From Streptomyces sp. NBC_01237 (GTDB lineage Bacteria > Actinomycetota > Actinomycetes > Streptomycetales > Streptomycetaceae): a stretch of DNA of 64,000 bases. Under the pieces are notes generated by a model. It saw nothing but the letters and a program-made list of their open reading frames with translations. It searched no databases and was not told the origin of the DNA. Within the stretch, counting starts at the first letter, position 1. The number at the start of each line of letters is the position of its first letter. The stretch is from NCBI RefSeq assembly GCF_035917275.1, contig NZ_CP108508.1, positions 5,890,001 through 5,954,000 of the forward strand, read 5' to 3'. Positions 1 through 64,000 of the stretch are shown in pieces. The translations under genes and the position numbers were made by a program.

Positions 1-851
1 CCAAGGGCACCACCGTGCTCGGCGTCGACATCGGCGGCGGCACGAAGGAGCAGGCGGTCGGCAAGCTCGAAGCCGCCCTCGGCGAGCGGGCCCAGGCTCC
101 CCTCCAGCTGTCCGTGGACGGCAAGAAGGAGAAGCTGGACCCGGAGAAGGCCGGACTCACCCTGGACAGCCAGGAGACCGTGCGCGAGGCGGCGGGCAGC
201 GACTACAACCCGGTCTCGGTGATCGGCTCCCTGTTCGGCGGCGTACGTCCCGCCGACCCGGTGATCCCGGTCGACGAGGAGAAGCTCGGGGTCGCGCTGA
301 CCGATCTGGCGGGCGTCTCCGGCTCCGCCAACGACGGCACGATCAAGTTCGAGCCCAACAAGGCCGTCGCCGTACCGGGCAAGGCGGGCAAGGCGCTGGA
401 CGTCAACCAGTCGCTGATCTCCGTACGGGACGCCTACCGCGCCCAGGTGCAGACCGGAAAGGCGGGCGTGGTCGAACTGCCCGTCGCGAGCCACGAACCG
501 ACCATCACCCAGGCCGAACTGGACCGGGCGATGAAGGAGTTCGCCAAGCCCGCCATGTCCGGCCTGATCACCATCAAGGCCGGTCCCAAGGAGATCCAGT
601 TCGGCCCGGCGAAGTCCCTGCCGCAGATCCTGTCCATGAGGGCGATCGACGGCCGGCTGGTCGACCACTACGACAAGAAGGCCATCGACACCCTCTGCGA
701 CGGTGTCTTCGACGGCATCATGGCGGTCAAGGGCGACGGCAAGAAGCACCAGGTCAGCGCGGACGACGTGGCCCAGGCCATGAAGACCGCGCTGGCGGGG
801 AGGACCGAGGCCGAGCGCACCGTCACGATCGACCTGACGGGCCAGGGCTGA
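1..851 (+). CDS. YoaR-like putative peptidoglycan-binding protein (5' truncated)
   Basis: The frame is open from base 3 and runs off the left edge, so the N-terminus (probably signal or membrane anchor) is missing. The visible 283 codons show two repeats of a fold starting with GVDIGG, then a VDG..KEKLDPEKAGL segment. This resembles the YoaR-like putative peptidoglycan-binding domain (PF12229) that often precedes VanW domains. No VanW or L,D-transpeptidase catalytic cysteine is visible. An extracytoplasmic cell-wall-associated role is inference. A long hairpin follows 14 bases after the stop, so it ends its transcription unit. Confidence 0.7.
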   Translation, partial: KGTTVLGVDIGGGTKEQAVGKLEAALGERAQAPLQLSVDGKKEKLDPEKAGLTLDSQETVREAAGSDYNPVSVIGSLFGGVRPADPVIPVDEEKLGVALTDLAGVSGSANDGTIKFEPNKAVAVPGKAGKALDVNQSLISVRDAYRAQVQTGKAGVVELPVASHEPTITQAELDRAMKEFAKPAMSGLITIKAGPKEIQFGPAKSLPQILSMRAIDGRLVDHYDKKAIDTLCDGVFDGIMAVKGDGKKHQVSADDVAQAMKTALAGRTEAERTVTIDLTGQG

Positions 852-865
852 CGGGCCCGCGCACC

Positions 866-927
866 CCGCGCGTATGACGCCGCCCCCGGCCGGAACCCTC
901 CGGCCGGGGGCGGCGTCATACGCGCGG
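866..927 (+). terminator. 29-bp perfect hairpin terminator
   Basis: A perfect inverted repeat has arms 866-894 and 899-927 and a 4-base loop. It lies between the stop of the preceding gene and the promoter region of the ABC exporter operon, on the same strand. There is no T-run, as is usual for Streptomyces hairpin terminators. Confidence 0.8.
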
Positions 928-928
928 C

Positions 929-942
929 ATGACATCTGTCAT
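929..942. promoter_or_regulatory. Candidate operator ATGACA-N2-TGTCAT
   Basis: This 6-2-6 inverted repeat, ATGACATCTGTCAT, sits 60 bases upstream of the exporter ATPase start and directly after the terminator hairpin. Its position suggests the binding site of the NarL-type response regulator encoded at the end of the same operon. The assignment is inference from position and symmetry. Confidence 0.4.
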
Positions 943-1001
943 CCCCCTTTCACGACAGCCGCCCCTGCCGCCCGGACGCCCCCGACGGCCACGCTGGACG
1001 C

Positions 1002-1958
1002 ATGACAACAACAGCCGCGCACCCGGCCGGACGAACGCCCGCGGGGGCCGTCCCGGGAACCGCCGCCGTGCGTTTCGAGAACGTCAGCAAGGCGTACGGG
1101 GACGTGAGCGCCGTCGACGGGCTCACCCTGGAGCTGCACCCCGGCGAGACCGTGGCGCTCCTGGGCCCCAACGGTGCCGGGAAGTCCTCCACCCTCGACC
1201 TGCTCCTCGGCCTGCGCACCCCCGACTCCGGTTCGGTCCGGCTCTTCGGCACCGGCCCGCAGGAGGCGATCGCGGCGGGCCGGGTCGGCGCGATGCTCCA
1301 GAGCGGCGGACTGATGGAGGACGTCACCGTCGAGGAACTGGTCCGCCTCGTCAGCTCGCTGCACCCGAAGCCGTACCCGGTGGACGAGGTACTGGCCAGG
1401 GCCGGAGTCGCACAGATCGCCGGCCGGATGGTCAACAAGCTCTCCGGCGGCCAGGAACAGCGGGTGCGGTTCGCGCTCGCCACCGCCGGGAACAGCGACC
1501 TGATCGTCCTCGACGAGCCGACCACCGGCATGGACGTCCCCGCACGCCAGGCGTTCTGGGCGACCATGCGCGAGCAGGCCGAGCAGGGCCGTACCGTCCT
1601 GTTCGCCACCCACTACCTCGAAGAGGCCGACGCGATCGCCGACCGCGTCCTCGTCCTGCACAAGGGCCGCCTCCTCGCCGACGGCACCGCCGCCGAGATC
1701 AAGGCCAGGGCCGGGGCCCGCCGGATCTCCTTCGCACTGCCGGGCGCGGCGGACACCGCCGCCCTGCGCACGCTCCCGTTCCTCGCCGCACTGGACATCA
1801 GCGGCGACCGGGTCCGTATCCAGTCGCACAACGCCGACGCGACCGTGCACGCGCTCTACGGCCTCGGGCTCTTCCCCCGCGAACTCGAAGTCGGCGGGCT
1901 CGGCCTGGAGCAGGCATTCGTCGCCATCACCGAGGCCGAGGAGGCCAGGACCTCATGA
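1002..1958 (+). CDS. ABC-2 exporter ATP-binding protein
   Basis: This 318-residue cytoplasmic ATPase powers the permease encoded next. Walker A GPNGAGKS is at about residues 55-62, the signature LSGGQ at 147-151, Walker B LIVLDEP at 167-173 and the switch histidine in FATHYLEE near 204. It belongs to the drug/lipid-export (DrrA/CcmA-like) class. The stop overlaps the permease start by four bases (ATGA), and the four genes from here to 4517 form one operon. The substrate cannot be read from sequence; antibiotic, lipid or bacteriocin-like peptide export are all possible. Confidence 0.92.
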   Translation: MTTTAAHPAGRTPAGAVPGTAAVRFENVSKAYGDVSAVDGLTLELHPGETVALLGPNGAGKSSTLDLLLGLRTPDSGSVRLFGTGPQEAIAAGRVGAMLQSGGLMEDVTVEELVRLVSSLHPKPYPVDEVLARAGVAQIAGRMVNKLSGGQEQRVRFALATAGNSDLIVLDEPTTGMDVPARQAFWATMREQAEQGRTVLFATHYLEEADAIADRVLVLHKGRLLADGTAAEIKARAGARRISFALPGAADTAALRTLPFLAALDISGDRVRIQSHNADATVHALYGLGLFPRELEVGGLGLEQAFVAITEAEEARTS

Positions 1959-2710
1959 CCGGTCCCCTTTCCGGTGCCCTCATCGGACTCGAAGTGACCC
2001 GCACCCTGCGGAACAAGAAGTTCATGTTCTTCTCGGTCATCTACCCGTCGGTGATCTACCTGCTGATCTCCGGCACCCGGAACACCACCGACACGGTGCC
2101 CGGCACCGATCTGACCATGCAGGCGTTCTTCATGGTCTCGATGGCCTCCTTCGGCGCCCTGACCGCCGTGCTCATGGGCAACAGCGAGCGCATCGCCAAG
2201 GAGCGCGAGAAGGGCTGGGTCCGCCAGCTGCGCCTGACGCCCCTGCCCGGCAGCGGCTACGTCCTGGCCAAGATCGCCAGTGCCGCGATCGTCACGCTGC
2301 CGTGCATCGTGGTGGTGTTCGTCGTCGCCGCGTCGGCCAAGCACGTCACCTTCGACGCCTGGCAGTGGGCGGCCCTGACCGGCACCATCTGGGCCGGGTC
2401 GCTGGTCTTCGCCGCGCTGGGCGTCGCCATCGGCTACCTCGCCACCGGGGACGCGGTCCGCCCGATCACGATGATCATCTACTTCGGGCTGTCGATCCTC
2501 GGCGGACTGTGGATGCCGACCGCCACCTTCCCCCAGTGGCTCCAGGACATCTCCGTCTGGCTGCCCACCCACGCGTACGCTGCTGTCGGCCAGTCCATCG
2601 GGATGGGCGGCGCGCCGGAGGCCAAGGACATCGCGCTCCTCTGCGGCTACTTCCTGCTGTTCGCGGGCGGTGCGGCCCGGCTCTACCGGAAAGACACCCT
2701 GAAGGCGTGA
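1955..2710 (+). CDS. ABC-2 family transporter permease
   Basis: This 251-residue integral membrane protein has about six hydrophobic segments, starting with one near residues 22-40 after a basic RNKK stretch. It is the membrane half of the exporter whose ATPase precedes it. The ATG at 1955 overlaps the ATPase stop, implying translational coupling. The GTG start of the sensor kinase overlaps its own stop. Length and topology fit the ABC2_membrane family. Confidence 0.9.
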   Translation: MTGPLSGALIGLEVTRTLRNKKFMFFSVIYPSVIYLLISGTRNTTDTVPGTDLTMQAFFMVSMASFGALTAVLMGNSERIAKEREKGWVRQLRLTPLPGSGYVLAKIASAAIVTLPCIVVVFVVAASAKHVTFDAWQWAALTGTIWAGSLVFAALGVAIGYLATGDAVRPITMIIYFGLSILGGLWMPTATFPQWLQDISVWLPTHAYAAVGQSIGMGGAPEAKDIALLCGYFLLFAGGAARLYRKDTLKA

Positions 2711-3909
2711 GTGGCGTGGCAGACGGCGGTTCGCACGAGACGTACGTGGGTCTGGGGCGCCCGCCCCAGGACCGCAGGCAGTTCTTCGTCAAGCTGCTGT
2801 GGATCGGCATCTGGCTCGCCTTCATGAGCGCGCCCGTCACCGATGTGGCGCACGGCGACCACACCCCGTGGGCCCGCGCGCTCGGCGCCCTCGGACTGGT
2901 GGTCTTCGTGGCCGCCTACCTCGTCCTGGTCTTCCGCCACACCTCCAGGGCGCTCGCCCGCACCAGGGTCCTGGCGACGATCGGCTTCCTCGCCGCCCTC
3001 GCGGTGACCCTCTCGCTGACGCTCGGCACCCCCTGGCTGGTGCTGTTCGTGTACGTCGCGGTCTCCGCGGGAGCCACGCTGCCGATGCGGCTCGCCTGCT
3101 GGCTGATCCCGCTGACCAGCGGCGTACTGGTACTCATCGGCCTCACCGGCGACCACCCGCGCGAGATCATCACGGCCCTCGTCTTCCCCGCGCTGCTCGG
3201 CGGGTTCGCCATGACCGGCGTACAGCAGATGATCCGTACGACGATCGAGCTGCGCGAGGCCCGTGCGACGGTCGCGCAGCTCGCCGCCAACGAGGAACGG
3301 CTGCGCCTCGCCCGCGACCTGCACGATCTGCTGGGCCACTCGCTCTCCCTCATCACGCTCAAGAGCGAGCTGGCGGGCCGGATGCTCCCCGGCAGCCCGG
3401 AACTCGCGGCCGCCCAGGTCGCCGACATCGAACAGGTCAGCAGACAGGCCCTGGTGGACGTGCGCGACGCGGTGTCCGGCTACCGGCGTCCCACCCTCCC
3501 CGGCGAACTGGCCGCGGCCCGTACGGCGCTGGCCGCCGCCGGAATCGCCGCCGGAATCCCGCCCGAGGCCCCCGGCGGCCTCCCCGAGGAGCCCGAGGAG
3601 GTGCTCGCCTGGGGGCTGCGGGAGGCCGTCACCAACGTCGTACGGCACAGCGGCGCCCGCCACTGCACGGTGACCCTCACCCCGCGCCAGACCCTCGCCG
3701 GGCCGGTCCTCGAACTGCGGGTCGCCGACGACGGCCGGGGCCCGGCGGGCACGAAGGCGGGCACGAAGGCGGGCAACGGCCTCACCGGGATCGCCGAACG
3801 CCTCACCACGGTCGACGGCACGCTCTCCACGGAGCCGGCGTCCCCGGGCGGAGGTTTTGCCCTGACCCTCCGCGTCCCCACCGGATCGGGCCTAGGATCC
3901 GGGGAATGA
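2707..3909 (+). CDS. DesK-like sensor histidine kinase
   Basis: This 400-residue kinase has several N-terminal transmembrane segments (about residues 28-190), a HisKA_3 dimerisation box with LHDLLGHSL (phosphorylated His near residue 208) and a C-terminal HATPase domain. The N-box includes REAVTNVVRH and the G-box VADDGRG...GNGLTG. The start GTG at 2707 overlaps the permease stop; GTG 2716 is an alternative. The loop before the second glycine motif carries a 12-base tandem duplication (3747-3770) giving AGTKAGTK. It presumably phosphorylates the regulator encoded immediately downstream and controls the exporter. Confidence 0.9.
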   Translation: MSGVADGGSHETYVGLGRPPQDRRQFFVKLLWIGIWLAFMSAPVTDVAHGDHTPWARALGALGLVVFVAAYLVLVFRHTSRALARTRVLATIGFLAALAVTLSLTLGTPWLVLFVYVAVSAGATLPMRLACWLIPLTSGVLVLIGLTGDHPREIITALVFPALLGGFAMTGVQQMIRTTIELREARATVAQLAANEERLRLARDLHDLLGHSLSLITLKSELAGRMLPGSPELAAAQVADIEQVSRQALVDVRDAVSGYRRPTLPGELAAARTALAAAGIAAGIPPEAPGGLPEEPEEVLAWGLREAVTNVVRHSGARHCTVTLTPRQTLAGPVLELRVADDGRGPAGTKAGTKAGNGLTGIAERLTTVDGTLSTEPASPGGGFALTLRVPTGSGLGSGE

Positions 3910-4517
3910 GCATGATCAGACTTCTCCTCGCCGAGGACCAGTCCATGGTCCGCGAGGCTCTCGCGGCCCTCCTCGGCCTGGAACCCGACATCGAGGTGGC
4001 CGCCCAGGTCGCCCGCGGCGACGAGGTTCTGGCCGCCGCCCGTGAACACCGCGTCGATGTCGCCCTGCTGGACATCGAGATGCCCGGGATGACCGGGATC
4101 GAGGCCGCCGCCGAACTGCACCGCGAACTGCCCGGCGTGAAGATCGTGGTCGTCACCACGTTCGGCCGCCCCGGCTATCTGCGCCGCGCGATGGAGGCGG
4201 GCGCCGACGCCTTCCTGGTCAAGGACGCCCCGGCGTCCCAACTCGCACAGGCCGTACGCAAGGTGCTCGCCGGGGAGCGGGTCATCGACCCGACCCTCGC
4301 GGCCGCCGCGCTCGCCGACGGGGCGAGCCCGCTGACCGACCGCGAGCGCGACGTGCTGCGCGCGGCGGCCGACGGCTCGACCAACGCGGAGATCGCGGGC
4401 GCCCTCCACCTCTCGCAGGGGACCGTGCGCAACTATCTCTCCACGGCCATCCAGAAGATGGTGGCCCGCAACCGGGCGGAGGCGGTCCGCATCGCCCGTG
4501 AGAAGGGCTGGCTGTAG
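3906..4517 (+). CDS. NarL/DesR-type response regulator
   Basis: This 203-residue regulator has an N-terminal receiver domain (acid pair E10-D11, phosphoacceptor D56 in LLDIEMPG, signalling lysine in FLVKDAP) and a C-terminal LuxR/GerE helix-turn-helix (LTDRERDVLRAAADG...GTVRNYL). The ATG overlaps the kinase stop (ATGA), so the pair is translationally coupled. It probably binds the ATGACA-N2-TGTCAT repeat upstream of the operon; that target is inferred. It is full length and appears functional, unlike the remnant regulator downstream. Confidence 0.92.
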   Translation: MSMIRLLLAEDQSMVREALAALLGLEPDIEVAAQVARGDEVLAAAREHRVDVALLDIEMPGMTGIEAAAELHRELPGVKIVVVTTFGRPGYLRRAMEAGADAFLVKDAPASQLAQAVRKVLAGERVIDPTLAAAALADGASPLTDRERDVLRAAADGSTNAEIAGALHLSQGTVRNYLSTAIQKMVARNRAEAVRIAREKGWL

Positions 4518-4583
4518 GCCCTTGCCGCGTCCGAGGCCCGGCGGGCAGCGTCTCGGGGGCCGGGTGCGCGCGGCTCGCGGGGC

Positions 4584-4679
4584 TCACCGCGTACCGGTCG
4601 GCACCAGCCCCGCCTCGTACGCGATGATCACCAGCTGCACCCGGTCCCGGGCGTCCAGTTTGGCGAGCAGCCGGGTCAG
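4584..4679 (-). pseudogene. C-terminal remnant of a NarL-type response regulator
   Basis: Read on the minus strand, 31 codons plus stop give LTRLLAKLDARDRVQLVIIA followed by YEAGLVPTGTR. This is the last helix-turn-helix recognition helix and tail typical of Streptomyces NarL-family regulators. No receiver domain or start codon remains. The fragment abuts, in a different frame, the truncated kinase that ends at 4676. A kinase gene would normally be followed by a complete regulator of about 220 residues. I read this as the far end of an internal deletion that removed the kinase ATPase domain and most of the regulator. Confidence 0.75.
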
Positions 4680-5335
4680 GCCTGGAGAGCGATGACGCCG
4701 ATGCTGTGCGCGACCGTGTCGTGCATCTCGCGGGCGATCCGGAGCCGTTCGGCGGTGACCGCCTGCGCCGCCGCGCGGGCCGTCAGCTCCTGGGCGTACT
4801 CACGCGTCCGGCGCACCGACATCCCGGCCAGGCAGGCGATCACCGCCAGCAGGGAGACGGCCTCCCAGTAGGTCCAGCTGGTGTAGGCGCCGTGCGGGAG
4901 CCGCAGGGGAAGGCCCAGCAGCGCGCGCAGCAGCACATAGCCGGGCAGCACCGCGACGGTCACGGCGAACGCGGGGCCCCAGCTGCGGCGGGAGCGGGTC
5001 GCCACGAGGAAGCCGAGAGCGATGTCGAGGGTCAGATGATGGAGGAACGCGACCCCCAGCGAGCCCACCGCCAGCGCCGCCCCGAGCGAGCCGACGGCCA
5101 GCAGGACGAGTGCGGGCAACGGCCGGACGGACAGCAGCCGACTGCCCGTCAGCGCCGATACGGTGGCCGCGGCCAGGAGCAGCCAGTCCTCGGCCGCCAG
5201 GAGGGGAAGACCGCTGGGCATCCCCGGAACGCCGAACTGCGCGCGTACCGAGGAGAGCGTCGCGGCACTCCACAGGAGGGCCGCCCAGACGCCCGGCGGC
5301 ACACGCTTGAGCAGGGGGAGGGGCGGCATCGGCAT
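4676..5335 (-). pseudogene. Truncated sensor histidine kinase (ATPase domain deleted)
   Basis: The 219 codons from ATG 5335 hold several transmembrane segments, a short cytoplasmic linker and the HisKA_3 phosphoacceptor box EMHDTVAHSIG. The frame then stops a few residues later, where a HATPase domain of about 150 residues should begin. The sequence immediately past the stop is, one frame over, the tail of a response regulator. The protein could be made and might still dimerise, but it cannot autophosphorylate. It is divergent from the intact ABC exporter at 5459, its probable former target. Confidence 0.75.
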
Positions 5336-5378
5336 GGCCCGATCGTAGCCACGGGCCCCGGCGGCGGCATCGGACCGG

Positions 5379-5390
5379 GGGTGTACACCC
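5379..5390. promoter_or_regulatory. Palindrome GGGTGTACACCC in divergent promoter region
   Basis: This perfect 12-base palindrome lies between the truncated kinase (start 5335, minus) and the exporter ATPase (start 5459, plus). It is a plausible operator of the now-deleted response regulator, or of another dimeric regulator. Function is inferred from symmetry and position only. Confidence 0.35.
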
Positions 5391-5458
5391 ACGGTCGACA
5401 GACATGCCCAGGAGTGTCAGCGGAGGGCCGATGACGTACGGGGGCGGCCGGCGCCACC

Positions 5459-6382
5459 GTGGACACCGTGATCGAAGTCAACGAACTCACCAAGCGGTAC
5501 GGTCCGACCGCCGCCGTCAGCAATCTCACCTTCACCGTGCGCCCCGGCCAGGTCACCGGCTTCCTCGGCCCCAACGGCGCGGGAAAGACCACCACCCTGA
5601 GGATGCTGCTCGGCCTGATCGAGCCCACAGCCGGGACCGCCACCCTCCAGGGGCTGCCGTTCCGCCACCACGCCCGGGGCCTGCGGCACGTCGGCGCGCT
5701 CCTCGACGCGGGCGACGCCCACGGCGGCCGCACCGCCCGCGCCCACCTGCGCGCCCTGGCCCGCAGCAACGGCATCCCGCGCACCCGGGTCGACGAGGTG
5801 CTCCAGGAGGTCGGCCTGGCCGGTGCGGCCCGCCGTCGCATCGGCGGCTTCTCCCTCGGCATGCGCCAGCGCCTGGGCATCGCCACCGCGCTGCTCGGGG
5901 ACCCTCCGGTGCTGCTGTTCGACGAACCGCTCAACGGGCTCGACCCGGAAGGCGTGCTGTGGGTGCGCGGCCTGTTCCGGCGGCTCGCCGCCGAGGGGCG
6001 CACCGTGTTCGTCTCCAGCCATCTGATGACCGAGATGGAGAACACCGCCGACCGGCTCGTCGTCATCGGCCGGGGTGAACTGATCGCCGAGGAGAGCCTG
6101 ACACGGTTCGCGGCCCGGGGGACCCGGCAGAGCGTGAGCGTACGCACCCCGGACACGGCCCGGCTCGTGCCGCTGCTCACGTCGGAGGGCGCCTCGGTGC
6201 ACCGCGAGCCCGCGGACGGCCTGCTCACGGTGACCGGTCTGGACGCGGCCCGGATCGGTGAACTCGCCCTGCGCCACCGCCTCCCGCTGCACGAACTCAG
6301 CACCCGCGGCTCCTCCCTGGAGGAGGCGTTCATGGAACTGACGGCCGACAGCGTCGAATACCCCGCAGGAGACCCCCGATGA
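5459..6382 (+). CDS. ABC-2 exporter ATP-binding protein
   Basis: This 307-residue ATPase has Walker A GPNGAGKTT near residue 38, the signature FSLGMRQRLGIA, Walker B VLLFDEP followed by LNGLDPEG, and a switch histidine in FVSSHLM. The C-terminal about 80 residues form the regulatory extension seen in YhaQ/SkfE-like exporters. GTG 5459 is the chosen start; GTG 5468 would lose only three residues, and neither has a clear ribosome site. It pairs with the permease at 6379 by ATGA overlap. Its neighbouring kinase/regulator pair is broken, so it may now be constitutive or silent. Confidence 0.9.
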   Translation: MDTVIEVNELTKRYGPTAAVSNLTFTVRPGQVTGFLGPNGAGKTTTLRMLLGLIEPTAGTATLQGLPFRHHARGLRHVGALLDAGDAHGGRTARAHLRALARSNGIPRTRVDEVLQEVGLAGAARRRIGGFSLGMRQRLGIATALLGDPPVLLFDEPLNGLDPEGVLWVRGLFRRLAAEGRTVFVSSHLMTEMENTADRLVVIGRGELIAEESLTRFAARGTRQSVSVRTPDTARLVPLLTSEGASVHREPADGLLTVTGLDAARIGELALRHRLPLHELSTRGSSLEEAFMELTADSVEYPAGDPR

Positions 6383-7227
6383 CCACGGTGAGCACCGCCC
6401 CCGTCGGCGGCAGGGCCGGCACCGGCCCCCGTGCCCGGTTCACCGATCTGCTGGCGGCCGAGTGGCTCAGGACGTGGTCGCTGCGCTCGACCCCGTGGAC
6501 GTACCTGATCACCGCACTGGTGGTCATCGCGTTCAACGCGGGTACGGCGTACGACCACTACAAGTACTGGTACGAGTACGACGAGGGGGGCCGGACCGGC
6601 TTCGTCGCCGACGGGATACCCCTGCTGGACGCCTTCACCACGAACGCGGGCATGCTCCTGGCGCTGGCCGCCGGTGCGATCGGGGCCGTGTCGGTCACCG
6701 GTGAGTACGGTTCCGGCCTGATCCGCACGACGTTCACCGCCGTGCCGGCCCGCCGCTCGGTGATGGCGGCCAAGGCGATCGTGCTCACGGCGGTCATGAC
6801 CGTGTTCGGCGCGGTCGTGGCGGGGGGTTCCTTCTGGCTGACCCAGGCGATCCTGTCCGGGCGGGACGCCGGAGTCCCCCTCGGCCACCCGGGCGCCCTG
6901 CGCGTCGTCGTGGCCTCGGCGCTGCTGGCACCGGTGTGCGCACTGGCCGGCCTGGCGCTGGGCACCCTGGTCCGGCACGGCGCGGGCTCGGTGGCCGGCT
7001 CGGTCGGGGTGCTGCTCCTGCTGCCGATGGTGATGAGCGACCGCCGGTACGCGACGGCGGTCGCCGACCACGTCCTGCCGCTCAGCGCGTGGATGCGGCT
7101 GACCGACGTGCGGGACCTGCCCGTCCCGTTCCCGTGGACGAACGCGGGGGCCTGGACGGTGTACGCGGTGTGGGCGCTGGCGGCGGCGACGGTCGCGGTG
7201 ACGGCGGTACAGCGCCGGGACCAGTAG
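6379..7227 (+). CDS. ABC-2 transporter permease
   Basis: This 282-residue membrane protein starts with a soluble basic N-terminus and has a first transmembrane helix at about residues 37-52. An extracytoplasmic stretch rich in Tyr and Asp/Glu (DHYKYWYEYDEGG) follows, then five further hydrophobic segments. It is the membrane partner of the preceding ATPase, translationally coupled through ATGA. The topology fits the YhaP/NatB-like ABC-2 class. The substrate is unknown. Confidence 0.87.
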   Translation: MTTVSTAPVGGRAGTGPRARFTDLLAAEWLRTWSLRSTPWTYLITALVVIAFNAGTAYDHYKYWYEYDEGGRTGFVADGIPLLDAFTTNAGMLLALAAGAIGAVSVTGEYGSGLIRTTFTAVPARRSVMAAKAIVLTAVMTVFGAVVAGGSFWLTQAILSGRDAGVPLGHPGALRVVVASALLAPVCALAGLALGTLVRHGAGSVAGSVGVLLLLPMVMSDRRYATAVADHVLPLSAWMRLTDVRDLPVPFPWTNAGAWTVYAVWALAAATVAVTAVQRRDQ

Positions 7228-7300
7228 CGGGCCGGCGGACGGGGCCGGCGGACGGGCGTCGATCCGCGTCGGGAAGGCCCGCGCCGTCGGGACCACTGCC

Positions 7301-7352
7301 TTCACCCGCGGCGCTCACCCGCCGTCTTCACCCGCGGCGCTCACCCGCCGTC
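7301..7352. repeat. 26-bp perfect tandem duplication
   Basis: Two identical 26-base units (7301-7326 and 7327-7352) lie in the gap between the convergent genes ending at 7227 and 7394. No protein reads through them. They are probably replication slippage in non-coding DNA. Confidence 0.85.
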
Positions 7353-7393
7353 TTCGCCCACGGGCCTCCGCATCCCTGCGCCACCGACTGCCC

Positions 7394-8233
7394 TCATCCA
7401 CGGGCGGAGAGCAGCAGGTTCAGCTCCTGGTAGCCGGCCGGCTCCTCGGGCACGGGGCAGGTTCCGGTGGTCAGGAACGCGCGGGCGGCCCGGCGCGCCG
7501 TTCCGTAGGCGGCCTCGGCCAGGGCGGAGCCGAGGCTGACGCGGGCGGCACCGAGGCGCCCGAGCTCCGCCACGGACGGGCCTCCGGGCCCGGCGAGCAC
7601 ATTGAGCGGTACGCCGACCCCGTCGGCCAGCGCCGTGACGGTCGCCGTGTCCGTGACCCCGGGGACGAAGATCCCGTCGGCACCGGCGTCCACATAGGCC
7701 GCGGCCCGTTCCAGCGTGTGACGCAGCCGGGTCCCGGGGTCGCCGACCGCCCGCAGATACGTGTCGATACGGGCGTTGACGAACAGGGCGATCCCCGCGG
7801 CGTCGGCCGCCGCGCGGGCCGCGGCGAGACACGCGGCCTGATGGGCGACCGGGCGCAGCGGGCCGGACCCGTCAGGAGCGGCGTCCTCGATGTTGACGCC
7901 CACGGCGCCCGCGTCCAGCACCCCGGCGACGGTCCGGGCGACCTCGTCCGGCCCGGTCCCGTAACCGCTCTCGATGTCGGCGCTCACCGGCACCCGTACG
8001 GCGGCCACGACACGGGCGACGAGGCCGAGCGCGCGTTCCCTGCCCAACCGGTCGCCGTCGGCCACTCCCAGGCTCCAGGCGGCCCCGGCGCTGGTGGTCG
8101 CGAGGGCGGTGGCTCCGGCGTCCTCCACGAGCCGGGCCCCGGCGGCGTCCCAGACGTTGGCGAGGGCGAGCGGGGCGGTGCGGTCGTGGTGCAGGGAACG
8201 GAAGGTCAGGGCGGAGGTGTGCTGGTTGCTCAT
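7394..8233 (-). CDS. Isocitrate lyase/PEP phosphonomutase family protein
   Basis: This 279-residue TIM-barrel enzyme of the ICL/PEPM superfamily has the N-terminal substrate loop (LANVWDAAGARL), the metal-binding segment ADIESGYG near residue 105, NIEDA and VNARIDTYLR. The KKCGH catalytic cysteine loop of true isocitrate lyases is absent, so it is not glyoxylate-cycle AceA. It is closer to the oxaloacetate-hydrolase/carboxyvinyl-phosphonate-mutase-like paralogues common in actinobacteria. It probably cleaves or forms C-C or P-C bonds of a small 2-oxo acid. It is transcribed alone; the gene upstream on this strand ends in its own hairpin. Confidence 0.85.
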   Translation of the reverse strand: MSNQHTSALTFRSLHHDRTAPLALANVWDAAGARLVEDAGATALATTSAGAAWSLGVADGDRLGRERALGLVARVVAAVRVPVSADIESGYGTGPDEVARTVAGVLDAGAVGVNIEDAAPDGSGPLRPVAHQAACLAAARAAADAAGIALFVNARIDTYLRAVGDPGTRLRHTLERAAAYVDAGADGIFVPGVTDTATVTALADGVGVPLNVLAGPGGPSVAELGRLGAARVSLGSALAEAAYGTARRAARAFLTTGTCPVPEEPAGYQELNLLLSARG

Positions 8234-8291
8234 GGCTCCAGTGCATCAGCCGGGTGTGCGCGGAGTCCGGCAGGTTTGCGACCTGTACGTC

Positions 8292-8329
8292 GGCGGGGCG
8301 GGGAGCCAGGACCGGCTCCCCGCCCCGCC
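8292..8329 (-). terminator. 16-bp hairpin terminator
   Basis: Perfect arms at 8292-8307 and 8314-8329 enclose a 6-base loop. It lies 44 bases beyond the stop of the GH55-like gene and before the start of the next minus-strand gene, so it probably terminates the former. Confidence 0.75.
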
Positions 8330-8361
8330 CCGCGGGAGGGCCGCCCCGCCCCGCGGGAGGG
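8320..8361. repeat. 21-bp tandem duplication overlapping terminator
   Basis: Two identical GC-rich 21-base units (8320-8340 and 8341-8361) begin inside the right arm of the hairpin. The duplication offers alternative right arms for the terminator stem. Confidence 0.75.
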
Positions 8362-8372
8362 GCCGCCCTGCT

Positions 8373-10148
8373 CTACGGGAAGGACACCACCTGCGAGGGG
8401 ACGGTGTCCGAACCGGACGTGGGGGACCCGGTGTCGTTGATGACGTGCTCGTACTGGCCCTTGCCGCCCAGCGAGACGACCAGCAGATCGTGGAACTTCA
8501 CGCCGGGCTTCACCGGGGCCTGGAACCCGTGCTGCTGACGGATGGTCGGGTCGACGTTGAAGTAGCAGTAGCTCCCCATGCCCCAGCCCTCGTGGGTGGT
8601 GACGGAGTCGTCGACCTTGTAGGCGGCGTACCCCTTGATGTCGCCGTTCTGGATGGCGGCCTGGTTGGGGGCGTCGTACGCCTTCTCGTTCTGGAAGAAG
8701 ATCGTCCGGCCCCGCTCGCCGGACCACCGCACGTCGTACTTGTTGAAGTGTTCGACGAACAGCCCGGTGGCCAGGACGTCGTCGCCCTTCACATGGACTC
8801 CGTAGTCGGCCCGGTTGGTCTCCCAGCCGACGCCCTCGCCGTGGTCCGCGCGCCAGACCCAGGTGTGGTCGATGATCGTGTCGTCGCTGTTGACGACGAT
8901 GCTGGTGGTCGCCCTGCCGGGGCCGGCGCCGCCGATCCGTACGAACACGTCCTGGAGCGAGGTCGGGTTGGCCGAGTGGTCGGCGGAGGCGTTGTCCGGC
9001 CCGACCTCCACCAGCGTCTCGGAGTTGACCGGACCGGCGTCGATCAGCAGACCGGCCAGCTTCACCCCGTCGACGTCCCCGACCTTGATCGCGCTCACTC
9101 CGTTGTCCGGAATGATCGTGGCGAGCCCGAGCCCGAGGGCCACGGTGTCCGGGCGGTCGATCTCGATGGGCCGGTCGATGTGGTAGATGCCCGGGGTGAA
9201 GAGCAGATGCAGCCCCTGGTCGACGGCCTCGTTGATGGTGGCGGCGCTCGCGCCCGGCTTCACGACGTAGAACCGGTCCAGCGGGATCGACTCGCCCTGC
9301 GGGGTCCCGTTGCCCCATGAAGTGCCGCGTGCGCCGGTGCGCTTGGCGGGGACGAACACCTTGTAGTCGGCGCCGTCCAGATAGAGGAACGGCTTCTCGC
9401 GCGAGACGGGTGTGGTCTCCAGCGTGGTGTACGGAGGCTGCGGGAAGCTCTGCGCGGGCGCGCCCTCGACGCCGGAGAACGTCATGTTCCAGACGCCGTT
9501 GCCCCAGCCGCCGATCGCGCTGTCCCGGGTGTACCACTGCTGCTGAGAGTACGGCGAGACCGTGCCGTCGATCCTGCTGTCGGCGATGTAGCCGCCGCTG
9601 GCCCAGCCGTATCCGTCGGGAGCGAGGTTGAGCCCGCCCTTGACGTGCATCCGCCGGAAGGGCGCGGCCTGGGAGACGGCCCACCGGTTGGTGCCGTTGA
9701 CCGGCTTGAGCGCCAGGTTCTCCGCCGACCGCCAGAAGTTCTGGGTGGCGTTGCCGTTGAACCACCCGGCGTCGACGGTCACATCACCGTTGAAGGTGGT
9801 GTCGTCGGGGTTGAGCCCGAGCCCGGCGATCGAGGTGTAGAAGCCGAGCTGGGCGTTGATGTTGTCGTACGTGCCCGGCTTGAACATCAGCGCGTAGCGG
9901 TCGCTGCCGAACTGCGCGGACTCCTGCTTCTTGAAGATCTCGTCGACCTTGGCCTGGATGCCGGGCGTCGACGGGTCGAAGACCAGCACATTGGGCCCGA
10001 GGTCGCCGCCGCCGGGAACGGCCGCGGCCTCCTCGCCGAACGCCGTGCCGGCGGTGGGGACGGCCATGATCAGCGAGAGCGCGAAGGCGGCGAGGCCGAG
10101 CACGCGGGAGCGGCGGTATCCGCCTGCCGGTGTGGGGGGAACATGCAT
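8373..10148 (-). CDS. Secreted GH55-like right-handed beta-helix protein
   Basis: This 591-residue secreted protein has a basic N-terminus (RRSR), then a hydrophobic signal segment ending near AGTAFGEEAAA. The mature part holds two beta-helix halves with many Asn/Asp turn motifs (TSIAGLGLNPDDTTFNG, WFNGNATQNFWRS, LGLGLATIIPDNG). From memory it resembles Streptomyces GH55 exo-beta-1,3-glucanases; relatives are often mislabelled adenylyl cyclase or coagulation factor 5/8. The likely role is degrading laminarin-type glucan outside the cell. ATG 10148 is favoured because AGGAG lies 10 bases upstream and the signal peptide starts there. Regulation by the LacI-type operator at 10253 is likely. Confidence 0.78.
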   Translation of the reverse strand: MHVPPTPAGGYRRSRVLGLAAFALSLIMAVPTAGTAFGEEAAAVPGGGDLGPNVLVFDPSTPGIQAKVDEIFKKQESAQFGSDRYALMFKPGTYDNINAQLGFYTSIAGLGLNPDDTTFNGDVTVDAGWFNGNATQNFWRSAENLALKPVNGTNRWAVSQAAPFRRMHVKGGLNLAPDGYGWASGGYIADSRIDGTVSPYSQQQWYTRDSAIGGWGNGVWNMTFSGVEGAPAQSFPQPPYTTLETTPVSREKPFLYLDGADYKVFVPAKRTGARGTSWGNGTPQGESIPLDRFYVVKPGASAATINEAVDQGLHLLFTPGIYHIDRPIEIDRPDTVALGLGLATIIPDNGVSAIKVGDVDGVKLAGLLIDAGPVNSETLVEVGPDNASADHSANPTSLQDVFVRIGGAGPGRATTSIVVNSDDTIIDHTWVWRADHGEGVGWETNRADYGVHVKGDDVLATGLFVEHFNKYDVRWSGERGRTIFFQNEKAYDAPNQAAIQNGDIKGYAAYKVDDSVTTHEGWGMGSYCYFNVDPTIRQQHGFQAPVKPGVKFHDLLVVSLGGKGQYEHVINDTGSPTSGSDTVPSQVVSFP

Positions 10149-10252
10149 GAAGGTACGTCTCCTGAGGTCGTGGTGTGGGTGCACGACTGGCGGTCGGCAG
10201 AGCCCATGGGGGGCGGGCCGAGGGAAGGCCCGCGACGGCTCCGCGGGAATCT

Positions 10253-10268
10253 GTGAGAGCGCTCTCAC
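10253..10268. promoter_or_regulatory. LacI-family (CebR-like) operator GTGAGAGCGCTCTCAC
   Basis: This perfect 16-base palindrome contains TGAGAGCGCTCTCA, two symmetric changes from the known CebR operator TGGGAGCGCTCCCA. It lies 105 bases upstream of the GH55-like start, just past the predicted transcription start, an ideal place for repression. No LacI-family regulator is encoded in the window, so the repressor acts from elsewhere. Confidence 0.7.
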
Positions 10269-10277
10269 GTGTGAGCG

Positions 10278-10307
10278 ATGTTTCCCGTGTTGCCCTGGAC
10301 ACGTCAA
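10278..10307 (-). promoter_or_regulatory. Predicted promoter of the GH55-like gene
   Basis: On the minus strand TTGACG (10302-10307) is followed after 18 bases by AAACAT (10278-10283). Initiation would fall near 10271, immediately before the palindromic operator. The -10 box is a weak match. Confidence 0.4.
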
Positions 10308-10411
10308 GAGGTGTGCGTCAGAACGCCCGACCGAATGCGTTGGGCGCAACAACTAACGTCAACCGAGCGGCAATTGCCCCGCAATCGACCCGGTCGGCGG
10401 GCTCGTTGACT

Positions 10412-10978
10412 TCACAAGATGATCTCGCGAGGGGTTGGCGCGCCTTCCAGCTCGCGCACCAGGACCGAGAACCGCGGACCGTCCGGAAAGGGCTGCTGAT
10501 CACCGATGTGCCGATAACCCCAGGACGCGTAGAGGGCCAGGACCCGGGGATGCTCCGGGTCGCACAGGAGCGTGACGCGCTTCTCGGGCCGCGGGCACAG
10601 CAGATCCTCGTGGATGCGGTGCGCCGCGCCGGTGCCCTGCCACGGGGCGCGCACCATCAGCTCGAAGAGGGCGAGCGTGCGGGACCCGTCCTCCTCCGCG
10701 AAGCCCTCGGGCAGCGGGGTCGTCATGTGCGACCACCAGCGGGCGCCCCGGCGCAGGGGTGCGCCGTACGCGTACCCCACGGGCTGGTCGCCGTCGTAAC
10801 CGATCACCGCTTCCCACCCGGCGCCGCCGGCGTGGTTGGTCAGCCGCTGGTCGAAGCGCGCCAGGCTGGTGAAGGGGACGTGCAGGGAGTCGGCGTACAC
10901 CTCCGCGTAGACGTCCAGGAGGACCGGACGTATGTCCGGCAGGTCGATCGCGGTGTAGCGGCGCAACTGGACGGTCAT
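10412..10978 (-). CDS. GNAT family N-acetyltransferase
   Basis: This 188-residue protein has a GNAT fold: an N-terminal strand (VQLRRYTAIDLPDI), a central strand with FELMVRAPWQGTGAAHRIHEDLL (acetyl-CoA pyrophosphate loop, a QGTGAA variant of Q/RxxGxA) and a C-terminal LYASWGYRHIGDQQ. It transfers an acetyl group to an unknown amine. Its start codon overlaps the stop of the upstream HTH-TPR regulator (ATGA), so the two are co-translated. This suggests a regulator/effector pair. Confidence 0.85.
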   Translation of the reverse strand: MTVQLRRYTAIDLPDIRPVLLDVYAEVYADSLHVPFTSLARFDQRLTNHAGGAGWEAVIGYDGDQPVGYAYGAPLRRGARWWSHMTTPLPEGFAEEDGSRTLALFELMVRAPWQGTGAAHRIHEDLLCPRPEKRVTLLCDPEHPRVLALYASWGYRHIGDQQPFPDGPRFSVLVRELEGAPTPREIIL

Positions 10979-12261
10979 GGTGAGGGTGTCCCCTTCGCTG
11001 TTCGCTGGAGCCAGTCCTGGGCGTGTGATGCGGGGTGCACCGCCAACTGACGGCGGAAGTCGTCGAGAAGGCTGCCGATGCGCCGGCTGCCGGGCGCGGT
11101 GGCGGCCGTGGCGAGCGCGCGGTCGGCGGTCGCGCAGGCCGCCTCGACGTCATGCTGACCGAGCTGGGCCAGGGCGAGCTGGGCGGTGTAGTAGACGCGG
11201 TTACGGGTGAATCCCGGACCCAGCAGTGCCAGCGCCTGGTGGATGCGCGCCTCGGCCGGCTCGGCCTGTCCCAGACGATGGTGGACGATGCCCGCCAGGC
11301 CGTGCAGTTCGGCGTGGTCGTAGAAGGCCAGCCAGGTGGGCCGATGGCTCAGGTCCGCGCGGGCCAGCGCGTCCTCGGCGTGCCCCAGCGCCCGCAACGC
11401 CGACCGCTTGTCGCGGAGACGGGCGTGGGACAGCGCGATGCGTGCGTGTGCCTGCGAGGCGTACAGCGGATCGCGCCGCGCCATTCCGGCGTCCCGCACC
11501 GCCTGCGAGGCGTGCAGCGACTCGATGAGACCGCCCCGCTGCCCGGCGAGCATGGCGACGTTGTTCCACACCCGGTGCATGGCATCCGCGTCCCCGGACA
11601 GGCCCGCGAGCGTCACCGCACGGTCGAGGTGGTGCGCCGCGCGCTGCTGGTTGCGGGAGTCGAACGCGGCCCAGCCGGCGGTGCTGGCCGCGTTCGCGGC
11701 AGCCGCGTAGAGCATGGACCGTACGCGGGCCGAGGCGCGGCCCGAGTCCAGGAGTGACAGGGCGTGCCGCATCCAGGTCAGGAGCTGGGCCTCGATCCGT
11801 GCCGTACCGCCGACCCGGCACTCCTGCCGGTAGAGGGAGGCGAGCGCCTGCCCGACACGTCTGACGTCGGAGATGCCGACGGTGGTGCGGCCCGGGGGCA
11901 GGACGACGGTCGCGGCCATCACGGCGGCCCGCTGGGTGAAGTCCCGCCGCTCCACCGGATTCCCCGGTGCCATCGCCCGAATGCCGTCGGGGGGCCCGGT
12001 GCGTTGACGGGGGACGAACCCGAGTTCCTCGGCGGAACATCCGAATTCCCTTTCCAGGGCGATCCGTTGGCGCGCATGCGGCCAACGCGTGGTTCCCGTC
12101 AGGTAATTCCGGATATGCCGGTCCTGAAGAGACCCCGGTCGCCCTGTCAGGCTCTCGATGTGCTCGTTGAGCCGACTCGCGAGCTCGTGCTGCTTCAGCC
12201 CTGCGGCGCTCATACGGGCGGCCAGCAGAACATTGCCGGTCTTCCTCGTCATGAAACTCAC
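10975..12261 (-). CDS. Helix-turn-helix regulator with TPR-like repeats
   Basis: This 428-residue protein has an N-terminal XRE-type helix-turn-helix (about residues 10-70: MSAAGLKQHELASRLN...HIRNYLTG), a linker, then a long all-alpha region of tetratricopeptide-like repeats (residues about 130-420, recurring A..HARIA / AA.NAAS patterns). Such proteins are numerous in Streptomyces and act as developmental or signalling regulators. The start may be GTG 12261 or ATG 12252; neither has a strong ribosome site. It is divergent from the gene at 12438 and coupled to the acetyltransferase. Confidence 0.8.
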   Translation of the reverse strand: MSFMTRKTGNVLLAARMSAAGLKQHELASRLNEHIESLTGRPGSLQDRHIRNYLTGTTRWPHARQRIALEREFGCSAEELGFVPRQRTGPPDGIRAMAPGNPVERRDFTQRAAVMAATVVLPPGRTTVGISDVRRVGQALASLYRQECRVGGTARIEAQLLTWMRHALSLLDSGRASARVRSMLYAAAANAASTAGWAAFDSRNQQRAAHHLDRAVTLAGLSGDADAMHRVWNNVAMLAGQRGGLIESLHASQAVRDAGMARRDPLYASQAHARIALSHARLRDKRSALRALGHAEDALARADLSHRPTWLAFYDHAELHGLAGIVHHRLGQAEPAEARIHQALALLGPGFTRNRVYYTAQLALAQLGQHDVEAACATADRALATAATAPGSRRIGSLLDDFRRQLAVHPASHAQDWLQRTAKGTPSP

Positions 12262-12400
12262 GGTAGCGGTTTCCGCACCGGCGATGACCGGTGGGCGGGT
12301 CGAAATTGCCGGTTTCCGGTGACTGAATGGAAGCGTGAATTGCCTTGGCCCCAGGCTCGTTCACCGTTCTCCTTGATACATCACCGTCGGAGGAACGGAC

Positions 12401-12416
12401 GGTGGTGGCCACCACC
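12401..12416. promoter_or_regulatory. 16-bp palindrome upstream of 12438 gene
   Basis: GGTGGTGGCCACCACC is a perfect palindrome 22 bases before the start codon. It is overlapped on its left by a second possible stem (12382-12388 with 12398-12404). It may be an operator of the divergent XRE regulator or an mRNA structure near the ribosome site. The role is unproven. Confidence 0.3.
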
Positions 12417-12437
12417 GGCCACGGGTGAGGAGGACAT

Positions 12438-12803
12438 GTGACCGAAGCCGACGCCACCTGGCCGCGCGCGACCCTCGGCATCGAGGCGATCACGACAGCG
12501 CTCGACCATGCCCTGGCCCCCCGTGCGGCCCTTCCGCCGCGCAGCGTGATCAACGCGGGAACGGATGAACTGATCCGCCATCTGCGGTCGTTGATGGCCG
12601 TGGACGATTACGGCCACGACGAGCCGGGGCGGGGTGCGGTCCGGGTGCTGTTCCGGGTGGCGTACCGGAACCTCGACCTGGCGGTCCGTCCCGATGACAC
12701 GACGTCGGACGACGACGCGTACACGTACTGGCGGACGATCGCGAGCCTGACGGCGGCGTTCCGGGACCTCTACGTGAGCCGGTCGAGGGAAGCCGCGGGG
12801 TGA
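12438..12803 (+). CDS. Hypothetical protein
   Basis: This 121-residue soluble, mostly helical protein has no motif I recognise with certainty. It could belong to the DUF6415-type Streptomyces proteins often found next to HTH regulators. GTG 12438 is supported by a strong GAGGAGG ribosome site 5 bases upstream. It is divergent from the HTH-TPR regulator, with which it may form a functional pair. Confidence 0.65.
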
Positions 12804-12934
12804 GCGGGCGGGGCCGTAGGGGAGGGGGAGGCTTGCACCGTGCGGGTGCTGCCCATGCCCGAAGGGCCGCTCCGGGCGTGCCTGGGAGAATTCCGTTCCG
12901 GCCGTCGCCGCAGCGCCTCTACGGTGGGCCCGTG

Positions 12935-13465
12935 ATGACACAGATGATCGTTCTCAACGGTGGTTCCAGTTCGGGGAAGTCCGGGATCGTCCGCTGTCTC
13001 CAGTCGGTGCTGCCGGACCCCTGGCTGGCCTTCGGGGTCGACACCCTGGTCGACGCGATGCCCGCGTCCCTGCTGACCTCGGACACCGGGATCGAGTTCG
13101 CTCCGGACGGTGAGGTGGTCGTCGGCCCCGGCTTCCGGACGTTGGAGGCGGCGTGGATCGAAGGGCTCGTCGCGATGGCGGGTGCGGGTGCCCGGATCGT
13201 CGTCGACGAGGTCTTCCTGGGCGGAGGGGAGTCCCAGCAGCGGTGGCTGCGGGCCCTCGGCGGGCTGCGGGTGCTGTGGGTGGGGGTCAGGTGCGACGGG
13301 GCGGTCGCCGCGGGCCGCGAGACCGCGCGGGGTGACCGGGTCGCCGGGATGGCGGCGTCGCAGGCGGACATGGTCCACCGGGGCGTGTCCTACGACCTGG
13401 AGGTGGACACGACACACACCGAGTCGATGGAGTGTGCGCGGATCATCGCCGCCCGCGTCGGGTGA
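12935..13465 (+). CDS. cpt: Chloramphenicol 3-O-phosphotransferase (CPT family)
   Basis: This 176-residue P-loop kinase closely matches the Streptomyces venezuelae CPT pattern: Walker A GGSSSGKS (residues 9-16), [13 protein letters not shown] with the catalytic aspartate at D36 (D37 in the venezuelae enzyme), VDEVFLGG and [12 protein letters not shown] followed by [14 protein letters not shown]. It would phosphorylate the C-3 hydroxyl of chloramphenicol using ATP and so confer resistance. ATG 12935 gives the canonical N-terminus; GTG 12932 is one codon longer. No chloramphenicol biosynthetic gene is visible nearby, so this is probably stand-alone self-protection or a related small-molecule kinase. 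Confidence 0.9.
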
Positions 13466-13671
13466 ATCGGCCGCCCCGCGCGTGAGCACCACTGCGGGAA
13501 CCCCGCCCGACCGTGGCGTGGGGACGGGGCGGCGGGTCCTGCGGGAACCGTCCGGCACGCCGGGAGCACTGCTCCTGTCCAGGTCGGCACACCGGCGATG
13601 TGCCGATCCGCGGGCACGGCATACGCTACCGGCGCCCCCGCCCCAACCGCCGCTCATGGAAAGGCCGTGCG

Positions 13672-14544
13672 ATGCCGGTCGCCCTGGTGCTTCTGCTCTC
13701 CGGGACCTGGCTGTTGTCCGGCGCCCTGGTCACCGGGACCGATCCGCTGATCGTCGCCGTCGGCCGTACCGCCGTCTGCTGCGCCGCGCTTACCGCCGTC
13801 GCCGCCTCCACGGGGGGCGGCCGGGCCGATCTGCGCCGCGCGGCCGCCCGGCCCGGCACCGTATGGCTGCTGGGACTGCTCGGCTTCGCCGGATACGCCG
13901 CGGGCACCCTCCTCGCCATCCCGCGCATCGGTACCTCGCTCACCAACCTCGTCGTCGCGCTGATGCCGTGCGCGTCGGTGGTGGTGGGGGCCCTGTTCTT
14001 CGGCGAACGCGCGGCCCCGCGCAAGGCTGCCGGGGCGGCGCTCGCCTGCGCGGCGGCGGCCGGATACGCGGCACTCGGCGCCGAAGCGGGGGATATGGAC
14101 GGCACGGGGCTGCTGCTCGTGGCGGGCGCGACGGCGGCCTTCGCTGTGTACGGGTTCCTGTACCGGCAACGCCTCTCCGGGCTGCCGCCGTCGGCCGTCC
14201 TGCCCGTGCTGCTCGCGGCGGCCACCTGCCTGCTCCTGCCGATGGCCCTGCCCGCGCTGATCGGCCGTCCGCCGACGCTCGCCGCGACCGGCGGGATCGT
14301 GGTGCTCGGTGCGGCCGTCTACGCGCCCGCCTACCTCGTACAGCACCGGCTCATCCTGCTGCGCGGGCCGGTCTTCACGGCCGCCGTCCAGCTCGCCGTC
14401 CCGTTCACCGTGCGCCTCGGCGACTGGGCGCTGGGCACCGCGCCCGCGCCCACGCCCGCCGAACTGCTGCTCCTCGCCCTGTGCTGCGGGGGGATCGCGC
14501 TGGTCACCGTCCGGCCGCGGGCGCGGCTTCCGGTGAAGGGGTGA
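13672..14544 (+). CDS. EamA/DMT family transporter
   Basis: This 290-residue inner-membrane protein has about ten hydrophobic helices in two EamA repeats. It starts at ATG 13672 with GGAAAGG 8 bases upstream. The repeat features (PLIVAVGRTAVCCAALTA, ALMPCASVVVGALFFGERAAPRKAAG) are typical of drug/metabolite exporters. The substrate is unknown. It is a single gene between CPT and the MarR group. Confidence 0.85.
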   Translation: MPVALVLLLSGTWLLSGALVTGTDPLIVAVGRTAVCCAALTAVAASTGGGRADLRRAAARPGTVWLLGLLGFAGYAAGTLLAIPRIGTSLTNLVVALMPCASVVVGALFFGERAAPRKAAGAALACAAAAGYAALGAEAGDMDGTGLLLVAGATAAFAVYGFLYRQRLSGLPPSAVLPVLLAAATCLLLPMALPALIGRPPTLAATGGIVVLGAAVYAPAYLVQHRLILLRGPVFTAAVQLAVPFTVRLGDWALGTAPAPTPAELLLLALCCGGIALVTVRPRARLPVKG

Positions 14545-14617
14545 ACCCCCGTGCGGCCGACCGGGGCGGAGACGCGCGTGGGGTCCGCAGGGCGGCTGCC
14601 GTTCCGGCGGACGCGGC

Positions 14618-14652
14618 TTGACCGAGTATGTAGTTAGGTGCCATATTAATTT
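14618..14652 (+). promoter_or_regulatory. marR promoter with TAGTTAGG operator box
   Basis: TTGACC (14618-14623), an 18-base spacer and CATATT (14642-14647) form a promoter ending seven bases before ATG 14654. The spacer holds TAGTTAGGTGCC (14631-14642), almost repeated in front of the membrane gene at 15271. MarR autoregulation is the likely role. Confidence 0.55.
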
Positions 14653-14653
14653 T

Positions 14654-15175
14654 ATGAGTGACGAGGACGCGAACTCCGGCGCTGTGCCCACGCTTGATCA
14701 GGCGCGGAGTCAGATCGCGCGGTACGGGCTCGACGCCGACCCGCAGGCGGTGCTTGTGGCCGTGCGTCTGATGACCGCCGGGGCGCGGCTGGACCGTGCG
14801 TCCGAAGTGCACTTCTCCCGTTTCGGGCTGTCGATCGGGCGCTACCGCCTCCTGGTGGACCTTGAGGACGGCGGCGGGGGGAAGTCGCCGTCGCTGCTCG
14901 CGAAGAGCCTCGGTGTCTCGCGTGCCACGGTGACCGGCCTGGTGGACGGGCTTGAGCGCGAGGGCCTCGTGACCCGCCACGCGTCCATGGAGGACGGGCG
15001 GGGTGCGGTGGTCGCGCTCACCGCGTGCGGTGCCCAGCGGCTGCGCGGTATGGCCGCGGATCACTTCGCGCGCCTCCAGGCGCTGGTCGGCGGGCTGACC
15101 GCCGACGAGCGCGGGCTGTTCCTGGATCTGCTGGAACGGATCACCTGGGGGATCGGCGCACTGACCGCCGAGTAG
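14654..15175 (+). CDS. MarR family transcriptional regulator
   Basis: This 173-residue winged-helix regulator has the recognition helix in SLLAKSLGVSRATVTGLVDGLEREGLV (about residues 83-108), followed by the wing ASMEDGRGAVVALTACG. ATG 14654 is preferred over the upstream TTG 14618 because the promoter and operator box lie between them. There is no ribosome site, so translation is probably leaderless. It likely represses itself and the following membrane gene/NmrA pair; the TAGTTAGG boxes in front of both units support this. Confidence 0.88.
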   Translation: MSDEDANSGAVPTLDQARSQIARYGLDADPQAVLVAVRLMTAGARLDRASEVHFSRFGLSIGRYRLLVDLEDGGGGKSPSLLAKSLGVSRATVTGLVDGLEREGLVTRHASMEDGRGAVVALTACGAQRLRGMAADHFARLQALVGGLTADERGLFLDLLERITWGIGALTAE

Positions 15176-15235
15176 CGTCCCGCACCGCACGGGAAGCGCC
15201 CGCATCGAACGGGCGACTGTCTCCCCATGCCCACA

Positions 15236-15258
15236 TAGTTAGGCCCCTAATAACTTTT
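15236..15258 (+). promoter_or_regulatory. Second TAGTTAGG operator box
   Basis: TAGTTAGGCCCCTAATAACT contains the inverted repeat TTAGG-CC-CCTAA and shares TAGTTAGG with the marR promoter. It overlaps a TAATAA -10-like box (15248-15253) and lies just before the GAGGAG ribosome site of the 15271 gene. Confidence 0.55.
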
Positions 15259-15270
15259 CGAGGAGTGTAC

Positions 15271-15735
15271 GTGAGCACTGTCCGCAACAAGGCCGCCCAG
15301 CGCGGTTCCGCCGCCCGCCCGTTCACGCTCTGGAAGGAGGTCGCCGTCGCCTACCTGGCCCCCGCGCTCTCGGCCGGGATCGGTGGAGTCCTCGGCGGGC
15401 AGCCCGAACTGACGACGGCCGCCTTCACCTCCATCGGGATCACCTCGGCCGTGGTGGCCTTCGTCGTCGGCGGATGGCTGCACCGCCGGGGCCGGCCGCG
15501 CCGGTGGACGACCTCGGTGCCCCGCCCGGTGATCACCATCGGGCTCGGTGCGGCCGCTACCGGAATCGCGGGACTGGCCGGGTGGTTCGCGTCCGGCTGG
15601 TTGCCGGCGCACACACCGGTGCCCGATGCCGGGTGGCTGGACCGGCTGCGGATCGACCTGCCGCTGTCGGCCGCCCTGGCCACCACGATCGTCACCTGGC
15701 GATGGAGCGGCACGGCAACCCGGCGGCGGAAGTGA
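15271..15735 (+). CDS. Small integral membrane protein, hypothetical
   Basis: This 154-residue protein has four hydrophobic segments (roughly residues 23-40, 50-66, 85-108 and 128-145) separated by basic loops. GTG 15271 has GAGGAG at 15260-15265. No family was recognised. It sits between the MarR gene and the NmrA-like reductase and shares the MarR-type operator, so it may be a membrane component induced with the reductase. Confidence 0.7.
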   Translation: MSTVRNKAAQRGSAARPFTLWKEVAVAYLAPALSAGIGGVLGGQPELTTAAFTSIGITSAVVAFVVGGWLHRRGRPRRWTTSVPRPVITIGLGAAATGIAGLAGWFASGWLPAHTPVPDAGWLDRLRIDLPLSAALATTIVTWRWSGTATRRRK

Positions 15736-15790
15736 CCCGGCCGCTCTCCCCTCGAATCCCCGGACCCACCCGCACCACGAAAGGCACACC

Positions 15791-16657
15791 GTGATCACCA
15801 TCATGGGCGCGACCGGCGCCACCGGCGGCGCGCTGCTCCGGCGCCTGATCGAGCTGGACATCCCCTGCCGTGCGATCAGCCGCACTCCGGACGGACTGCG
15901 CGCCGCGATCGGCGCGCAGGCGCCGGTCGAGGTCGTCGGTGCGGACGCCGCGGACCCCCGCGCGCTCCGCGCCGCGTTCGACGGCTCCACGCAACTGTTC
16001 CTCGCCATGGCCAACAGCCCGCGGCAAGTCGCGTTGGAGATCAACGCGGTGGACGCCGCGGCCGCGTGCGGCGTACGGCACGTCGTCAAACTCTCCGCCC
16101 CGGCCGCCGAGCCCGACTCGCCGGTTGCCGTCTCGCGCGGGCACTGGCAGGTCGAGGCGCACCTCGCGGCGACCGGCATGGTGGCCACGCTGCTCCGGCC
16201 CTACGCGTTCATGCAGAAGCTGCTCCTGAACGCTCCGGCGGTCGCCGAGGGCGTGCTCGTCGCGGCGATGCGCGACGTGCCCTGCAACTACATCGACGTC
16301 CGGGACATCGCCGATGTCGCCGCGGAGGTCCTCCTGCGCCCCGGCCTCGACGGGGTCACGTACACGCTGACCGGCCCGCGGGCCTTCAGCTGTCCGGAAC
16401 TCGCGCATCTTCTCGGTGAGCTGACCGGCCGGCGCGTCCGTCACATCGACCTGCCTCCGGACGACTTCCACGGCCATCTCGTCCGCACCGCACACCTGCC
16501 GGACTGGCTCGCGAGCCATGTCGTGGAGATCCAGCGACTGGCCGTCGCGCGTCCCGAGTCCCCGAACGGGACGGTGGAGGCCGTCCTCGGCCGCCCCGCC
16601 CGGACGCTCGACGCCTTCCTCCGCGAGCACCGCGCCGTGTTCGCGCCGGGCATCTGA
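15791..16657 (+). CDS. NmrA-like NAD(P)-binding protein
   Basis: This 288-residue atypical short-chain dehydrogenase has the N-terminal dinucleotide loop GATGATGG (residues 7-14). It also shows VVGADAADPRALRAAF, the VVKLSA strand and the NmrA/TMR-type LRPYAFMQKLL. The catalytic YxxxK of classical SDRs is not evident, so it could be a redox sensor or a quinone/azo reductase. GTG 15791 has CGAAAGG seven bases upstream. It follows the membrane gene by 55 bases and is probably co-transcribed. Confidence 0.85.
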   Translation: MITIMGATGATGGALLRRLIELDIPCRAISRTPDGLRAAIGAQAPVEVVGADAADPRALRAAFDGSTQLFLAMANSPRQVALEINAVDAAAACGVRHVVKLSAPAAEPDSPVAVSRGHWQVEAHLAATGMVATLLRPYAFMQKLLLNAPAVAEGVLVAAMRDVPCNYIDVRDIADVAAEVLLRPGLDGVTYTLTGPRAFSCPELAHLLGELTGRRVRHIDLPPDDFHGHLVRTAHLPDWLASHVVEIQRLAVARPESPNGTVEAVLGRPARTLDAFLREHRAVFAPGI

Positions 16658-16747
16658 CCGGCATCCGCCGGCGGCCGGGCATTTCCGGCGGCTGACGGGA
16701 AAGCCGTACGCCACCTCGGGACGGACCGCCGGTCCGACCGGTGTTTA

Positions 16748-16788
16748 CAGTTCGCCCTACGAACTAATATGGTTCGTAGGGCGAACTG
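16748..16788. promoter_or_regulatory. Double MarR-type operator overlapping promoter
   Basis: A perfect 17-base inverted repeat (16748-16764 and 16772-16788, 7-base spacer) contains two copies of GTTCG-N5-CGAAC (16750-16764 and 16772-16786). The spacer holds TAATAT, a good -10 box, so bound repressor would cover the promoter of the FAD oxidoreductase. A third copy lies upstream of the marR gene at 18522. Confidence 0.75.
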
Positions 16789-16812
16789 GATTCTTCTGTG
16801 GGGGTCGGAAAC

Positions 16813-17937
16813 ATGCGTCGTACGGTCGCGGTCATCGGCGGGGGTTACGGCGGCGCCGCCGTCGCCAAGGCACTGGACGAGGAGGCCGACGTCGTCCTGG
16901 TCGAGCCCAAGGACGCGTTCGTGCACGTCGCGGGCTCCCTGCGCGCACTGGTCCGGCCGGACTGGGCGCACCACATCTTCTTCCCGTACGACAAGCTGCT
17001 GCGACGCGGCAGGGTCATCCGGGAGCGCGCCGTCTCGGTGGACCCCGGTGGCGTCACGCTGGCCTCGGGTGCCCGTGTCGACGCCGACTACCTGGTCCTC
17101 GCCACCGGCTCCGACTACCCCTACCCCGCCAGGACGGACACCGATGTCTCCGGCGAGGCGCTGGCGCGGGTGCACGCCACCCACAGAGAACTCGCCGACG
17201 CGAAAAGGGTGTTGATCGTCGGAGCCGGGCCGGTCGGCCTGGAGCTGTCCGGCGAGATCAAAGCGGTGTGGCCGGACACACGGGTGACCGTCGTCGATCC
17301 GGCCGGGCAGCTGATGCCCGGGTTCGATCCGGCGATGCGCGAGGAGCTGACCGCCCAACTCCGTGAACTGGGCGTGGAACTGCGCCTTTCCACCCGGCTG
17401 GCCGAGGAGCCGCCGACCGGGCCGGGGCGGGCGAAGACCTTCACTGTCGGCACCGCGGGAGGCGAACGCGGCGCCGGGCACCGGGCCGGCCGCTCCGAGG
17501 ACATCACCGCGGACATCTGGTTCCGCTGCTACGGCGTCAGTGTCAACAGTGGCTATCTCGCCGACTCGATGCCCTCGGTACGCACGCCGCAGGGGCTGGT
17601 CCGGGTGACCGAGCGGCTCAACGCGGTGGGCTACGGCCATATCTACGCGCTCGGCGACCTCACCGATCTCGACGAGGCCAAGATGGCCGGTCACGCGATG
17701 AAGCACGCCGACGTGGTGGCGCGGAACATCCTCGCCCAGGTGCGCGGCGAGGAACCGGTCGCGGTGTACCGGCCCTCCCCCGTCCCCTCGGTGCTGCTCC
17801 CGCTCGGCCCCGAGGGCGGTGTCGGCCAAGTGCCCACGCCCGACGGGCCGTCCGTGCTGTCGGCGGAGGCGGTGGCCGCGTACAAGGGGGCGGACCTGTT
17901 CACCGGCCGGTTCGCCGAGCTGTTCGGTACCGGTTGA
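16813..17937 (+). CDS. FAD-dependent NAD(P)/disulfide-type oxidoreductase
   Basis: This 374-residue flavoprotein has an N-terminal FAD loop VIGGGYGGAAVAKAL, a mid-chain second Rossmann loop VLIVGAGPVGLELSGEI (about residue 132) and a C-terminal FAD-contact strand HIYALGDLTDLDEAK. It is closest to AIF/FSP1-like and type II NADH dehydrogenase-like proteins, so quinone or disulfide reduction is likely. ATG 16813 is chosen because GGGGG lies 8 bases upstream; GTG 16798 lacks a site. It is apparently controlled by the MarR protein at 18040 through the operator at 16748. Confidence 0.85.
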   Translation: MRRTVAVIGGGYGGAAVAKALDEEADVVLVEPKDAFVHVAGSLRALVRPDWAHHIFFPYDKLLRRGRVIRERAVSVDPGGVTLASGARVDADYLVLATGSDYPYPARTDTDVSGEALARVHATHRELADAKRVLIVGAGPVGLELSGEIKAVWPDTRVTVVDPAGQLMPGFDPAMREELTAQLRELGVELRLSTRLAEEPPTGPGRAKTFTVGTAGGERGAGHRAGRSEDITADIWFRCYGVSVNSGYLADSMPSVRTPQGLVRVTERLNAVGYGHIYALGDLTDLDEAKMAGHAMKHADVVARNILAQVRGEEPVAVYRPSPVPSVLLPLGPEGGVGQVPTPDGPSVLSAEAVAAYKGADLFTGRFAELFGTG

Positions 17938-18006
17938 GCCCGTGGGGGCGGTGAAGGCCCGTCCGCCGTGCTCCGCGGGGGCCGGGTCCCGCGCCGCGCG
18001 CCCGGT

Positions 18007-18066
18007 GCGCTCCGCGCGGACGGGGCCTGCCCCGTGCCCTCAGGCGCGCTCCGCGCGGACGGGGCC
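18007..18066. repeat. 21-bp direct repeat at the marR 3' end
   Basis: Identical 21-base copies at 18007-18027 and 18046-18066 lie 39 bases apart. The second encodes the last residues of the MarR protein; the first is just beyond its stop. It is probably a local duplication. Confidence 0.7.
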
Positions 18067-18522
18067 CTCGCCCGCCTCCATGAAGACCACCGGCACCTCG
18101 TTCTCCCGGACCAGGCGCCCGAGGAGTTCCGCGAGCCGGTCGCGGTCCGCCGGGTCGAGACCGGCCGGCAGGTCTCCGACGCGGCGGGAGGTCTCGTCGT
18201 AGAACTCGCGGGCGAGCCGTCCGCCCCTGTCCGTGAGGGCCACTCGGATCGCCCGCCCGTCCCGGGGGTCCGGCTCGCGGTGTACGAGTCCGAGCTGCGC
18301 GGACCGGTCCACCAGGCCGGTGAGGCTCGACTTGGCCAGCCCGAGCGTCGCGCCCAGCTCGCTCATTCCGTACGGCTGGGCCATCAGGACGCAGAGCAGT
18401 TGCCCCTGCTGTGGTGTCAGGCCGAACGCCCGGCCCGACTCGGCGTACACCGCATTCACCAGGAACGAGGAACGCACCAGCGCGGTGACGACCCCCATGT
18501 GTTCATCCGCTGATCTCCCCAT
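18040..18522 (-). CDS. MarR family transcriptional regulator
   Basis: This 160-residue winged-helix protein has the recognition region MSELGATLGLAKSSLTGLVDRS (about residues 53-74), then the wing REPDPRDGRAIRVALTDRG. It is convergent with the FAD oxidoreductase. A GTTCG-N5-CGAAC-like site (18582-18596) in its own promoter matches the two sites in front of the oxidoreductase, so it probably represses both. Such pairs usually respond to quinones, phenolics or oxidants; the ligand here is unknown. Confidence 0.87.
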   Translation of the reverse strand: MGRSADEHMGVVTALVRSSFLVNAVYAESGRAFGLTPQQGQLLCVLMAQPYGMSELGATLGLAKSSLTGLVDRSAQLGLVHREPDPRDGRAIRVALTDRGGRLAREFYDETSRRVGDLPAGLDPADRDRLAELLGRLVRENEVPVVFMEAGEGPVRAERA

Positions 18523-18581
18523 GCGGCCAGAATACGGGAACGGCCGGGTCTATTCCGCCTCCGAGCCTTTCGGTTCGCTTG

Positions 18582-18596
18582 ATTCGTGTCACGAAC
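18582..18596. promoter_or_regulatory. Third GTTCG-N5-CGAAC-like operator
   Basis: ATTCG-TGTCA-CGAAC differs from the two oxidoreductase-promoter sites by one base in the defined half-sites and keeps the 5-base spacer. It lies about 60 bases upstream of the marR start and overlaps the 3' end of the MFS gene. Confidence 0.65.
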
Positions 18597-19899
18597 TAGC
18601 GGGGAGAGGGAAAGCCGCTGCCGGCACGAAGGCCGCTCCCGGCATGGGAGGAACCTCTTCGGGTCGCGCCACCGCCTGACCCGGCAGCGATTTGGGGCGG
18701 GCGCTCCGGCCGCCGGACCCCTCGCTGTCGCCGCCCGGTCCGCGCTCGGGCCGCAGCCCGGGGGCGAGGGCCAGCGTCACCGCGAGCGAGAGCGCCGCCA
18801 GTACGACGATGCCCGTCGCCGGGGAGGTGAGCTGGGCGACGCCTCCCGCGAGCGCGGCGCCCACTCCCTGCATGGTCAGCATCCCGGAGGTGTGCAGGCC
18901 GAGCGCGTGCCCGCTCAGCTCGTCCGGGGTCAGCGCCATCAGGCGTTCCTGGAGCAGCAGGCTCGCCGAGAACCCGGTGGTGGCGAGCACCACCGCCACC
19001 ACCGCCACGGGCAGTGACGGATGCAGTGCGAAGACCAGGTACGGCGCGGCGAGGAGCAGCCGCAGCGGGTTGCCCAGCCGGTCCCGCCACCGCCGGGGGA
19101 CGAACCGGCCGAGCACCGTGTCCCCGGCCAGCATGCCGAGGGCGCCGCAGGCGAAGAGGAGCCCCGCGTGACGGGGATCGTAGGAGAGGTACAGGGACTC
19201 GCAGCCCACCACCAGCCCGTTGGGCACCCACAGGGCCAGGTAGACATAGCGGCGCGGCACCGACGACCAGAGCAGTGCGTTGGTCCGCCAGGTCTCCTTC
19301 ACCGACGGCCGTCCGGCGGCCCGCGGCGGCCGGGCGGTGAGCCCGCAGCGCGCGACGGCCGCGGCCACCAGATACAGGGCCGCGCCGACGAGCAGGGTGC
19401 CGCGCGCCGACAGCGTGGTCACGAGCACCCCGCCGATCGCGAACCCGCCGATCTGCATGGTGCCGACCGACATGTTGATCACCGACCGGCCGAGCAGGAA
19501 ACCCTCCTTCGGAAGGATCTCGTTGAGCAGCCCGTACCGCACTCCACCGCCCAGGGACGAGACCAGCCCCAGCAGCAGGAGGACTCCGAAGAGGGCCCAC
19601 AGGGGCAGGCCGGGGACGGCCTGTACGGCGGAGCCCAGACCGAACAGCAGCGCCAGACCGGTCAGCGCCCCGCGCGGCGGCAGCCGGTCCGCCGCCGACA
19701 GGAGCGTGGCCGCGCCCAGCATCTGGGCCAGGGAGGTGCCGAACATGGCCAGCGAGGACAGCAGCGGTGAGCCGGTGCGGGAGTAGACCAGAGTGCCGAG
19801 GGCGAGGCCGGTCGCGGTCTGGGCCGCCACCTGTACGGAGACGGTCGCGAAGAGCGGGGTGAACTCCGGAGTCCGCAGGAGTTCGCGGTAGGTGCGCAT
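18589..19899 (-). CDS. MFS transporter
   Basis: This 436-residue membrane protein has about twelve hydrophobic helices and a disordered, Pro/Gly-rich C-terminal tail of about 60 residues. Features such as TPLFATVSVQVAAQTATGLAL and LQERLMALTPDELSGHALGL resemble macrolide-efflux-like MFS proteins (MefA/TetV-type). It exports an unknown compound. It is divergent from the ArsR-like regulator at 19960, whose inverted repeat lies between the two starts, so it is probably that regulator's target. Confidence 0.85.
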   Translation of the reverse strand: MRTYRELLRTPEFTPLFATVSVQVAAQTATGLALGTLVYSRTGSPLLSSLAMFGTSLAQMLGAATLLSAADRLPPRGALTGLALLFGLGSAVQAVPGLPLWALFGVLLLLGLVSSLGGGVRYGLLNEILPKEGFLLGRSVINMSVGTMQIGGFAIGGVLVTTLSARGTLLVGAALYLVAAAVARCGLTARPPRAAGRPSVKETWRTNALLWSSVPRRYVYLALWVPNGLVVGCESLYLSYDPRHAGLLFACGALGMLAGDTVLGRFVPRRWRDRLGNPLRLLLAAPYLVFALHPSLPVAVVAVVLATTGFSASLLLQERLMALTPDELSGHALGLHTSGMLTMQGVGAALAGGVAQLTSPATGIVVLAALSLAVTLALAPGLRPERGPGGDSEGSGGRSARPKSLPGQAVARPEEVPPMPGAAFVPAAAFPLPASS

Positions 19900-19938
19900 G
19901 GCCGGAGTCTCCGGGCGCGGTCGCGGGGGCGGTTAGTG

Positions 19939-19956
19939 TTTCGCCGGGAGGCGAAA
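19939..19956. promoter_or_regulatory. Inverted repeat TTTCGCC-GGGA-GGCGAAA, operator and possible RBS hairpin
   Basis: This perfect 7-4-7 repeat lies in the divergent MFS/ArsR region, directly before ATG 19960. The ribosome site GGGAGG (19946-19951) sits in the loop and right arm. As DNA it may be the operator; as RNA it may modulate translation. Confidence 0.55.
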
Positions 19957-19959
19957 GCA

Positions 19960-20937
19960 ATGGGCTGGTGGCAGATCAGCGCGGACACGCTCGCGAACAG
20001 CCGGTTCGCCGTCTCGCCGCTGACCGAGACCATCGCGAGCATGAAGGTCCTGGAGCGGGGGACGGCCGCCCATCCGGGGGAGCGCGTCTGGCTCGACGCC
20101 CATCTGCCCGCCTACCGGCGGCGGCAGACCGAGGACCCGGTCTCCGCGATGATCGTCCGGGCCGCCCTGGCACCCCGGTGGAACGCCAACTTCCTCACCC
20201 CCACCCCCATGGCCACCCCCGCGGGGGAGGCGCCGCCGGACTTCGCCCGGGAGTTGTCGCGGATGCGCGCCACCCCGCCGGAGGACGCCCGCGCCGACCT
20301 GGTGGAGACGCTCCGCGGACCGCTGCCCGCCCGGCTGGACCGTGACGACCTGGCGCCGCGGACCGCCGATGTCCTGGAGTGGGTGTGGACGCACACGGTG
20401 CTGCCCCTCTGGCCGAGGCGGCGCCGGATCCTGGAGGCCGATGTGGTCGCCCGCGCCGCCGAGTTGAGCCGGGGAGGCTGGGCCGCGGCGCTGAACGGCA
20501 TGCGTCCGGGCATGCGCTGGCTGGGGGAGAGCCGGCTCCAGATCAACACCCACGACCACCCGCCGCGCGAACTGGCCGGGTCCCAGCTGCTGTTCGTGCC
20601 CGTCACCCCGGACCAGTCCTGGGTCTCCTGGGACGCCCCGCACCGGTACGGCGTGGTGTACGCGTGCTCGGGGGCGCTCGCCGAGGCGGACCGTACGCCG
20701 GTGCCCAGGGCCCTGGGTGCGCTGATCGGGCCCGCACGGGCCGCTGTCCTCGTGCTGCTGTCGACCCCGCTGAGCACGACGCAGCTGGTGGCGCTCACGG
20801 GGCAGGGCCTGGGTTCGGTGGGCCGTCACCTCAAGGTCCTGCTCGACGCCGGGCTGGTCGGGCGTCGCCGGGCGGGCCGCTCCGTGCTCTACCGCCGTAC
20901 GGACGCCGGAGAGGCCCTGGTCCGCACGGCACGGTGA
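19960..20937 (+). CDS. ArsR-like winged-helix regulator with N-terminal sensory domain
   Basis: This 325-residue protein has a C-terminal ArsR-type winged helix (about residues 245-320: ARAAVLVLLSTPLSTTQLVALTG...GRHLKVLLDAGLVGRR.AGRSVLY). An N-terminal domain of about 230 residues is of the kind called DUF5937 in Streptomyces. ATG 19960 is supported by GGGAGG 8 bases upstream. It is divergent from the MFS exporter, which it probably represses until a ligand is bound. Family naming of the N-terminal domain is from memory. Confidence 0.82.
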   Translation: MGWWQISADTLANSRFAVSPLTETIASMKVLERGTAAHPGERVWLDAHLPAYRRRQTEDPVSAMIVRAALAPRWNANFLTPTPMATPAGEAPPDFARELSRMRATPPEDARADLVETLRGPLPARLDRDDLAPRTADVLEWVWTHTVLPLWPRRRRILEADVVARAAELSRGGWAAALNGMRPGMRWLGESRLQINTHDHPPRELAGSQLLFVPVTPDQSWVSWDAPHRYGVVYACSGALAEADRTPVPRALGALIGPARAAVLVLLSTPLSTTQLVALTGQGLGSVGRHLKVLLDAGLVGRRRAGRSVLYRRTDAGEALVRTAR

Positions 20938-20945
20938 CCCGCCGC

Positions 20946-21042
20946 CGGGCACCACCGGCGGCCCGTCACCGGTGCGGCCGGGCATCACCGGCGGCCCGCC
21001 ACAGGTACGGCCGGGCATCACCGGCGGCCCGCCACCGGTCAG
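20946..21042. repeat. 33-bp tandem repeat, about 2.9 copies
   Basis: Units at 20946-20978, 20979-21011 and 21012-21042 differ by a few bases. The array fills the space between two convergent genes and reaches into the stop of the transglutaminase-like gene. Each unit contains an ACCGGCGG...CCGGT self-complementary element, so the array may act as a terminator zone. Confidence 0.75.
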
Positions 21043-22010
21043 TTCAGCAGCGCCCGCGCCGCCCGTGCCCGTCGCCGGACCGCGTCGGCCGTCGCCGGGT
21101 CGATTCCGGCGACGATCTCCGCGTACTCCTCCATCTCCGCCGCCCCCTGCGGGAACTCCCCGCGCTGGACCAGGAGCTGGGCCCGTTCGTAGCGCAGCCT
21201 GGCCGGGTGCGAGGGCAGCAGCAGCGACAGGTCGACCGCCCACAGCGCCACATCCGTGTACTCGGGGCGTGCCGCGGCCCAGGCCCTGATGTTGTTCAGG
21301 ATGCGCAGCACGATCTCCAGGGGCCGCGCGGGCACCAGCATCGACTCGGTCAGCGGCGCCCCGGTCGCCCCGGCCACCATCAGCTCGGCGTCCTGCCCGC
21401 TCAGCGGCGCGCCACCGGCGAACGGATCGGCCAGCACCCGTTCCGCCGGATCGCCGAAACCGACGACGAAGTGACCGGGCAGCGCCACCCCGTACACCGG
21501 TGCGCCCGCCCGCCGCGCGACCTCGATCCAGATCACGGACAGCAGGATCGGCAGCCCGCGACGGCGGCGCAGCACCTGCTGGAGCAGCGACGAGTCCAGC
21601 CGCTGGTAGTCGGCCGAAGCCCCGGTGAATCCACACCGCTCACCGAGCAGCTCGGCCAGGACGGAGGCCCAGGCACGGGCGGAGCGCGCTCCGTACGGCA
21701 GCAGTCCGGCCAGCCGGTCGAGCTCGATCTGCGAGGCGTCGATGCCGTACGGATCGGGGGAGGCCCCACCACCGTGCCCGTCCGCCCCGTCCCCGCCCGG
21801 TACCGCCCGGTCCTGCCCGGACACCCGTGCGTCCGACCCCGGCGCCGGCGACGGCCGCCCCCCGAGCGGCCCCGCCTCCGCGCCCAGCAGCAGGCAGAGC
21901 AGGGCGAGGTCCGGCCGCTCGGAGCGGGCCTCCTCGGCGAACTGCCGCCGCCGTTCGGCCGCGCCGGAATCCTGCGGGCCCCGGGAGCCGGGAGAGCTGG
22001 GGGGACTCAT
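21039..22010 (-). CDS. Transglutaminase-like (SirB1-type) protein
   Basis: This 323-residue protein has a disordered N-terminal part (about 1-90, Pro/Gly/Ser rich). A SirB1/transglutaminase-like core follows: FTGASADYQRLDSSLLQQVLRRRRGLPILLSVIWIEVA and YGVALPGHFVVGFGD. The C-terminus is TPR-like (DLSLLLPSHPARLRYERAQLLVQRGEFPQGAAEM). The usual catalytic Cys is not obvious before the PGHF histidine, so enzymatic activity is uncertain. ATG 22010 is chosen over GTG 22019 for ribosome-site spacing. It follows the acetyltransferase by 25 bases, probably in one operon. Confidence 0.78.
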   Translation of the reverse strand: MSPPSSPGSRGPQDSGAAERRRQFAEEARSERPDLALLCLLLGAEAGPLGGRPSPAPGSDARVSGQDRAVPGGDGADGHGGGASPDPYGIDASQIELDRLAGLLPYGARSARAWASVLAELLGERCGFTGASADYQRLDSSLLQQVLRRRRGLPILLSVIWIEVARRAGAPVYGVALPGHFVVGFGDPAERVLADPFAGGAPLSGQDAELMVAGATGAPLTESMLVPARPLEIVLRILNNIRAWAAARPEYTDVALWAVDLSLLLPSHPARLRYERAQLLVQRGEFPQGAAEMEEYAEIVAGIDPATADAVRRRARAARALLN

Positions 22011-22035
22011 ATGCGACACGTATCCCTGCTGGTCC

Positions 22036-23040
22036 TCACGGTGCGGACCGGAAGTGGTGATAGCTGTGGTGGAGCGCGAAGCCCATGCCGTCGTACAGCG
22101 CCCGCGCCCCGTCGTTGTCCGTCTCCACCTGGAGCCACGCGGCCGACGCGCCCTCCTCCAGCGCGCGTCGCGCCAGCGCGGTCATCACCGAGGTCGCCAG
22201 CCCGCGCCGCCGGTGCTCGGGCCCCACCTCGACCGCCATGAACCCGGCCCACCGCCCGTCCACGACGCACCGCCCGATCGCCGCGGGCGTCGTGCCCTCC
22301 GGGTCGCCCGGCTCGGTCGCGAACCACACCGAGGGCCCGGAGCCGAGGACCTGGAGCACATGGGCGCCCGGGGTGTCGAAGCGCTGGTAGCGGGAGAGCC
22401 ACGCGGCGTCCGGCTCACGGCTCAGCCGGACCGCCGGGACATCCGCGTCCAGATCCCCGACCGGCGCCAGTGCCCCGATCCGTACCTCGGCCGACACCTC
22501 GCGCAGCCAGCCGTGCCGCTCCAGCTCCGCGCACAGTGCCTCCTGCGTACCCTCGGCGCCGGTCGCGGTCTGGACGTACGCGGGCAGCTCCCGTTCCCCG
22601 TACCAGCGCTGTACGCGCTCCAGCGCCTCGCCGACCGGCAGTCCCGGATCACCGAGCGGCAGCACGGAGTTGGCCCGCCGGGTGAAGCCGCCGGCGGCAC
22701 GCAGCCGCCAGTCGCCCAGCGGCTCGCTCTCCACCGGCTGCCAGGCCCGCGCGCAGACCCGGGCGAGCTCGTCGAAGGAGGCCGCGGGCCCCCGCCGCCG
22801 GGCCGGTGCGGCGGGCACGACCTTGCCCGCCACCAGCGCGGATTCCGCGATGTGGACGGATTCACCACTCTTGGATGTGATCGAGAGCACATGGTTGTCC
22901 CACGATGTGAGAACCCCGACGGTGTCCGTGAACATGGCGCCTTCGCCGACCCCTTGGGGGCGACGCCTGACCGACACACGTTTGCCCACGTCAGCCGGTG
23001 TGATGCGGACCTCCAGCCGTCCGCCGATGGTGAATTCCAC
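22036..23040 (-). CDS. GNAT acetyltransferase with N-terminal SH3-like domain
   Basis: This 334-residue protein has an N-terminal beta-barrel-like segment (residues 1-75, VGKRVSVRRRPQG...FTDTVGVLTSWDN), as in Rv0428c-type GCN5 proteins. The C-terminal GNAT domain carries the acetyl-CoA loop in VEVGPEHRRRGLATSVMTALARRALEEGA, then LQVETDNDGARALYDGMGF. It may acetylate a protein or small amine. It lies upstream of the SirB1-like gene in the same direction and is divergent from fdxA. Confidence 0.85.
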   Translation of the reverse strand: MEFTIGGRLEVRITPADVGKRVSVRRRPQGVGEGAMFTDTVGVLTSWDNHVLSITSKSGESVHIAESALVAGKVVPAAPARRRGPAASFDELARVCARAWQPVESEPLGDWRLRAAGGFTRRANSVLPLGDPGLPVGEALERVQRWYGERELPAYVQTATGAEGTQEALCAELERHGWLREVSAEVRIGALAPVGDLDADVPAVRLSREPDAAWLSRYQRFDTPGAHVLQVLGSGPSVWFATEPGDPEGTTPAAIGRCVVDGRWAGFMAVEVGPEHRRRGLATSVMTALARRALEEGASAAWLQVETDNDGARALYDGMGFALHHSYHHFRSAP

Positions 23041-23157
23041 AGCTCTCTCCGCCCCTCCTGTTCGGTTCGTGCCCGGGAACGGAGATACTAGGTGCGGGCA
23101 TCGACGACGCCGCGCTCCCGCGCGAGAGCCAACGCCCTACCGAGGAGGAACGACAGC

Positions 23158-23478
23158 GTGACCTACGTCATCGCGCAGCCTTGTGTCGACGTGAAGGACA
23201 AGGCCTGCATCGAAGAGTGCCCCGTCGACTGCATCTACGAGGGCCAGCGGTCCTTGTACATCCACCCGGACGAGTGTGTCGACTGTGGAGCCTGTGAGCC
23301 GGTCTGCCCGGTCGAGGCCATCTTCTACGAGGACGACACCCCGGAGGAGTGGAAGGACTACTACAAGGCGAACGTCGAGTTCTTCGACGACCTCGGCTCG
23401 CCGGGCGGTGCCTCCAAGCTGGGCCTGATCGAGCGCGACCACGCGTTCATCGCCGCGCTGCCGCCGCAGAACCAGTAA
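23158..23478 (+). CDS. fdxA: Seven-iron ferredoxin
   Basis: This 106-residue [3Fe-4S][4Fe-4S] ferredoxin has cysteines at 9, 17, 21, 25, 40, 43, 46 and 50, in the C-x7-C-x3-C...C-x2-C-x2-C-x3-C pattern of the 7Fe class. It is a low-potential electron carrier in the cytoplasm, e.g. for cytochromes P450 or oxidoreductases. GTG 23158 has GAGGAGGA at 23142-23149. It is followed by dapC, as in mycobacteria, where the fdxC-dapC pairing is also found. Confidence 0.95.
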   Translation: MTYVIAQPCVDVKDKACIEECPVDCIYEGQRSLYIHPDECVDCGACEPVCPVEAIFYEDDTPEEWKDYYKANVEFFDDLGSPGGASKLGLIERDHAFIAALPPQNQ

Positions 23479-23502
23479 GCAGCGGCCGCACGTGCGCCGC
23501 CC

Positions 23503-23533
23503 GGTCCCGTACGGCTCGTCACCGTGCGGGACC
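23503..23533 (+). terminator. Hairpin after fdxA
   Basis: Arms 23503-23514 and 23522-23533 form a 12-base stem with one G-T pair and a 7-base loop, 24 bases beyond the fdxA stop. It may partly uncouple fdxA from dapC. Confidence 0.55.
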
Positions 23534-23690
23534 GCGGTGTTTTCCGGCGCGCCACCGCCGCCCGGCGCCCCTCTTCAGCAGCCCGAGCCGCCGGTGCGGC
23601 CGGAGGGCCGCCAGGTGCCCCGGGACCCCGCGGCCCCGGCGGCTCCGTGACCCCCTGTGGTTCGCCGCCCGTACGAGAAAGCAGAGTTCC

Positions 23691-24788
23691 GTGTCCGCAG
23701 CAGTCTCCTCCCGCCTTCCGGTCTTCCCCTGGGACAGGCTCGCGCCGTACAAGACGACGGCCGCCGCCCACCCGGACGGCATCGTCGACCTGTCCGTCGG
23801 CACGCCCGTCGACCCGGTGCCCGAGCTGATCCAACAGGCGCTCGTGGCCGCCGCGGACAGCCCCGGCTATCCGACGGTGTGGGGCACAGCGGCCCTGCGC
23901 GACGCCCTCACCGGCTGGGTGGAGCGGCGTCTCGGAGCGGTCGGGACGGCCCACGAGAACGTGCTGCCGGTCGTCGGCTCCAAGGAGCTGGTGGCCTGGC
24001 TGCCGACCCAACTGGGCCTCGGCGCGGGCGACAAGGTCGCCTACCCGCGGCTGGCGTACCCGACGTACGAGGTCGGCGCCCGGCTCTGCGGCGCGGAGCC
24101 CGTCGCCTACGACGACCCCACGGAGCTGGACCCGACGGGTCTCAAGCTGCTCTGGCTCAACTCGCCGTCCAACCCGACGGGCCGCGTCCTGTCCAAGGAC
24201 GAGCTGACCCGGATCGTCGCCTGGGCGCGTGAGCACGACGTCCTGGTCTTCAGCGACGAGTGCTACCTGGAACTGGGCTGGGAGGCCGAACCGGTCTCCG
24301 TGCTCCACCCGGACGTCTGCGGTGGCCGGTACGAGGGCATCGTCGCCGTCCACTCGCTCTCCAAGCGCTCCAACCTCGCCGGATACCGCGCCGCCTTCAT
24401 CGCGGGCGACGCGGACGTCCTGGGCGAGCTGCTGCTGATCCGCAAGCACGGCGGGATGATGGCGCCCGCACCGGTCCAGGCGGCCACCGTCGCGGCGCTC
24501 GGCGACGACACCCATGTCGCGGAACAGCGCGCCCGGTACGCGAACCGGCGCACCGCCCTGCGCGCCGCGCTGGAGGCCCACGGCTTCCGCATCGAGTACA
24601 GCGAGGCGAGCCTCTACCTCTGGGCGACGCGCGACGAGCCGTGCTGGGAGACGGTGGCCCACCTCGCGGAACTCGGCATCCTGGTGGCGCCCGGCGACTT
24701 CTACGGACCGGCGGGCGACCGTTTCGTACGTGTGGCGCTCACGGCGACCGACGAGCGGGTGGCGGCGGCGGTCGCGCGGCTGTCCTGA
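23691..24788 (+). CDS. dapC: Succinyldiaminopimelate transaminase
   Basis: This 365-residue fold-type I PLP aminotransferase converts N-succinyl-2-amino-6-oxopimelate to N-succinyl-LL-diaminopimelate in lysine/peptidoglycan precursor synthesis. Motifs are LSVGTPVDPVP near the N-terminus, SPSNPTGRVL (substrate carboxylate), SDECYLELGW and the PLP-lysine SLSKRSNLAGYR. Length and the FPWDRLAPYK start match actinobacterial DapC. The GTG 23691 start is chosen for that N-terminus. It ends at a 50-base palindromic terminator; dapE lies about 1.8 kb further on. Confidence 0.93.
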   Translation: MSAAVSSRLPVFPWDRLAPYKTTAAAHPDGIVDLSVGTPVDPVPELIQQALVAAADSPGYPTVWGTAALRDALTGWVERRLGAVGTAHENVLPVVGSKELVAWLPTQLGLGAGDKVAYPRLAYPTYEVGARLCGAEPVAYDDPTELDPTGLKLLWLNSPSNPTGRVLSKDELTRIVAWAREHDVLVFSDECYLELGWEAEPVSVLHPDVCGGRYEGIVAVHSLSKRSNLAGYRAAFIAGDADVLGELLLIRKHGGMMAPAPVQAATVAALGDDTHVAEQRARYANRRTALRAALEAHGFRIEYSEASLYLWATRDEPCWETVAHLAELGILVAPGDFYGPAGDRFVRVALTATDERVAAAVARLS

Positions 24789-24800
24789 CCCACGGACACC

Positions 24801-24850
24801 ACGCGCCGAGGGGCCTCGGGAGTGCGCACTCCCGAGGCCCCTCGGCGCGT
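24801..24850. terminator. 50-bp perfect palindrome, bidirectional terminator
   Basis: 25-base arms meet without any spacer at 24825/24826, between the convergent ends of dapC (24788) and the secreted protein gene (24873). The RNA on either strand forms the same hairpin. Confidence 0.85.
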
Positions 24851-24872
24851 CCTGTGTGTTCCTGCGTGGGGA

Positions 24873-25337
24873 TCAGCCGAGCGGCAGGCCCTTCAGGGGC
24901 AGGCCGCCGGTGAGGCCGCCGCCCAGGCTGTCGGTCGGGAGAGCGCCACCGATGCTGTCGGTGGGCAGGCCGCCCGCGGTCGCGGCGGTGGCCGTGCTGC
25001 CGACGAGCTCGCCCGCCTGGCCCGCGGTCTCCCCGACGGTCTTCTGGGCGGCCGGGAGGGCAACGGAACCCGCCTGGCCGACGGTCCTGCCCACGGCCGG
25101 GATGGCCGTGCCGACGAGCCGGCCGCCGGTTTCGCCCACGGCCTTGGTGCCCTGCTGCGAGGCGCTGTCCACGGTGTCGCCGAGACCGGCGCCGTCGAGC
25201 GAGGTCAGGCCGCCCAGGTCGGGGGCCGGCGGGAGCTCCGCGGCACCTGCGGCGCCGGCCGCACCGACCACGGGGGCCGCGCCCGCGGCGATCAGCAGCG
25301 CGGCACGGGCGATCCGACGGGTCAGGGGGAGGGACAT
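24873..25337 (-). CDS. Secreted Ala/Gly-rich protein, hypothetical
   Basis: This 154-residue protein has a signal peptide (basic LTRRIARAALLIAAGAAPVVG, cleavage probably near AGAAGAAE). The mature part is a low-complexity, mildly repetitive chain of VG.T / LP.DS.GG elements (TAIPAVGRTVGQAG, TKAVGETGGRLVG, PTDSIGGALPTDSLGGGL). ATG 25337 has GAAGGAG just upstream. Homologues are often mislabelled ATP-binding; no P-loop is present. It may be a cell-surface amphipathic protein. The 300 bases upstream (25338-25635) hold only its promoter region, with no gene seen. Confidence 0.72.
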   Translation of the reverse strand: MSLPLTRRIARAALLIAAGAAPVVGAAGAAGAAELPPAPDLGGLTSLDGAGLGDTVDSASQQGTKAVGETGGRLVGTAIPAVGRTVGQAGSVALPAAQKTVGETAGQAGELVGSTATAATAGGLPTDSIGGALPTDSLGGGLTGGLPLKGLPLG

Positions 25338-25635
25338 GATGCTCCTTCGACGGGAATCCAACAGACTCGGGAATCTGTCTGTCCGGTGATCGGACGCACT
25401 GACAACCGGTCCGGGGGCGGGGAAGGTTGCGGTGCGGCAAGGTAAAGAGTGAGCAATGCGTCCGATAATCCGCAGCGGAGGAACCCGGGCAAACAATGCG
25501 TGCGGCGACCGCTGGGCGAACCGTCACTTCCCTGTGGCGGCAAGGGAATCGGCCAGTGCGGCCCGTGCGGGTGAAAGCGCCGTCGGCAGGGCTGCCGGAG
25601 ACCGGCCGGATGCTTCGTACGGGTGGTCGGCCGTA

Positions 25636-26571
25636 CTACTGCGCGAGCCCGATCCTGACCTCGGCCGTGCCCGATTCCGTACGCTCTGAGCGTTCCGTCC
25701 GCCAGCCGTCGTCGGCCGTCCACACCCGGTCCGCGAAGGCGACCCGGTCGATCCGCAGGGCCTCGGCCCGCGCGACGGCCCAGTGCGCCAGCTCCCAGCC
25801 GCGCTGCGGCGCCGTGCCGCCCCCGGTCTTCGCCGCGGTGGCGGGCACGGGCACCGTGACCGACGTCGCGGCGGACGCCCCGGCGGCCCTGGCCGACGGC
25901 AGTACGTCCTTGCCGAAGGCGCTCACCAGCTCGGAACGGACCTTCGCCGCGTCGCCCGGACCGGTCGCGGTCGCCGTGGACGGGGAACAGTTCAGTGCGG
26001 TGGGCGCGCGCCCGGTCAGCGCGGCCGCCAGCAGCGCGGCGTCCGGCTCGTGCTTCGCGTACGCCTGGGGGAAACCGCTGAGCTGCACACGCTGCGCGGC
26101 CACCGTCAGCGGGAGCCTGGAATAGCCCGGGACCTCGGCGAGACGGTCGTAGAACATCCCGGCCGAGTAGACCGGGTCCATGATCTGCCGCGCGGTTCCC
26201 CAGCCCTGCGAGGGGCGCTGCTGGAAGAGCCCGAGCGAATCGCGGTCACCGTGATCGAGGTTGCGCAGCGCGGACTCCTGCAGGGCCGTCGCCAGCGCGA
26301 TGGTGACCGCGCGTTCCGGCATGCCGCGGGTGGTGCCGACCGCCGAGATGGTCGCGGCGTTGGCGGCCTGATCGGGAGTCATCTCGTACGTACGGTCCTC
26401 GCCCCGCGTCCCGTCCGCGGAGCGCACGGTGCAGTGGGGCTGCCCCTTGTTGCCGGAGACGTACTGCACGGCCAGATATCCCCCCAGGGCCACGAGCACG
26501 GCGAAGGCGGCCGTGACTCGGAAGAGGCGGCTGCGGCGGGCGGGCGTGGAGGTCCGGGGCACGGGGCCCAC
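25636..26571 (-). CDS. Membrane-anchored lytic-transglycosylase-like protein
   Basis: This 311-residue protein has one N-terminal transmembrane helix (about residues 20-40: LFRVTAAFAVLVALGGYLAV) and an extracytoplasmic domain. ALATALQESALRNLDHGDRD and SLGLFQQRPSQGWG resemble the goose-lysozyme/soluble lytic transglycosylase active region (catalytic Glu in ALQESAL). It probably acts on peptidoglycan. Relatives are sometimes called heavy-metal transporter, which the sequence does not support. It is divergent from dapE with about 50 bases between starts. Confidence 0.75.
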   Translation of the reverse strand: MGPVPRTSTPARRSRLFRVTAAFAVLVALGGYLAVQYVSGNKGQPHCTVRSADGTRGEDRTYEMTPDQAANAATISAVGTTRGMPERAVTIALATALQESALRNLDHGDRDSLGLFQQRPSQGWGTARQIMDPVYSAGMFYDRLAEVPGYSRLPLTVAAQRVQLSGFPQAYAKHEPDAALLAAALTGRAPTALNCSPSTATATGPGDAAKVRSELVSAFGKDVLPSARAAGASAATSVTVPVPATAAKTGGGTAPQRGWELAHWAVARAEALRIDRVAFADRVWTADDGWRTERSERTESGTAEVRIGLAQ

Positions 26572-26624
26572 GGTACTGGAGGGTACGACCGGGGTGGATA
26601 CCGAAGTCCCTTAGGGTCGTGGCC

Positions 26625-27704
26625 ATGGCCGAAAGCACGCTTGACCTCACCCTGGACGGACCGGCGCTCACCGCCCGGCTCGTGGACTTCCCCTCCGTCA
26701 GCGGGGAGGAGACCGAGCTGGCCGACGCGATCGAGACGGCACTGCGCGGCCTTCCCCATCTGACCGTCGACCGGTACGGGAACAACGTCGTGGCCAGGAC
26801 GCGGCTGGGGCGCGCCGAGCGGGTCGTGCTCGCCGGCCACATCGACACCGTGCCGATCGCCGACAACGTCCCGTCCCGGCTCGACGACAACGGCGTGCTG
26901 TGGGGGTGCGGAACCTCCGACATGAAGTCGGGCGTCGCCGTACAGCTGCGCATCGCCGCGACCGTCCCCGAGCCCAACCGCGACCTCACCTTCATCTTCT
27001 ACGACAACGAAGAGGTCGCCGCCCACCTCAACGGCCTCGGGCACGTGGCCGAGGCCCACCCCGACTGGCTCGACGGAGACTTCGCCGTCCTCCTGGAACC
27101 CTCCGACGGCCAGGTCGAGGGCGGCTGCCAGGGCACGCTGCGGGTCCACCTGCACACGGCGGGGGAGCGGGCCCACTCCGCGCGCAGCTGGATGGGCGCC
27201 AACGCCATCCACGCCGCGGCACCGATCCTGGACAGGCTCGCCGCGTACGAACCGCGCCGCCCGGTCATCGACGGGCTCGAATACCGCGAGGGCCTCAACG
27301 CCGTACGGATCGAGGGCGGCGTCGCCAACAACGTCATCCCGGACGCCTGCGTCGTGGTGGTCAACTACCGGTACGCCCCCGACCGCGGCGCCGAGGAAGC
27401 CCTCGCCCACGTCCATGAGGTCTTCGCGGACTGCGGAGTCACCGAGTTCACGGTCGACGACCACTCCGGTGCCGCCATGCCCGGCCTCGGCCACCCGGCG
27501 GCCCAGGCGTTCATGGCGGCCGTCGGCGGCACGGCCCAGCCCAAGTTCGGCTGGACGGACGTCTCCCGCTTCGGTGCGCTCGGCGTGCCCGCGGTGAACT
27601 ACGGCCCCGGCGACCCGCTCCTCGCCCACAAGCGCGACGAACACGTCGTGGCCGAGCGGATCACCCACTGCGAGGAACGCCTCCGCTCCTGGCTCACCAG
27701 CTGA
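26625..27704 (+). CDS. dapE: Succinyl-diaminopimelate desuccinylase
   Basis: This 359-residue M20-family di-zinc amidohydrolase releases LL-diaminopimelate from its N-succinyl form in the lysine/peptidoglycan pathway. Motifs are LAGHIDTVPIADN (zinc His and catalytic Asp), GCGTSDMKSG (bridging Asp), YDNEEVA (catalytic Glu), ERAHSARSWMG and the C-terminal HKRDEHV. ATG 26625 is preferred over GTG 26619; TAGGGT about eight bases upstream suggests a leaderless message. dapC is nearby. The actinobacterial order dapE-LOG-folP2 is kept. Confidence 0.94.
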   Translation: MAESTLDLTLDGPALTARLVDFPSVSGEETELADAIETALRGLPHLTVDRYGNNVVARTRLGRAERVVLAGHIDTVPIADNVPSRLDDNGVLWGCGTSDMKSGVAVQLRIAATVPEPNRDLTFIFYDNEEVAAHLNGLGHVAEAHPDWLDGDFAVLLEPSDGQVEGGCQGTLRVHLHTAGERAHSARSWMGANAIHAAAPILDRLAAYEPRRPVIDGLEYREGLNAVRIEGGVANNVIPDACVVVVNYRYAPDRGAEEALAHVHEVFADCGVTEFTVDDHSGAAMPGLGHPAAQAFMAAVGGTAQPKFGWTDVSRFGALGVPAVNYGPGDPLLAHKRDEHVVAERITHCEERLRSWLTS

Positions 27705-27787
27705 CTCATGGGCTTCCCCCGGTCTTCACCTCCGTCGATCTACGCTGGCCCGACAAGCACATCGCAGGTCGGCGGAGGGAGCAGGTC

Positions 27788-28573
27788 ATGGGCAACCCCG
27801 AGGATGCACGCAACGCACAGGGCGCGGAGGTTCCCGAGGGCGCGATCAGGCCCGAGGAACAGCGCATGGGCCCGGTACTGCGTCGCAGGGACCAGGTGCA
27901 GCCCGGCACGACCGATCAGCGGCTGCTGGACTCCGAGGGCGATTCCGAGTGGGTGCACACCGACCCCTGGCGGGTGATGCGTATCCAGTCGGAGTTCGTC
28001 GAGGGGTTCGGCGCCCTGGCCGAGCTGCCGAGTGCCATCAGTGTCTTCGGCTCGGCCCGCACACCGGTCGGCACGCCGGACTACGAGGCGGGCGTACGGA
28101 TCGGCCGGGCGCTCGTCGAGGCGGGCTTCGCGGTGATCACGGGCGGCGGCCCCGGGGCGATGGAGGCGGCGAACAAGGGGGCACGGGAGGCCAAGGGCGT
28201 CTCGGTCGGCCTCGGCATCGAGCTGCCGTTCGAGTCCGGCCTCAACCCGCACGTCGACATCGGCGTCAACTTCCGCTACTTCTTCGTCCGCAAGACGATG
28301 TTCGTGAAGTACGCCCAGGGCTTCGTGGTCCTGCCCGGCGGCCTCGGCACGCTGGACGAACTCTTCGAGGCGCTGACCCTGGTCCAGACGGGCAAGGTGA
28401 CCCGCTTCCCTATCGTGCTCTTCGGCTCGGCGTACTGGAGCGGCCTCGTCGACTGGCTGCGGGACACCGTGGTGGCGCAGGGCAAGGCGTCCGAGAAGGA
28501 CCTGCTGCTCTTCCATGTCACGGACGACGTGGAGGAGGCGGTCAGGCTGGTGACCAAGGAGGTCGGCAGGTAG
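27788..28573 (+). CDS. LOG family (TIGR00730) Rossmann-fold protein
   Basis: This 261-residue protein has the LOG-family signatures GGGPGAMEAANKGA and PGGLGTLDELFEALT (the PGGxGTxxE motif) around a Rossmann core (SVFGSARTP). The family hydrolyses nucleoside 5'-monophosphates, releasing bases such as cytokinins. ATG 27788 is preceded by GGAGGGAGCAGG. It lies between dapE and folP2, matching Rv1205 in M. tuberculosis, where the gene is linked to cytokinin production. The role in this organism is inferred. Confidence 0.9.
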   Translation: MGNPEDARNAQGAEVPEGAIRPEEQRMGPVLRRRDQVQPGTTDQRLLDSEGDSEWVHTDPWRVMRIQSEFVEGFGALAELPSAISVFGSARTPVGTPDYEAGVRIGRALVEAGFAVITGGGPGAMEAANKGAREAKGVSVGLGIELPFESGLNPHVDIGVNFRYFFVRKTMFVKYAQGFVVLPGGLGTLDELFEALTLVQTGKVTRFPIVLFGSAYWSGLVDWLRDTVVAQGKASEKDLLLFHVTDDVEEAVRLVTKEVGR

Positions 28574-28602
28574 GGCCGTCGCCCGCACCGGCCCGGATCG
28601 GC

Positions 28603-28641
28603 CCGGTCCGGATCGAGCAGAACCGGACTGATCCGGACCGG
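28603..28641. terminator. 12-bp hairpin between convergent genes
   Basis: Arms CCGGTCCGGATC (28603-28614) and GATCCGGACCGG (28630-28641) enclose a 15-base loop between the LOG gene and folP. They lie in a region of repeated GGATCCGG-like words. Confidence 0.65.
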
Positions 28642-28751
28642 ACCGCCCCCGGATCCGGCGGCGGTCCGGGGGCGGCGTCCCGCCCCCGGACCCGCTCCAC
28701 TCCTGCGCTCCACCCCTCCGTGCCACGCCGGCCCCGCCGCCACGCGAACTC

Positions 28752-29624
28752 CTACGCCAGCCCCCTGCGCGCCACCGCCGGGGCCCGCAGCCCCGCGATC
28801 GACGCCACCATGTCCAGCACCTGCCGCGTCTCCGCCACCTCGTGCACCCGGTACACCCGCGCGCCCAGCCACGCCGACACGGCCGTCGTCGCCAGGGTGC
28901 CGATCACGCGTTCCTTGACCGGGCGGTCGAGGGTCTCCCCGACGAAGTCCTTGTTGGACAGCGAGACGAGCACCGGCCACCCGGTCTCCGCCATCTCGCC
29001 GAGCCGCCGTGTCGCCTCCAGCGAGTGCCGGGTGTTCTTCCCGAAGTCATGACCGGGGTCGATCATGATCCCGTCCGTCCGCACCCCCAGCTCCACGGCC
29101 CGCTCGGCCAGTCCCACCGTCACCCGCAGGATGTCCGCCATCACGTCCTCGTACGCGACGCGGTGCGGACGGGTCCGCGGCTCGGCGCCGCCCGCGTGCG
29201 TGCACACCAGGCCCGCCCCGTACCGCGCGGCGACCTCCGCCAGTTTCGGGTCGACCCCGCCCCACGCGTCGTTCAGCAGGTCCGCGCCCGCCTCGCAGAC
29301 CGCCGCGCCCACCTCGTGGCGCCAGGTGTCCACACTGATCACCACGTCCGGGTGGCGGCGGCGGACCTCGGCCACGAACCCGACCGTACGGCGGGCCTCC
29401 TCCTCGGCCGTCACCTCCGCGCCGGGACCGGCCTTCACCCCGCCGATGTCGATGATCGCGGCGCCCTCGGCGACCGCCTGCTCGACCCGGGCGAGCGCGG
29501 GCTCGTCCCGGAACGTCGCGCCCTGGTCGTAGAAGGAGTCCGGGGTCCGGTTCACGATCGCCATGATCACCGGCTCGTGCGGCCCGAATTCCCGCCGTCC
29601 GAGCCTCAGTGCACCGCTTCGCAT
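28752..29624 (-). CDS. folP: Dihydropteroate synthase paralogue (folP2 type)
   Basis: This 290-residue TIM-barrel protein of the DHPS family starts at ATG 29624, with GAGGAGGA upstream. It has MAIVNRTPDSFYDQG in place of the usual MG(I/V)LNVTPDSFSDGG, and IDIGGVKAGPG in place of the pterin/pABA loop (GGESTRPG). Later motifs IDPGHDFGK, SLSNKDFVGETL and RVHEVAETRQ keep the Lys, Arg and His. The changes match the mycobacterial FolP2 class, reported not to make dihydropteroate, so folate synthesis here is doubtful. Its position next to LOG and DivIVA-like genes matches that class. Confidence 0.88.
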   Translation of the reverse strand: MRSGALRLGRREFGPHEPVIMAIVNRTPDSFYDQGATFRDEPALARVEQAVAEGAAIIDIGGVKAGPGAEVTAEEEARRTVGFVAEVRRRHPDVVISVDTWRHEVGAAVCEAGADLLNDAWGGVDPKLAEVAARYGAGLVCTHAGGAEPRTRPHRVAYEDVMADILRVTVGLAERAVELGVRTDGIMIDPGHDFGKNTRHSLEATRRLGEMAETGWPVLVSLSNKDFVGETLDRPVKERVIGTLATTAVSAWLGARVYRVHEVAETRQVLDMVASIAGLRAPAVARRGLA

Positions 29625-29721
29625 CCCGTGTTTCCTCCTCAGTAGGTCGCCTGCGACCCTAACCGTCGGTGCCGCATGGCACGATCGGACCCGGACAGGA
29701 TTCCGCCCCGGGGAGATGCTC

Positions 29722-30111
29722 GTGTTCTGGTTCTTGCTGCTCACCATGGTCGTGGTGGTCGCCGCGGTCACCCTCGCGGTGGTCGGCGGCGGTGGAAGCC
29801 CGGTGCTCCAGGACGCGCCGCCCGAACGGCTGACCGACCCGCTGCCCGCGACGCGCCCGGTCGGCCGGGCGGATGTCGAGGCGCTGCGCCTGCCGATGGC
29901 CCCCCGCGGCTACCGGATGGCGGATGTCGACGAGGCGCTCGACCGGCTCGGCGCCGAGCTGGCCGAGCGGGACTCCCGGATCGCCGAGCTGGAGTCGGCC
30001 CTGGCCGGAGCCCGGTCCGCCGCGACGGGCGGTCCCGATCTGTTCAAGAGGCCCGGCGAGCCGCTGAGCCAGGACCCGGGACCGTACCGGGACGAGGAGG
30101 ACGAGCGATGA
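29722..30111 (+). CDS. DivIVA-domain-containing membrane protein
   Basis: This 129-residue protein has an N-terminal transmembrane helix (FWFLLLTMVVVVAAVTLAVV). After a linker comes a DivIVA-like helical motif (LRLPMAPRGYRMADVDEALDRLGAELAERDSRIAELESAL) and a charged tail. GTG 29722 is chosen because GGGGAG lies 7 bases upstream, whereas ATG 29716 would be too close to it. Its stop overlaps the start of the glycosylase gene (ATGA). It corresponds in position to Rv1209. It may bind membrane curvature or septal sites; this is inference from the motif. Confidence 0.82.
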   Translation: MFWFLLLTMVVVVAAVTLAVVGGGGSPVLQDAPPERLTDPLPATRPVGRADVEALRLPMAPRGYRMADVDEALDRLGAELAERDSRIAELESALAGARSAATGGPDLFKRPGEPLSQDPGPYRDEEDER

Positions 30112-30695
30112 GCGGTGGAGCCGAACCGGCCCCGGACGGCGGCCTGCGCTGCCCCTGGGGGCTGTCCACGGAGGACTACCTGACCTACCACGACACCGAG
30201 TGGGGCCGCCCGGTCCACGGCGACGACGCGCTCTTCGAGCGGCTCTGCCTGGAGGCGTTCCAGTCCGGTCTGTCGTGGCTGACGATCCTGCGCCGCCGTG
30301 AGGGCTTCCGCGCCGCCTTCGCCGGGTTCAGCATTCCCGCGGTGGCCGCGTTCACCGACACCGACCGCGAACGGCTCCTCGCCGACGCCGGCATCATCCG
30401 CAACCGCGCCAAGATCGACGCGACCCTCGCCAACGCGAAGGTGCTGGCCGGCTGGCCGGCCGGGGAGCTGGACGCGCTGATCTGGTCGTACGCCCCCGAT
30501 CCGGCGGGCCGGCCCGTACCGCGCGTGCTGGGGGACGTCGCGGCGGTCACATCGGAGTCCACGGCGCTCGCCAAGGAGCTGAAGAAGCGCTCCATCCGCT
30601 TCGTGGGTCCCACGACCGCGTACGCCCTGATGCAGGCGTGCGGCCTGGTCGACGACCACCTCGCCGACTGTGTGGCCCGCGGGGCCCGTCCGTAG
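30108..30695 (+). CDS. tag: DNA-3-methyladenine glycosylase I
   Basis: This 195-residue base-excision repair enzyme removes 3-methyladenine from alkylated DNA. Family features are CPWGLSTEDYLTYHDTEWGRPVHGDDALFERLCLEAFQSGLSWLTIL, RNRAKIDATLANAK and GPTTAYALMQACGLVDDHL. The zinc ligands of E. coli TagI are partly present (early CPW Cys, HDTEWG His, C-terminal His/Cys). The ATG at 30108 overlaps the preceding stop. It matches tagA (Rv1210) in the mycobacterial gene order. Confidence 0.93.
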   Translation: MSGGAEPAPDGGLRCPWGLSTEDYLTYHDTEWGRPVHGDDALFERLCLEAFQSGLSWLTILRRREGFRAAFAGFSIPAVAAFTDTDRERLLADAGIIRNRAKIDATLANAKVLAGWPAGELDALIWSYAPDPAGRPVPRVLGDVAAVTSESTALAKELKKRSIRFVGPTTAYALMQACGLVDDHLADCVARGARP

Positions 30696-30737
30696 GCCCT
30701 CGGGGGCCGCGAGCGCCCCTCGAGGGCCCGTAGCCGC

Positions 30738-31550
30738 CTACTTGCCGAGGTACTTCGGCTTCCGCTTGGCCAGGAACGCCTCCACCGCGATGGTGTGGTC
30801 CTGCGACGCGCCCGCCTTCGTCTGGAGTTCGTCCTCCTTCTCCAGCGTCTCGGCGAGCGTGTGCCCCGCGCCGTACGCCATGGACGCCTTCAGCGCCGCG
30901 TACGCCACGGTCGGGCCCTCGGCCAGGGTGCGGGCCACGGCCGCGGCCTCCTCGGCGAGCTCGGCGGCGGGCACCACCCGGTTCGCGATACCCAGCTCGT
31001 ACGCGTCCTGCGCCGAGATCGACCGCGGGAAGAACAGCAGGTCGGCGGCGCGGCTCCGGCCGATCAGCCGGGGCAGCGTCCAGGACACGCCCGAGTCGGC
31101 GGTCAGCGCGACGCCCGCGAAGGACGTGTTGAACGACGCGGTGTCGGCGACCACCCGGTAGTCGGCCGCCAGCGCGAATCCGAATCCCGCGCCCGCCGCG
31201 ACGCCGTTGACCCCGGCGACCACGGGCTTCTCCATCTCCGTGATCGCCCGCACCACCGGGTTGTAGTGCTCCCGCACGGTGCTCAGCGCATTGCCGCCGC
31301 CCGCCTCGCGGGTGGCCGTCAGCGTGGCGACATGCTCCTTGAGGTCCTGGCCCACGCAGAAGGCGCGCCCGGTCGCGGTGAGCAGAACCGCGCGCACGGC
31401 CGTGTCGGCCGCCGCGTCCCGCAGTGCGTCCCGCAGCGCGACCTTGGCCTCGGTGTTCATGGCGTTCATCGCGTCGGGACGGTTGATCGTGATCGTCGCG
31501 AGACCTTCGTCCACTGCGTAGAGCACGGTGTTCGCCATGTCGTCGGCCAT
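30738..31550 (-). CDS. Enoyl-CoA hydratase/isomerase family protein
   Basis: This 270-residue crotonase-fold enzyme has the oxyanion segments GRAFCVGQDL and VAGVNGVAAGAGFGFALAADYRVV and the trimer segment PRSISAQDAYELGIANRVVP. At the usual second acidic position, ALTADSGVSWTLPRLIGR carries Asp, as in PaaG-type isomerases rather than standard hydratases. It probably acts on an aromatic- or fatty-acid-derived enoyl-CoA. ATG 31550 has AAGGGG 8 bases upstream. It is convergent with tag. Confidence 0.88.
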   Translation of the reverse strand: MADDMANTVLYAVDEGLATITINRPDAMNAMNTEAKVALRDALRDAAADTAVRAVLLTATGRAFCVGQDLKEHVATLTATREAGGGNALSTVREHYNPVVRAITEMEKPVVAGVNGVAAGAGFGFALAADYRVVADTASFNTSFAGVALTADSGVSWTLPRLIGRSRAADLLFFPRSISAQDAYELGIANRVVPAAELAEEAAAVARTLAEGPTVAYAALKASMAYGAGHTLAETLEKEDELQTKAGASQDHTIAVEAFLAKRKPKYLGK

Positions 31551-31864
31551 TGCGGTGTCCCCTTACGGCTCGGCATCGTTGCCACTGCAGGCAAGCATGG
31601 CCGACTCGGGGCGGGGCGGGTATGTGACCTGCGTCTAACAATTGCCCCTCACCTGGGGGCGCAGGGCGGCGCAGTATCGCAGCCGGATCGCCGAATTGGG
31701 TGGTTTTGCGTGAGCGCGTTGCGCAAGCGATGCCGACCGATGTTGGTCATCAGGGTCTGTGATGCGGGATAATGGTGGGGAAGCAATGTGTTCGATGCCG
31801 GTGAGGCAGCGCCTGTCATGGGGCCGCCGGTTGCGATGAGCTGGTTTCAGGAAGGGGAACGAGC
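31551..31864. other. Intergenic region with promoter of the DUF3117 gene
   Basis: No gene is seen in these 314 bases. They separate the divergent hydratase and DUF3117 starts. A GATAAT box (31768-31773), with TTGGTC about 19 bases upstream, is the best promoter candidate for the DUF3117 gene. GGAAGGGG before 31865 is its ribosome site. Confidence 0.45.
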
Positions 31865-32032
31865 ATGGCGGCCATGAAGCCGCGGACGGGCGACGGCCCG
31901 CTCGAGGTGACAAAGGAGGGGCGGGGCATCGTCATGCGCGTTCCGCTCGAAGGCGGCGGTCGGCTTGTTGTCGAGCTGACTCCGGACGAGGCCGATGCCC
32001 TCGGCGATGCGCTGAAGAAGGTCGTCGGCTGA
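31865..32032 (+). CDS. DUF3117 small conserved protein
   Basis: This 55-residue protein starts MAAMKPRTGDGPLEVTKEGR and ends ELTPDEADALGDALKKVVG. It matches the DUF3117 family, conserved across actinobacteria (Rv1211 in M. tuberculosis, also next to tagA). It is very short, acidic/basic balanced, with no membrane segment. The start has GGAAGGGG upstream and the gene ends at a strong hairpin. Its function is unknown. Confidence 0.88.
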   Translation: MAAMKPRTGDGPLEVTKEGRGIVMRVPLEGGGRLVVELTPDEADALGDALKKVVG

Positions 32033-32052
32033 CGCGGAACGCCCACACGCGA

Positions 32053-32089
32053 CCACTGCCCCGGCACGGATACCGTGCCGGGGCAGTGG
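32053..32089 (+). terminator. 17-bp hairpin terminator after DUF3117
   Basis: Perfect arms 32053-32069 and 32073-32089 enclose a 3-base loop, 20 bases past the DUF3117 stop, before the convergent O-methyltransferase gene. Confidence 0.85.
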
Positions 32090-32201
32090 CGCGTTCGGGG
32101 GGATGACCGGCGGATACGTGAACGGGCCGGGCGAAGGGTGTGGCACGGGTGCGCCTGGTGGCGCGCGCCGGATGCGGCGGGCGGAACGAGCGGAACGGCC
32201 G

Positions 32202-32867
32202 TCAGCCGCGACGGACCGCGCAGAGCAGGCCGTCACCGACCGGCAGCAGCGTCGACATCAGCTCCTGGCTCTCCCGCACGGCGCGCAGCAGCTCGCGCAG
32301 GCGCAGCACCTCGGCGGGCTGAGCGGCGGAATCGACCGTGCGGCCGTCCGCGAAAACGCCCTCGAAACAGACCAGTCCGCCCGGTCTCAGCAGGCGCAAC
32401 GATTCAGCGAGGCAGTCCAGGCTCTCCAGCCTGTCGCCGTCGCAGAAGACGAGGTCGTACCCGCCGTCCGCGAGCCTGGGCAGGACGTCCAGGGCGCGCC
32501 CGGGGATGAACCGGGCCCGGTTCGCGGCGAAGCCCGCCGCGCGGAAGGCCTCGCGGGCGAACTGCTGGCGTTCCGGTTCCGGATCGACCGTGGTCAGTAC
32601 GCCGTCCGGGCGCATTCCGTGCAGCAGATGGATGCCGGACACGCCTGTTCCCGTCCCGATCTCCGCCACCGCTTTGGCGTCCACGGCGGCAGCGAGCAGG
32701 CGCAGCGCGGAACCGGTGCCTGGGGACACCGAGCGCAGCCCTGCCTCGCGGGCCCGCTCCCGGGCCCAGCGCAGTGCTTCGTCCTCGGCGACAAAGGCGT
32801 CGGCGAACGCCCAGCTCGTCTGCCGGTTGGCGGTAATGACCCTCTCCTGACCCCGTAGTTGGCGCAA
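32202..32867 (-). CDS. O-methyltransferase
   Basis: This is a class I SAM-dependent methyltransferase of the catechol-O-methyltransferase (Methyltransf_24/3) group: SAM loop [16 protein letters not shown], acidic [18 protein letters not shown] and [15 protein letters not shown]. It corresponds to Rv1220c, which also sits divergently from sigE. The longest frame uses TTG 32867, which has no ribosome site. An ATT codon at 32837 has AGGAG six bases upstream and gives [13 protein letters not shown] as the N-terminus, so the real start may be ATT and the protein 211 rather than 221 residues. The acceptor substrate is unknown. Confidence 0.88.
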
Positions 32868-33048
32868 CGGTGACTGTATCCGCTGGACCCGGGAACCCGC
32901 AGATGGGACCGGGCGTTGTGCAAGGACAGGGGAAAGCGCAGCGAACGGGCCCGCGGATCGGGCCCGCGACCGTGCGCCGGCAGTTCCCGGGCGACGCCCG
33001 GCCCCAGCAGGAAAAAAGGCTTATCCGGAGCTAACGGGCGAGGTGGCT

Positions 33049-33810
33049 ATGGTAGGGGCTCCACTGGACACCACCAGAGCCGATAGGGGAGGTGCGGCTG
33101 CGCCTGTGGATCGGAGAGGGGTGCTGCGGCGCCTTCTCGGGTCGGCGGGTGAGCCGAAATCCGTGACCAACATTGCTGACCGTTCTTCCAACGACTCCGC
33201 AACGACCGCGACCTTCGCCTCAGATGCGGACTCTCAGGCGTGGACCCCGCCCTCATGGGAAGAGATCGTCAGCACGCACAGCGGACGTGTGTACCGCCTT
33301 GCCTACCGGCTGACGGGCAACCAGCACGATGCCGAGGACCTCACCCAGGAAGTTTTCGTCCGGGTGTTCCGTTCCCTGTCGACCTACACCCCCGGCACGT
33401 TCGAGGGCTGGCTGCACCGCATCACCACCAATCTCTTCCTGGACATGGTCCGCCGTAAGCAGCGGATCCGTTTCGACTCGCTGGGCGACGACGCCGCCGA
33501 GCGGCTCCCGAGCCGCGAGCCGTCCCCGCAGCAGGTCTTCAACGACACCCATTTCGACGCCGACGTGCAGCAGGCCCTGGACACCCTCGCGCCCGAATTC
33601 CGCGCGGCAGTGGTGCTCTGCGACATCGAGGGGCTCAGCTACGAGGAGATCGCCGCGACCCTGGGCGTGAAGCTCGGCACCGTGCGCAGCCGTATCCACC
33701 GCGGTCGCTCGCACCTGCGCAAGGCGCTCAAGCACCGTTCGCCCGAGGCCCGCGCCGAGCAGCGCTCCCTGGCGGACGCGGTCCTGGCAGGGGAGGTCGG
33801 ATCGGCGTGA
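33049..33810 (+). CDS. sigE: ECF RNA polymerase sigma factor SigE
   Basis: This 253-residue ECF sigma factor has region 2 ([35 protein letters not shown], then [22 protein letters not shown]) and region 4 ([51 protein letters not shown]). An N-terminal extension of about 80 residues is present. ATG 33049 has GAGG five bases upstream; GTG 33043 is an alternative. GTGA overlap couples it to the anti-sigma gene. By synteny it is the orthologue of mycobacterial SigE (cell-envelope stress), not of the S. coelicolor cell-wall sigma-E. Confidence 0.93.
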
Positions 33811-34826
33811 GTGGTACAGGACCGACCCCCGCGGAGCAGCATCTGGGGGACCGGCTCGCCGCGCTTGTCGACGGTGAGCTGAAACATGATGCCCGTGAAC
33901 GGGTCCTGGCCCATCTGGCCACCTGTCCCAAGTGCAAGGCCGAGGCCGACGCCCAGCGGCGCCTGAAGAGTGCCTTCGCCCTGTCCAGCTCACCCTCGCC
34001 CTCCGAGGGGTTCCTGGCCCGTCTGCAGGGCCTTCCCGGGGGTCCCAGCGGCGGCGACGGCGGCCCCGGCGGACCGTTCGGCGGCAGCGGACGCTTCGCC
34101 GACGAGTTCTTCCCCGCGATGCGGCCCTCCGGCGGCAGCCGTACGGACCCGGCCCCGGGCTCCTCGCCGCTCGACAGCTTCGGTTACCTCCCCGCCGGGC
34201 ACGGCTCCACCGCGGTCCTGCCGGGCGGCGGCTCCCGCGGCGTCTTCCGCATACACGACGTGGCCCGTGACGCCGACCGTTCGCCCTGGCGCGGCCGGAG
34301 AATCGCCTTCGCCGCGGCCAGCGCCGTGTCGCTGGCGGCCATCGCCCTCGGTGGCACCCTCCCCCTGGACTCCGCTCCCGACACCGCGCTCCGGGCCGAG
34401 GGCACGGGCAGCAGTGTGACCCCGCTCGACGCCGACGCGCGGGCCGAGAGCGGCAGCGCGGCCAGCCGCAGGGCCGGTGGCGCGCTCGCCGTGGACGGCG
34501 ACCGTCCGGCGATCGGCTCCACCGCGGTGCCCTCGGCCTCGCCGGCCGTCCGGGCCCCGATGGCCCCGCAGATGCTCGCGGCAGTGCCCTCGTCGCTCAG
34601 GGCCGCGCCGCTCACCGGGAACCCGTTCGTCCTCCCCGCACTGAATGTCTCCGTGCCCCCGCTGATACGGCCGACCGGCACCACGTCGCTGCTGGCCGCG
34701 GCGCTCGGTGGTGCCCCGGCGCCGAAGTCGGCCGCTCCGTCCGCACCGGCCTCGGCGAGGCCGTCCGCACCCGCCTCCGCGCTGCCGCCCAACGATCACG
34801 CACTCCCGCTTTTCCCCCGGCGCTGA
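33807..34826 (+). CDS. Zinc-binding anti-sigma factor, membrane anchored
   Basis: This 339-residue protein has an N-terminal ZAS domain: [23 protein letters not shown] contains the H-x3-C-x2-C motif. A flexible Gly/Pro/Ser region follows, then one transmembrane helix (about residues 167-185, [18 protein letters not shown]) and a long Ala/Pro/Ser-rich extracytoplasmic tail. It should bind and inhibit SigE in the cytoplasm, like RseA (Rv1222). The GTG start overlaps the sigE stop. The HtrA protease encoded next may take part in its turnover or be a SigE target. Confidence 0.9.
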
Positions 34827-34915
34827 CGGGGCCCTGCGCGGGGATTCGCAAACCTGGTTGAATTCCGGGAGGGACGCCCCTGTGGGGGCGTACAGAGGCC
34901 AGTTGCGGGGAGATC

Positions 34916-36643
34916 ATGGACGACGCGAAGCCCACCGGGCCCAAGGCGAAGTGGTGGAGCCGTCCCACGACGGGGCGCAGCGGTCGCACGGAACCGGAAG
35001 GCGTATCTCCCGCCGAGGACTCCGCGGGAGCCGCGAATACGGCAGACGTGACGGACGCGGCCGGGACGGGGAGTGCGGCGGTATCGGAACAGCCGGTCCC
35101 CGGTGTGCCGACGCCCGCACTCCCGGCCGACGAGCCGCTCCGGCCCGCCGCCCCCGCGATGCGGCCGCTGCACGAGCCCGACGAGTACAGCACTCCGCCC
35201 TACGGCGGCCCCGGTCCATGGGCGCCCGCGCCCCCCGTACAGCGACCCGTGCCGACCCCGGCGCACGGGACCCCCGTACCCCCGCAGTACGCCGCGACGA
35301 ACGGGGCTCCCGTCGCCGTCGATCAGGTTCCGCCGCCCGGACCGGTGCCCGGCGGCATGCCGCCCCAGGCCCCGCCGCAGCACCTGCCGCCCCACCCGCA
35401 GGCGCAGCAGGTGCCGCAGCAGTCCGGACAGCAGCCGCCCTCCCAGTGGCTCCAGTACGACCCCTGGGGGGCGCCGCGGCAGCCGCTGACCCAGCCGGGT
35501 CCCCCGCTCGGCACCGAACCCGCCGGGCGCGGCAAGAGCCGCCGGGGGACCGTCCTGATCGGGGCCGTCCTGCTCGCCGTGGTCGCGGGCGGCATAGGCG
35601 GTGGAATCGGCGCCTACGTCGAGCGCAACGGTGGCCTGACCAGCGTCGAGCTTCCCCAGACCGGCCGGGACAGCGGGGGGCGGGCTCCCGACAGCGTCGC
35701 CGGGATCGCCGCCAGCGCCCTGCCCAGCGTCGTCACCCTGCACGTCAACGGTGCGTCGGAGTCCGGCACCGGCACCGGCTTCGTCCTCGACAACAAGGGC
35801 CACATCCTCACCAACAACCATGTCGTCTCCCCGGCCGGCTCCAGTGGCGACATCACCGTGACGTTCAGCGGCGGCGAGACGGCGGCCGCCGAGATCGTCG
35901 GCAAGGACAGCGGCTACGACCTGGCCGTCGTCAGGGTCACCGGAGTCTCCGGACTCAAGCCGCTGCCCCTCGGCAACTCCGACAATGTGCAGGTGGGCGA
36001 CCCGGTGGTGGCCATCGGTGCCCCCTTCGACCTGTCGAACACGGTCACCTCCGGCATCATCAGCGCCAAGCAGCGGCCGATCACCGCCGGTGGCGAGAAG
36101 GGCGACGGCACCGACGTCAGCTATGTCGACGCGCTCCAGACCGACGCTCCGATCAACCCCGGGAACTCCGGCGGCCCGCTCGTCGACGCCCAGGCCCATG
36201 TCATCGGGATCAACAGCGCCATACGCGCGGCGGACAGCGGGGCCGGATCCGAGGGCGCCCAGTCCGGTTCCATCGGCCTCGGCTTCGCCATACCCATCAA
36301 CCAGGGCAAGCGCGTCGCCGAGGAGCTGATCAACACCGGCCGGGCGACCCACCCGGTGATCGGCGTCACCCTGGACATGAAGTACACCGGTGACGGGGCC
36401 AAGGTCGGTGCGAAGGGCGCCGACGGCGGGCCCGCGGTCACCACCGGCGGCCCCGGGGCGAAGGCTGGCATCAGGCCGGGCGACATCATCACCGAGGTCC
36501 AGGGCCAGCGGGTGCACAGCGGCGAGGAGCTGATCGTGAAGATCCGTGCCCACCGCCCCGGCGATCGGCTCGTCCTCCGGCTGACCCGCGGTGGTAAAGA
36601 CCTGTCCATGACTTTGACGCTCGGCTCGGCAAGCGGCACGTAA
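34916..36643 (+). CDS. HtrA/DegP-like trypsin-type serine protease with PDZ domain
   Basis: This 575-residue protein has a disordered Pro/Gln-rich cytoplasmic N-terminus (about 1-205) and one transmembrane helix (about 213-236). The extracytoplasmic trypsin-like domain has triad His302 (ILTNNHVV), Asp335 (SGYDLAVVRV) and Ser418 (NPGNSGGPLVD). A C-terminal PDZ domain (about 480-570, PGAKAGIRPGDIITEVQG) follows. It degrades or refolds misfolded envelope proteins. It follows sigE and its anti-sigma factor, as htrA (Rv1223) does, so it is probably part of the envelope stress response. Confidence 0.93.
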   Translation: MDDAKPTGPKAKWWSRPTTGRSGRTEPEGVSPAEDSAGAANTADVTDAAGTGSAAVSEQPVPGVPTPALPADEPLRPAAPAMRPLHEPDEYSTPPYGGPGPWAPAPPVQRPVPTPAHGTPVPPQYAATNGAPVAVDQVPPPGPVPGGMPPQAPPQHLPPHPQAQQVPQQSGQQPPSQWLQYDPWGAPRQPLTQPGPPLGTEPAGRGKSRRGTVLIGAVLLAVVAGGIGGGIGAYVERNGGLTSVELPQTGRDSGGRAPDSVAGIAASALPSVVTLHVNGASESGTGTGFVLDNKGHILTNNHVVSPAGSSGDITVTFSGGETAAAEIVGKDSGYDLAVVRVTGVSGLKPLPLGNSDNVQVGDPVVAIGAPFDLSNTVTSGIISAKQRPITAGGEKGDGTDVSYVDALQTDAPINPGNSGGPLVDAQAHVIGINSAIRAADSGAGSEGAQSGSIGLGFAIPINQGKRVAEELINTGRATHPVIGVTLDMKYTGDGAKVGAKGADGGPAVTTGGPGAKAGIRPGDIITEVQGQRVHSGEELIVKIRAHRPGDRLVLRLTRGGKDLSMTLTLGSASGT

Positions 36644-36761
36644 CGGCCACCGGAAGGTACCGCCCGGACAGCTTCGACAGGTACCGTTGAGCGGTCCGGG
36701 CCGTCATCCGGCCTGGTGGGGAAGACCCGGAGAACACGCGGAGAACACGAGGAGCAGCTAG

Positions 36762-37262
36762 GTGTTCAATGACATAGGCGCACTGGAGCTGCTGACGCTC
36801 GTGGTTCTCGCCGTACTGGTCTTCGGCCCCGAGAAGCTGCCGAAGGTCATTCAGGACGTCACGCGCACCATTCGCAAGATCCGCGAGTTCTCGGACAGCG
36901 CCAAGGAAGACATCCGCTCGGAGCTCGGTCCGCAGTTCAAGGACTTCGAGTTCGAGGACCTCAACCCCAAGACGTTCGTCCGCAAGCAGCTGATGGACGG
37001 CAACGACGACCTGGGGCTGAAGGAGATCCGCGAGAGCTTCGACCTCCGCAAGGAGATGGCCGAGGTCACCGACGCGGTGAACGGACGCGAGAGCGTGTCC
37101 TCCGCTTCCGCCAACAGTGCGGTGAACGGCTCGGCGAAGGAGTCGTCCGGCGGTGCGTCCGACGGTGCGGTGAACGGCTCCTCCACCACCCCTGACCTGC
37201 TCAAGAAGCCGGCGCCGCCGACCAAGGACGAGCGCCCGCCGTTCGACGCAGACGCCACCTGA
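36762..37262 (+). CDS. tatB: Sec-independent protein translocase TatB
   Basis: This 166-residue protein starts with a short periplasmic end, a transmembrane helix (LELLTLVVLAVLVFGPEKLPKV) with the FGPEKLP hinge and an amphipathic helix (IRKIREFSDSAKEDI). A variable charged C-terminus carries three AVNG repeats and a KKPAPPTKDERPPFDADAT tail. It recruits twin-arginine substrates to TatC. The GTG start has GGAGCAG nearby. It follows htrA, as in M. tuberculosis Rv1223-Rv1224. Confidence 0.93.
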   Translation: MFNDIGALELLTLVVLAVLVFGPEKLPKVIQDVTRTIRKIREFSDSAKEDIRSELGPQFKDFEFEDLNPKTFVRKQLMDGNDDLGLKEIRESFDLRKEMAEVTDAVNGRESVSSASANSAVNGSAKESSGGASDGAVNGSSTTPDLLKKPAPPTKDERPPFDADAT

Positions 37263-37387
37263 GACCGGTCAATCCCGACTCGCCCCTACGGTATGGCTAT
37301 TCTCCATCTGTCCGGTTGCGAGGACGCCCAAGCCCGCGGGGGGCGGGCCGCTCCGGATCGGAACAGATCGAGGAGGCGGCCGGGCAG

Positions 37388-38047
37388 ATGGAGACGACGA
37401 GTCGGGTAGGGGCGGAAGGTGCGCCCAGCACAGTCACCGCAGAGGGGGTGCCGGCGACCCGGCGTACGGTCGACGGCTATCTGCGGGCGCCGTTCCCGTG
37501 GTACGGGCTGGACGAGGCATTCACCGGGCCGCGCTGGCCGATGCAGGTCGGCACCGCGGCGGACGGCACGGTGCAGCACGGTTCCACCGGACACGGTGAC
37601 GAGCCCCTGGTGCGGTCCGACGCGCGCCCGGAGAAGGAACGCTTCGCGGTCGTCGTGACCGTGGCCAGCAGCCCGGTGCGGCGCAGCGGCGACGGTACGG
37701 GGGTGCTGGACGCCACCACGGTCTCCTCGGCCGCCTGGCTGGCGGGCTCCGGCCTCCTGGCATACACCTGGCCCCCGCAGCTGGACCACGCGCTGCGAGA
37801 CGACTGGCTGGACCAGCAGACCGAGACGGCGTTCGCACTCGCCGACGACCTCGGCACCCCGCCCTGGTCGAAGCTCTCGCTTCCGGTGGACGGCGTTCCG
37901 GTGGAGTTCCACTACCGCGAGTCCGAGTTCGGCTGGGTGCTGGCCGGTTCGGCGCACGGCGGTGTGCACATCGGGGCTTACGGGCGGGGGATGAGCGCGT
38001 ACGGGCTGGGGTTCGCGGTGATCGGCGACATCACCACGTACGTCTAG
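37388..38047 (+). CDS. Conserved hypothetical protein
   Basis: This 219-residue soluble protein has no recognised domain. It has a mixed alpha/beta composition, with a Trp-rich middle (PFPWYGLDEAFTGPRWPMQVG, TWPPQLDHALRDDWLD) and a Gly/Tyr-rich C-terminus (AHGGVHIGAYGRGMSAYGLGFAVIGDI). ATG 37388 is chosen over upstream GTGs because it gives a compact protein and follows GGAGGCGG. It lies between tatB and the convergent mrp and may be Streptomyces-specific. Confidence 0.75.
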   Translation: METTSRVGAEGAPSTVTAEGVPATRRTVDGYLRAPFPWYGLDEAFTGPRWPMQVGTAADGTVQHGSTGHGDEPLVRSDARPEKERFAVVVTVASSPVRRSGDGTGVLDATTVSSAAWLAGSGLLAYTWPPQLDHALRDDWLDQQTETAFALADDLGTPPWSKLSLPVDGVPVEFHYRESEFGWVLAGSAHGGVHIGAYGRGMSAYGLGFAVIGDITTYV

Positions 38048-38119
38048 GCGGTCCCGGCGGCTGCCGGGCGGGCGGAAGCGTCCGCCCGGCGACCGGGATC
38101 AGCGGTGCCGGGACCGAGG

Positions 38120-38153
38120 ACAGCGCGGTACCCGGGGGCCGGGACCGCGCTGT
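38120..38153. terminator. Bidirectional hairpin between convergent genes
   Basis: Arms 38120-38129 and 38144-38153 (10 bases, 14-base loop) lie just before the mrp stop. A second smaller hairpin (38069-38076 with 38081-38088) precedes it on the plus side. Confidence 0.6.
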
Positions 38154-38167
38154 CGGGTCGGTGGGTG

Positions 38168-39301
38168 TCAGAACTTGTTGCGGGGGGTGATGCCCAGCGA
38201 CATGCCGGACAGGCCGCGCTGACGGCCGCTCAGCTTCTCCGCGATGGACCGCAGCGCGCTGCCGGCCGGGGAGTCGGGGTCGGACAGGACCACCGGCTTG
38301 CCCTCGTCGCCGCCCTCGCGCAGCCGCAGGTCGATCGGGATGGAGCCGAGCACCGGAACCTCGGCGCCGACCGTCCGCGTCAGGCCCTCCGCGACCCGCG
38401 CGCCGCCGCCCGAGCCGAACACATCGACCATCTCGTCGCAGTGCGGGCACGGCATGCCCGACATGTTCTCCACGACGCCGACGATCTTCTGGTGGGTCTG
38501 TACGGCGATGGAGCCGGCCCGCTCGGCGACCTCGGCCGCGGCCTGCTGCGGGGTCGTGACGACCAGGATCTCCGCGTTCGGCACGAGCTGCGCGACGGAG
38601 ATCGCGATGTCACCGGTGCCCGGCGGCAGGTCGAGCAGCAGCACGTCCAGGTCGCCCCAGTACACATCGGCGAGGAACTGCTGCAGCGCGCGGTGCAGCA
38701 TGGGTCCGCGCCACACCACCGGGGCGTTGCCCGGGGTGAACATGCCGATGGAGATGACCTTCACGCCATGTGCGGACGGCGGCATGATCATGTTCTCGAC
38801 CTGGGTCGGCTTGCCGTCCGCGCCGAGCATCCGGGGCACGCTGTGCCCGTAGATGTCCGCGTCCACGACGCCCACCTTCAGCCCGTCGGCCGCCATGGCC
38901 GCCGCGAGGTTCACCGTTACCGAGGACTTGCCGACGCCGCCCTTGCCGGAGGCGACCGCGTACACCCGGGTCAGCGAGCCGGGCTGGGCGAAGGGGACCT
39001 CGCGCTCGGCCGTGCCGCCGCGCAGCGCGGACGCGAGTTCCTTGCGCTGTTCGTCACTCATCACATCGAGCGTGACGTCGACGCGCGAGACGCCTTCGAC
39101 CCGCGCGACCGCTTCGGTCACATTCTTGGTGATCGTCTCGCGCATCGGGCAGCCGGAGACCGTGAGATACACCGTGACAGCGACTACACCGTCAGCATCG
39201 ATCTCGACCGATTTCACCATGCCCAGCTCGGTGATCGGGCGGTGGATCTCCGGGTCGTTCACTGTCGACAGTGCTTCACGCACCGCGTCTTCCGTAGCCA
39301 T
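38168..39301 (-). CDS. mrp: Mrp/NBP35 family iron-sulfur carrier ATPase
   Basis: This 377-residue protein has an N-terminal MIP18/DUF59 domain (residues 1-95, DPEIHRPITELGMV) and a P-loop domain with deviant Walker A SGKGGVGKSS (about 117-126). It also has DLPPGTGD and the C-x2-C pair MPCPHC that binds a transferable [4Fe-4S] cluster at the dimer interface. It assembles or delivers Fe-S clusters to apoproteins. ATG 39301 gives the standard MATEDAVREAL start. It corresponds to mrp (Rv1229c) in the mycobacterial cluster. Confidence 0.93.
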   Translation of the reverse strand: MATEDAVREALSTVNDPEIHRPITELGMVKSVEIDADGVVAVTVYLTVSGCPMRETITKNVTEAVARVEGVSRVDVTLDVMSDEQRKELASALRGGTAEREVPFAQPGSLTRVYAVASGKGGVGKSSVTVNLAAAMAADGLKVGVVDADIYGHSVPRMLGADGKPTQVENMIMPPSAHGVKVISIGMFTPGNAPVVWRGPMLHRALQQFLADVYWGDLDVLLLDLPPGTGDIAISVAQLVPNAEILVVTTPQQAAAEVAERAGSIAVQTHQKIVGVVENMSGMPCPHCDEMVDVFGSGGGARVAEGLTRTVGAEVPVLGSIPIDLRLREGGDEGKPVVLSDPDSPAGSALRSIAEKLSGRQRGLSGMSLGITPRNKF

Positions 39302-39344
39302 AGGGACGATGGTACGGCGCAGGGCCGTACGCGCGGGTAACCCT

Positions 39345-39905
39345 TCAGCGGTCGCCTTCGTCACTCTCGTGGCGGGCGAGAACCTGCCGGTCGTCCATGT
39401 CCCTCATCATGTCCTGGAGTTCCGACCTGATCCAGTCCCGGGTGGCGACCTCGCCGAGGCCCATCCGCAGCGCGGCGATCTCCCGGGTGAGGTACTCGGT
39501 GTCGGCGATGGAGCGCTCGTTCTGCTTGCGGTCCTGCTCGTGGGTGACCCGGTCCCGGTCGTCCTGGCGGTTCTGCGCGAGCAGGATCAGCGGAGCGGCG
39601 TACGACGCCTGGAGCGACAGCATCAGCGTCAGGAAGATGAACGGATACCCGTCGAACCGCAGGTCACGCGGCGCGAAGATGTTCCACAGCACCCAGAGGA
39701 TGATGATCAGCGTCATCCAGACGATGAACCGTCCGGTGCCCAGGAACCGGGCGATCCGCTCGGAGAACCGGCCGAACGCCTCCGGGTCGTACTCCGGCAG
39801 CAGCTTGCGCCGGGGGTCCTTCGGCTGGTCGATCCGGTTCCGCGGCGGGCGCACGATGCCGGAGGAACCCGTCGACGCCGCCTTCGCACGCTCCTCACCG
39901 GCCAT
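39345..39905 (-). CDS. DUF1003 family membrane protein
   Basis: This 186-residue protein has a basic N-terminus, two transmembrane helices (about residues 61-79 IVWMTLIIILWVLWNIFA and 87-110 FIFLTLMLSLQASYAAPLIL) and a charged helical C-terminus starting AQNRQDDRDRV. The layout is characteristic of DUF1003. The start ATG 39905 overlaps the last 11 bases of the MgtE_N/CBS gene, so the two are translationally coupled. This suggests a membrane partner of that soluble protein. Its function is unknown. Confidence 0.9.
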   Translation of the reverse strand: MAGEERAKAASTGSSGIVRPPRNRIDQPKDPRRKLLPEYDPEAFGRFSERIARFLGTGRFIVWMTLIIILWVLWNIFAPRDLRFDGYPFIFLTLMLSLQASYAAPLILLAQNRQDDRDRVTHEQDRKQNERSIADTEYLTREIAALRMGLGEVATRDWIRSELQDMMRDMDDRQVLARHESDEGDR

Positions 39906-41169
39906 GGGCGATCCCTTCCTCACCGTGGAAGTCGGTCTCACGCCAGTCGTCGGGCAGCAGGTGGTCCAGGACGTCGTCCACCGTCACCGCGCCGAGCAGC
40001 GAGCCGCTCTCGTCGACGACGGGCACCGAGACCATGTTGTACGCGGCCAGATAGCTGGTCACGACCGGCAGCGGGGTGTCCGGGGACAGCGGCACGAGAT
40101 CGCTGTCGACGATCGAGCTGACCAGGGTGAACGGCGGGTCGCGCAGCAGCCGCTGGAAGTGCACCGTGCCCAGGTACTTGCCGGTCGGGGTCTCGTCCGG
40201 CGGGCGGCAGACGTACACCTGCGCGGCCAGTGCCGGTGACAGGTCCGACTGCCTGACCCGGGCCAGCGCGTCGGCGACCGTGGCGTCCGGCCGCAGCACG
40301 ATCGGCTCGGTCGTCATCAGACCGCCCGCGGTCCGCTCCTCGTACGACATCAGGCGGCGCACATCGGCGGCGTCGTCCGGCCGCATCAGCGCCAGCAGCC
40401 GCTCCTTGTCCTCCTCGGGCAGCTCGGAGAGCAGGTCGGCCGCGTCGTCCGGGTCCATCGCCTCCAGCACATCGGCGGCCCGCTCCTCCTGGAGCTTGCC
40501 GATGATCTCCACCTGGTCGTCCTCGGGCAGCTCCTCCAGGACGTCGGCGAGCCGGTCGTCGTCCAGCGCGGCGGCGACCTCGGCCCGGCGCTTGGGCGAC
40601 AGATGGTGCAGGGCGTTGGCCACATCGGTGGGCCGCAGCCGTTCGAACGTGGCGACCAGGCTCTCGGCGCCCTGTCCGTGCTCATCCAGCGAGAACCCGC
40701 TGACCGCCGACCACTCCACCGTCAGCGTCTCGCCCTTGCGGCGCAGCGCCCCGCCGCGCCCCTTGCGGACGAAGTACTTGTCGATCTCCCAGTCGCGGCG
40801 GGCCGGCAGCTGCTGGATCGCCACGTCGAGGACGGTGACCTCCTCGCCGGTCTCCACCAGCCGGACCCGCCGGTCCAGGAACTCCCCGAGGATCAGGCGT
40901 TCGGTGGGCCGCTGCTCGAAGCGCCGCATGTTGACCACACCCGTGGTGATGACCTGGCCCGACTCGACGCCCGTCACCCGGGTCATCGGCAGGAAGATCC
41001 GCCGCCGGCTGAGCACCTCGACGACCATCCCGAGCAGCCTCGGCGGGCGGCCGCCGACCCGCAGCATCGCCACCAGGTCACGGACCTTGCCGACCTGATC
41101 ACCGTTGGGGTCGAAGACCGGCACACCGGAAAGATGTGACACGAAGACCCTGGGGGCGCCTGCCGCCAT
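39895..41169 (-). CDS. Soluble MgtE N-domain/CBS protein with PRC-barrel-like N-terminus
   Basis: This 424-residue cytoplasmic protein has a PRC-barrel-like start (HLSGVPVFDPNGDQVGKVRDLVAML). A MgtE_N superhelical domain follows (LSPKRRAEVAAALDDDRLADVLEELPEDDQVEIIGKL, repeated acidic helices), then two CBS domains (MTTEPIVLRPDATVADAL, VSVPVVDESGSLLGAVTVDDVLDHL). The transmembrane channel domain of MgtE is absent, so it can sense Mg2+ but not transport it. AAGGAGG precedes ATG 41169. It is coupled to DUF1003, with CorA 1.7 kb away. It corresponds to Rv1232c. Confidence 0.9.
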   Translation of the reverse strand: MAAGAPRVFVSHLSGVPVFDPNGDQVGKVRDLVAMLRVGGRPPRLLGMVVEVLSRRRIFLPMTRVTGVESGQVITTGVVNMRRFEQRPTERLILGEFLDRRVRLVETGEEVTVLDVAIQQLPARRDWEIDKYFVRKGRGGALRRKGETLTVEWSAVSGFSLDEHGQGAESLVATFERLRPTDVANALHHLSPKRRAEVAAALDDDRLADVLEELPEDDQVEIIGKLQEERAADVLEAMDPDDAADLLSELPEEDKERLLALMRPDDAADVRRLMSYEERTAGGLMTTEPIVLRPDATVADALARVRQSDLSPALAAQVYVCRPPDETPTGKYLGTVHFQRLLRDPPFTLVSSIVDSDLVPLSPDTPLPVVTSYLAAYNMVSVPVVDESGSLLGAVTVDDVLDHLLPDDWRETDFHGEEGIAHGR

Positions 41170-41396
41170 CCGATGCGCCTCCTTCGCCCGACGGTGCCGT
41201 CCGCGGTGTGTGCCGCACGGACCGCACCACGTCATATCGATCAGTCGATTTCGCCGTTATGCCGGGATCAGGCTAGCCCGTACCACGCCACTCCGCCCCG
41301 GCGGACGTCTCGGTACGCCTCGCTGCGGGCGGGCGCGGACGGACCGGTACGCTGCCGTCTGCCACCCCGTACACGCAGTTGAGAGGCAGTGCGCCC

Positions 41397-42158
41397 GTGA
41401 CCTCTTTTGCCCCGGCCGTCCGGAACCACCGCCGGGCCGCTCTCGCCGTAGTGCTCTGTGCCGGGCTCACCGCAGCCCTCACGGCCTGTGCGGGCGAGGA
41501 CCTGGACAAGGGGACGAACGGCGTCGGCAGACTCCCGGCCGCGGAGATCGACAAGAAGACGAGAGACGCGGCGGACGCGGCGGACGCGGTGCGGCTCGCG
41601 GGCAAGCTCGTCAGCAAGGGCGGCACGTACACCCTGAACATGCGGCTCAACGCGGAGGGCGGCACCGGGTCCGTCACCTCGAAGCAGAGCACGTTCGTAC
41701 TGCTGCGGATCGGTGACGAACTCTTCCTCAAGGCCGACTCCTCCTTCTGGAACCACGAGGAGAGCGACAAGGGCGAGAAGACCGACCAGGCGGCGGCCGA
41801 CAAGCTCAACGGCAAGTATGTGAAGGTCCCCGAGGGCGACCCCACGTACAAGCAGCTGCGCGGCTTCACCGACAAGGAGATCCTGCTGGACGGCCTGCTC
41901 TCGCTGCACGGCGAGGTCAGCAAGGGCGACCGGGACAAGATCTCCGGGGTCCGCACCATCCAGATCCGGGGCGGAAAGGGTGAGGGCGGCGTGCTCGACG
42001 TCTCCCTCGAGGGCAAGCCGTATCCCGTGCGGGTGGCACGCGGCGGCGGTGGGGGCAGCGTCACCCTCGCCGACTGGGGCAAGTCCTTCGCGCTGGAGGC
42101 ACCGGACGAGGCCGACACCGTCGACTACGGGGGCCAGCTCCCGAAGTCCTCGGGCTGA
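41397..42158 (+). CDS. Putative LppX/LprAFG-like lipoprotein
   Basis: This 253-residue protein has a signal peptide and lipobox LTAC (Cys near residue 31), followed by a mature beta-rich domain (GGTYTLNMRLNAEGGTGSVT, FVLLRIGDELFLKADSSFW, VRTIQIRGGKGEGGVLDVSLEGKPYPVRV). It resembles the lipid-binding LppX/LprG fold of actinobacterial envelope lipoproteins. A DAADAAD triplet repeat follows the N-terminus. GTG 41397 has GAGAGG 10 bases upstream. It is anchored to the outer face of the membrane. Confidence 0.8.
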   Translation: MTSFAPAVRNHRRAALAVVLCAGLTAALTACAGEDLDKGTNGVGRLPAAEIDKKTRDAADAADAVRLAGKLVSKGGTYTLNMRLNAEGGTGSVTSKQSTFVLLRIGDELFLKADSSFWNHEESDKGEKTDQAAADKLNGKYVKVPEGDPTYKQLRGFTDKEILLDGLLSLHGEVSKGDRDKISGVRTIQIRGGKGEGGVLDVSLEGKPYPVRVARGGGGGSVTLADWGKSFALEAPDEADTVDYGGQLPKSSG

Positions 42159-42270
42159 GGTCCTCGCGTCCTGGAGGGCCTTCGTGCCCTCGGCCCGCCG
42201 ACCGACGTCCTCGGGCCCGGACGCCCGGCCCGGGGGGCCCGCGCCGGTGTCACGGGGCCGAGGTGCCGTG

Positions 42271-42795
42271 TCAGCCCGTGCGGCGACGGCGCTTCAGCAG
42301 CAGCCGGGGGAGCGCGGCGGGCACCGGCCGACGCGTGGTCGCCGGGGTCGGCAGCGGCGGGGCCGCCAGTGAGGTGTCCGGCAGTCCGGTGCGGGTCACG
42401 CCGGGTGTCAGCCGGACGACCACGCACTCCCGCGCCCAGCGCTCGGTCATCTGTTCGGCGTCCGGCGCGTTCAGCCGCTTGCCCCTGAGTTCGGCGACCG
42501 CGGCCTCCCACTCCTCGGAGTGCGGTGCCAGTACGGAGACCGAGGCGCTCCAGACGACGAGGCGGCCGCCCTTGTCCTTGCTGCGGACGGTCACCTCGGC
42601 ACCGGCCCCGTCGGTGATCCCGGCCGGGAACGGCTGTTCGCCGGGACCGTCGCCGACGAGATGGGCCGCGCCCTCGTGCCAGACGTGCCACAGCGCGCGG
42701 GCGGGCCCGGTGCCCCGCACCCAGATCAGACCGGACTTCTTGGTGGCTTCCTCGACGAGGGCCCGGTCCATCAGCGCGTCAGCGGCAGCAGTCAT
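42271..42795 (-). CDS. Hypothetical protein, possible FMN split-barrel fold
   Basis: This 174-residue soluble protein has a core GLIWVRGTGPARALWHVWHEGAAHLVGDGPGEQPFP, then AEVTVRSKDKGGRLVVWSASVSVL. This hints at a pyridoxamine-phosphate-oxidase-like beta-barrel, but no clear flavin site was recognised. The C-terminus is basic and disordered (LLLKRRRRTG). It lies 31 bases downstream of corA on the same strand, so it may be in its operon. Confidence 0.7.
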   Translation of the reverse strand: MTAAADALMDRALVEEATKKSGLIWVRGTGPARALWHVWHEGAAHLVGDGPGEQPFPAGITDGAGAEVTVRSKDKGGRLVVWSASVSVLAPHSEEWEAAVAELRGKRLNAPDAEQMTERWARECVVVRLTPGVTRTGLPDTSLAAPPLPTPATTRRPVPAALPRLLLKRRRRTG

Positions 42796-42826
42796 GGCCG
42801 CACTCTATGGGACCGGGCCGCCCCGC

Positions 42827-43957
42827 TCAGAGCCAGCCGTTGCGCTTGAGCATGCGGTGGATGGAGAAGCAGACCACGCCGATGAAGCCCAGCACCATCG
42901 GATAGCCGTACGTCCACTTCAGTTCCGGCATGTGGTCGAAGTTCATGCCGTAGACGCCGCAGATCATCGTCGGTACGGCGATGATGGCCGCCCAGGACGT
43001 GATCTTGCGCATGTCCTCGTTCTGGGTGACGGTGGCCTGCGCCAGGTTGGCCTGGAGGATCGAGTTCAGCAGCTCGTCGAAGCCGATGACCTCCTCGTGC
43101 ACCCGGGCGAGGTGGTCGGCGACGTCCCGGAAGTACTTCTGGATGTCGGGGTCGATCAGCCGCATCGGGCGCTCGCTCAGCAGCTGCATCGGCCGCAGCA
43201 GCGGGGAGACGGCCCGCTTGAACTCCAGCACCTCGCGCTTGAGCTGGTAGATCCGGCCGGCGTCCGAGCCGCGCGGGGTGCCCTTCGTCGGGGTGGAGAA
43301 GACATCGATCTCTACCTCGTCGATGTCGTCCTGCACCGCTTCGGCCACCGCGATGTAGCCGTCCACGACATGGTCGGCGATCGAGTGCAGCACGGCCGAG
43401 GGGCCCTTGGCGAGCAGCTCCGGGTCGTCCTGGAGCCGGTGGCGCAGCGCGCGCAGTGAGCCGTGGCCGCCGTGCCGCACGGTGATGACGAAGTCCCGGC
43501 CGGTGAAGCACATCACCTCACCGGTCTCGACGACCTCGCTGGTCGCGGTCAGCTCGGCGTGCTCGACGTAGTGGATGGTCTTGAAGACGGTGAACAGCGT
43601 GTCGTCGTAGCGCTCCAGCTTCGGGCGCTGATGCGCGTGGACGGCGTCCTCCACGGCGAGCGGGTGGAGGCCGAACTCCCGGGCGATACCGGCGAATTCC
43701 TCCTCCGTCGGCTCGTGCAGGCCGATCCAGGCGAAGCCGCCGTCCTCCCGTACCCGCAGCATCGCCTCGTGCGGGGTCGGGCAGGCCGAGGCTTCGAGGC
43801 GCCGCCCGTCGCGGTAGACCGCGCAGTCGACGACGGCGCTGGAGGCGGACGGGTCGCGGGTGGTGTCGTAGCCACCGCTGAACGGGGCGCTGTTCTTACG
43901 GAGGGAGGGACGCAGGGACGGGCGCACGGCGGCGCGCAGGTCGCGGATCATCGACAT
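42827..43957 (-). CDS. corA: Magnesium/cobalt transport protein CorA
   Basis: This 376-residue pentameric channel has a large cytoplasmic N-terminal funnel domain, a long stalk helix (ERPMRLIDPDIQKYFRDVADHLARV) and two C-terminal transmembrane helices around the signature YGMNF (about residues 341-345). A basic tail KRNGWL ends the protein. It is the main Mg2+ uptake route. ATG 43957 has AAGGAG eight bases upstream. The 411-base leader region carries an upstream ORF and a terminator-like pairing, suggesting attenuation. A MgtE_N/CBS protein is encoded nearby. Confidence 0.95.
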   Translation of the reverse strand: MSMIRDLRAAVRPSLRPSLRKNSAPFSGGYDTTRDPSASSAVVDCAVYRDGRRLEASACPTPHEAMLRVREDGGFAWIGLHEPTEEEFAGIAREFGLHPLAVEDAVHAHQRPKLERYDDTLFTVFKTIHYVEHAELTATSEVVETGEVMCFTGRDFVITVRHGGHGSLRALRHRLQDDPELLAKGPSAVLHSIADHVVDGYIAVAEAVQDDIDEVEIDVFSTPTKGTPRGSDAGRIYQLKREVLEFKRAVSPLLRPMQLLSERPMRLIDPDIQKYFRDVADHLARVHEEVIGFDELLNSILQANLAQATVTQNEDMRKITSWAAIIAVPTMICGVYGMNFDHMPELKWTYGYPMVLGFIGVVCFSIHRMLKRNGWL

Positions 43958-44082
43958 GGGCTGACTCCTTCACGGAGGGCCGTCGGCGGGGCGTGGAACA
44001 GCCCGGAATGGGGACGTGTGCTCACGTCCGCAAAGCGGGCGGCACCGCGCAGGCGCGATGACGGCGTTCGCTACAGACAGGC

Positions 44083-44173
44083 AAAAACGAAAGGCTCTTC
44101 CGTGGTGCGAACTGCCGTGGGCCTGGACCGGGAAAGGGTCAGATCACCGAGGGAAGGCGTCGTGCGGAAGAGC
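44083..44173 (-). promoter_or_regulatory. corA leader: possible attenuator stem with T-run
   Basis: In the corA leader, GCTCTTCCG inside the upstream ORF (plus-strand 44165-44173) is complementary to CGGAAGAGC (44094-44102). On the minus strand that second arm is followed by CTTTCGTTTTT (T-run 44083-44087). Translation of the upstream ORF would disrupt the stem. The 62-base loop is long, so this is a hypothesis. Confidence 0.4.
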
Positions 44174-44204
44174 GGCTGGTACTGCACGGTCGACTTGGAT
44201 CCAT
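44139..44204 (-). CDS. Putative 21-residue leader peptide upstream of corA
   Basis: ATG 44204 is preceded by GGAGGAGGTGG about 10 bases upstream, one of the strongest ribosome sites in the window. The 21 codons (start MDPSRPCSTSRSSARRLPSVI) include three prolines and an Arg-Arg pair, then a stop at 44139, about 180 bases before corA. Salmonella corA and mgtA are controlled by short proline-containing leader ORFs; a similar Mg2+-sensitive stalling role is inferred here. The region 43958-44368 holds no other gene. Confidence 0.5.
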   Translation of the reverse strand: MDPSRPCSTSRSSARRLPSVI

Positions 44205-44368
44205 GGCAGTCCCCACCTCCTCCGGTCGGTCCCCCGTGAGGGACGACGTGTCGTCGGGACTGAGAGAGCGACGCTTCTGCGCGCTGTCCCGACCGGCGGC
44301 CAGGCTATCAGCCACCTAGGGCCCAATCCCTTACTTTGCCCCTTCGATACGCGTTCTATGCTCGCGAC

Positions 44369-44953
44369 ATGGGAGAAATTCTTGCTCTGGTCGAGGCACG
44401 CCTGCGGACGGCCCTGGGGGAACCGGACGCCCGCGCCGATGTGACGTTCCTCGGTACGGACCGCATCGAGGTGCTCCGCTTCATCGACGGGGACGTGGTG
44501 CGCTATGCGACGCTCGGCATGTCCGCGCAGCCGATGGCCGACCCCACCTCGCCGCTCGCCGATCCGGTGAAGGGGCCCCGCGCCGAACTGGTCCTGTCGG
44601 TACGGGCCGGGCTCGCCGACACCGACCAGGTGCTGCGCCCGCTCGCCGTACTGGCCGCCTCTCCGCAGGTCGAGGGGCTGATCGTGGCCCCGGGCGCCTC
44701 GCTGGACCTCGGGCAGCCGCTCTGGACGGGGGCGCCGTTCAGCTCGGTGCTGGTGGCCGAGCCGGGCGGGCTGGTCGAGGATCTGGAGCTGGCCGAGCCG
44801 CGCGAGCCGGTGCGTTTCCTGCCGCTGCTGCCGATGACGCACAACGAGGCCGCCTGGAAGCGGGTCCGGGGGGCGCAGGAGCTCCAGGAACGGTGGCTGT
44901 CGCACGGGACGGACCTGCGTGATCCGCTGCGCGCCTCCGTCACGCTGGACTGA
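44369..44953 (+). CDS. Suppressor of fused (SUFU)-like domain protein
   Basis: This 194-residue cytoplasmic protein fits the bacterial SUFU family: an N-terminal helix, then FLGTDRIEVLRFIDGDVVRYATLGMS, ELVLSVR and a C-terminal FLPLLPMTHNEAAWKRVRG. ATG 44369 begins exactly where transcription should start from TATGCT (44357-44362), so it is probably leaderless. Bacterial SUFU proteins are often immunity or toxin-associated proteins, but no toxin is nearby. It is convergent with the MFS gene. Confidence 0.82.
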   Translation: MGEILALVEARLRTALGEPDARADVTFLGTDRIEVLRFIDGDVVRYATLGMSAQPMADPTSPLADPVKGPRAELVLSVRAGLADTDQVLRPLAVLAASPQVEGLIVAPGASLDLGQPLWTGAPFSSVLVAEPGGLVEDLELAEPREPVRFLPLLPMTHNEAAWKRVRGAQELQERWLSHGTDLRDPLRASVTLD

Positions 44954-44988
44954 AGCCCCCCCGCCGGGGCCGGAGGGGGCGGGCGGGG

Positions 44989-46221
44989 TCAGTCGGCGAA
45001 GACCGTGACGCCGTCCTCGGTGGCGTGCTTCGGCTCCAGTTCCTCGGCCTCGTGGGTCAGGGCCGTACGCCGGACCCGGATGACGACGGCGCCGGCCAGC
45101 GCGGCGATCGCGGCGACGACGAACGGGATGTGGATGCTGCTCCACTCCTCGATCTTCGGGGCGAGGAAGGGGGCGGCCGCCGCGGCGAACCAGCGGACGA
45201 AGTTGTATCCGGCGCTCGCCACCGGTCGCGGCGCGTCCGACACACCGAGCGCCAGCTCCGTGTACACGGTGTTGTTCATGCCGATGAAGGCGCCGGAGAC
45301 GATCGTGCAGACGATGGCCGTCGTGTGGTCGCCGTAGCCGAGGATCAGCAGGTCGACGGCGAGCAGCACCAGCGAGGCACCGACCACCTTCAGCGAGCCG
45401 AAGCGCTTCTGCAGCCGCGGGGCGACGAGCACCGAGAAGACCGCGAGCAGCAGACCCCAGGCGAAGAACACCGCGCCCGACTTGTACGGGGTCATGTTCA
45501 GCACGAACGGGGTGAAGGCCAGGATCGTGAAGAACGCGTAGTTGTAGAAGAACGCCGAGGCCGCGACCGAGGCGAGACCGCCGTGGCCGAGCGCCTTGAG
45601 CGGGTCGAGCAGTGAGGTCTTCCGCGCCGGCCTGGGCTGTTCCTTGAGGAACGCGGTGATGCACAGGAAGCCGATCGCCATCAGGACGGCGGTACCGAAG
45701 AAGGGGTAGCGCCAGCTGGCGTCCCCCAGCAGCGCGCCGAGCAGCGGCCCGCACGCCATGCCGAGGCCGAGCGCCGATTCGTACAGCAGGATCGCCGCGG
45801 CGCTGCCGCCGGCCGCCGCGCCGACGATCACGGCGAGCGCGGTGGAGACGAAGAGCGCGTTGCCCAGACCCCAGCCGGCCCGGAAGCCGACCAGTTCGCC
45901 GACGGACGAGGAGGTGCCGGACAGGGCGGCGAAGACGATGACGAGCGCGAGGCCGGCCAGGAGCGTCTTGCGGCCGCCGATGCGGCTGGAGACGAAGCCG
46001 GTGACGAGCATCGCGACGGCGGTGATCAGGAAGTACGAGGTGAAGAGCAGGGACACCTGGCTGGGTGTCGCCTGAAGCCCCTTGGCGATGGACGGCAGGA
46101 TCGGGTCCACCAGGCCGATTCCCATGAAGGCGACGACAGACGCGCCGGCCGTGGCCCAGACGGCCTTCGGCTGGCGCAGGATGCTTGACGCCCCTTCGTC
46201 GAACGGATCCTCTCCCGGCAT
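44989..46221 (-). CDS. MFS transporter
   Basis: This 410-residue membrane protein has twelve predicted helices, and the MFS loop between helices 2 and 3 reads SSRIGGRKTLL. It starts with a soluble segment of about 20 residues and ends in a charged tail. It resembles DHA1-type drug exporters. Its promoter region contains a TTAGA-CAC-TCTAA inverted repeat and is unusually AT-rich. No regulator gene is adjacent. Confidence 0.88.
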   Translation of the reverse strand: MPGEDPFDEGASSILRQPKAVWATAGASVVAFMGIGLVDPILPSIAKGLQATPSQVSLLFTSYFLITAVAMLVTGFVSSRIGGRKTLLAGLALVIVFAALSGTSSSVGELVGFRAGWGLGNALFVSTALAVIVGAAAGGSAAAILLYESALGLGMACGPLLGALLGDASWRYPFFGTAVLMAIGFLCITAFLKEQPRPARKTSLLDPLKALGHGGLASVAASAFFYNYAFFTILAFTPFVLNMTPYKSGAVFFAWGLLLAVFSVLVAPRLQKRFGSLKVVGASLVLLAVDLLILGYGDHTTAIVCTIVSGAFIGMNNTVYTELALGVSDAPRPVASAGYNFVRWFAAAAAPFLAPKIEEWSSIHIPFVVAAIAALAGAVVIRVRRTALTHEAEELEPKHATEDGVTVFAD

Positions 46222-46268
46222 GGGTTCTCTCGCTCTCCACTAGATCGTTGTGTTATGCACAGAATAAG

Positions 46269-46281
46269 TTAGACACTCTAA
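46269..46281. promoter_or_regulatory. Inverted repeat TTAGA-CAC-TCTAA upstream of MFS gene
   Basis: This 5-3-5 repeat lies in a 40-base AT-rich stretch 48 bases upstream of the MFS start. It is a plausible site for a MarR/TetR-type repressor encoded elsewhere. Confidence 0.4.
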
Positions 46282-46378
46282 TAAATGCAAGCTACATCTA
46301 TTTCCCCCGGCGGGAGCCACGCTGCGGACGGGTGATCGTCCTTGACGCGGCGACCGCCGCGGAGGACCGTTGGCGGTT

Positions 46379-47056
46379 ATGAGGGGCGAACCCAGTTGCC
46401 CGAAGTGCGGTGGCCGGGTCAGGGCGCCCGGTCTCTTTGCCGACGCCTGGCAGTGCTCCGCGCACGGCCAGGTCCATCCGCTGCAGCCCGTGATCCCGCC
46501 CAGCGTCGAGGCGCTCGGCGTGGTCGTGCACCGCGCCCGGGTACCGGTGTGGATGCCCTGGCCGCTCCCGGTGGGCTGGCTGTTCACCGGAGTGGCTTCC
46601 GCGGGCGACGACCGCAGCGGCGGCCGCGCCACCGTCGTCGCCTGCTCCGGCCCGGGACCGCTCGGCGGCATGGGTGAGCTGCTGCTCGTCGCCGAGGAGC
46701 TGGGGGTCGGACTCGGTGCGCGGTACGCGGGCATCGAGGGGCCCGACCCCGGCCCTTACTTCCAGGTCGACGGGGTGCCCGACGCCAAGGTCCTCGCCGC
46801 CGGGCGCCCCACCCCCCTCTGGCACGTCAAGGGCGCACCGGAGGACCGGGCGGTCTTCGCGGGAGAGGCGTGCGGCCTGTGGCTCTGGGCGATCGTCTGG
46901 CCCGAGCAGTCGGGGCTGCTGATGTATGACGAGCTGGTGCTGACCGATCTTCGCGACGCCGGGGGGGAGTCGGACCTCGTCCCCTGCGGCGCGCTCACCC
47001 CGCGGCTGCTCAGCACTCCGGACGACCCGCCCCGGCAGGGGTCCGCCGGGGTATAG
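46379..47056 (+). CDS. DUF6758-like zinc-ribbon protein
   Basis: This 225-residue protein has an N-terminal zinc ribbon (CPKCGG ... AWQCSAHG) and a conserved globular region with PVWMPWPLPVGWLFTGVA and an alternating Gly-rich core. Similar proteins of this size are found across Streptomyces (called DUF6758, from memory). Its function is unknown. ATG 46379 is chosen; TTG 46370 is possible. It lies 94 bases before the PHP phosphoesterase gene, probably in one unit. Confidence 0.75.
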   Translation: MRGEPSCPKCGGRVRAPGLFADAWQCSAHGQVHPLQPVIPPSVEALGVVVHRARVPVWMPWPLPVGWLFTGVASAGDDRSGGRATVVACSGPGPLGGMGELLLVAEELGVGLGARYAGIEGPDPGPYFQVDGVPDAKVLAAGRPTPLWHVKGAPEDRAVFAGEACGLWLWAIVWPEQSGLLMYDELVLTDLRDAGGESDLVPCGALTPRLLSTPDDPPRQGSAGV

Positions 47057-47150
47057 GGGGGTTCGCGGCGGTTATCCTTGAGCGACCGCCGTCCTGCCCC
47101 GTCTGTCACTTTCCTCCGCCCCATCCCCCGCGAGCCCTGGAGTACGCGTC

Positions 47151-48017
47151 GTGCGCATCGATCTGCACACCCACTCCGCCGCGTCGGACGGCACGGACAC
47201 CCCGGCCGAACTGGTGGCGGCCGCCGCGGCCGCGGGGCTCGATGTCGTCGCCCTCACCGACCACGACACCGTCGGCGGACACCGGCAGGCCATCGATGCC
47301 CTGCCCGAGGGCCTCACCCTCGTCACCGGCGCCGAACTCTCCTGCAAGCTCGACGGCGTGGGCCTGCACATGCTGGCCTACCTCTTCGACCCCGAGGAGC
47401 CCGAGCTGGCCCGCGAGCGCGAGCTGGTACGGGACGACCGGGTGCCGCGCGCCCAGGAGATGGTCCGCAAACTCCAGGCGCTGGGCGTCCCGGTCACCTG
47501 GGAGCAGGTCGCGCGCATCGCCGGGGACGGTTCGGTCGGCCGGCCGCACGTGGCCACCGCTCTCGTCGAACTCGGCGTCGTCGGGACGGTCTCCGACGCC
47601 TTCACGCCCGAGTGGCTGGCGGACGGTGGACGCGCGTTCGCGGAGAAGCACGAACTCGACCCGTTCGAGGCGATCCGGCTGGTCCGGGCGGCGGGCGGCG
47701 TCACGGTGTTCGCCCACCCGGCAGCTGTGAAGCGCGGCGCCGTGGTGCCCGAGTCCGCGATCGCCCGGCTCGCCGCCGCGGGGCTCGCCGGCATCGAGGT
47801 CGACCACATGGACCACGACGAGCCCACCAGGGCCCGGCTGCGCGGGCTCGCCCGTGAGCTGGGACTGCTGACGACCGGATCCAGCGACTACCACGGCTCC
47901 CGCAAGACGGTGGGGCTGGGCGAGTACACGACCGACCCCGAGATCTACGGCGAGATCACCCGGCGCGCCACGGGAGCCTTCCCGGTGCCGGGCGCCGGCG
48001 GAACCGGCCGCCCGTAG
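47151..48017 (+). CDS. PHP-domain phosphoesterase
   Basis: This 288-residue polymerase-and-histidinol-phosphatase fold metalloenzyme has IDLHTHSAASDG at the N-terminus, LTDHDTVGG, TGAELSC, VFAHP and the C-terminal GSSDYHG, the usual trinuclear metal ligands. It is similar to YciV/RNase AM and 3',5'-nucleotide phosphatases, so it probably hydrolyses nucleoside bisphosphates or 5' RNA ends. GTG 47151 fits the MRIDLHTHS start. Confidence 0.9.
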   Translation: MRIDLHTHSAASDGTDTPAELVAAAAAAGLDVVALTDHDTVGGHRQAIDALPEGLTLVTGAELSCKLDGVGLHMLAYLFDPEEPELARERELVRDDRVPRAQEMVRKLQALGVPVTWEQVARIAGDGSVGRPHVATALVELGVVGTVSDAFTPEWLADGGRAFAEKHELDPFEAIRLVRAAGGVTVFAHPAAVKRGAVVPESAIARLAAAGLAGIEVDHMDHDEPTRARLRGLARELGLLTTGSSDYHGSRKTVGLGEYTTDPEIYGEITRRATGAFPVPGAGGTGRP

Positions 48018-48202
48018 GACACCGCGCGCACCCGCGCGGGCCCCTCACCGCACCACGCAACCACCTCACGCACCGCTCCCCGCGCGCCCGGACGCCGTCA
48101 CACGGCCTCCGGGCGACCGCCCCCGGCCCGCCGCTGACGCTGCCCCGGGCCGGTCCGCGCGCACCTCCCCGTACCGCCCGTTCTCTCCTCGCAAGGCTCA
48201 CT

Positions 48203-48808
48203 GTGTTCGACGTCGCTGTTTTCGGATCCCTGTTTCTCACGCTTTTTGTGATTATGGACCCGCCCGGGATCACCCCGATCTTCCTGGCCCTCACCGCGGG
48301 CCGCCCCGCCAAGGTGCAGCGCAAGATGGCGCTGCAGGCGGTCGCGGTCGCCTTCGGGGTGATCGCCGTCTTCGGTCTGCTCGGCCAGCAGATCCTGGAC
48401 TATCTGCATGTCTCCGTGCCCGCGCTGATGATCGCGGGAGGTCTGCTCCTGCTGCTGATCGCGCTGGACCTGCTGACCGGCAAGACCGATGAGCCGACCC
48501 AGACCAAGGACGTCAATGTGGCGCTCGTACCGCTGGGCATGCCGCTGCTGGCGGGGCCCGGCGCGATCGTTTCGGTCATCCTGGCGGTGCAGCACGCCGA
48601 CGGGGTGGGCGGCCAGATCTCGGTCTGGTCGGCGATCGTCGCCATGCACGTGGTGCTCTGGCTCACCATGCGCTACTCGCTGCTGATCATCCGGGTGATC
48701 AAGGACGGCGGCGTGGTGCTGGTGACCAGGCTCGCCGGAATGATGCTCTCGGCCATCGCCGTGCAGCAGATCATCAACGGTGTCACCCAGGTCATCCAGA
48801 ACGCCTGA
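48203..48808 (+). CDS. MarC family membrane protein
   Basis: This 201-residue integral membrane protein has six helices and MarC/UPF0056 features: FLTLFVIMDPPGITPIFLALT at the N-terminus, VALVPLGMPLLAGPGAIVSVI in the middle and GMMLSAIAVQQIINGV at the end. The family's transport substrate is unsettled. GTG 48203 has a CAAGG-like site. It is followed by a strong terminator. Confidence 0.9.
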   Translation: MFDVAVFGSLFLTLFVIMDPPGITPIFLALTAGRPAKVQRKMALQAVAVAFGVIAVFGLLGQQILDYLHVSVPALMIAGGLLLLLIALDLLTGKTDEPTQTKDVNVALVPLGMPLLAGPGAIVSVILAVQHADGVGGQISVWSAIVAMHVVLWLTMRYSLLIIRVIKDGGVVLVTRLAGMMLSAIAVQQIINGVTQVIQNA

Positions 48809-48834
48809 CCGCCGCCGGTGGCACCGGACACCAC

Positions 48835-48869
48835 AGCGCCCCCGCACGGATCTTCCGTGCGGGGGCGCT
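48835..48869. terminator. 16-bp hairpin terminator
   Basis: Perfect arms 48835-48850 and 48854-48869 enclose a TCT loop and are followed by TCGTCTTTAG. It lies between marC (plus) and the small gene at 48932 (minus), so it serves both strands. Confidence 0.85.
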
Positions 48870-48931
48870 TCGTCTTTAGCGGCGCAATGCGTCATCAAGG
48901 CCGAACGGCATGTGCCGGACGGTCCAAGGCG

Positions 48932-49084
48932 TTACGAAGCCGAGCTTTCGGCCGGCCGGATGTAGATGCGCTGGCCTATTGCCGCGGCCTGTTGCACGAT
49001 CCGGTTGACGGAGGCGGCGTCCACGACAGTGCTGTCCACGGCGGTACCGTCGACATCGTCGAGTCGCATGATCTCGAAGCGCAT
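48932..49084 (-). CDS. 50-residue conserved-type small protein
   Basis: The ORF runs from ATG 49084 to TAA 48932 and encodes a 50-residue soluble protein starting MRFEIMRLDDVDG and ending GQRIYIRPAESSAS. Third codon positions are strongly G/C, with GAAGGGA just upstream of the start, so it is very likely translated. It is divergent from the NYN gene. No domain was recognised; residues about 25-37 (VNRIVQQAAAIGQ) form a good amphipathic helix. The 212 bases to the NYN gene hold divergent promoters. Confidence 0.75.
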   Translation of the reverse strand: MRFEIMRLDDVDGTAVDSTVVDAASVNRIVQQAAAIGQRIYIRPAESSAS

Positions 49085-49296
49085 ATGGCTTCCCTTCGTC
49101 TGATCCTCCTGCTGGAGAACTACTGGGAGGACGGGGCGACCCCGTCCGCAAGGATGAGGAGCGCAAGGCGGCTACGTCTCGCGCTCCACAGGGGGTACAA
49201 CGGCTTGCCCTCTGCAAACATTCCCTACGCTAAGGAAATTTTTTGGATGTCTAAGTACTATCCAGTAGCTGCGTGTACGCAGACGACGAGGTCCGC

Positions 49297-50208
49297 ATGA
49301 ACGAAGCGGACGCACAGCCATTCGGCGAGACCGACATCGAAGAGCGCCTGGACCGCACCAACGAGCTGCTCCAGCGCGTGCTCGCCGAGGTGTCGAAGAC
49401 CCCGTCGACCCACGCGATCTTCGTGGACGCGGGATATGTGTACGCGGCGGCGGGACTGCTCGTCACCGGCACGGAGGACCGCCGCTCCTTCGACCTCGAC
49501 GCGGAGGGGCTGATCGAGGCCTTCATCGACAAGGCCCGCACGATCTTCGCGGACAGCAGACTGCTGCGCGTCTACTGGTACGACGGGGCCAGGCGCCGCA
49601 TCCACACCGTCGAGCAGCAGTCCATCGCCGAACTCCCCGACGTCAAGGTGCGGCTCGGCAACCTCAACGCCAACAACCAGCAGAAGGGCGTCGACTCCCT
49701 CATCCGTACCGACCTCGAATCACTCGCCAGGCACCGCGCCATCAGCGACGCGGCCCTCGTCGGCGGCGACGAGGACCTGGTGTCGGCGGTCGAGGCGGCC
49801 CAGGGCTACGGCGCCCGGGTCCACCTCTGGGGGATCGAGGCCGGCGAAGGGCGCAACCAGGCCGAGCCGCTGCTCTGGGAGGTCGACAGCCAGCGCACCT
49901 TCGACCTCGACTTCTGCCGCCCCTACGTCACCCGGCGGCCCGTCACCACGTACGAGGACGACACCCCGGCCCCCTCGCGCGAGGACGTCCGCTTCGTCGG
50001 TGCGCAGATCGCCGCCACCTGGCTCTCCGCCCGTGGCCGCGAATCCCTCGCCGACCTGCTGCCCGGACACCCCTACCTTCCGGGCTCCGTCGACCAGGAC
50101 CTGCTCGTCGAGGCGGAACGGCTGCTCCAGCACTCGTTGCGCGGCCACGCGCATCTGCGGCGGGCGCTGCGGGACGGATTCTGGCAGCACCTCCAGGCGC
50201 AGTACTGA
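49297..50208 (+). CDS. NYN (PIN-like) domain putative ribonuclease
   Basis: This 303-residue protein has an N-terminal NYN domain: AIFVDAGYVYAAAG (first catalytic Asp), LLRVYWYDGA, QQKGVDSLIRTDLESLARHRAISDAALVGGDEDLV (the GVD and GGDED acidic residues). A C-terminal OST-HTH-like helical region (about 230-300) follows. It is probably an RNA endonuclease. ATG 49297 is favoured because GAGG lies seven bases upstream; GTG 49273 would add eight residues. Nothing adjacent suggests a toxin-antitoxin pair. Confidence 0.85.
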   Translation: MNEADAQPFGETDIEERLDRTNELLQRVLAEVSKTPSTHAIFVDAGYVYAAAGLLVTGTEDRRSFDLDAEGLIEAFIDKARTIFADSRLLRVYWYDGARRRIHTVEQQSIAELPDVKVRLGNLNANNQQKGVDSLIRTDLESLARHRAISDAALVGGDEDLVSAVEAAQGYGARVHLWGIEAGEGRNQAEPLLWEVDSQRTFDLDFCRPYVTRRPVTTYEDDTPAPSREDVRFVGAQIAATWLSARGRESLADLLPGHPYLPGSVDQDLLVEAERLLQHSLRGHAHLRRALRDGFWQHLQAQY

Positions 50209-50266
50209 CGCACCGGAGCCGCTGAGGCCCTGACCGACCGGATCCGCCGAGCCGCTGTGCCGGCCG

Positions 50267-51133
50267 TCAGAGGCTGTCCCAGAACGAGATCAGGGCCGCG
50301 GCCGTCTCCTGGGGCCGGGCTGTGTTGGGGGAGTGCTCGGCACCCCCGACCGTGGTGCGGCGGGCCCCCAGCCGCCGCGCCATCGCATCGAACCGCTCGA
50401 CCGGCCAGACGTCGTCGCGCTCGCCGGAGATCACATGGACGGGCAGCGCGAGGGCGGCCAGTTCGTCCACCCGGTCCGGCTCGGCGGCCAGCTGCGCGCC
50501 GGTGGCGATCAGCTGCGCCGGGTGGTGGAGCAGCCAGCGGCGGCGCAGCTCCTCGCCACCGCCGGTGTCCGCGTCCTGCGGCGGGTCGAGGGCCTGCATG
50601 GCGTCCCACACCTCGGCCATGCTCAGCACCGACAACGCGTCGCTGAGCGTCTTCACCTTGTCCCGCTGGGCGGCGACGACCTCGGCGGGACCCGAGGACA
50701 TGAGGGTCAGCGAGCGGAACGGTGCGACGTCGAGCAGGACGGCGGCACGGGCGATCTGACCGCCGAGCGAATGACCGAGCAGATGTACGCGGCCCGCGGT
50801 GCCGTCGGGCCCCGCGGGCGCACCGAGCGCCGCCGCCTGGGCCAGCACATCACGGGCCAACTCCACCTGGGAGTAAGCCTCCTGACGGTCCGTTCCCCCG
50901 GTCTCGTACTGTCCCCGGCCGTCGACGGAGACGACCCGGTACCCGGCGTCGGTGAGCGGTTCGAGCAGCGCGATGAAGTCCTCCTTGCTGCCGGTGTATC
51001 CGGGCAGCAGCAGGGCGGTGGCGTGCGCCTCGGTACGCGGTGCGGCGTCCAGTACGGCGAAGTCCCCGCGCACGGTACGCAGCACACGGGCACGGGCACA
51101 GGGGGGCGGGGTGAAGGTGGGCGGCCGGCTCAT
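50267..51133 (-). CDS. Alpha/beta hydrolase
   Basis: This 288-residue alpha/beta-hydrolase fold protein has the oxyanion strand LLLPGYTGSKEDF, nucleophile elbow GHSLGG (Ser near residue 122), acid GERDDVWP and the C-terminal His in GGAEHSPN. There is no signal peptide, so it is a cytoplasmic esterase or lipase-like enzyme of unknown substrate. It is convergent with the NYN gene and downstream of the helicase terminator. Confidence 0.88.
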   Translation of the reverse strand: MSRPPTFTPPPCARARVLRTVRGDFAVLDAAPRTEAHATALLLPGYTGSKEDFIALLEPLTDAGYRVVSVDGRGQYETGGTDRQEAYSQVELARDVLAQAAALGAPAGPDGTAGRVHLLGHSLGGQIARAAVLLDVAPFRSLTLMSSGPAEVVAAQRDKVKTLSDALSVLSMAEVWDAMQALDPPQDADTGGGEELRRRWLLHHPAQLIATGAQLAAEPDRVDELAALALPVHVISGERDDVWPVERFDAMARRLGARRTTVGGAEHSPNTARPQETAAALISFWDSL

Positions 51134-51175
51134 ACCACCGAGGCTATCCCCGGCCGCCCACCTCGCGCCGTACAG

Positions 51176-51219
51176 CCCTACGGCCCCGGTCCCGCGACTG
51201 CGGGACCGGGGCCGTAGGG
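51176..51219 (-). terminator. 20-bp hairpin terminator of the helicase gene
   Basis: Perfect arms 51176-51195 and 51200-51219 enclose a GACT loop, 23 bases beyond the helicase stop on the minus strand. Confidence 0.85.
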
Positions 51220-51242
51220 GCCGTGTGATGCGGGTGCGGCGA

Positions 51243-53405
51243 TCAGCCCTCGGTCGTGGCCGACTCGGCCTTGGCCGTCGCGCGGGTGGCCCGGCGGCGC
51301 CGCGGCTTGGCCGGGGCCTCTGCGTCGGACGCGGCCAGGCTCACCACGGCCTCGGCCTCGGAGACCACGGCGGCCTCCGTACCGGCGGTGGCGGCGCGGG
51401 TCGCACGGCGGCGGCGCGGCTTGGCCTCGGCCTCCTCGGCCGGAGCCTGCGTCGCCGTCTCCGTCGCTGCCTTCGTCGTGGTCTTCGCCTTGGCGTCCGC
51501 CTTGGGCTTCGACTCCGTCTTCGGCTTCGCGGCGGCGCGGGGCCTGCTGCGGCGCGGCTTGGTCTCCGGCTCGGGCTCGGACGCCGGGGCGATCTGGAAG
51601 TCGACCTCGTCGACGACCGGCTTCACGACCCGGGTGCGGCGGCGCGGCTTGGTCTCCGCCACCGGCTCGGCGAAGCCGACCGCGACGGCCACCGTCTGGA
51701 ACTCGGCCTCGGCCTTGACGGCCGGAGCCTGCGTCACGGTCTCGGTCACCGGCTTCACGGCGGCGGTCCGGGCGCGGCGGCGGCGCGGCTTGGTCTCCGC
51801 CGCGGGCTCCGCCTCGGTCACGGCCTCGACGGCCGGGGCCGCCGGGGCCTCCGCCACGGCCACCGCTGCCTCGGCAGCGGCCTCCGGGGCGCCTACGCGG
51901 GTACGGCGACGGCGGCGCGGGGTGCGCGGCTCAGCCGGGGCGTCAGCGGCGTCGGGTGCCGCCGGGGTGATCTCGCCGGCCGGTGCGGGCACCGTGGCGA
52001 CGCCCTCCTCCAGCGCGGCTCCGTTCCTGGTGCGACGACGCTGACGCGGCGTACGCGTACGGGGCTCGCGCTCCTCGCGGGCGGGGGCCGGTGCGCTCGC
52101 CGCGGACTTGCGGCCGCGGCCGCCCGTCTCGCCGAGGTCCTCGACCTCTTCCGCGCGCAGACCCGCACGGGTCCGGTCGGCACGGGGCAGTACGCCCTTG
52201 GTGCCCGCGGGGATGCTGAGCTCCTCGAAGAGGTGCGGGGACGTGGAGTACGTCTCGGGCGGGTCGGGGAACTTCAGGTCCAGCGCCTTGTTGATCAGCT
52301 GCCAGCGCGGGATGTCGTCCCAGTCGACCAGCGTGACCGCGATGCCCTTGGCGCCCGCGCGGCCGGTGCGGCCGATGCGGTGGAGGTAGGTCTTCTCGTC
52401 CTCGGGGGACTGGTAGTTGATGACGTGGGTCACACCCTCGACATCGATACCGCGTGCGGCGACGTCGGTGCAGACGAGGACGTCCACCTTGCCGTTGCGG
52501 AACGCGCGCAGCGCCTGCTCACGGGCGCCCTGGCCGAGGTCGCCGTGGACCGCGCCGGAGGCGAAACCGCGCTTCTCCAGCTGCTCGGCGATGTCGGCGG
52601 CCGTCCGCTTCGTACGGCAGAAGATCATCGCGAGCCCGCGGCCGTCGGCCTGGAGGATGCGCGAGACCATCTCGGGCTTGTCCATCGAGTGGGCGCGGTA
52701 GACGAACTGCGCGGTGTTCTTGACGGTCGAGCCCTCGTCGTCGGGCGACGTGGCGTTGATGTGGGTGGGCTGCGACATGTAGCGACGCGCCAGGCTGATG
52801 ACGGCGCCGGGCATCGTCGCCGAGAACAGCATGGTCTGGCGCTTCGGCGGCAGCATCGTGATGATGCGCTCGACGTCGGGCAGGAAGCCCAGGTCCAGCA
52901 TCTCGTCGGCCTCGTCGAGGACGAGCGCGCGGATGTGGGACAGGTCGAGCTTGCGCTGGCCCGCCAGGTCGAGCAGTCGGCCCGGGGTGCCGACGATCAC
53001 GTCGACGCCCTTCTTGAGGGCCTCGACCTGGGGCTCGTACGCACGGCCGCCGTAGATCGCGAGAACGCGGACGTTACGGACCTTGCCGGCGGTCAGCAGG
53101 TCGTTGGTGACCTGCTGGCACAGCTCGCGGGTCGGTACGACGACCAGGGCCTGCGGGGCGTCGGTCAGCTTCTCGGGCGCGGCGCGCCCGGCCTCGACGT
53201 CGGCGGGGACGGTGACACGCTCCAGGAGCGGCAGTCCGAAGCCGAGCGTCTTGCCGGTGCCGGTCTTGGCCTGGCCGATGACGTCACTGCCGGAGAGCGC
53301 TACGGGGAGCGTCATCTCCTGGATGGGGAACGGGGACATGATGCCGACCGCCTCAAGGGCTTCGGCCGTCTCGGAAAGGATCCCGAGGTCGCGGAACGTA
53401 GTCAG
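51243..53405 (-). CDS. DEAD-box RNA helicase (RhlE/DeaD-like) with basic tail
   Basis: This 720-residue protein, if read from CTG 53405, has the Q motif GIMSPFPIQ with the conserved upstream Phe (TTFRDLGILSE), motif I AKTGTGKT, Ia PTRELCQQ, II VLDEADEMLD, III FSATMP, V DVAARGID and VI HRIGRTGRAG. About 330 Ala/Arg-rich residues follow, with repeated KPRRRR clusters. No ATG/GTG/TTG lies in frame upstream of ATG 53339, but that start would cut off the Phe and helix before the Q motif. CTG 53405 has GAGG seven bases upstream, so it is the likely start. It unwinds RNA, probably in ribosome assembly or cold response. Confidence 0.9.
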   Translation of the reverse strand: MTTFRDLGILSETAEALEAVGIMSPFPIQEMTLPVALSGSDVIGQAKTGTGKTLGFGLPLLERVTVPADVEAGRAAPEKLTDAPQALVVVPTRELCQQVTNDLLTAGKVRNVRVLAIYGGRAYEPQVEALKKGVDVIVGTPGRLLDLAGQRKLDLSHIRALVLDEADEMLDLGFLPDVERIITMLPPKRQTMLFSATMPGAVISLARRYMSQPTHINATSPDDEGSTVKNTAQFVYRAHSMDKPEMVSRILQADGRGLAMIFCRTKRTAADIAEQLEKRGFASGAVHGDLGQGAREQALRAFRNGKVDVLVCTDVAARGIDVEGVTHVINYQSPEDEKTYLHRIGRTGRAGAKGIAVTLVDWDDIPRWQLINKALDLKFPDPPETYSTSPHLFEELSIPAGTKGVLPRADRTRAGLRAEEVEDLGETGGRGRKSAASAPAPAREEREPRTRTPRQRRRTRNGAALEEGVATVPAPAGEITPAAPDAADAPAEPRTPRRRRRTRVGAPEAAAEAAVAVAEAPAAPAVEAVTEAEPAAETKPRRRRARTAAVKPVTETVTQAPAVKAEAEFQTVAVAVGFAEPVAETKPRRRTRVVKPVVDEVDFQIAPASEPEPETKPRRSRPRAAAKPKTESKPKADAKAKTTTKAATETATQAPAEEAEAKPRRRRATRAATAGTEAAVVSEAEAVVSLAASDAEAPAKPRRRRATRATAKAESATTEG

Positions 53406-53789
53406 GGTGCTGCCTCTTCTGTGAAACGCGGACCGAGGCGAACGCTGGGGGTCGTACCGTGCCGGGGTTGGTCATCCGGCCGTGGATGGGCCGGGTGGCG
53501 CGGGACCACTGCCGTCGCTCGAGCGCTCGTGCCGCTGAGGGGGCCCCTCATCTGCGGTCGTACGTGTCGTACGCCCCGCGTGGAGGGCTGTCGGGTCGGA
53601 GCCGATCGGGCCACCGACCGGGCATCCTCATTCAAGGTCGCGCCCCTGGCACTGGAAAATGCTCAGTAGACGCAATACCACTGTACCCCGGATTCGCGCA
53701 TGTGTGTTGGGCGAATTCATCGGAACGGTGTGATGTCTGTGGCTGGCCGGGCCCTTCGACGGTCCGGCGAGCGGGCTATTGTGCGCTCC
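53406..53789. other. Divergent promoter region, helicase/ferritin-like genes
   Basis: These 384 bases hold no gene I can support. The half near the helicase probably encodes its long leader. On the plus side TTCGAC (53755-53760) and TATTGT (53777-53782, 16-base spacer) place initiation at the A of ATG 53790. Confidence 0.45.
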
Positions 53790-54545
53790 ATGGAGACGCC
53801 TGACAACGCCGCTGAACCCGCCAACGAAGCTCCCGAAACCCCCGCACCCACCGGAATCGCCGCCCAGGACTGGGCCACCGCATCCGCCGAGCCGCAGTAC
53901 CGCGCAGCGGTCGTGGATCTGCTGGGTGCGCTCGCCTATGGCGAGCTGGCGGCCTTCGAGCGACTGGCGGAGGACGCCAAACTCGCGCCGACACTCGGTG
54001 ACAAGGCGGAACTGGCGAAGATGGCCTCCGCCGAATTCCATCATTTCGAGCAGCTGACGGACCGGCTCACCGCGATCGAGACGGACCCGACCGCCGCGAT
54101 GGAGCCGTTCGCCAAGGCGCTCGACGACTTCCACCGGCAGACCGCGCCGTCGGACTGGCTGGAGGGGCTGGTCAAGGCGTACGTCGGTGACTCGATCGCC
54201 AGCGACTTCTACCGCGAGGTCGCGGCCCGGCTCGACACGGACACCCGCTCGCTCGTCCTCGCCGTGCTGGACGACACCGGCCACGGGAACTTCGCGGTCG
54301 AGAAGGTGCGCGCCGCGATCGAGGCCGAACCGAGGGTCGGCGGCCGGCTCGCGCTGTGGGCCCGCCGGCTGATGGGAGAGGCGCTCTCCCAGGCCCAGCG
54401 GGTGGTCGCCGACCGGGACGCCCTGTCGACGATGCTCGTGGGCGGTGTGGCGGACGGCTTCGACCTGGCCGAGGTGGGACGGATGTTCTCCCGCATCACC
54501 GAGGCGCACACCAAGCGGATGGCCGCGCTGGGCCTGGCCGCGTAG
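53790..54545 (+). CDS. Ferritin-like fold protein
   Basis: This 251-residue helical protein is conserved in actinobacteria next to the RhlE-like helicase. The motifs GALAYGELAAFERLAEDAK, ASAEFHHFEQLTDRL, and later DTGHGNFAVEKVR, then AGRMFSRITEAHTKRM-like helices supply E..EH type residues of a four-helix ferritin-like bundle. They resemble MiaE-like non-haem di-iron hydroxylases. ATG 53790 is probably leaderless. It may modify tRNA or store a metal; this is unproven. It corresponds to Rv3210c. Confidence 0.8.
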   Translation: METPDNAAEPANEAPETPAPTGIAAQDWATASAEPQYRAAVVDLLGALAYGELAAFERLAEDAKLAPTLGDKAELAKMASAEFHHFEQLTDRLTAIETDPTAAMEPFAKALDDFHRQTAPSDWLEGLVKAYVGDSIASDFYREVAARLDTDTRSLVLAVLDDTGHGNFAVEKVRAAIEAEPRVGGRLALWARRLMGEALSQAQRVVADRDALSTMLVGGVADGFDLAEVGRMFSRITEAHTKRMAALGLAA

Positions 54546-54586
54546 CCGGGCCGGCCGCCGTCGGCCGCCCCGGCGGGCCGCCCGGA

Positions 54587-54859
54587 CTACTGGGCCGCCG
54601 CCGATCGGCCGAGGCGGCGGCCGCGTGGGCGGATCAGCAGCGACAGCGTCACCGACCCGACGAGCACCGCGCCGATCAGCGTTGCCAGGACATGGCCGGA
54701 GCCGAGGGCCGAATGCGTCAGATACGCGCCGAACAGGGCGCCCAGGGTGCCGGTGAGGAACACGGGACGGCCGGACGGCAGACGGCCGGGCAGTGAACGG
54801 AGCGCCGCCCAGGAAAGGGCGAGTCCGAGCATCGCGGAGCCGAAGGTTTCCCAGATCAC
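54587..54859 (-). CDS. Small membrane protein, hypothetical
   Basis: This 90-residue protein has about three hydrophobic segments (residues 3-20, 33-50 and 58-76) and an Arg-rich tail RPRGRRLGRSAAAQ. GTG 54859 is preceded by GAGGTGATC, complementary to the 16S rRNA end beyond the core site. No family was recognised. It is convergent with the ferritin-like gene. The following 253 bases (54860-55112) hold only the DUF3107 terminator and promoter sequence. Confidence 0.72.
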   Translation of the reverse strand: MIWETFGSAMLGLALSWAALRSLPGRLPSGRPVFLTGTLGALFGAYLTHSALGSGHVLATLIGAVLVGSVTLSLLIRPRGRRLGRSAAAQ

Positions 54860-55052
54860 AGAGGATCACCTCGCGGGGGTGTGCGGGGCGGTCAAATCGG
54901 TCGTAGGCGGTACTACCCGTGGGTCACCGGACGCAACCCTCCCGCGAGCTGCGGAAACCGTTCGAGCACGCCCGGACACGAGGGCCCGTCCGGGCCGCCG
55001 GGGCACATGATCGGCGGAACCCGTCCGGGCGCGGTGAGGGACCGGGTACGAA

Positions 55053-55090
55053 GAAGCGGTCCGGCGGGGGATTCCCTGCCGGACCGCTTC
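55053..55090 (-). terminator. 13-bp hairpin after DUF3107
   Basis: Arms 55053-55065 and 55078-55090 enclose a 12-base loop, 22 bases past the DUF3107 stop on the minus strand. Confidence 0.75.
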
Positions 55091-55112
55091 CTCGTTCACT
55101 GCGTCGCGTGAG

Positions 55113-55340
55113 CTACAGCGCGCCGAACCCCACACGCCGGGTGCTGGGCTCGCCGATCTCCACGTACGCGATCCGGTCGGCCGGCACCAGGACCTTGCGG
55201 CCCTTGTCGTCCGTGAGGCTGAGCAGCTGCGCCTTGCCGTTGAGCGCTTCGGCGACCGCGCTCTCGACGTCCTCGGCGGAAAGCCCGCTCTCCAGAACGA
55301 TCTCCCGGGGCGTGTGCTGCACCCCGATCTTGACCTCCAC
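55113..55340 (-). CDS. DUF3107 family protein
   Basis: This 75-residue protein begins VEVKIGVQHTPREIVLESGL and ends AYVEIGEPSTRRVGFGAL. It matches the actinobacterial DUF3107 family (TB9.4/Rv3208A). It is a small ATP-binding-like beta/alpha protein of unknown role, in M. tuberculosis found beside the same TetR and ferritin-like genes. GTG 55340 gives the family's standard start, with GAGGGA upstream. Confidence 0.9.
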   Translation of the reverse strand: MEVKIGVQHTPREIVLESGLSAEDVESAVAEALNGKAQLLSLTDDKGRKVLVPADRIAYVEIGEPSTRRVGFGAL

Positions 55341-55470
55341 GGCTATGTCCCTCCGACGGTCAGTCCCTGCGCGGTGAACCGCGCCGTACGCAGCCACACT
55401 AGCCGGGTGGAACCCGAGGTCATGGCCCGACCGGCAACGCCCGCAGCGAACACGGCCGAGGGTCCGTCGG

Positions 55471-56112
55471 TCAGTGCTGGTCGATGCCGTGCAGCGGGAA
55501 CCCCGCGATGCCCCGCCAGGCCAGCGAGGTCAGGAGCTGGACCGCGGTGTCGCGCGGAATGCTGGAGCCGCTGGAGAGCCAGTAGCGGGCCACCACCTGG
55601 GACACCCCGCCCAGGCCGACCGCCAGGAGCATGGACTCGTCCTTGGACAGCCCCGTGTCGCCGGCGATGACGTCGGAGATGGCCTCCGCGCACTGGAGCG
55701 AGACCCGGTCGACCCGTTCGCGTACCGCGGGCTCGTTGGTCAGGTCGGACTCGAAGACCAGCCGGAAGGCGCCGCCCTCGTCCTCGACGTACGCGAAGTA
55801 GGCGTCCATCGTGGCCTCGACGCGCAGTTTGTTGTCCGTCGTGGAGGCCAGCGCCGTGCGCACGGCCGCCAGGAGCGCCTCGCAGTGCTGGTCGAGCAGG
55901 GCCAGATAGAGCTCCAGCTTGCCCGGGAAGTGCTGGTAGAGCACCGGCTTGCTGACCCCGGCGCGCTCGGCGATGTCATCCATGGCCGCGGAGTGGTAGC
56001 CCTGCGCGACAAAGACCTCCTGCGCGGCCCCCAGCAGCTGATTGCGTCGGGCGCGGCGGGGCAGGCGAGTGCCCCGCGGGCGCGCTGCCTCTGTCTGCTC
56101 GATGGCTGTCAC
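55471..56112 (-). CDS. TetR/AcrR family regulator
   Basis: This 213-residue regulator has an N-terminal TetR helix-turn-helix (about residues 20-65: RRNQLLGAAQEVFVAQGYHSAAMDDIAERAGVSKPVLYQHFPGKLEL) and a helical ligand domain. GTG 56112 has GGGAGG six bases upstream; further upstream the frame loses coding character. It corresponds to Rv3208. Its targets may include the neighbouring core genes or itself; the ligand is unknown. Confidence 0.9.
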   Translation of the reverse strand: MTAIEQTEAARPRGTRLPRRARRNQLLGAAQEVFVAQGYHSAAMDDIAERAGVSKPVLYQHFPGKLELYLALLDQHCEALLAAVRTALASTTDNKLRVEATMDAYFAYVEDEGGAFRLVFESDLTNEPAVRERVDRVSLQCAEAISDVIAGDTGLSKDESMLLAVGLGGVSQVVARYWLSSGSSIPRDTAVQLLTSLAWRGIAGFPLHGIDQH

Positions 56113-56281
56113 GCCGCCTCCCAAAATTGTGATCAAGCACAGCCGTTCGTTTACACGCTGCGCCGTACAGCCATCGTACTTTTGAGTAACCCGGGTGCGC
56201 GCGGCGCGGACGCAGAATTTCACGGACCGGACGACTGCGGTAGCCACAGATTCAACGAGTCAGGGAACAAAGCGGGGCGTA

Positions 56282-56497
56282 TTACCGGTAATCGTCTTCA
56301 TCCTGTGCGACAACCCGGCTCTGTTCCGCGGCGTCCGCCTCATTGGCGGTGTCCCGGTCGATGTCCGTCAGCGGTTCGTCGTTCCGCTGCTGGAGGTCGA
56401 GCAGTTGTTCGGCGGCATCGGCTTCGGGGGTCTCCGGGTCCAGCTCGTCCGGCTCGACTTCCTCGAAGGTCTCCGGGTCGCTCGGATCGACCGTCAT
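56282..56497 (-). CDS. Small acidic protein, hypothetical
   Basis: This 71-residue protein is over one third Asp/Glu (SDPETFEEVEPDELDPETPEADAAEQ), with no hydrophobic segment. ATG 56497 is preceded by GAAGGGA. It is probably intrinsically disordered, and the function is unknown. It is divergent from the hydrolase gene at 56608. Confidence 0.7.
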   Translation of the reverse strand: MTVDPSDPETFEEVEPDELDPETPEADAAEQLLDLQQRNDEPLTDIDRDTANEADAAEQSRVVAQDEDDYR

Positions 56498-56607
56498 GGT
56501 GGCTCCCTTCCTTCCCTTGAAGCGTAGGAGCAACCCTCCCGCGCCGCGATGCGGCCTGTGACGGCGAACACATGAATCGGCACGTGATCGTCTCGTAACA
56601 TTGCCGC

Positions 56608-57573
56608 ATGTCTTCGACCGAGCTGCCGGGTGCCCGTGCCGCCGCCGCCGCGATGGCCCCCACGGTCAGTGCCGTCAGAGTCGCGGAGGGTGAGCGGTTG
56701 CGCTCCGTCTCGCTGCCGGGACTCAGCCTGACCGTCCGCGCCCGGCCCGGGGACCGGACCGGGCTGCCCCCCGCGCTGTATGTGCACGGGCTGGGCGGTT
56801 CCTCCCAGAACTGGTCGGCGATGATGCCGCTGCTGGCGGACGTGGTCGACGGCGAGGCCGTCGATCTGCCCGGATTCGGGGACTCGCCGCCGCCCGACGA
56901 CGGCAATTACTCGGTCACCGGGCACGCGCGTGCGGTGATCCGGCTGCTGGACGCGGGGGAGCGCGGGCCCGTCCATCTGTTCGGCAACTCCCTGGGCGGC
57001 GCGGTCGCCACCCGGGTCGCCGCCGTCCGCCCCGACCTGGTGCGCACCCTCACCCTCGTCTCGCCCGCGCTGCCCGAGATCCGGGTGCAGCGGCCCGCCG
57101 TTCCGACCGGGCTGCTGGCGATCCCCGGAGTCGCATCCCTGTTCTCCCGGCTCACGAAGGAGTGGACGGCGGAGCAGCGCACACGCGGGGTCATGGCACT
57201 CTGTTACGGCGATCCGGCGCGTATCTCCGAAGAAGGCTTCCGCCACGCGGTGGCCGAAATGGAGCGACGACTGGAACTGCCGTACTTCTGGGACGCCATG
57301 ACGCGCTCCGCCCGTGGCATCGTCGATGCCTACACGCTGGGCGGACAGCACGGGCTGTGGCGCCAGGCCGAGCGGGTGCTCGCACCGACCCAACTGGTGT
57401 ACGGCGGACGGGACCGGCTGGTCTCGTACCGGATGGCGCGCAGAGCGTCCGCGGCCTTCCGCGATTCGCGACTGCTGTCACTGCCCGACGCGGGGCACGT
57501 GGCGATGATGGAGTACCCGGAGGCGGTCGCCCAGGCGTTCCGGGATCTGCTCGACGAATGTGGCGGGAGCTGA
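56608..57573 (+). CDS. Alpha/beta hydrolase
   Basis: This 321-residue alpha/beta hydrolase has oxyanion HGLGGSSQNW, EAVDLPGFGDSPPP, nucleophile elbow GNSLGG (Ser near residue 128), Asp in YGGRDRL and His in DAGHVAMME. ATG 56608 lies seven bases past TAACAT (56596-56601), so it is probably leaderless. It is likely an esterase, peroxidase or meta-cleavage-type hydrolase. It is followed closely by the DUF3152 gene, as in mycobacteria. Confidence 0.87.
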   Translation: MSSTELPGARAAAAAMAPTVSAVRVAEGERLRSVSLPGLSLTVRARPGDRTGLPPALYVHGLGGSSQNWSAMMPLLADVVDGEAVDLPGFGDSPPPDDGNYSVTGHARAVIRLLDAGERGPVHLFGNSLGGAVATRVAAVRPDLVRTLTLVSPALPEIRVQRPAVPTGLLAIPGVASLFSRLTKEWTAEQRTRGVMALCYGDPARISEEGFRHAVAEMERRLELPYFWDAMTRSARGIVDAYTLGGQHGLWRQAERVLAPTQLVYGGRDRLVSYRMARRASAAFRDSRLLSLPDAGHVAMMEYPEAVAQAFRDLLDECGGS

Positions 57574-57581
57574 TCCGGGGC

Positions 57582-59135
57582 GTGGGACGACACAGTCGAA
57601 AGGGCCCCGAGGCCAAAAGCCCTCAGGCCCCGGCCGCGCCGGAGTCGGGCGGCGAGCGCGGAGCACCCCGGTCCGCGCCGGGCAACGGGCGACGCCGCAG
57701 GGCCGCTCCCGGACCGCCGGGCGGCGAGGCGAACGCCTCGTCCGGCGAGCGGAGCACTCCGTTCCATGACGGCCCGCAGGTCCGCGGCGGCCATCCCGAA
57801 CAGCGCGAGGCGGGTGGCGGCTGGGGAAGCGGGCCCCAGGGGTACGGGGATGGGCGGTCGCCGGGTCGTCCGGGAGTTCCCGGACCGTCAATGGCGCCGG
57901 GTATACCGGTCGTTCCGGGGCAGTCCGGACAGCCGGGCGGGTACGCCCCGGCTCCCGGGGCCTCGCCCCGCCAGGAAGCCGTGGCGCGTCAGGTCTCGGC
58001 GCAGCAGGCGGCGCAGCGCGCCGCCGACGGGCGCGTGGCGGCGCGGCCCGCACCCGGCGGGGGCCCGTTGATACCGGGCCCGCGCAGAGAGTTCGTCGAC
58101 GCCTTCGACGCCGCACCGCGGTCCGCCGTGCCGCGGTCCACCGCATCACCGTCCACCACGGCGCAGTTCGCCGCGGTGCGGTCCGACGCGGCGCCGGCGA
58201 CGACGCCTCCGTCGTCCGCGTTTCCCGCCGGCCCGCAGGTCCCGGTCGCCGACGGGGACGACGGCACCGTGGGCCCGGCCGGTGACGGCGGCGGGCCGGG
58301 TGCCGAGGACGGCAGGGACGGCGGCCGGGGCGGCAGGGGCCGGACGTTCACCGGTATCGCCGCCGCCGCGGTGACCACCGTGCTCGCGGTGATCGTGGCC
58401 GGACAGGTGGCGCAGGACGCCGAGGGCCGGGACGGCGCGCCGCGGCCCGCGGGCGTGGAACGGGACGGCAGTTCCGACACCTCGCGCTCCGACGCCCGTC
58501 CCGCCCCCGCGAAGGCGCCCGAGGTCAAGCCCCTTTCGTACGCGGAGAAAATGGCCCAGCCCTATCCGCTCGATCCCGAGCTGAAGGCGAGCGGGAAATT
58601 CGACGCCGTTCCGGGCCTGGCGAAGGCGCCGGGCAAGGGGCAGAAGTACCGCTATCGCATCGATGTCGAAAAGGGCCTCGCTCTCGATGCCGGCCTTTTC
58701 GCCGAGGCCGTACAGAAAACGCTGAATGACGACCGGAGTTGGGCGCACGGCGGGGCGATGACATTCGAGCGTATTTCCTCGGGTGAACCGGATTTCGTGA
58801 TCACGCTGGCCAGTCCGGGAACCACCGGTGACTGGTGCCGGAAGTCCGGTCTGGATACGACCATCGACAATGTCTCCTGCGATTCCGCCGCGACCGACCG
58901 GGTCATGATCAACGCCTATCGCTGGGCGCAGGGCTCGTCCACCTACGGCCCGGACAAGTTGTTGATCTACCGCCAGATGCTGATCAACCACGAGGTCGGC
59001 CATCGTCTCGGGCACGACCACGCGAGCTGTGACACACCCGGCGCACTGGCTCCGGTGATGCAGCAGCAGACGAAGTCGCTGAACCTCAAGGGGATCAAGT
59101 GCAAGGCCAACCCGTGGGTGCATCCAGGTAGTTGA
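57582..59135 (+). CDS. DUF3152 zinc metallopeptidase-like membrane protein
   Basis: This 517-residue protein has a long disordered Gly/Pro/Arg-rich N-terminal region (about 1-245) and a single transmembrane helix (about 250-272, FTGIAAAAVTTVLAVIVAGQV). The C-terminal extracytoplasmic DUF3152 domain carries NHEVGHRLGHDH, a metzincin-like HExxHxxGxxH zinc motif. Cysteines around it (DWCRKSG, VSCDS, ASCDT, IKCKA) can form disulfides. GTG 57582 is chosen; ATG 57558 would overlap the previous gene. It corresponds to Rv3207c. Confidence 0.85.
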   Translation: MGRHSRKGPEAKSPQAPAAPESGGERGAPRSAPGNGRRRRAAPGPPGGEANASSGERSTPFHDGPQVRGGHPEQREAGGGWGSGPQGYGDGRSPGRPGVPGPSMAPGIPVVPGQSGQPGGYAPAPGASPRQEAVARQVSAQQAAQRAADGRVAARPAPGGGPLIPGPRREFVDAFDAAPRSAVPRSTASPSTTAQFAAVRSDAAPATTPPSSAFPAGPQVPVADGDDGTVGPAGDGGGPGAEDGRDGGRGGRGRTFTGIAAAAVTTVLAVIVAGQVAQDAEGRDGAPRPAGVERDGSSDTSRSDARPAPAKAPEVKPLSYAEKMAQPYPLDPELKASGKFDAVPGLAKAPGKGQKYRYRIDVEKGLALDAGLFAEAVQKTLNDDRSWAHGGAMTFERISSGEPDFVITLASPGTTGDWCRKSGLDTTIDNVSCDSAATDRVMINAYRWAQGSSTYGPDKLLIYRQMLINHEVGHRLGHDHASCDTPGALAPVMQQQTKSLNLKGIKCKANPWVHPGS

Positions 59136-59176
59136 TCGCCGCAGTCCACATTCCGAGATGGCCGTCTCATTCCGCG

Positions 59177-59205
59177 TTGACATCGCCGAGGCGGTCGTCC
59201 ATATT
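59177..59205 (+). promoter_or_regulatory. Promoter of the leader peptide and peptide transporter
   Basis: A perfect -35 TTGACA (59177-59182), a 17-base spacer and -10-like CATATT (59200-59205) put initiation at 59212-59213, the A of the leader ATG. The message would begin with the start codon. It lies about 40 bases after the DUF3152 stop. Confidence 0.65.
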
Positions 59206-59212
59206 TCTCGGC

Positions 59213-59308
59213 ATGTCACGCATCCCGGTCACCCCCGAGCGCGCCGCCATCGAGCTGGCGCTCATCGGCGTGGCCGGACATTGCGTAGCCGACGTTCTCT
59301 GTCGCTGA
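59213..59308 (+). CDS. 31-residue leaderless leader peptide with terminal cysteines
   Basis: ATG 59213 opens a 31-codon ORF beginning MSRIPVTPERAAIELALIG and ending GHCVADVLCR, with Cys codons at positions 24 and 30, close to the stop at 59306. No ribosome site precedes it, but the promoter fits leaderless translation. Cysteine-containing leaderless short ORFs act as cysteine-responsive attenuators in mycobacteria. The two hairpins downstream make the same role likely for the following transporter operon. Confidence 0.65.
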   Translation: MSRIPVTPERAAIELALIGVAGHCVADVLCR

Positions 59309-59344
59309 CGCCCGCCCGAGCGCGCGTCGGCCCTCCTTCTCCAT

Positions 59345-59374
59345 GAGCCCGTTCAGGGCTCGGTGAGCCCTTTT
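59345..59374 (+). terminator. Attenuator: alternative stems and T-run
   Basis: Three complementary segments occur in series: GAGCCC (59345-59350), AGGGCTC (59355-59361) and GAGCCCT (59365-59371), then TTTT. Segments 2 and 3 form a 7-bp terminator with a 3-base loop. Segments 1 and 2 form a 6-bp alternative that excludes it. The first segment lies 36 bases after the leader stop. Confidence 0.65.
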
Positions 59375-59401
59375 CGGGGTCTCCGTGGGTCACCCATGAC
59401 T

Positions 59402-59439
59402 GCCGCGCCCGGCGTATTCCGTCCGTAGGCGCGGCTTTT
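59402..59439 (+). terminator. Second hairpin with TTTT in the leader
   Basis: Arms GCCGCGCC (59402-59409) and GGCGCGGC (59428-59435), an 18-base loop and TTTT at 59436-59439 form a further terminator-like structure before the binding-protein gene. The rest of 59440-59557 shows only the ribosome site GAGAGG. Confidence 0.55.
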
Positions 59440-59557
59440 CGGTGTTTATCGGCACTTCGGTGCTCCGATGCCTCCTTTCGCTGTCGCCTGCACGGGTCTT
59501 TTCTTCTGCTTTCCATGCATTCCTCCTGTTTGCAGCACTCCGAGAGGTCATCTTCCG

Positions 59558-61282
59558 ATGCGTCAACCGTCCGTCATATCGCGCCGCGTGGCAGCGGCAG
59601 CCGTGGGTCTCGTACTGGCCGCGGGTGCCGCGGCCTGCGGGCCCGAGGACAGCAAGGGCAGCGACGGCAGCTCCGGCGCCGAGGGCAAGCCGCAGAAGGG
59701 CGGCACCCTCACCGTCCTCAACAGCAACCCGCAGGAGGACTTCGACCCCGCGCGGCTCTACACCTCCGGGGGCGGCAACGTCCCCTCCCTCGTCTTCCGT
59801 ACGCTCACCACCCGCAACCGCGAGGACGGCGCGGCGGGCGCGAAGGTCGTCCCCGACCTGGCCACCGACCTGGGCACGCCCAGCAAGGACGCCACCGTCT
59901 GGACGTACACCCTCAAGGACGGCCTGAAGTACGAGGACGGCACCGCGATCACCTCCGCGGACATCAAGTACGGCATCGAGCGCTCCTTCGCCGCCGAACT
60001 CTCCGGCGGCGCCCCGTACCTGCGCGACTGGCTCATCGGCGGGGCCGACTACCAGGGCCTGTACAAGGACAAGAAGGGCCTCGCCTCCATCGAGGTGCCC
60101 GACGCGAAGACGATCGTCTTCCACCTCAACAAGCCCGAGGGCGAATTCCCCTACCTCGCCACGCAGACCCAGACGACCCCGGTGCCCCGGGCCAAGGACA
60201 CCGGCACCAAGTACGAGGAGCACCCCGTCTCCTCGGGGCCGTACAAGGTCGTCACCAACGAGAACGACGGCGAGCGGCTCGTCCTGGAGCGCAACCCGCA
60301 CTGGTCGGCCACCACCGACGAGGAGCGCAAGGCGTACCCGGACCGGATCGACGTACGCTCCGGGCTCGACTCCGCCGTCATCAACCAGCGGCTCTCCGCC
60401 TCCCAGGGCGCCGACGCCGCGGCCGTCACCACCGACACCAACCTCGGGCCGGCCGAACTCGCCAAGGTCACCGGCGACAAGAAGCTCGCCACCCGCGTCG
60501 GCACCGGCCACTTCGGCTACACCAACTACATCGCCTTCAACCCGAAGGTGAAGCCGTTCGACGACCCGAAGGTGCGCCAGGCGATCTCGTACGCCGTGGA
60601 CCGCTCCTCCGTGATCAACGCCGCCGGCGGCTCCTCGCTCGCCGAGGCCGCCACCACCTATCTGCCGAACCAGAAGTCCTTCGGCTACACGCCCTACGAC
60701 CACTTCCCGGCCGGGAAGACGGGCAACGCCGAGGAGGCCAGGAAGCTGCTGAAGGAGGCCGGGTACGCCAAGGGCCTGACCGTCACCCTGACCCACTCCA
60801 ACGACAAGGACTTCGAGACCAGCCCGGAGATCGCCACCGCCCTCCAGGCCGCGCTCAAGAAGGCCGGGATCACGGTCAAGCTCCAGGGTCTGGAGAGCAA
60901 CGACTACTCCGACACCACCCACAGCGCCGCCAAGGAGCCCGGCTTCTTCCTCGCCCACTGGGGTGCCGACTGGCCCTCCGGCGGCCCGTTCCTCGCCCCG
61001 ATCTTCGACGGCCGGCAGATCGTCAAGGACGGCGCCAACTTCAACTCCGGCTTCCTGAACGACCCGGCGGTCAACAAGGAGATCGACGAGATCAACAAGC
61101 TCACCGATCTGAGCGCCGCGGCCACCCGCTGGGGCGCGCTCGACAAGAAGATCGGTGAGCAGGCACTGACCGTGCCGCTCTTCCACCCGGTCTACAAGCG
61201 GCTCGTCGGCCAGGACATCAAGAACGTCGTCATCAGCGACTGGACCGGCGTCCTCGACATCTCCCAGGTCTCGGTCAAGTAA
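59558..61282 (+). CDS. Oligopeptide ABC transporter substrate-binding lipoprotein
   Basis: This 574-residue SBP_bac_5 family protein has a signal peptide with a lipoprotein-type cysteine (GLVLAAGAAAC, Cys near residue 28). The core includes KKGGTLTVLN-like starts, DFDPARLYTSGG, KDGLKYEDGTAITSADIKYGIERS and VRQAISYAVDRSSV. It delivers peptides, or possibly nickel or glycosides, to the permeases. ATG 59558 has GAGAGG 10 bases upstream. It heads an operon with two permeases and an ATPase, behind the leader-peptide attenuator. Confidence 0.93.
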   Translation: MRQPSVISRRVAAAAVGLVLAAGAAACGPEDSKGSDGSSGAEGKPQKGGTLTVLNSNPQEDFDPARLYTSGGGNVPSLVFRTLTTRNREDGAAGAKVVPDLATDLGTPSKDATVWTYTLKDGLKYEDGTAITSADIKYGIERSFAAELSGGAPYLRDWLIGGADYQGLYKDKKGLASIEVPDAKTIVFHLNKPEGEFPYLATQTQTTPVPRAKDTGTKYEEHPVSSGPYKVVTNENDGERLVLERNPHWSATTDEERKAYPDRIDVRSGLDSAVINQRLSASQGADAAAVTTDTNLGPAELAKVTGDKKLATRVGTGHFGYTNYIAFNPKVKPFDDPKVRQAISYAVDRSSVINAAGGSSLAEAATTYLPNQKSFGYTPYDHFPAGKTGNAEEARKLLKEAGYAKGLTVTLTHSNDKDFETSPEIATALQAALKKAGITVKLQGLESNDYSDTTHSAAKEPGFFLAHWGADWPSGGPFLAPIFDGRQIVKDGANFNSGFLNDPAVNKEIDEINKLTDLSAAATRWGALDKKIGEQALTVPLFHPVYKRLVGQDIKNVVISDWTGVLDISQVSVK

Positions 61283-61284
61283 TC

Positions 61285-62316
61285 ATGTCGGAAGCACTTC
61301 TGGTCCAGGAGGCGGGAGCGGCGAACACCGCCGCCCCCGCCTCGGGGGCCCGGCTGTTCTGGCGGCGGCTGCGCGCCCAGCGCGCGGCCACCGCCGCGGC
61401 GGCCGTGGTCCTCCTGCTCGTCCTGGTCGCACTCGCCGCGCCGCTGCTCAGCGCACTGGCGGGCCAGGACCCCAACACGTACCACCCCGACCTCGTCGAC
61501 TCGGCGGCCGGCGGTGTGCCCATCGGCTCTTTCGGCGGCATCAGCGCGGATCACTGGCTCGGTGTCGAACCGCAGACCGGCCGCGACCTGTTCGCCCGTA
61601 TCGTCCACGGCGCCCGGGTCTCGCTCGGCGTCGCCGTCGTCGCCACGGTCCTCCAGATCGCGATCGGGCTGGCCATCGGTCTCGCCGCCGCCCTCGGCAG
61701 CCGCTGGGTCGACCAGATCCTCAGCCGCATCACCGACATCAACGTCGCCCTGCCGATCATGGTCATCGCCCTGGCGCTCCTGGCGATCGTCCCGGACACC
61801 TTCCCCCGGCCCGTGCTGATCGCCCTGGTCATCGGCGGGATCAACTGGGCCGGTACGTCGAAGATCGTGCGGGCCCAGGCCCTCACCCTGAAATCCCTCG
61901 ACTTCGTCTCGGCGGCCCGGCTCAGCGGCCGCGGCAAGTGGAGCATCGCCCGGCGCGAACTCCTGCCCGCGCTCGCCGCACCCGTCATCACCTACGCCGC
62001 GCTGATGTTCCCCACCAACATCGTCGTCGAGGCGGCCCTGTCCTTCCTCGGCGTCGGCATCAAACCGCCCACCCCGTCCTGGGGACAGATGCTCACCGAG
62101 GCCGACACCTGGTACCAGGCGGCCCCCACCTATCTGCTGCTCCCCGCCGGACTGCTCTTCGTCACCGTGCTCGCCCTGACCGTCCTCGGCGAGGGCATCC
62201 GCACGGCACTCGACCCGCGCGCCGCGTCCCGGCTGCGGATCGGCACCGGACGCAAGGAAGCCAAGGACTCCGGTGCGGACACGGCGGCCAAGAAGTCCGA
62301 GGAGGACCGGGCATGA
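61285..62316 (+). CDS. Peptide ABC transporter permease (DppC/OppC type)
   Basis: This 343-residue membrane protein has an N-terminal helix (about residues 35-55) then five helices. The EAA-type coupling loop is FVSAARLSGRGKWSIARRELLPALAAPV. The large extracytoplasmic loop after helix 1 and the DHWLGVEPQTGRDLFARIVHGAR segment are typical of OppC. It begins two bases after the binding-protein stop and overlaps the next permease (ATGA). The order C before B differs from the usual B-C. Confidence 0.92.
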   Translation: MSEALLVQEAGAANTAAPASGARLFWRRLRAQRAATAAAAVVLLLVLVALAAPLLSALAGQDPNTYHPDLVDSAAGGVPIGSFGGISADHWLGVEPQTGRDLFARIVHGARVSLGVAVVATVLQIAIGLAIGLAAALGSRWVDQILSRITDINVALPIMVIALALLAIVPDTFPRPVLIALVIGGINWAGTSKIVRAQALTLKSLDFVSAARLSGRGKWSIARRELLPALAAPVITYAALMFPTNIVVEAALSFLGVGIKPPTPSWGQMLTEADTWYQAAPTYLLLPAGLLFVTVLALTVLGEGIRTALDPRAASRLRIGTGRKEAKDSGADTAAKKSEEDRA

Positions 62317-63302
62317 CCGGGTTTCTGCTGCGACGGCTCGGGGGAGCCGTCTTCGTCCTTCTCGCGCTGACCGTGATCCTGTACGCGATCTTCTACGTCG
62401 CCCCCGGCGACGTCGCCCAGATCGCCTGCGGCCCGCGCTGCTCACCCGCCCAGGTCGCCCAGGTCACCCAGCAGCTACGGCTGGACGACCCGGTGTACGT
62501 GCAGTACTGGCACTTCCTCCAGGGCATCGTCGCCGGACGCGACTTCTCCACCGGCACCGGGGTCGAGCACTGCTCCGCCCCCTGCCTCGGGGTCTCGTAC
62601 CAGAGCGACCAGCAGGTCACCCGGCTGATCCTGGCCAAGCTGCCGGTCACCGCCTCGCTCGTGATCGGCGCCTTCGTGGGCTGGGTCCTGCTCGGCGTCG
62701 GCACGGGAGTGCTGTCCGCCTGGCGGCGGGGCCGGATCACCGAGCGGGTGCTGACCTGGCTGACCCTGGCCGGAACCGCCACGCCCGTCTTCGTCATCGG
62801 GCTGCTGCTCATCATCGTCTTCTGCTCCACACTCCAGTGGCTGCCGTCCCCGACGTACGTACCGTTCACGGAGAATCCCGAGCAGTGGGCCTGGGGGCTG
62901 CTCCTGCCCTGGGTGTCGCTGGCCCTCATCGAGTCCGCCAAATACGCCCGGCTGACCAGGAGTTCCATGCTGGAGACGCTCGCCGAGGACCATGTGCGCA
63001 CCTTTCGCGCGTACGGCGTCAGCGAGCGCGCCATCATCGGGCGGCACGCCCTGCGCGGTGCCGTCGCACCCGTGATCGCGCTCAGCGCGCTGGACTTCGG
63101 CTCGATGTTCGGCGGCGCGGTCCTGACCGAATCACTCTTCGGCATCCCCGGCATCGGCCGCGAACTGGTGCACGCCGTCAAGGTCGTGGACCTGCCCGTC
63201 GTCGTCGGCATGGTGCTGGTGACCGGTTTCTTCGTGGTGCTCGCCAATACCGTGGCGGACGTCCTGTACGCGCTGGCCGACCGACGGGTGGTCCTGTCAT
63301 GA
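62313..63302 (+). CDS. Peptide ABC transporter permease (DppB/OppB type)
   Basis: This 329-residue membrane protein has six helices and the OppB start FLLRRLGGAVFVLLALTVILYAIFYVAPGD. The EAA loop is HVRTFRAYGVSERAIIGRHALRGAVAPV. The first extracytoplasmic loop carries four cysteines (IACGPRCSPAQ and EHCSAPCLG), not usual for OppB. The ATG overlaps the preceding stop, and the ATPase start overlaps its own stop. Confidence 0.92.
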   Translation: MTGFLLRRLGGAVFVLLALTVILYAIFYVAPGDVAQIACGPRCSPAQVAQVTQQLRLDDPVYVQYWHFLQGIVAGRDFSTGTGVEHCSAPCLGVSYQSDQQVTRLILAKLPVTASLVIGAFVGWVLLGVGTGVLSAWRRGRITERVLTWLTLAGTATPVFVIGLLLIIVFCSTLQWLPSPTYVPFTENPEQWAWGLLLPWVSLALIESAKYARLTRSSMLETLAEDHVRTFRAYGVSERAIIGRHALRGAVAPVIALSALDFGSMFGGAVLTESLFGIPGIGRELVHAVKVVDLPVVVGMVLVTGFFVVLANTVADVLYALADRRVVLS

Positions 63303-64000
63303 CAACTCCCTCCCCGTTGGTCGAGGTCAAGGACCTCACCATCGACTTCGGCACCGTCCGGGCCGTGGACGGGCTCTCGTTCACCCTGGAGGCGGGCGGC
63401 GCGCTCGGCGTCGTCGGTGAATCCGGCTCCGGCAAGAGCGCGTCCGCGTACGCCCTGCTCGGACTGCACCGCGGTACGGGCGCCCGGGTCGGCGGTTCGG
63501 TCCAAGTCGCCGGTACGGACGTGGGCGCCGCGGACGACGCCGCGCTGCGGGCGCTGCGGGGCGCGAAGGCCGCCATGGTCTTCCAGGACCCGCTGTCCTC
63601 GCTCGACCCGTACTACACGGTCGGCGACCAGATCGCCGAGGTGTACCGGGTGCACAACTCCGTGTCCCGGCGGGCCGCACGCGCCCGTGCCGTCGAGGTG
63701 CTGGACCGGGTCGGCATCCCGGACGCGGCGCGTCGGGCCGGTTCCCGGCCGCACGAGTTCTCCGGCGGCATGCGGCAGCGGGCGCTCATCGCGATGGCCC
63801 TGGCCTGTGAACCGCGGCTGCTGATCGCCGACGAGCCGACCACCGCGCTGGACGTCACGGTGCAGGCCCAGATCCTGGATCTGCTGCACGGGCTGCGGCG
63901 TGAGAGCGGCATGGGGCTGCTGCTGGTCACCCATGACGTGGGGGTGGCGGCGGAGAGCGTGGACGAGGTGCTCGTCATGCGGGCGGGCCGCGAGGTCGAA
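63299..64000 (+). CDS. Peptide ABC transporter ATP-binding protein (OppD type, 3' truncated)
   Basis: The 234 visible codons show Walker A GESGSGKS, Q-loop MVFQDPLSSLDP, signature EFSGGMRQRALIA, Walker B LLIADEPTTALD and switch His LLLVTHDVG. The frame is open at the right edge; the C-terminal OppD oligopeptide domain (with its Fe-S or peptide-contact region) is not in the window. ATG 63299 overlaps the permease stop. A second ATPase (OppF) probably follows. Confidence 0.93.
   Translation, partial: MTTPSPLVEVKDLTIDFGTVRAVDGLSFTLEAGGALGVVGESGSGKSASAYALLGLHRGTGARVGGSVQVAGTDVGAADDAALRALRGAKAAMVFQDPLSSLDPYYTVGDQIAEVYRVHNSVSRRAARARAVEVLDRVGIPDAARRAGSRPHEFSGGMRQRALIAMALACEPRLLIADEPTTALDVTVQAQILDLLHGLRRESGMGLLLVTHDVGVAAESVDEVLVMRAGREVE

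Follow-up and report, generated by a model that had tools for sequence, protein, structure and literature searches.

A leader peptide of the Ms4533A family as a probable cysteine-responsive attenuator upstream of an Opp/Dpp-type ABC transporter operon in Streptomyces

The genome of Streptomyces sp. NBC_01237 carries a short open reading frame with two cysteine codons, 249 bases ahead of the first gene of an Opp/Dpp-type ABC transporter operon. This locus raises the question of whether cysteine supply could govern a transporter of the peptide type, and by what kind of switch. Of the many Opp/Dpp-type transporters found in Streptomyces, only a minority have, to our knowledge, an established substrate. 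The stretch of DNA that we analysed, called the window below, comprises 64,000 nucleotides (NZ_CP108508.1, positions 5,890,001 to 5,954,000 of the forward strand), and all coordinates are positions within it. The elements at the upstream end of the locus are the following.

59177..59205, + strand: promoter TTGACA-17-CATATT, which would start transcription at the ATG (leaderless); the single promoter-like site there
59213..59308, + strand: leader peptide ORF MSRIPVTPERAAIELALIGVAGHCVADVLCR, 31 codons, a Cys-rich leader of the Ms4533A family under in-frame selection
59282..59284, + strand: codon 24, TGC, the first of the two for Cys; some relatives have Ser, Ala or Val in its place
59300..59302, + strand: codon 30, TGT, the second of the two for Cys and the putative site of stalling

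The promoter proposed in an earlier note on this DNA was found at the expected spacing upstream of the ATG at 59213: TTGACA (59177-59182) and CATATT (59200-59205) are separated by a 17-base spacer, and 7 bases follow before the start codon. It agrees with the consensus at 10 of 12 positions, with one match in the sequence against a mean of 0.0 (sd 0.2) in 50 shuffles. Read from this spacing, which is conserved in relatives, the mRNA would start at the leader ATG. The 31-codon ORF at 59213-59308 was likewise recovered, but the statement that it ends with two cysteine codons did not hold, as the Cys codons are 24 and 30, six codons apart, and the last sense codon is CGC (Arg). The peptide matched NCBIfam model NF042937.1, "Ms4533A family Cys-rich leader peptide", over its whole length with 43.9 bits (cut-off 31), and was the sole NF042937 match above cut-off in its own genome. 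By this profile match the leader type is an already known and curated family; the filing rests on the profile, since a sulfate-operon context is not stated as defining in the model line. Genes behind the same promoter type were found at six places in the same genome, none of them a short Cys leader. Two other promoters of this genome (L238 and L240) carry palindromes that are almost the same, GTCAACGTACGTTGACA and GTCAACCTACGGTTGACA, and that directly precede the start codon; the products of the genes behind them look HTH-like by eye, and the palindromes are perhaps a shared operator.

The operon behind the leader consists of the following elements.

59542..59547, + strand: probable Shine-Dalgarno sequence GAGAGG of the substrate-binding protein (SBP) gene; GAGAGG was picked in 81/99 regions
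59558..61282, + strand: SBP_bac_5 lipoprotein, first gene of the operon (PF00496, E 4.1e-77; lipoprotein signal by eye)
61285..62316, + strand: permease of the OppC/DppC type (family models)
62313..63302, + strand: permease of the OppB/DppB type (family models)
63299..64000, + strand: ATP-binding protein of the OppD/DppD type, running off the window; a second ATPase is next in the genome (L066)

Upstream of the leader, a DUF3152 gene ends at 59135; by eye, its protein (window 57600-58500) has a long Gly/Pro/Ala-rich low-complexity N-terminal part followed by a likely transmembrane segment. The cargo of the SBP was sought with NCBIfam models, the best of which were GsiB (91.9 bits) and OppA (90.1 bits), far under their cut-offs; since all SBP family models scored below cut-off, neither glutathione nor any other cargo was assigned. 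Among solved structures, the nearest in sequence is 2wok, the OppA2 protein from the clavulanic acid cluster. Identity of the operon with SCO5476-SCO5480 of S. coelicolor was considered; it is unsupported by anything in the analysis and is not claimed, and a literature search for SCO5477 found no paper. In three loci (L243, L244 and L246) a gene for MoeZ (adenylyltransferase/sulfurtransferase) follows the transporter at a distance of a few genes, some 5-6 kb beyond the second ATPase and behind glycosyltransferase and NAD-epimerase genes; the identification is from NF005902, over cut-off in L244, and from the same N-terminal sequence in L243 and L246. The nearness of this sulfur-transfer gene to a transporter putatively controlled by cysteine may or may not be a coincidence.

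We asked how firmly leader and transporter are tied to each other. A profile of 20 rows found the leader in 94/198 genomes of the genus, and an SBP ortholog (E 1e-150 or better) was found in 93/198 of the same genomes. The two lists agree except for one genome (G079, 78% completeness) with a leader and no SBP match at E 1e-150; its SBP match (L117) starts at residue 155. In most genomes just a portion of the first-look candidates was scored in the leader searches (20 per genome class-wide, 41 per genome in the genus), and absences could be misses; the absences in the genus agree with the SBP search. Within the family, the leader was present in 64/150 genomes and 12/17 genera, one of these genera through a weak match alone, and the SBP stood behind it in 6/6 fetched loci from four other genera. 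Among named records (the best 80 of 397 relatives; Streptomyces by title, one titled [Kitasatospora] papulosa), the leader occurred at 80/80 SBP loci, with CATATT at the exact spacing in 67/80 and TTGACA in 72/80. Each of the 13 loci of the genus that were extracted with some 7 kb of sequence shows the order DUF3152, leader, SBP, two permeases, two ATPases. The linkage of a putatively leaderless, cysteine-type leader to an Opp/Dpp-type operon, as the earlier note had read it, is conserved in the genus and its family. All six genomes without the leader that we examined also lacked the SBP and the permeases, and in all six the DUF3152 gene lies close to a glycosyltransferase gene that otherwise comes after the operon. 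Between these two genes (first 800 bases) L253 keeps an ATPase match by blast, and L257 and L258 hold ATPase-like pieces by eye; these remnants point to operon loss rather than late gain, and leader and operon would have been lost as one unit.

Some genomes occur twice among the loci, and distinct sequences were counted. Two of 119 loci (L099 and L100) fail the leader motif through a displaced stop codon: sense codons replace the stop after CysArg and extend the peptide to ...CRQGQRHLTSA, with TGT kept. L117 was set aside wherever a count depends on the position of the SBP start. The pN/pS comparison excludes L094 and L117, and the stop-codon hairpin counts exclude L094 and L038.

The last Cys codon was TGT in 93/94 distinct sequences in strict register, the odd one (L094) having TGT one codon earlier, and in 80/80 of the named loci; in 43 crude ORFs of the window, TGT accounts for 17/119 Cys codons. 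The first Cys position is more variable, with Cys in 66/94 distinct sequences (TGC 62, TGT 4) and another residue in 28/94, so one Cys codon can suffice. The comparison of Cys codons and stems among relatives that the earlier note had called for came out in two ways: the last Cys codon is conserved, but the alternative stems that it had drawn, described below, are not.

Selection on the peptide reaches beyond this codon. With identical segments counted once and kinship uncorrected, pN/pS was 0.52 for the whole tail of the leader (81 distinct sequences), 0.35 for the ELALIG block and 0.28 for the VADI block, against 1.15 between the conserved blocks and 1.23 in the head (85 sequences). When the tail was read in the other frames, the ratios were 1.04 in frame +1, with only 7 distinct stop-free sequences, and 1.46 in the remaining frame (55 sequences). 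As far as pN/pS can tell, these values indicate translation of the leader ORF and a role for the peptide that extends beyond its Cys. Eight positions (L15, L17, G19, V20, V25, A26, D27 and C30) were invariant in 20 chosen divergent leaders, some of them also common to the leaders of sulfate transporters considered below. ELALIG and VADI seem to be under selection at the peptide level, to a degree that the sensing of a hungry codon would not call for. This raises the possibility that the leader peptide ELALIGVxxxxVADIxC arrests the ribosome as a nascent chain together with low cysteine, which would be compatible with attenuation of either transcription or translation. The invariant residues and the low ratios in the two blocks speak for such an arrest; part of the conservation may, however, reflect RNA structure or shared ancestry, and the frame +1 control is small. 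We regard an arrest of this kind as unlikely.

Three structures can be drawn in the RNA between the leader and the SBP gene.

59304..59331, + strand: hairpin P1 over the stop codon, GCTGACGC (59304-59311) with GCGTCGGC (59324-59331)
59345..59374, + strand: GAGCCC/GGGCTC/GAGCCC-TTTT triple, present but species-specific
59402..59439, + strand: hairpin P2 (GCCGCGCC...GGCGCGGC) with TTTT, a possible intrinsic terminator

The attenuator of the earlier note was built on the triple, whose middle segment could pair with either neighbour. It is present in the window (GAGCCC 59345-59350, GGGCTC 59356-59361, GAGCCC 59365-59370, then TTTT). When the region was shuffled 5000 times, 0.14% of the shuffles produced a triple of 6-base segments with a T-rich tail of this kind. 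The stems are not conserved, however, as the triple with its T-run was found in 2/99 distinct regions, both from the species of the window; in L003, the next relative, the triple is present but the T-run is missing. The second hairpin with TTTT fared better: P2 (59402-59435, -21.8 kcal/mol) is followed by TTTT at 59436-59439 and is recurrent in the clade of the window. A P2-type hairpin was found in 29/99 regions, with T making up 47% of the next 8 bases against a background of 21%. More generally, with the threshold set at -8 kcal/mol and no fewer than 3 T required among the 5 bases that follow, a T-tailed hairpin was present in 126/159 distinct regions against 133/297 shuffles (made from 99 of the 159 regions), and under a stricter terminator rule (-12 kcal/mol or better) in 28/99 regions against 12% of shuffles. 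A stock terminator scan, whose own rule asks for five or more T among 8 bases, found none in 59100-59600, and no Rfam family reached its gathering score in the window.

P1 is recurrent as well, a helix of at least 6 pairs through the stop codon being found in 72/99 distinct regions against 20% of shuffles and lacking in 27/99. Its arms vary with pairing retained (GACGC/GCGTC, GACAC/GTGTC, GACGGGC/GCCCGTC, GACCC/GGGTC). No structure emerged when an RNA consensus was computed for the mixed alignment of P1, which was for that reason tested helix by helix. In one clade the TGT of the last Cys is paired in P1, and in the clade of the window P1 begins after it, so P1 pairing alone does not explain the fixed TGT. 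On sequence comparison, the recurrent elements of the locus are the stop-codon hairpin, the near-fixed TGT for the last Cys and the T-tailed hairpins.

A leader ORF with regulatory codons, a hairpin over the ORF end and a T-tailed hairpin downstream are the parts of attenuators of the trp and his type, and the same parts are found here; the differences are that the antiterminator pairing is only putative here, that the stem strengths are lopsided and that the start would be leaderless. We consider it probable that the element is a cysteine-responsive transcription attenuator of the Ms4533A family that controls the SBP_bac_5/Opp-type ABC transporter. This reading builds on membership of the family, a conserved promoter of the leaderless type, selection on the coding sequence, a UGU codon that hardly varies, the recurrent P1, the enrichment of T-tailed hairpins and the tight linkage to the transporter. 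The mRNA would begin at the ATG, ribosomes would load at its 5' end, and the 31-codon leader would be translated while RNA polymerase moves on. With ample Cys-tRNA, the ribosome would complete the leader and depart, P1 would form around the stop codon, and the T-tailed P2 would end transcription ahead of the SBP gene. Under cysteine shortage, the ribosome would halt at UGU, two codons before the stop, and cover the 5' arm of P1; the 3' arm would then be free to compete with P2, and the transporter would be made.

Ribosome-mediated attenuation of the operon in this form would require a competing pairing between the 3' arm of P1 and the 5' arm of P2. In the clade of the window, this pairing beats shuffles (mean z -1.7, 23/28 regions below -1). 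When matched partners were compared with swapped ones, the outcome depended on the choice of segments: one choice gave p 0.006, and the other gave p 0.25, 0.46 and 0.97 for three hairpin groups (38, 52 and 35 regions), and covariation is not taken as support. The competing helix is far weaker than P2, so that only a kinetic switch would work. Further points against this reading are the 27 regions lacking a P1 helix of that length, the many relatives left with a single Cys codon, and the outcomes of the stock terminator scan and of the stricter terminator rule. These mixed results lend something to the view that regulation is by Rho or ordinary polarity, the leader being translated only to shield the mRNA, with no dedicated alternative stems. 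Rho was suggested for the mycobacterial cys leaders because no terminator had been found there (Seliverstov 2005, PMC1262725, in the part of that article available to us). The recurrent stop-codon hairpin and the enrichment of T-tailed hairpins speak against a role for Rho or polarity here, and we hold it to be quite improbable.

A further way in which a stalled ribosome could act is on translation, by refolding the leader RNA and freeing the Shine-Dalgarno sequence of the SBP gene. Mycobacteria offer a precedent, as a polycysteine leader of M. smegmatis reportedly works by translational attenuation that frees a Shine-Dalgarno sequence. The leader and the SBP gene lie 135-316 bases apart over 101 loci, a few SBP starts among the relatives being off where the match began inside the protein, and some relatives (L044 and L046) have by eye exact complements of the Shine-Dalgarno region, GACGACCT against AGGTCGTC. 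In the window, the cost of opening the Shine-Dalgarno region fell by 2.2 kcal/mol, from 10.2 to 8.0, when the footprint of the stalled ribosome was masked. Over 99 regions, however, masking changed this cost by -0.06 kcal/mol on average, no differently from the shuffled controls, and a fall of more than 2 kcal/mol occurred in 4.0% of regions against 1.5% of controls; 8/99 rows used a stretch that was not SD-like, which blurs the test a little. Translational attenuation thus appears rather unlikely, and transcription attenuation through P1 and P2 is the reading that we prefer.

If a cysteine attenuator controls this operon, what might the transporter bring in? A class-wide search for the leader gave matches in 40/394 genomes, of which 18 belong to the genus, 21 to a family (f4) that would be mycobacterium-like and one to another family (f18). 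The last was rejected as a chance match: it scored 29.9 bits, below cut-off, in a long open frame, and its stretch held no matches to the operon proteins. In f4, a SubI-type sulfate-binding protein stood directly behind the leader in 15/15 loci examined (of the 21 matches), and NCBIfam models named SubI and CysT in L081 and SubI, CysW and CysA in L083. The f4 leaders resemble that of the window in that the start codon follows a -10-like site at a short, fixed distance (by eye), that Cys stands near the C-terminus and that a stop-codon hairpin, of at least 8 pairs, is present in 8/14 distinct regions (13% of shuffles). They differ in having two or more adjacent Cys in 12/15 leaders, against 17/94 leaders of the genus, and in their operons: the f4 leaders precede a sulfate ABC transporter, whereas the operon of the window is of the SBP_bac_5/Opp type, like those of the genus and family loci examined. 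SubI (TIGR00971) gave no match at E 1e-20 in 81 genomes of the genus; 3/14 control genomes were positive. That Streptomyces bears this leader on a transporter of the peptide type, and that no SubI was found there, is the strongest hint that the transporter has a role in sulfur supply.

Short ORFs with Cys codons near the stop were proposed before mycobacterial cys operons (Seliverstov 2005, PMC1262725), and the leader described here is of the same make, theirs standing upstream of sulfur genes. The available part of that article names Mycobacterium, Propionibacterium and Bifidobacterium, not Streptomyces, as bearers of Cys leaders, and reports no conserved terminator hairpin. For the attenuation mechanism in M. 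smegmatis, Canestrari 2020 is cited in the accessible passages of PMC9031893 and is also mentioned in those of PMC13236596. The polycysteine short-ORF attenuators of that species (Canestrari 2020) are reportedly leaderless, as the leader described here would be, with Cys codons just before the stop and a place at the operon head, as here; in contrast, the leader of the window has no polycysteine run and precedes an Opp-type operon, and the masking of its Shine-Dalgarno sequence found no support on average. A reannotation of S. lividans (PMC8079986) lists, in the part available to us, eight leader peptides, none of which is the leader of the window; several of them start leaderless, as this one would. 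In the literature searched (titles, abstract starts and passages, including Shell 2015, PMC4633059, and PMC9094748, PMC11133741, PMC13011467 and PMC4398421), we found no paper on such a leader before an Opp-type operon.

Judged from these comparisons, cysteine probably controls an ABC transporter of the peptide type. A leader that travels with an Opp-type transporter predicts the trigger of the transporter, low cysteine, and suggests its cargo: the transporter may import a source of sulfur or cysteine such as Cys-containing peptides. Since the same leader family elsewhere precedes sulfate transporters, this is a testable clue to the purpose of the transporter. More tentatively, and with low confidence, the single UGU and the nascent peptide ELALIGVxxxxVADIxC could together form a cysteine-gated arrest that in Streptomyces, where no SubI was found, is coupled to a peptide-type transporter that would have taken over a role in sulfur uptake, for example the import of cysteine-containing peptides. 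The leader would in any case offer a clean case in which to ask whether a cysteine attenuator reads the hungry codon only, or also its own nascent peptide.
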